Positions 1 through 11,294 of a stretch of DNA of 11,294 bases are shown one piece after another. The stretch is from Propionibacteriaceae bacterium (GTDB lineage Bacteria > Actinomycetota > Actinomycetes > Propionibacteriales > Propionibacteriaceae). The first letter of the stretch is position 1. The number at the start of each line of letters is the position of its first letter. The notes under the pieces were generated by a model. The model worked only from the letters and a program-made list of their open reading frames with translations. It had not been told where the DNA came from and did not search any database. The position numbers and the translations under genes were made by a program. Location: assembly GCA_031255975.1 (NCBI GenBank), contig JAIRRM010000078.1, positions 1 to 11,294 of the forward strand, in the 5' to 3' direction.

Positions 1-980
1 CCGTTCGCTAAGGCTCGTTCGGCCTCAATGGGATCGCTGATAGCTCCGCCGGCGGCGATGGGTATGCCGGAGAACTGCCGTACCTGAGTAGCAAACGGCA
101 AGGTATAACCGGAGGCGTCGGGACGTTCAGCCAGAGTGTTGCCGCCGGCGGCGATGTCCACCATGTCGGCTCCATCCATACGCATCAGCACCGCGAGCGA
201 CACCGCGTCAGAAGAAGTCCAGCCCCCGATGGCAAGGTCGCTGCCGGGGATACGTACCAGCAGTGGCCCATGCCAACTGATGCGTACCGCAGTGATGATC
301 TCGCGCAGCAGCCGTACCCGGTTGGAGTACACGCCGCCGTAACTGTCGGAACGTTTGTTGGTGAGCGGTGAGAGGAACTGGTGTACCAGGTAGCCGTCGG
401 CGGCGTTTATCTCCAGGCAGTCGAATCCGGCGCGTTCAGCGCGGCGGGCGGCGGAACTGAAATCGGTTACGACGCGATTGATGCCGCTGCGGGTGAGCAC
501 CTCCGGTACCGGCAATCCGGGGAAGGCGATGGCGGTGGGGGCCACCGTCTGCCAGGGCACCTCGGAGGCCACTCCCAGCGCGTTACCGCTGGACATGAGC
601 GGAGACGCTGCGGAACCCTTACGTCCGGCGTGGCTGAGTTGCAGGCAGATACGCACCGGGCCACGGCCTTTGTCGTCGATCGGTACCCGCACCGAATGGA
701 TGAAATCGATGATGTGCTTCCACGGCTCCACCTGTAGATCAGACCAGAGCCCCACATCCGCCAGTGTCACCCGCGCCGCCGGGTTGACGGCGGTGGGTTC
801 GGTGATTATCAGGCCAAAACCACCTTGTGCGAATGAACCGTAGTGAGCCAGATGCCAATCGGTTGGCATCCCGTCGCCGTAACGTGCCGAGTACTGCAAC
901 ACCGGTGCCGCCCAGGCGCGATTCGCCAGCCGAACCCCTCTGAGGTTCAGCGGTCGGAGTAGCAACGGCCTTGGCTTCAT
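1..980 (-). CDS. Old yellow enzyme family NADH:flavin oxidoreductase (YqjM-like), C-terminus cut by window edge
   Basis: This is the first 326 codons of an FMN-dependent TIM-barrel ene-reductase; the rest lies beyond the left edge. The start is ATG at 978-980, whose A is also the last base of the ettA stop codon, so the two genes are translationally coupled. The protein follows Bacillus YqjM closely: APVLQYSA near residues 25-32 (flavin region with conserved Tyr30), WHLAHY at 42-47, AVNPAAR at 64-70, QLSHAGRK at 114-121, FLSPLTNKRSDSYGG at 202-216, NRVRLLREI and LLVRIPGSD. Members usually reduce activated alkenes such as enones with NAD(P)H in the cytoplasm. Two oddities are visible. The canonical EIHAAHGYL segment reads EINAADGYL (Asn192, Asp195), so both ligand-binding His residues are gone. 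The redox-tuning Cys of YqjM (Cys26) is Leu28. The family assignment is firm; the physiological substrate is unknown. Confidence 0.92.
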   Translation of the reverse strand, partial: MKPRPLLLRPLNLRGVRLANRAWAAPVLQYSARYGDGMPTDWHLAHYGSFAQGGFGLIITEPTAVNPAARVTLADVGLWSDLQVEPWKHIIDFIHSVRVPIDDKGRGPVRICLQLSHAGRKGSAASPLMSSGNALGVASEVPWQTVAPTAIAFPGLPVPEVLTRSGINRVVTDFSSAARRAERAGFDCLEINAADGYLVHQFLSPLTNKRSDSYGGVYSNRVRLLREIITAVRISWHGPLLVRIPGSDLAIGGWTSSDAVSLAVLMRMDGADMVDIAAGGNTLAERPDASGYTLPFATQVRQFSGIPIAAGGAISDPIEAERALAN

Positions 981-2668
981 CAGTATCGGGTCAGTCTACG
1001 GTGTTTGCTGGCGTGTGGACGGGCGGCTTCCTCACCGAGACGCGCAACCTTGTTGGCCTCATAGTCGGCGTAGTTGCCCTCGTACCAGAACCACTGCGGT
1101 GTATTGCCGTCATCGCCATCCCCCTCCCAGGCGAGGATATGGGTCGCCACCCGGTCGAGGAACCAGCGGTCATGGCTGATTACCACGGCGCAGCCCGGAA
1201 ACTCCAAGAGGGCGTCCTCTAGCGATTGTAAGGTCTCCACGTCCAGATCGTTGGTCGGTTCGTCAAGTAGCAGCAGGTTGCCACCCTGTTTCAGGGTGAG
1301 GGCGAGGTTGAGGCGGTTACGTTCACCGCCCGAGAGCACTCCGGCGAGCTTTTGCTGATCCGGCCCCTTGAACCCGAATGATGCGACGTATGCCCGGCTC
1401 GGCACCTCGAAGTTGGCCACCTTGATGTGATCGAGGCCGTCGGAGACCACCTCCCACACGTTCTTCTTCCCGTCGATTCCGGCGCGCCCCTGATCGACAT
1501 AACTCAGCTTTACGGTTTCGCCGAGCTTGATGGTTCCGGAATCCGGGGTTTCCTCGCCGACACTCATCTTGAACAGGGTGGTCTTACCGACACCGTTAGG
1601 GCCGATGATGCCGACGATGCCCGCTTTCGGCAGATCGAAGCCGAGGCCGTCAAACAGCGCCCGGCCCTCGAAGCCCTTGACGATATTGTCAGCGACCAGC
1701 ACCACATTGCCAAGGCGGGGGCCGGGTGGGATATTGATCTCGGATACATCCAGTTTGCGAGAGCGTTCCGCCTCGGCTGCCAGTTCCTCGTAGCGGGCCA
1801 GGCGGGCTTTGTTCTTTGCTTGTCTGGCCTTCGGCGATGAGCGTACCCACTCCAGTTCGCGTTCCAGGATTTTGGCGCGCTTGGCGTCCTTCTGCCCCTC
1901 AATCTGCAAGCGTTTACGCTTGGTTTCGAGGTACGTGGAGTAGTTGCCCTCGTAGCCGATGAGCTGCCCGCGATCCACCTCGCAGATCCATCCCACCACG
2001 TTATCTAAGAAATAGCGGTCATGGGTGACGGCCAGTACTGCGCCGGGGTAGTTCTTCAAGTGGCCTTCCAGCCAGGCGACCGACTCGGCGTCCAGGTGGT
2101 TGGTTGGCTCATCGAGCAGCAACAGATCTGGCTGTTGCAGCAACAGCTTGCAGAGCGCCACACGGCGCCGCTCGCCGCCGGATAGCACATCCACCGGGGT
2201 ATCCCCAGGCGGGCACTGCAACGCATCCATCGCCTGTTCCAACTGCGAGTCGATGTCCCAAGCGTTGCGAGCGTCCAGTTCCGTTTGCAGCTCACCCATC
2301 TCGGCCAACAGCGTGTCGAAGTCGGCTTCCGGGTCGGCCATCGCCTCAGAGATTTCGTTGAAGCGCCGCAGCATCGTCTTGGTGGCGGCAACCGCTTCCT
2401 CGACATTCTCCAGCACCGTCTTGCCCTCGGTGAGTGGCGGCTCCTGTTGCAGGATGCCTACCGTCGCCTCTTTGGCCAACTGCGCTTCGCCGTTGTTGAT
2501 CGGCTCCAAGCCAGCCATCACTTTTAGCAGCGTGGACTTTCCGGCACCGTTCGGCCCGACGACACCGATCTTCGCATCCGGGTAGAAGGCCAGCGTGACG
2601 TTATCCAATATCACCTTCTCGCCCGCAGTCTTACGGACGTTCCGCATGGTGTAGATGAACTCCGCCAC
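980..2668 (-). CDS. ettA: ABC-F translation factor EttA (energy-dependent translational throttle A)
   Basis: This soluble protein has two ABC ATPase domains and no membrane segments. EttA binds the ribosomal E site and gates the first elongation steps according to ATP/ADP. Domain 1 has Walker A GPNGAGKST (38-46), signature LSGGE (162-166), Walker B LLLLDE with catalytic Glu187, and switch His216. Domain 2 has GPNGVGKTT (356-364), LSGGE (445-449), Glu470 and switch His499. Residues about 95-140 form the arm insertion of the EttA type. A charged linker rich in Lys, Arg and Glu (about 245-305) is the P-site tRNA-interacting motif region. The length of 562 aa is normal for EttA (about 555). The start is GTG at 2666-2668, with TAG immediately upstream in frame and a strong Shine-Dalgarno 8 nt away. 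It lies 174 bp downstream of the SSB gene. A C-terminal extension rich in Lys, Arg and His (about 550-562) is the only departure I see. Confidence 0.95.
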   Translation of the reverse strand: MAEFIYTMRNVRKTAGEKVILDNVTLAFYPDAKIGVVGPNGAGKSTLLKVMAGLEPINNGEAQLAKEATVGILQQEPPLTEGKTVLENVEEAVAATKTMLRRFNEISEAMADPEADFDTLLAEMGELQTELDARNAWDIDSQLEQAMDALQCPPGDTPVDVLSGGERRRVALCKLLLQQPDLLLLDEPTNHLDAESVAWLEGHLKNYPGAVLAVTHDRYFLDNVVGWICEVDRGQLIGYEGNYSTYLETKRKRLQIEGQKDAKRAKILERELEWVRSSPKARQAKNKARLARYEELAAEAERSRKLDVSEINIPPGPRLGNVVLVADNIVKGFEGRALFDGLGFDLPKAGIVGIIGPNGVGKTTLFKMSVGEETPDSGTIKLGETVKLSYVDQGRAGIDGKKNVWEVVSDGLDHIKVANFEVPSRAYVASFGFKGPDQQKLAGVLSGGERNRLNLALTLKQGGNLLLLDEPTNDLDVETLQSLEDALLEFPGCAVVISHDRWFLDRVATHILAWEGDGDDGNTPQWFWYEGNYADYEANKVARLGEEAARPHASKHRRLTRY

Positions 2669-2676
2669 CTAGTGCC

Positions 2677-2684
2677 CCTCTCCT
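2677..2684 (-). promoter_or_regulatory. Ribosome binding site of ettA
   Basis: The minus strand reads AGGAGAGG, followed by 8 nt and then GTG. This is the best Shine-Dalgarno match in the window. It fixes the non-ATG start of ettA, because a TAG stop sits directly before the GTG in the same frame. Confidence 0.75.
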
Positions 2685-2687
2685 GGT

Positions 2688-2769
2688 TGGCATACCTGTT
2701 TACGCGATGGACGGTCAACGGCCCTGGATAGGGCGCATTCCGACCACATAAGTATGCCAGCCAATTGGC
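2688..2769. repeat. Inverted repeat and palindrome in the ssb-ettA gap
   Basis: TGGCATAC (2688-2695) and GTATGCCA (2752-2759) form a perfect 8-bp inverted repeat separated by 56 bp. It abuts a perfect 10-bp palindrome, GCCAATTGGC (2760-2769). Neither is followed by a T run on the minus strand, so this is not a canonical intrinsic terminator. It may be a regulator site or mRNA structure between ssb and ettA. Confidence 0.4.
2689..2718 (-). promoter_or_regulatory. Possible ettA promoter
   Basis: The minus strand carries TTGACC (2713-2718), an 18-bp spacer and TATGCC (2689-2694), ending about 20 bp before the ettA start. The -35 match is good and the -10 match is weak (3 of 6). It could give EttA expression independent of the SSB gene upstream, but read-through from the ssb promoter is equally possible. 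The -10 overlaps one arm of the inverted repeat at 2688-2759. Confidence 0.25.
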
Positions 2770-2842
2770 AGCCGAATGGCATCAGGTTGCGCTGCGACGC
2801 CACCTGGTCACGGGGAAGCCCGCGTGTCTTGTGCGGTTGGAT

Positions 2843-3355
2843 TCATGTTGCCAACTCCGTCACGGCTTCGGCGCTGGTGCCAGGGCTGCTATCGTAATCC
2901 GTCGTGTCACCTTCGGGTGGCTCGGTATAACCGGTGAACTCCGCTGTCGCCATCTCGATGTTGGCCTCAGCGGGCGCGGCTTCGGTAGTTGGTTCCGCCG
3001 GACGGGCTCTACTCACCCGATTAAATGTGGACGTGCCCCAGGTCACGTCATGTCCGGCGGTGGTGGCGTCTAGATAGAGGTAATAGTTGATACGGCCCTC
3101 TCGCTCATACTTCCGGGTACGTACTCGCCCGGTGACCAGCACCGGATCACCCTTACGGAATGATGCTCGCACCCCCTCGGCGAGCCTGCCGGAACAGCGT
3201 ACTGTCATCCAGGTGGTTTCGTCGTCCTGCCAGCCACCGCTGCGCCACACCCGTGGCGTACACCCCAGCCGGAAGCTGGCGCTCTGGTAGCCGTCATGTT
3301 GCCGGAAGTCCACCTCGCCACCGACCAGTCCGTTCATCGTGATTATCGAATCCAT
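2843..3355 (-). CDS. Single-stranded DNA-binding protein paralogue (SSBb-like) without acidic C-terminal tip
   Basis: This 170-aa protein has an N-terminal OB-fold of the bacterial SSB family (about residues 3-105). The family features visible are TMNGLVGGEVDFR at the start, the aromatic strand TTWMTVRC (47-54), FRKGDPVLVTGRVRTRKYE (67-84) and YYLYLDATTAG (91-101). The tail (106-170) is low complexity and rich in Ala, Glu, Thr and Pro. It ends in TELAT rather than the DDDIPF-type tip by which housekeeping SSB recruits repair and replication proteins. Together with the position directly upstream of ettA, this points to the accessory actinobacterial SSB paralogue (as I recall, Rv2478c beside Rv2477c) rather than the essential ssb, which normally sits between rpsF and rpsR. 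The start is ATG at 3353-3355, and AAAGG about 8 nt upstream is the likely ribosome binding site. It probably binds ssDNA in a specialised context such as stress or recombination. Confidence 0.88.
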   Translation of the reverse strand: MDSIITMNGLVGGEVDFRQHDGYQSASFRLGCTPRVWRSGGWQDDETTWMTVRCSGRLAEGVRASFRKGDPVLVTGRVRTRKYEREGRINYYLYLDATTAGHDVTWGTSTFNRVSRARPAEPTTEAAPAEANIEMATAEFTGYTEPPEGDTTDYDSSPGTSAEAVTELAT

Positions 3356-3438
3356 AGCTTTTGCCTTTCGCTTCGAGACGCACTACTGCGTGTCTTCGTG
3401 CTGTCTCTAGTCGGCGAAAAGGCAAACCGGCCAGCGAA
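3356..3438 (-). promoter_or_regulatory. Structured 5' leader of the SSB-paralogue mRNA, hairpin burying its ribosome binding site
   Basis: In the minus-strand transcript, TTTGCCTTTTCGC (3414-3426) can pair with GCGAAAGGCAAA (3360-3371). This gives 12 base pairs with a single bulged base. The downstream arm contains AAAGG, the only Shine-Dalgarno-like sequence before the ssb ATG, and ends 4 nt before that ATG. The enclosed 42 nt form a smaller hairpin (arms 3376-3382 and 3387-3395, tetraloop 3383-3386). The leader length of about 83 nt assumes transcription starts near 3438, as the promoter predicts. The pairing is directly visible; a regulatory role (translational control, RNA thermometer, protein-binding leader) is inferred. 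It matches no riboswitch class I know. Confidence 0.5.
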
Positions 3439-3444
3439 TCCGAA

Positions 3445-3473
3445 ATTGTGGATAACTATTTCCACCTCGTCAA
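3445..3473 (-). promoter_or_regulatory. Sigma70-type promoter of the SSB-paralogue gene
   Basis: The minus strand reads TTGACG (3468-3473; 5 of 6 to consensus), a 17-bp spacer and CACAAT (3445-3450; 4 of 6). This is the best promoter match I found in the window, and it lies in a locally AT-rich patch. Predicted transcription starts near 3438, about 83 nt before the ssb ATG. One DnaA box overlaps its -10 element and another ends 2 bp upstream of its -35. Confidence 0.55.
3447..3455 (-). promoter_or_regulatory. DnaA box 1 (perfect TTATCCACA), overlapping the -10
   Basis: The minus strand reads TTATCCACA, a perfect match to the consensus box bound by the replication initiator DnaA. It covers the end of the spacer and four bases of the -10 element (3445-3450), so bound DnaA would be expected to block RNA polymerase. 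Confidence 0.6.
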
Positions 3474-3475
3474 CC

Positions 3476-3484
3476 TGTGGATAA
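3476..3484 (-). promoter_or_regulatory. DnaA box 2 (perfect TTATCCACA), just upstream of the -35
   Basis: This is a second perfect TTATCCACA in the same orientation, 29 bp from box 1; the shared direct repeat extends to GTTATCCACA. It ends 2 bp before the TTGACG element. A perfect 9-mer is expected less than 0.1 times by chance in both strands of a window this size, so two within 40 bp is unlikely to be accidental. Confidence 0.6.
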
Positions 3485-3539
3485 CTCGCCCAGCGGTACT
3501 GGCGCAAGCGTACGGCCCAGACGTGGCCAATTGGGCAAG

Positions 3540-5183
3540 CTACGGCAACGCTCGGGCCAACGCGGCGACAAATCGGGCGTAACGCTCCAATTCGGTGTTC
3601 ACCGGAATGAGCACCGCTTGGTCAGCGACCCGGCGTACCGATTGCTGTAGCGCCGCGGTGGCTTTGGCGGCGCGGTTGTTGGCAGATATTCGCACTCCGA
3701 AGCTGACCAACAGCCCCAACAAAAACCCGGCTAGCAGCGCTCCGCCGAACAACCAGGTCGGCACCGGTGTGTCATGCCACATCGGGCGAGGCAGCGGTTT
3801 CATCCCGAAGTATTCGGTGATCGGCCCAGACCCCAGCCAAGCCAGCCCTAACACGGCAATGGCTAGTAACCCCCACTGCAACACACGCACCAAGCGCCAC
3901 CAGCCGATAGCGGCAGACGTTCCCAGGTCGGTGGTGGCGACGGCGGCGTCCAACTCATCAGACAATGCGGCCTCATGCGACAGGCTCGCTTGCCGGATGG
4001 CTTTTGCCCAGCCCAGGCTGAGGCCGGGTGACACGTCATCGGACAGATCGCGTAGCGCGGTACTCACCTGGGCGCGTTGTACGTCGGACGAGCGTAGCGC
4101 AGTACGTTGCGCCGTGTTATCGGCGGCGTTGACGGTGGAATCCGAGGTAGCCGTGACTCTGGTTCCGGGCAGCAACGCCCCCAAATGCAATCGTTTAAGC
4201 GGGTCGGGGCGCAGTCTTCCGATCCAGGAGAGCAGCGGCCAGCCTGTCGCCACGCCGCCGCGGATTCGGGTGGATTGTCGTACCGCATCCGAGACCTGAG
4301 CAACCCCGGCGGCAGACGATAACGCGGCGACCAACTTCCCGGCCCGCTCGTCCGACACCCGCCGATTGCGATTCCGGTTGAGATCGCCGGAGAGTGCCAA
4401 CGCACCGGCCTCCACATCGTGCAGCAGTCTGGCGGCCGCCAGCCGCTTCGTCTTCACCAGCGCCGCCACCTCGGCTTGCAATGCTGCCACACCGTCGCCG
4501 GTCAGCGCCGAGGTGGTCAACACCTTAGCCTTGTCAAGCCCTTCCGCACTCAACAGAGTGCGCAGATGTTCCCGGGCTGCCGCCAGATCGATGGGGGAGA
4601 GCTTGTCGGATTGGTTCAGCACCACCAGCATTACGTCCGCGTACGCACTGAAACGACTCAGATACCCCTCATGCAGCGCGTTGTCGGCGTACTTCTGCGG
4701 ATCGAGCACCCAGATCAGTCCATCGACCAACCTAACCAGCCGATCCACCTCGGTACGGTGTGACACCGCAGTGGAGTCATGATCCGGTAAATCGAGCAGC
4801 ACCAGACCGTCCAGCTGGGTGGCTCCGGCGTCCAGTCGGTGCCGGAGCGGTACCTCCATCCAGTCCAGCAGATCATCAGGCATGGTTCGGCCCCAGACGG
4901 CGGCCATGGCGCGCCCGGTGGTGGGACGTTTCACCCCAGGCAGCGCTAGCTGTGTACCGGAGATGGCGTTGAACAGGCTGGATTTGCCGGAGCCGGTGGC
5001 CCCAGCCAACGCGATAACGGTGTGGTCGCCCGAGAACGCCAAGCGGCGATCTACCTGACGGGTGGCGCGCAATGCCTGGGCTACGTCGGCTTCTGGGCTC
5101 CGGCCCGCGGCGTACCCGGCGGCCTCTCGCAGTGCGGCGGCCCGATTAGCGAGTAGGGATGAAACGGGGAGCTTGGTTGTCAT
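3540..5183 (-). CDS. Dynamin-like membrane GTPase, second of a tandem pair (Streptomyces DynB type)
   Basis: This is a 547-aa GTPase anchored in the membrane. The G domain occupies about residues 50-250: P-loop GATGSGKSS (61-69), PTTGR (87-91) with the switch I Thr, G3 DLPDHDS (131-137) and G4 NQSD (190-193). A long helical middle (about 250-425) follows. Two hydrophobic segments at about 431-451 and 475-496 flank a short Pro-rich loop, and a basic, Ala-rich C-terminal helix comes after them. This architecture resembles the actinobacterial DynA/DynB dynamin-like proteins; in Streptomyces these act at sporulation septa and stabilise FtsZ rings. The start ATG (5181-5183) overlaps the stop of the preceding GTPase gene as ATGA, which implies coupled translation and probably a heteromeric complex. 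The exact role here is inferred from that resemblance; a general GTPase of the Era/HSR1 superfamily is the fallback reading. Confidence 0.85.
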   Translation of the reverse strand: MTTKLPVSSLLANRAAALREAAGYAAGRSPEADVAQALRATRQVDRRLAFSGDHTVIALAGATGSGKSSLFNAISGTQLALPGVKRPTTGRAMAAVWGRTMPDDLLDWMEVPLRHRLDAGATQLDGLVLLDLPDHDSTAVSHRTEVDRLVRLVDGLIWVLDPQKYADNALHEGYLSRFSAYADVMLVVLNQSDKLSPIDLAAAREHLRTLLSAEGLDKAKVLTTSALTGDGVAALQAEVAALVKTKRLAAARLLHDVEAGALALSGDLNRNRNRRVSDERAGKLVAALSSAAGVAQVSDAVRQSTRIRGGVATGWPLLSWIGRLRPDPLKRLHLGALLPGTRVTATSDSTVNAADNTAQRTALRSSDVQRAQVSTALRDLSDDVSPGLSLGWAKAIRQASLSHEAALSDELDAAVATTDLGTSAAIGWWRLVRVLQWGLLAIAVLGLAWLGSGPITEYFGMKPLPRPMWHDTPVPTWLFGGALLAGFLLGLLVSFGVRISANNRAAKATAALQQSVRRVADQAVLIPVNTELERYARFVAALARALP

Positions 5184-7099
5184 GCCGGCTCACCGTCCTC
5201 GTCATCCTCCGGCGACTGTGGGGCAGGCACATCGGTTATCTCCGTAAGGTCGGTCGCATCCAGGTCGATCACGATAGGGTCGTCTTCTACCAACTCGGCA
5301 TCCACGATGTCGTCGTCTTCTGGTTCCAATCGAATCGGTGCCGTGATCGATAGGAGTTCATCCTGCGGGGGCAGTTCGTTTGGCCCGCGACCCCCACTGC
5401 CAAGTTCGTGTTCACGGCGCAACTCTTTGATCGCCTCGGTGATCTTACGCAACCGTCTGGGTTGCCGGGTGTCGAGACCCAACCCGTCCAATACCACGGT
5501 GAAGCGTGCTAATTCTCCGGCCAGTAGCCCTTGCACTCGGGCAGCGAGGTCATCGCGGGCCGTCTGCGCCAGAGTTCTGACGGCGGTGTCGCCGAAGATG
5601 GACTCCAGCAGTTTCTGTGCCAATACGGTGGTACCACCGGCCACGCCCACCTCCGCGCCGGTCAGCCCGCCGGTGTTGGCGAAAATGAACAGCATCAGCG
5701 CCGCCCCAATGCCGTTCACGCCAGCGGCGGCGATACGGGCGGTGTTGCGTTTGGTTTTGCCCTCACTCGCCACCAGTTCGAGCACATCCGACTGCCATTC
5801 GCGGATGGTACGGGCCACCGCATCCTGGTAATGCGTCGACGAGCGGGCCAATTCTGGATGGGAGGTTATCAGATCGCGCCCGGCGGGGCTGCTTCCCCAC
5901 ACATCGGCTGCCCGTTCGGCGGCCGCGTCTCCAGCCTCGGTGAGTAGCGCCTCCAGGCCAGAACCCGCCGCCAACTGCACCTGGGCACCTGCCTGGGGCT
6001 GGGTGCGGAACAACCCGGAAAGCTTGTCTTTCAGCCACGACACTTTGGCGTCAATCGCTTTGCTGAACTCGGAAGTGCCGACATACTCATGCCAGCGAGA
6101 CAACACTTCACCACGCAGCAGGCTGCCATCAGACACCTGCGCCGCCACCACCCGGGCGGCTTCCTGGTAGGCGGCGGTGGCGTCTTCCCCCAATGTGGTG
6201 GCGGCGTTCACTTGGTCGTCTATCGCCAGCGCCACAGCCTGCACTTTTTGGACGACGTTGCCGATGGCACCGTCCAGGGTCTGCGCCACTACGGCGCGCC
6301 GTTCGTTCGCATCAGTCGCCAGGGCTGCCAGCCAGGCGCGCAGTTCGGCGACGACCGCATCGGGCAGTAACCCTGCGGCATCCGTGGTTGTCTCGGGGAT
6401 CACGAACTCTGGCACCTGGGCGAGACCCCGTTCGTCCATCATTCGCCGTAGGTCGGCGGGCACGATGGTTACGGCCTCGGGCGGTACCCGGTTCAACACC
6501 ACCGCCATGGCCACCGCGCGATCGGCGGCGGCGGTGAGGAAGTCCCACGGCACCGCGTCGGAGTAGCGGGCGGCGGAGGTGACGAACAGCCATAGGTCGG
6601 CGGCGGCCAGCAGAGTGTCCGCCAGGGCGCGGTTCGTGGAAACCACCGAGTCGATGTCGGGCGCGTCCAACAGCGCTAGTCCCAGCGGCAGACTGGGCTC
6701 TGATACCAACTGCAACGCGGTGGGGGTGTCGGATTGGGCGCGGGTACGGGTGAGCCCCGCCAATATGCGATCGTCATCGAACCAGTGTTCGTCGCCCGGG
6801 TGGTACACCAATACCGGTGATTTGGTGGTGGGGCGCAGCACGCCGGGGCGGGTAACCACCCGCGCCAGCAATGAATTGACCAGCGTGGACTTTCCGGCTC
6901 CGGTGGAACCGCCGACGACTGCCAACAGGGGAGCTTCCAGGTTTGCCAACCGAGGCAGCACATAATCACCCAGCTGTCCCGACACCTTACGCGCCGTGGT
7001 CACTGTGGCTGCGGCATCCGGTAGTGGGAGCGGCAGTGAGACCTGCGTCAATTCGCGGCGTAACTCCTTAAGGGAGTGTTCGAGCCCTGCCGCCATCAT
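5180..7099 (-). CDS. Dynamin-like membrane GTPase, first of a tandem pair (Streptomyces DynA type), acidic tail
   Basis: This is a 639-aa protein with an N-terminal G domain: P-loop GGSTGAGKST (63-72), RPTT (89-92) and G3 DAPDID (145-150). The G4 position reads NRVP (203-206) instead of N/T-K-x-D, so base recognition is degenerate. A long helical stalk (about 265-450) leads to a hydrophobic, Gly-rich stretch (about 455-500) that likely dips into or crosses the membrane. A further helix follows, then a very acidic tail (about 592-639) rich in Asp and Glu. The gene starts 21 bp after the PrsW-family gene and overlaps the next GTPase gene by 4 bp. The start may be the first ATG (7097-7099) or the adjacent second ATG (7094-7096). 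AAGGA at 7104-7108 is 4 nt from the first and 7 nt from the second, which favours the second. It likely partners with the downstream GTPase in membrane remodelling. Confidence 0.85.
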   Translation of the reverse strand: MMAAGLEHSLKELRRELTQVSLPLPLPDAAATVTTARKVSGQLGDYVLPRLANLEAPLLAVVGGSTGAGKSTLVNSLLARVVTRPGVLRPTTKSPVLVYHPGDEHWFDDDRILAGLTRTRAQSDTPTALQLVSEPSLPLGLALLDAPDIDSVVSTNRALADTLLAAADLWLFVTSAARYSDAVPWDFLTAAADRAVAMAVVLNRVPPEAVTIVPADLRRMMDERGLAQVPEFVIPETTTDAAGLLPDAVVAELRAWLAALATDANERRAVVAQTLDGAIGNVVQKVQAVALAIDDQVNAATTLGEDATAAYQEAARVVAAQVSDGSLLRGEVLSRWHEYVGTSEFSKAIDAKVSWLKDKLSGLFRTQPQAGAQVQLAAGSGLEALLTEAGDAAAERAADVWGSSPAGRDLITSHPELARSSTHYQDAVARTIREWQSDVLELVASEGKTKRNTARIAAAGVNGIGAALMLFIFANTGGLTGAEVGVAGGTTVLAQKLLESIFGDTAVRTLAQTARDDLAARVQGLLAGELARFTVVLDGLGLDTRQPRRLRKITEAIKELRREHELGSGGRGPNELPPQDELLSITAPIRLEPEDDDIVDAELVEDDPIVIDLDATDLTEITDVPAPQSPEDDEDGEPA

Positions 7100-7120
7100 C
7101 TGTTCCTTACGCCTGGAGCC

Positions 7121-8680
7121 TCAGCGTCCCATCGGGGCCGGGTAGTTGTTGCCTGGTCTGGCTGTTGGGGGTGGATAGCCGTTCATCGAAGTCGGAGCCG
7201 GGTATCGTCCAGCCGGAACGGGGTGGCCACCGCCGCCGGATGAAACTGGGTTCGCGATTGCGCCGCCACGGTTGCGTGTCCACGGTAACCAACCCAATAC
7301 ACGCGCCTTCATGTTGGCTATCGTCCACGTTTCCGGCTTGACTCGCAAACCCTCCACGTCGGTGAGCGCTAGTGGACGTCGCGCTTCCAGATCGAAGAGC
7401 AGTTCGCGTTCGCGTGCGATGCCGGGTTCGTCTACCAGTCCCCTTATCGTGGCGGATCTAAGATAGGCCAACTCGCTGAGATCGCCGATGAAGTGCGAGG
7501 TGGCGCGCCAGATACGCCAGCCACGTAACAGCGAGGCCAGCCAAAGTTTTGCGCGGTTCTTCAGCAGGCAGAACGTCAGCGGGTCACGCTCGGTGAGGTA
7601 CCCGGCGCGTACGTAATCGTCCAATCGCCAGGCCAGCTGGCTTCGCTCCCTGGCCAACTGCCGCAGCAACCAACCAACGAGCGATAACAGCAGCATCACG
7701 CCAAGGAAAGTCATTGAGGACAAGTCACCGATCACGGTGGCCAATCCGTTGAACATCATGTGGCCGGTGGCGGCCATCAGGAATCCGGCCAGCGGACAGA
7801 GGATACGAGCCAATTTGGATTGCTGCCGAATACCGATGATGAGCCCGATGGCCACACAGGAGGTGAACAGTGGATGCCCCCACGACAGAAACAAGCCGCG
7901 TGCCATCACGGTGCTGTGCAGCATCTCGGCGGGGTTCTGCCCGGTGATTTTGGTGGTATAGATCCAGATGCGCGAGTAGTAGAGGATGTTCTCGGTGAAG
8001 GCGAACCCCACCGCGCTCAGGCCGGCCAGCGGGATGGTCTGTAGCGGTGTCACCAGCCGGTAACGTAACGCGATAGCCAGCAGGAACACGATGGTGCATT
8101 TGGCCATCTCCTCGACGAACGGAGCCACGAAGATGGCGGTACGGTCGCCGCTGCCGGGATCGCCCGCCCCCTGTACGCCGACCAGTGTGCCCATCCAGGT
8201 GTTTAGTTCCAGGCTGGCCAGCACCGACACGCTGCCGCCCCAGGCCAGCGCGATGAGCTTTGCGAGCGCCGAGGTGGGGCGTAACCGGTCGATGGCGAAG
8301 AAAAGCGCCACATATACCGCAAGCGTCGGCAGCGCCAGCCGCGCGGCCATCCAGAACGCCTCGGCGTATTGGTTTTTGGTCAGCTCTTGTGGTTGCCCGA
8401 CTTCGCTGGTCACTTCGGCGACTTGTTCGATCAGGGTGTCGCGCATCAGGTAATAGAACACCACAAAACATGCGGCGGAGAGCAGCAACAGGGCGACGGC
8501 GGCCCAGGTGTACGGGCTGCGTATCCGTCGCCGCCACCAGGTTTCGGTGGGGTCAACGGCTTCCGGCAGCCCAGCGGCGGCACGCTGATACGCCACCGCC
8601 TGCTCCGAAAGTGCCGTCATCGACATAGGGTCTAGCCTACCGGGTAGACGGGCAGTCGAGGTGGTCAAGGTGGTGGACAT
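7121..8680 (-). CDS. PrsW-family intramembrane protease with cytosolic extension and Pro/Gly/Tyr-rich tail
   Basis: This 519-aa protein has about eight hydrophobic segments between residues 58 and 340. The PrsW motifs are all present: APFVEEMAK with Glu190, Glu191 and Lys194; GFAFTENILYY with Glu230; WGHPLFTS with His269; and TGHMMFNG with His307. These are the putative catalytic or metal-binding residues of a glutamic-type membrane protease related to the CAAX-protease (Abi) superfamily; Bacillus PrsW cleaves the anti-sigma factor RsiW. After the membrane core comes a charged region (about 341-465), then a tail of PAG/YPAP/GYPP-type repeats (about 476-519). ATG at 8678-8680 is the first possible start, since TGA lies in frame just upstream, but no Shine-Dalgarno is visible; Met19 (8626) or Met21 are alternatives. 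It heads the unit with the two GTPases. Its substrate is unknown, and no anti-sigma factor lies in the window. Confidence 0.88.
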   Translation of the reverse strand: MSTTLTTSTARLPGRLDPMSMTALSEQAVAYQRAAAGLPEAVDPTETWWRRRIRSPYTWAAVALLLLSAACFVVFYYLMRDTLIEQVAEVTSEVGQPQELTKNQYAEAFWMAARLALPTLAVYVALFFAIDRLRPTSALAKLIALAWGGSVSVLASLELNTWMGTLVGVQGAGDPGSGDRTAIFVAPFVEEMAKCTIVFLLAIALRYRLVTPLQTIPLAGLSAVGFAFTENILYYSRIWIYTTKITGQNPAEMLHSTVMARGLFLSWGHPLFTSCVAIGLIIGIRQQSKLARILCPLAGFLMAATGHMMFNGLATVIGDLSSMTFLGVMLLLSLVGWLLRQLARERSQLAWRLDDYVRAGYLTERDPLTFCLLKNRAKLWLASLLRGWRIWRATSHFIGDLSELAYLRSATIRGLVDEPGIARERELLFDLEARRPLALTDVEGLRVKPETWTIANMKARVLGWLPWTRNRGGAIANPVSSGGGGHPVPAGRYPAPTSMNGYPPPTARPGNNYPAPMGR

Positions 8681-8838
8681 AGGCAGGGGTCATGGCTTGG
8701 CTATGGATGATTTCAGTTGGTCATTGGTTGGCGGGGGCGGCGGCATGACGAAGAAAAGGTGAAAAAGAGAAGCGGCGGAGAGGGGACGGCCAATGGCGAG
8801 TCAATCAGCTATGGGTGAATGATTCCAGTTAAGTGCGG
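8681..8838. other. bioN to PrsW-gene intergenic region with purine tract and imperfect direct repeat
   Basis: I see no gene or convincing promoter here. The plus strand holds an almost pure purine tract (about 8750-8786), which would be a C/U-rich run in a minus-strand transcript. An imperfect direct repeat flanks it: GCTATGGATGATTTCAGTT at 8700-8718, and a related copy with a 4-base insertion at 8808-8830. There is no strong hairpin, so it is not clear whether bioYMN transcription ends here or reads into the protease gene. Confidence 0.35.
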
Positions 8839-9444
8839 CTAATCATCGAAGCCGCGCGCGGTGAGCGCTTCGCCGACGGCATCGGCCTCGCGGATGGCGG
8901 CTACGATGAGGGGCACCGCGAACGCTCGGATGTCGAAGGCCCCAGAACGGGCCAGCTGGGCCTCGCGCACTCGTCCCGCTAAACCGGATACCAGCGGTAC
9001 GCAGCGGATTCCAAGCAGCAAGGTGAGGCCGACGCGCTCCGGTTCCACTCCGAGGTTCCGTAACGGGCCGGTGAGACGTACTATCACGTCCACCAGGTCG
9101 GTGGTGCGGGTGGTGAGGGTGACCAGGGCCGCCACCAACACCAGCGTGAGCAGCATGGCGGGCACCACCACGGCGAGACGCCAATCGCGGGTGAGCGCGT
9201 GCAGCGCGGCTATGAAAATCACCATCACCAGCACCGGGCGTACCTGTCGCCACAATGTTTTTACACCGATCCCGGCGCTCAGATATGCCAGCAGCAGCAG
9301 CGCCAGCAGGCCGAGGGACGCGGGTATCCAGCGTCCGGCCACCACGGCGACGACTGCGATCAGCACCATGCCCCCCAGTTTCCAGGCGGCAGGGGAACGG
9401 TGCAGCCAGGAGTCGCCGGGGAGGTAGAGGCCGAGTTGGTTCAT
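8839..9444 (-). CDS. bioN: ECF transporter transmembrane subunit BioN (EcfT)
   Basis: This 201-aa integral membrane coupling subunit belongs to an energy-coupling-factor importer. It has about five hydrophobic segments (roughly 24-45, 46-60, 68-85, 88-112 and the region around 140-153). The two cytoplasmic coupling motifs are present: EAQLARSG (161-168, Ala-Arg-Ser) and ALTARGFDD (193-201, Ala-Arg-Gly), which contact the ATPase. The short single-domain form and the bioY-bioM-bioN order identify it as the biotin-system T unit rather than a shared EcfT. The start ATG (9442-9444) overlaps the bioM stop by ATGA. The protein ends directly after the second motif, which is usual for BioN. Confidence 0.9.
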   Translation of the reverse strand: MNQLGLYLPGDSWLHRSPAAWKLGGMVLIAVVAVVAGRWIPASLGLLALLLLAYLSAGIGVKTLWRQVRPVLVMVIFIAALHALTRDWRLAVVVPAMLLTLVLVAALVTLTTRTTDLVDVIVRLTGPLRNLGVEPERVGLTLLLGIRCVPLVSGLAGRVREAQLARSGAFDIRAFAVPLIVAAIREADAVGEALTARGFDD

Positions 9445-10265
9445 GTCCGCTCCCTACTCGGTTCCCGGGAGTCGGTGGTTGGGTTCCTGAGGGCCAACTC
9501 GGTATCCATCAGCCGTTTGTAGTAAGTGATCGCCTCTGTAGGGGTGCCGTCGGCTACCACGCGGCCTTCGTCGAACACCACCACTCGGTCGAAGCCAGTG
9601 AGTAGGCTCAGGTGGTGCGTGGCCATCACGATGCTCTGGGGTAGATCGGCGATAAGAGACGCGAACATCCGGGTGTTGCGAATATCCAGCAGCGTGGTCG
9701 GCTCGTCCGCGAGGAGCAACGTCGGTTCGGTGATGAGCACCGCCGCCAGCGCCAGTAGTTGCTTCTGACCGCCAGAGAGCAGATGCGCCGGTTTCTCAGC
9801 GGATTCGCTGAGCCCGAAGCGCGCCAACGTTTCGTCCACCTTCGCGTCCAGCGCCGCTTTGGTCAATCCGGAGCGGCGCAGCGAGAACGCCACGTCTTCA
9901 CGTACCGTCGGCATGATGATCTGATGGTCAGGGTCGGTGAAAATGAAACCGGTGCTACGTCGTACCTCTTTGGCTTCGCGCACCGTGTCGTATCCGGCGA
10001 CGCTGATATGGCCGCTGGTTGGTTGGATGAGACCGTCGAGCATTCGGATCAGGGTGGACTTGCCGGAGCCGTTATGGCCGATGATGCCGACGCGGCGTTC
10101 ATTCAGGACGAGGTCAATGTCGTATAGCACCTGGTGGGCGCGCGGGGTGCCCGTGTCGAAGACATGGCTCACCCGTTCGACGCTGATAGGCACGGGCGGG
10201 CTGGACGGCGCGGTTATCGCCGTGGGCTCGGTTGCCGATATGTCACTCATGGTTCCGTCCGTCAT
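9441..10265 (-). CDS. bioM: ECF transporter ATPase BioM (EcfA) for biotin
   Basis: This is the 274-aa ATPase that powers biotin import together with BioY and BioN. The ABC motifs in order are Walker A GHNGSGKST (63-71), Q-loop FTDPDHQIIMPTV with Gln115, signature LSGGQ (163-167), Walker B LLLADE with Glu188, the D-loop in DEPTTLLD, and the switch His217 in ATHH. The DPDHQI segment is typical of ECF ATPases. About 25 N-terminal residues before ISVERVSHVF are low complexity. Two start codons lie 15 bp apart (10263-10265 and 10248-10250) inside a tandem repeat and have identical upstream sequence, so the start is ambiguous. I list the longer form. No strong Shine-Dalgarno is visible for either. 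Confidence 0.93.
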   Translation of the reverse strand: MTDGTMSDISATEPTAITAPSSPPVPISVERVSHVFDTGTPRAHQVLYDIDLVLNERRVGIIGHNGSGKSTLIRMLDGLIQPTSGHISVAGYDTVREAKEVRRSTGFIFTDPDHQIIMPTVREDVAFSLRRSGLTKAALDAKVDETLARFGLSESAEKPAHLLSGGQKQLLALAAVLITEPTLLLADEPTTLLDIRNTRMFASLIADLPQSIVMATHHLSLLTGFDRVVVFDEGRVVADGTPTEAITYYKRLMDTELALRNPTTDSREPSRERT

Positions 10266-10277
10266 GGTTCCGTCCGT
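10248..10277 (-). repeat. 15-bp tandem duplication of the bioM translation start
   Basis: On the minus strand, ACGGACGGAACCATG occurs twice head to tail (10263-10277 and 10248-10262). Each copy ends in an in-frame ATG, so the longer protein begins MTDGT before the second start MSDIS. The 15-bp period keeps the frame. It looks like a recent duplication of the initiation region. Confidence 0.7.
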
Positions 10278-10293
10278 GCTGCGATGACGACGC

Positions 10294-10333
10294 TACCCCG
10301 GATACTGCCAGCGGCGCTGATGTATCCGGGGTA
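10294..10333 (-). repeat. Perfect 12-bp stem-loop between bioY and bioM
   Basis: TACCCCGGATAC (10294-10305) and GTATCCGGGGTA (10322-10333) form a perfect 12-bp stem around a 16-nt loop. The loop contains a second small stem (CAGC/GCTG around GGC). In the bioYMN mRNA it would sit about 28 nt before the bioM start. No U run follows on the minus strand, so it is not a classical terminator. It may stabilise or process the transcript, or set the bioY to bioMN ratio. The structure is certain as sequence; its role is inferred. Confidence 0.7.
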
Positions 10334-10425
10334 ACCGCCCAAGTTACTTCGGCACATACGACCGGATAGGCGGCGAGTTGGTTCATCGTCGTGGTGAACG
10401 GCCTTGGCAACGGGGTCACGAATAT

Positions 10426-11034
10426 CTATTTCAGCAGGCCAGGGTAGGCCTTGTGTACTCCGGCGGCGATAAACGCGGCGATGACAGCCTTCAGCGCATC
10501 ACCAGGCAGGTACGGTATTACGCCCGCCACGATAGCTTTGCCGAGGCTGAGTTCGGCGACGATCATCATGCCGATCACACCGAGTACGTAGACGAACAGC
10601 AGTCCGAACAGCACATGGATGATGACGCCCTTCCACCACAGATATGGTTCCCGATTCACCCGTTCGGTCGCCCAGCCGATGAGCAGTGCGGCCAGCGAGA
10701 ACGCGAGGAAGAACCCAACGGTGACGTTGGCGAGCACCGCGAGGCCGCCGCGACCGCCGGAGAGCAGCGGTAAACCGATGATGACAAGTGTCTGGAGCAG
10801 CAGTTGTGACAGGAAACCCAGTCGCCAGCCGAGCACCGCGCCGGCCAGCATCACACCGAGGGTCTGCGCGGTGATCGGTGTCGGGGAGATGGGCAGATAA
10901 AACGGGGGGACGAACCCCAGCGCGGCGGTGACTCCGGCGAACACCGCCACCAGAGCGATGTCGCGGGCGGCGAGCCGACGCGCTGGAGGCATGGTCGCCG
11001 CAGCCGCGGCGGGAACTGTGCTTGGTTCAGACAT
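10426..11034 (-). CDS. bioY: Biotin transporter BioY (ECF S-component)
   Basis: This 202-aa membrane protein is the biotin-binding subunit of the importer. After a short Ala/Pro-rich N-terminus it has six hydrophobic segments between residues 25 and 198. Family signatures are SPTPITAQTLGVMLAGAVLGWRLG (50-73), GLPLLSGGRGGLAVL (87-101) and PYLPGDALKAVIAA (174-187), which includes the conserved Pro-Gly-Asp and Lys182. The usual GPTGGY motif reads ANVTVGFF at about 102-109. The start ATG (11032-11034) has AAGGT 9 nt upstream. It is first in bioY-bioM-bioN, with a 160-bp gap to bioM. Two BioQ-like operators directly upstream suggest biotin-dependent repression. BioY can import biotin alone but is faster with BioMN. 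Confidence 0.94.
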   Translation of the reverse strand: MSEPSTVPAAAAATMPPARRLAARDIALVAVFAGVTAALGFVPPFYLPISPTPITAQTLGVMLAGAVLGWRLGFLSQLLLQTLVIIGLPLLSGGRGGLAVLANVTVGFFLAFSLAALLIGWATERVNREPYLWWKGVIIHVLFGLLFVYVLGVIGMMIVAELSLGKAIVAGVIPYLPGDALKAVIAAFIAAGVHKAYPGLLK

Positions 11035-11041
11035 ACCGTCT

Positions 11042-11047
11042 ACCTTA
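11042..11047 (-). promoter_or_regulatory. Possible -10 element of the bioY promoter
   Basis: The minus strand reads TAAGGT, which fits the actinobacterial TAnnnT -10 pattern; it lies 7 bp before the bioY ATG. If used, the mRNA would be nearly leaderless. No good -35 is visible at 17-18 bp. The same bases could instead be the Shine-Dalgarno, so this call is weak. Confidence 0.25.
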
Positions 11048-11057
11048 ACACCGTTCA
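11045..11057 (-). promoter_or_regulatory. BioQ-like operator, proximal copy
   Basis: The minus strand reads TGAACGGTGTTAA, that is TGAAC-N3-GTTAA. It differs by one base from the TGAAC-N3-GTTAC operator described for the TetR-family biotin repressor BioQ of Corynebacterium. It ends 10 bp before the bioY start codon and overlaps the possible -10. Confidence 0.6.
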
Positions 11058-11067
11058 GGCGATTCGC

Positions 11068-11080
11068 TTAACGGTGTTCA
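11068..11080 (-). promoter_or_regulatory. BioQ-like operator, distal copy
   Basis: The minus strand reads TGAACACCGTTAA, the same 5-N3-5 pattern and orientation as the proximal copy, with only the 3-bp spacer changed. The copies are 23 bp apart, about two helical turns, so repressor dimers could sit on the same face of the DNA. Confidence 0.6.
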
Positions 11081-11094
11081 GGAGGATTTGGTTC

Positions 11095-11114
11095 GGGAGC
11101 CCACGGGGGCTTCC
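11095..11114. repeat. GC-rich hairpin upstream of the bioY operators
   Basis: GGGAGCCC and GGGCTTCC form an 8-bp stem (one G-T pair) with an ACGG loop, pairing best as plus-strand RNA. It has no clear T tract. It may be a factor-independent terminator remnant or a chance structure. Confidence 0.3.
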
Positions 11115-11157
11115 TTAGGTGAGGCACCAGGGGTTCGAGCGGTGCGTGTGCATGTGC

Positions 11158-11222
11158 GTGTTCATTGGGCAGTTTCGTACCTGTTTCGATGGGGAATCCG
11201 TACGCATTTGCCCAATGAACAC
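11158..11222. repeat. Long inverted repeat with 14-bp perfect arms
   Basis: GTGTTCATTGGGCA (11158-11171) and TGCCCAATGAACAC (11209-11222) are perfect complements. Inside them, CGTAC (11176-11180) and GTACG (11200-11204) pair after a symmetrical 4-nt internal loop, leaving a 19-nt apical loop. No gene I can support covers it, and neither side has a T run. It could be a structured RNA, a terminator for a gene beyond the right edge, or paired protein-binding sites. Confidence 0.6.
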
Positions 11223-11294
11223 TGAAATGAACCGGCACGGGTCGGCGGGTTCGGGTGATCGGGGGAGCCCCGCAGCCTTTCGCGGAGTCGCTCG

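Follow-up and report, generated by a model that had tools for sequence, protein, structure and literature searches.

The ComX/SigX, ComK, and CRP-S/Sxy regulons include ssbB, dprA, comEA, comF, and recA, and DnaA acts as a transcription factor at dnaA, at nrdAB, and in the B. subtilis DnaA regulon. As at those DnaA-regulated promoters, DnaA boxes lie upstream of the promoter at the locus described here. We know of no DnaA regulon made of competence genes. The element at this locus is built around DnaA-type boxes and has no known resemblance to the sites of the ComX/SigX, ComK, and CRP-S/Sxy regulons. It resembles those regulons in that a single element serves scattered pilus, uptake, ssDNA-binding, and recombination genes (PMC8467076 in part).

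Natural transformation of M. luteus depends on Flp/Tad pili (PMC4322843, PMC8467076, PMC6667448, PMC12849477), and work in that organism found com and tad genes plus a cpaB/HTH_17 locus (PMC8467076). M. luteus is comparable with the present case in being an actinomycete whose machinery is of the same kind, with comEA/EC and tad genes and with a SAF gene, cpaB-like, that transformation requires; it differs in that the accessible text of the published accounts mentions neither a promoter element nor a DnaA box and calls the regulator unidentified (PMC8467076, PMC6667448, PMC12849477). As of 2026, the upstream signals or cascade of M. luteus competence were described in the accessible text as still to be identified (PMC12849477). 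In Streptococcus pneumoniae, more DnaA or arrested forks induce competence (PMC8394987); the route proposed there differs, running through arrested forks and comCDE, and the term "DnaA box" does not occur in the accessible text (PMC8394987). A literature search at the level of titles and the openings of abstracts found no report of DnaA boxes at actinomycete competence promoters.

The window is the whole 11,294-nucleotide stretch of DNA that was analysed, in contig C115 of the genome of a Propionibacteriaceae bacterium (G000; 1.607 Mb, 212 contigs, 88.6% complete). The features upstream of its SSB paralogue are listed below; "8/8" refers to an alignment of the eight elements of this genome described further on.

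3476-3484, minus strand: box1, TTATCCACA, DnaA-type; about −88 to −80 relative to the predicted start
3447-3455, minus strand: box2, TTATCCACA, DnaA-type; about −59 to −51 relative to the predicted start; identical in 8/8
3423-3434, minus strand: second motif, CTGGCCGGTTTG, over the −35 region; contains TGGCCGGTTTG, identical in 8/8
3403-3411, minus strand: ACTAGAGAC, identical in 8/8, with the proposed −10 TAGAGA at 3404-3409
3397, minus strand: predicted start of transcription, placed 12 nt beyond the first TAGAGA base by analogy with leaderless sister genes
3356-3397, minus strand: putative 5' leader, some 42 nt long, ahead of the SSB paralogue
2843-3355, minus strand: SSB paralogue, 170 aa, SsbB-like (PF00436, E 7.8e-15)

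The two perfect boxes reported in the first-pass annotation are exactly where it had placed them, in the same orientation on the minus strand and 29 nt apart, start to start. TTATCCACA is the consensus DnaA box 9-mer, and the window contains no other perfect copy. The same annotation had drawn the boxes over the −10 and just upstream of the −35 of a TTGACG-N17-CACAAT promoter with a start near 3438. That pattern is present (one match, against a mean of 0.4 in shuffles); however, TTGAC was found near the boxes in only one of the eight sister elements, and we dropped TTGACG/CACAAT as the conserved promoter. The boxes do lie upstream of a promoter but not over its −10; the conserved promoter is lower, at 3403-3434, and predicts a start at about 3397 instead. 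The second motif CTGGCCGGTTTG is possibly the −35 or the site of another regulator.

As had been proposed, the next gene encodes an SSB paralogue (PF00436), which does not reach the thresholds set for SSB in NCBIfam. It is followed by a gene for an ABC-F-type ATPase (two ABC_tran domains and ABC_tran_Xtn), whose identity as EttA is only presumed. The gap between them is 174 nt and contains no terminator-like site (2600-3600 scanned), so read-through from ssbB into the ABC-F gene may occur. A hairpin in the ssbB leader, scored together with 16 nt of coding sequence, was not significant (z −1.28). Directly upstream of the element is a pair of neighbouring GTPase genes that match Dynamin_N weakly (3540-7099), and beyond that pair lie a PrsW protease gene and a BioY/CbiQ/ABC set.

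Counts over the whole genome showed TTATCCACA 32 times, compared with three occurrences of the reversed control pattern, and many of the copies were paired. The paired copies define a composite element consisting of box1, about 20 nt, box2, 14 or 15 nt, GGCCGG, TGGCCGGTTTG, and then ACTAGAGAC, with the distance from GGCCGG to ACTAGAGAC fixed at 21 nt in all eight copies; the pair in the window is the upstream half of one such element on the minus strand. Because the downstream-half pattern occurs eight times in this genome and not once in reversed form, the box pair in the window is far from chance. The elements were gathered from DNA alone, without choice by gene, so the gene set behind them was not built in. 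Naming those genes with Pfam and NCBIfam gave the following assignments.

Element 1: SSB paralogue (window)
Element 2: SLBB+HhH protein, then a Competence-domain protein (ComEA-ComEC)
Element 3: TadZ-like Ssd/CpaE homologue (TIGR03815); its cluster also encodes a T2SSF protein
Element 4: DUF4244 protein (pilin-like), presumably a Flp-like pilin
Element 5: SAF-domain protein, CpaB-like (TIGR03177 below its cut-off)
Element 6: M23 peptidase
Element 7: DUF4192 protein
Element 8: Gp49-like protein

Uptake, pilus, or ssDNA-binding genes thus stand behind five of the eight elements; the other three genes (M23, DUF4192, and Gp49) are not classical members of such a set. Conservation supports the earlier suggestion that the boxes are control sites for the SSB paralogue, but the genes they link it with are those of natural transformation and not ettA in particular. 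A profile built from the eight elements (R1) gave 17 matches in this genome at E values up to 10, the eight themselves at the top. The weaker matches lie before a Phd/YefM antitoxin gene (C144:1807, E 1e-5), before UPF0102-ComM-DprA (C91:5477, E 0.005), and at a site without an assigned gene (C144:533, E 0.018), followed by six short matches (E 0.7-7). Perfect boxes within the described elements account for 17 of the 32 in the genome, two of these being in weak elements. A mobile repeat was considered and rejected: the eight copies share only short motifs at fixed spacing, and their intervening and flanking sequences differ. Toxin-antitoxin-like and PDDEXK_2 genes were also seen behind the element here (C171, L022; C144, L033) and in the relative G006 (L056 and L052); they could be competence-linked or recent insertions.

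R1 was run across 57 genomes, G000 included, and matched five: G000, G006 (11 matches), G005 (5), G002 (1), and G018 (1). In G005 the elements precede genes for a pilin, a ComF protein (under its NCBIfam cut-off), M23, SAF, and ComEA. Those of G006 precede pilin, M23, SAF, TadZ-like, DUF4192, ComEA, and UPF0102 genes; the other four of its 11 elements belong to a PDDEXK_2 protein, a toxin-antitoxin-like pair, an unrecognised 130-aa protein, and one site without an assigned gene. A second profile (R2), made from 21 elements, had matches in 15 of 147 family genomes, among them one new weak match each in G005 (C59) and G006 (C132). Outside G000, G005, and G006, all 19 matches (18 from R2 plus the R1 match of G002) lie before genes of the same set: ssbB in five, M23 in four, DUF4192, ComF, and pilin in two each, and ComEA, TadZ-like, UPF0102, and RecA in one each. 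Twelve of these 19 genes were tested against family models and the remainder were assigned by resemblance.

A third profile (R3), from 24 elements, found 12 elements in G018, which was assigned to Cutibacterium by the identity of the DNA upstream of ssbB with that of a named record (L098, L159). All 12 precede genes of the same set, encoding DUF4192, TadZ-like, SSB, M23, pilin, RecA, and six nuclease-like paralogues. DUF559/MTES_1575-like nuclease paralogues are behind 6 of the 12 elements in G018 (L099, L101, L103, L105, L110, L112), and three more are behind elements in G103 (L117-L119). Four of the six G018 proteins were compared with Pfam; MTES_1575 was under its cut-off in all four and DUF559 over its cut-off in two. 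When R3 was run over 394 genomes of the class, nine had matches, strong only in G000 and G018; in each of the other seven there was a single weak match (E 4.9e-4 to 5.7e-3), and no recognised competence gene lay behind any of these. Thus the full composite is a family-level feature, and the box alone reaches further. Upstream of recA in Cutibacterium (L107, L125) and G103 (L121) there is a box pair, and below it a sequence similar to the consensus of the RecA-NDp/PafBC damage promoter; recA may be under both controls.

The geometry was tabulated for 39 elements, 19 from the window's genus, 12 from G018, and 8 from G103; the table omits the remaining genomes of the family, as well as L033-L035, L044, L050, L052, L055, L056, L059, and, from G103, L116 and L122. 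A partner box occurs 26-43 nt upstream of box2 in 38 of the 39, counting either strand and leaving the third base free. Same-strand pairs are 27-31 or 40-41 nt apart in the window's genus, 30-34 and once 43 in G018, and 40 and once 33 in G103, and the spacing of inverted pairs is 26-30 or 39 nt. In 32 of the elements an ORF of >70 aa opens with ATG or GTG 58-60 nt after box2 (one of the 39, L046, has a further, earlier in-frame start); the seven exceptions precede ssbB (2), pilin (3), and recA (2). TAGAGA is usually 12 nt before the start codon, which is −12 to −7 of a leaderless start, and this position suggests that it is the −10. The element promoter is therefore predicted to be mostly leaderless, and leaderless mRNAs are prevalent in P. 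acnes, according to the accessible text of one report (PMC3848588). Box pairs on one strand in L116 (G103) and L126 (G108), with spacings of 40 and 41 nt, have no recognisable gene behind them and are exceptions to the regulon pattern.

That a composite promoter is common to these genes is strongly supported by the sequence comparisons. One cis-element is found before scattered uptake, pilus, and DNA-processing genes, and we put at roughly 60% the probability that the box promoter marks the natural-transformation regulon of this Propionibacteriaceae bacterium, with DnaA as its activator. The members of such a regulon would be Tad/Flp-type pilus genes, ComEA-ComEC, the SSB paralogue, UPF0102-ComM-DprA, a peptidoglycan hydrolase, and DUF4192, joined in relatives by ComF, RecA, and nuclease-like proteins. 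DnaA would bind the two boxes and activate a weak promoter immediately below them. Box2, at about −59 to −51, keeps an almost constant distance from the start, and box1 is located some 29 nt above box2. Competence would in this case track how much DnaA there is or how active it is, in other words the state of replication. From sequence we infer transformability (from these genes), DnaA as the binder, activation as opposed to repression, the start site, and the signal. The set also includes genes not known for uptake, namely 4 of the 11 behind elements in G006 and the Gp49-like and antitoxin genes in G000.

The identity of the binding protein was considered by comparing the element boxes with those of oriC. 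In G000 two copies of TTATCCACA lie in oriC, between dnaA and dnaN, and such a box occurs within 1.2 kb downstream of dnaA in 16 of 19 genomes with a dnaA locus, the three without it including G103. Base 3 of the box agrees with oriC in the window's genus but not in G188 and G186; its freedom to be A, G, or T is the same for oriC boxes and element boxes. We consider DnaA the probable binder. Since TTNTCCACA is a short sequence and parts of the elements besides the box are conserved, a protein other than DnaA could be the master regulator. One candidate is a dedicated transcription factor that reads a DnaA-box-like site in the same competence regulon, DnaA being uninvolved. This is consistent with the departure of base 3 from oriC in two genomes (in G188 the box downstream of dnaA is TTGTCCACA and the one before DUF4192 is TTATCCACA; in G186 it is the other way round), with the nearly constant G preceding the box in elements, and with HTH_17 genes in all five genomes searched; in M. 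luteus an HTH_17 gene adjoins cpaB and, as the accessible text has it, its mutations alter comEA/EC expression (PMC8467076). However, the 9-mer also occurs at the oriC of the same genome, with equal freedom at base 3, and the HTH_17 and Sigma70_r2 searches gave candidates without a tie to the regulon. We regard a dedicated factor as unlikely.

A second candidate is an alternative sigma factor or second activator that reads TGGCCGGTTTG and TAGAGA as the master switch, with the boxes only tuning expression and DnaA as a modulator. In G000, TGGCCGGTTTG and ACTAGAGAC vary no more than box2 does, neither of the hexamers fits sigma-70 well, and there are 4-6 Sigma70_r2 genes per genome. Between genera, however, TGGCCGGTTTG and the −10 vary, whereas the box is constant within the element, and the box alone precedes ssbB, comEA, and DUF4192 in other families; a switch of this kind is accordingly quite improbable. 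DnaA, a factor with a DnaA-like site, and a second master regulator could also act jointly.

The occurrence of the box in other families was examined upstream of ssbB in the best 80 of 148 named loci, split by hand into 19 Propionibacteriaceae-like and 61 others. TT[AGT]TCCACA was present within 220 nt upstream of the match in 13 of the 19 and 24 of the 61, far more than in shuffles (means of 0.03 and 0.09 loci). Conservation of the boxes in relatives, which the first-pass annotation had named as a check, was found in part of them and was absent from some genera. The ssbB promoter of Acidipropionibacterium thoenii DSM 20276 (L140) has two boxes. Among these best 80 loci, the box was found in Jiangella (5/5), Streptomyces/Kitasatospora (8/8), and Nocardioides (4/8), but not in Bifidobacterium (0/10), Cellulomonas (0/12), or Nesterenkonia (0/5); the two closest named relatives (L133, L134) have TTCTCCACA instead. 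The upstream boxes in the best 80 numbered 56 on the strand of the gene and none on the opposite strand, and the remaining 246 kb of the ssbB loci had nine, likewise on the gene's strand.

In a sample of 60 class genomes, comEA had a match in 59 and DUF4192 in 47. A box was found upstream in 5 of the 29 best-scoring comEA loci fetched from other families (strand ratio 7:0) and in 9 of the 30 best-scoring DUF4192 loci fetched (9:2), compared with one box in 194 kb of their remaining sequence, and several of these boxes lie 48-62 nt from a start codon. A broader version of the preferred reading, to which we give somewhat less than an even chance, is that in a large part of the Actinomycetes DnaA would switch natural transformation on directly: a pair of boxes, near −55 and −85, would activate Tad-pilus, ComEA/EC, SsbB, DprA, ComF, RecA, DUF4192, and nuclease-like genes, uptake would occur when DnaA accumulates or replication stalls, and DUF4192 and the DUF559/MTES_1575-like nucleases would be unrecognised transformation proteins.

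The same data bear on the view that the boxes serve to titrate DnaA, or lie between genes by chance, and play no part in expression. Boxes do occur in many places, with 16-68 copies of TTRTCCACA per genome in the twelve family genomes counted; however, the share of perfect G000 boxes that lies in elements (17/32), the fixed distance to the start codon, the single strand, and the recurrence of the same genes make this view very improbable. That DnaA at the TTGACG/CACAAT promoter controls ssbB and ettA only is scarcely credible: the hexamers are present and no terminator-like site separates the two genes, but TTGAC is in just one of the eight sister elements, the conserved promoter lies below box2, and the element is common to the regulon.

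A defined element whose positions are known exactly in many named genomes makes the control of actinomycete competence immediately testable. The element is also a handle for predicting which actinomycetes co-control DNA uptake, and it adds DUF4192 and the nuclease-like family to the list of likely transformation genes. If DnaA binds, chromosome replication and horizontal gene transfer are directly wired together; the protein that starts replication may also help to switch on DNA uptake in actinomycetes.

DnaA-type boxes were also seen elsewhere. A cluster of them, not accompanied by the composite, lies upstream of a second SAF-domain gene (PF08666) in G000 (C69; L004 3693-3857) and in G103 (L132). 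In another contig of G000 (C191), two copies of TTATCCACA in opposite orientation, at L015 3019 and 3260, are located upstream of dnaB (3385; Pfam DnaB and DnaB_C).
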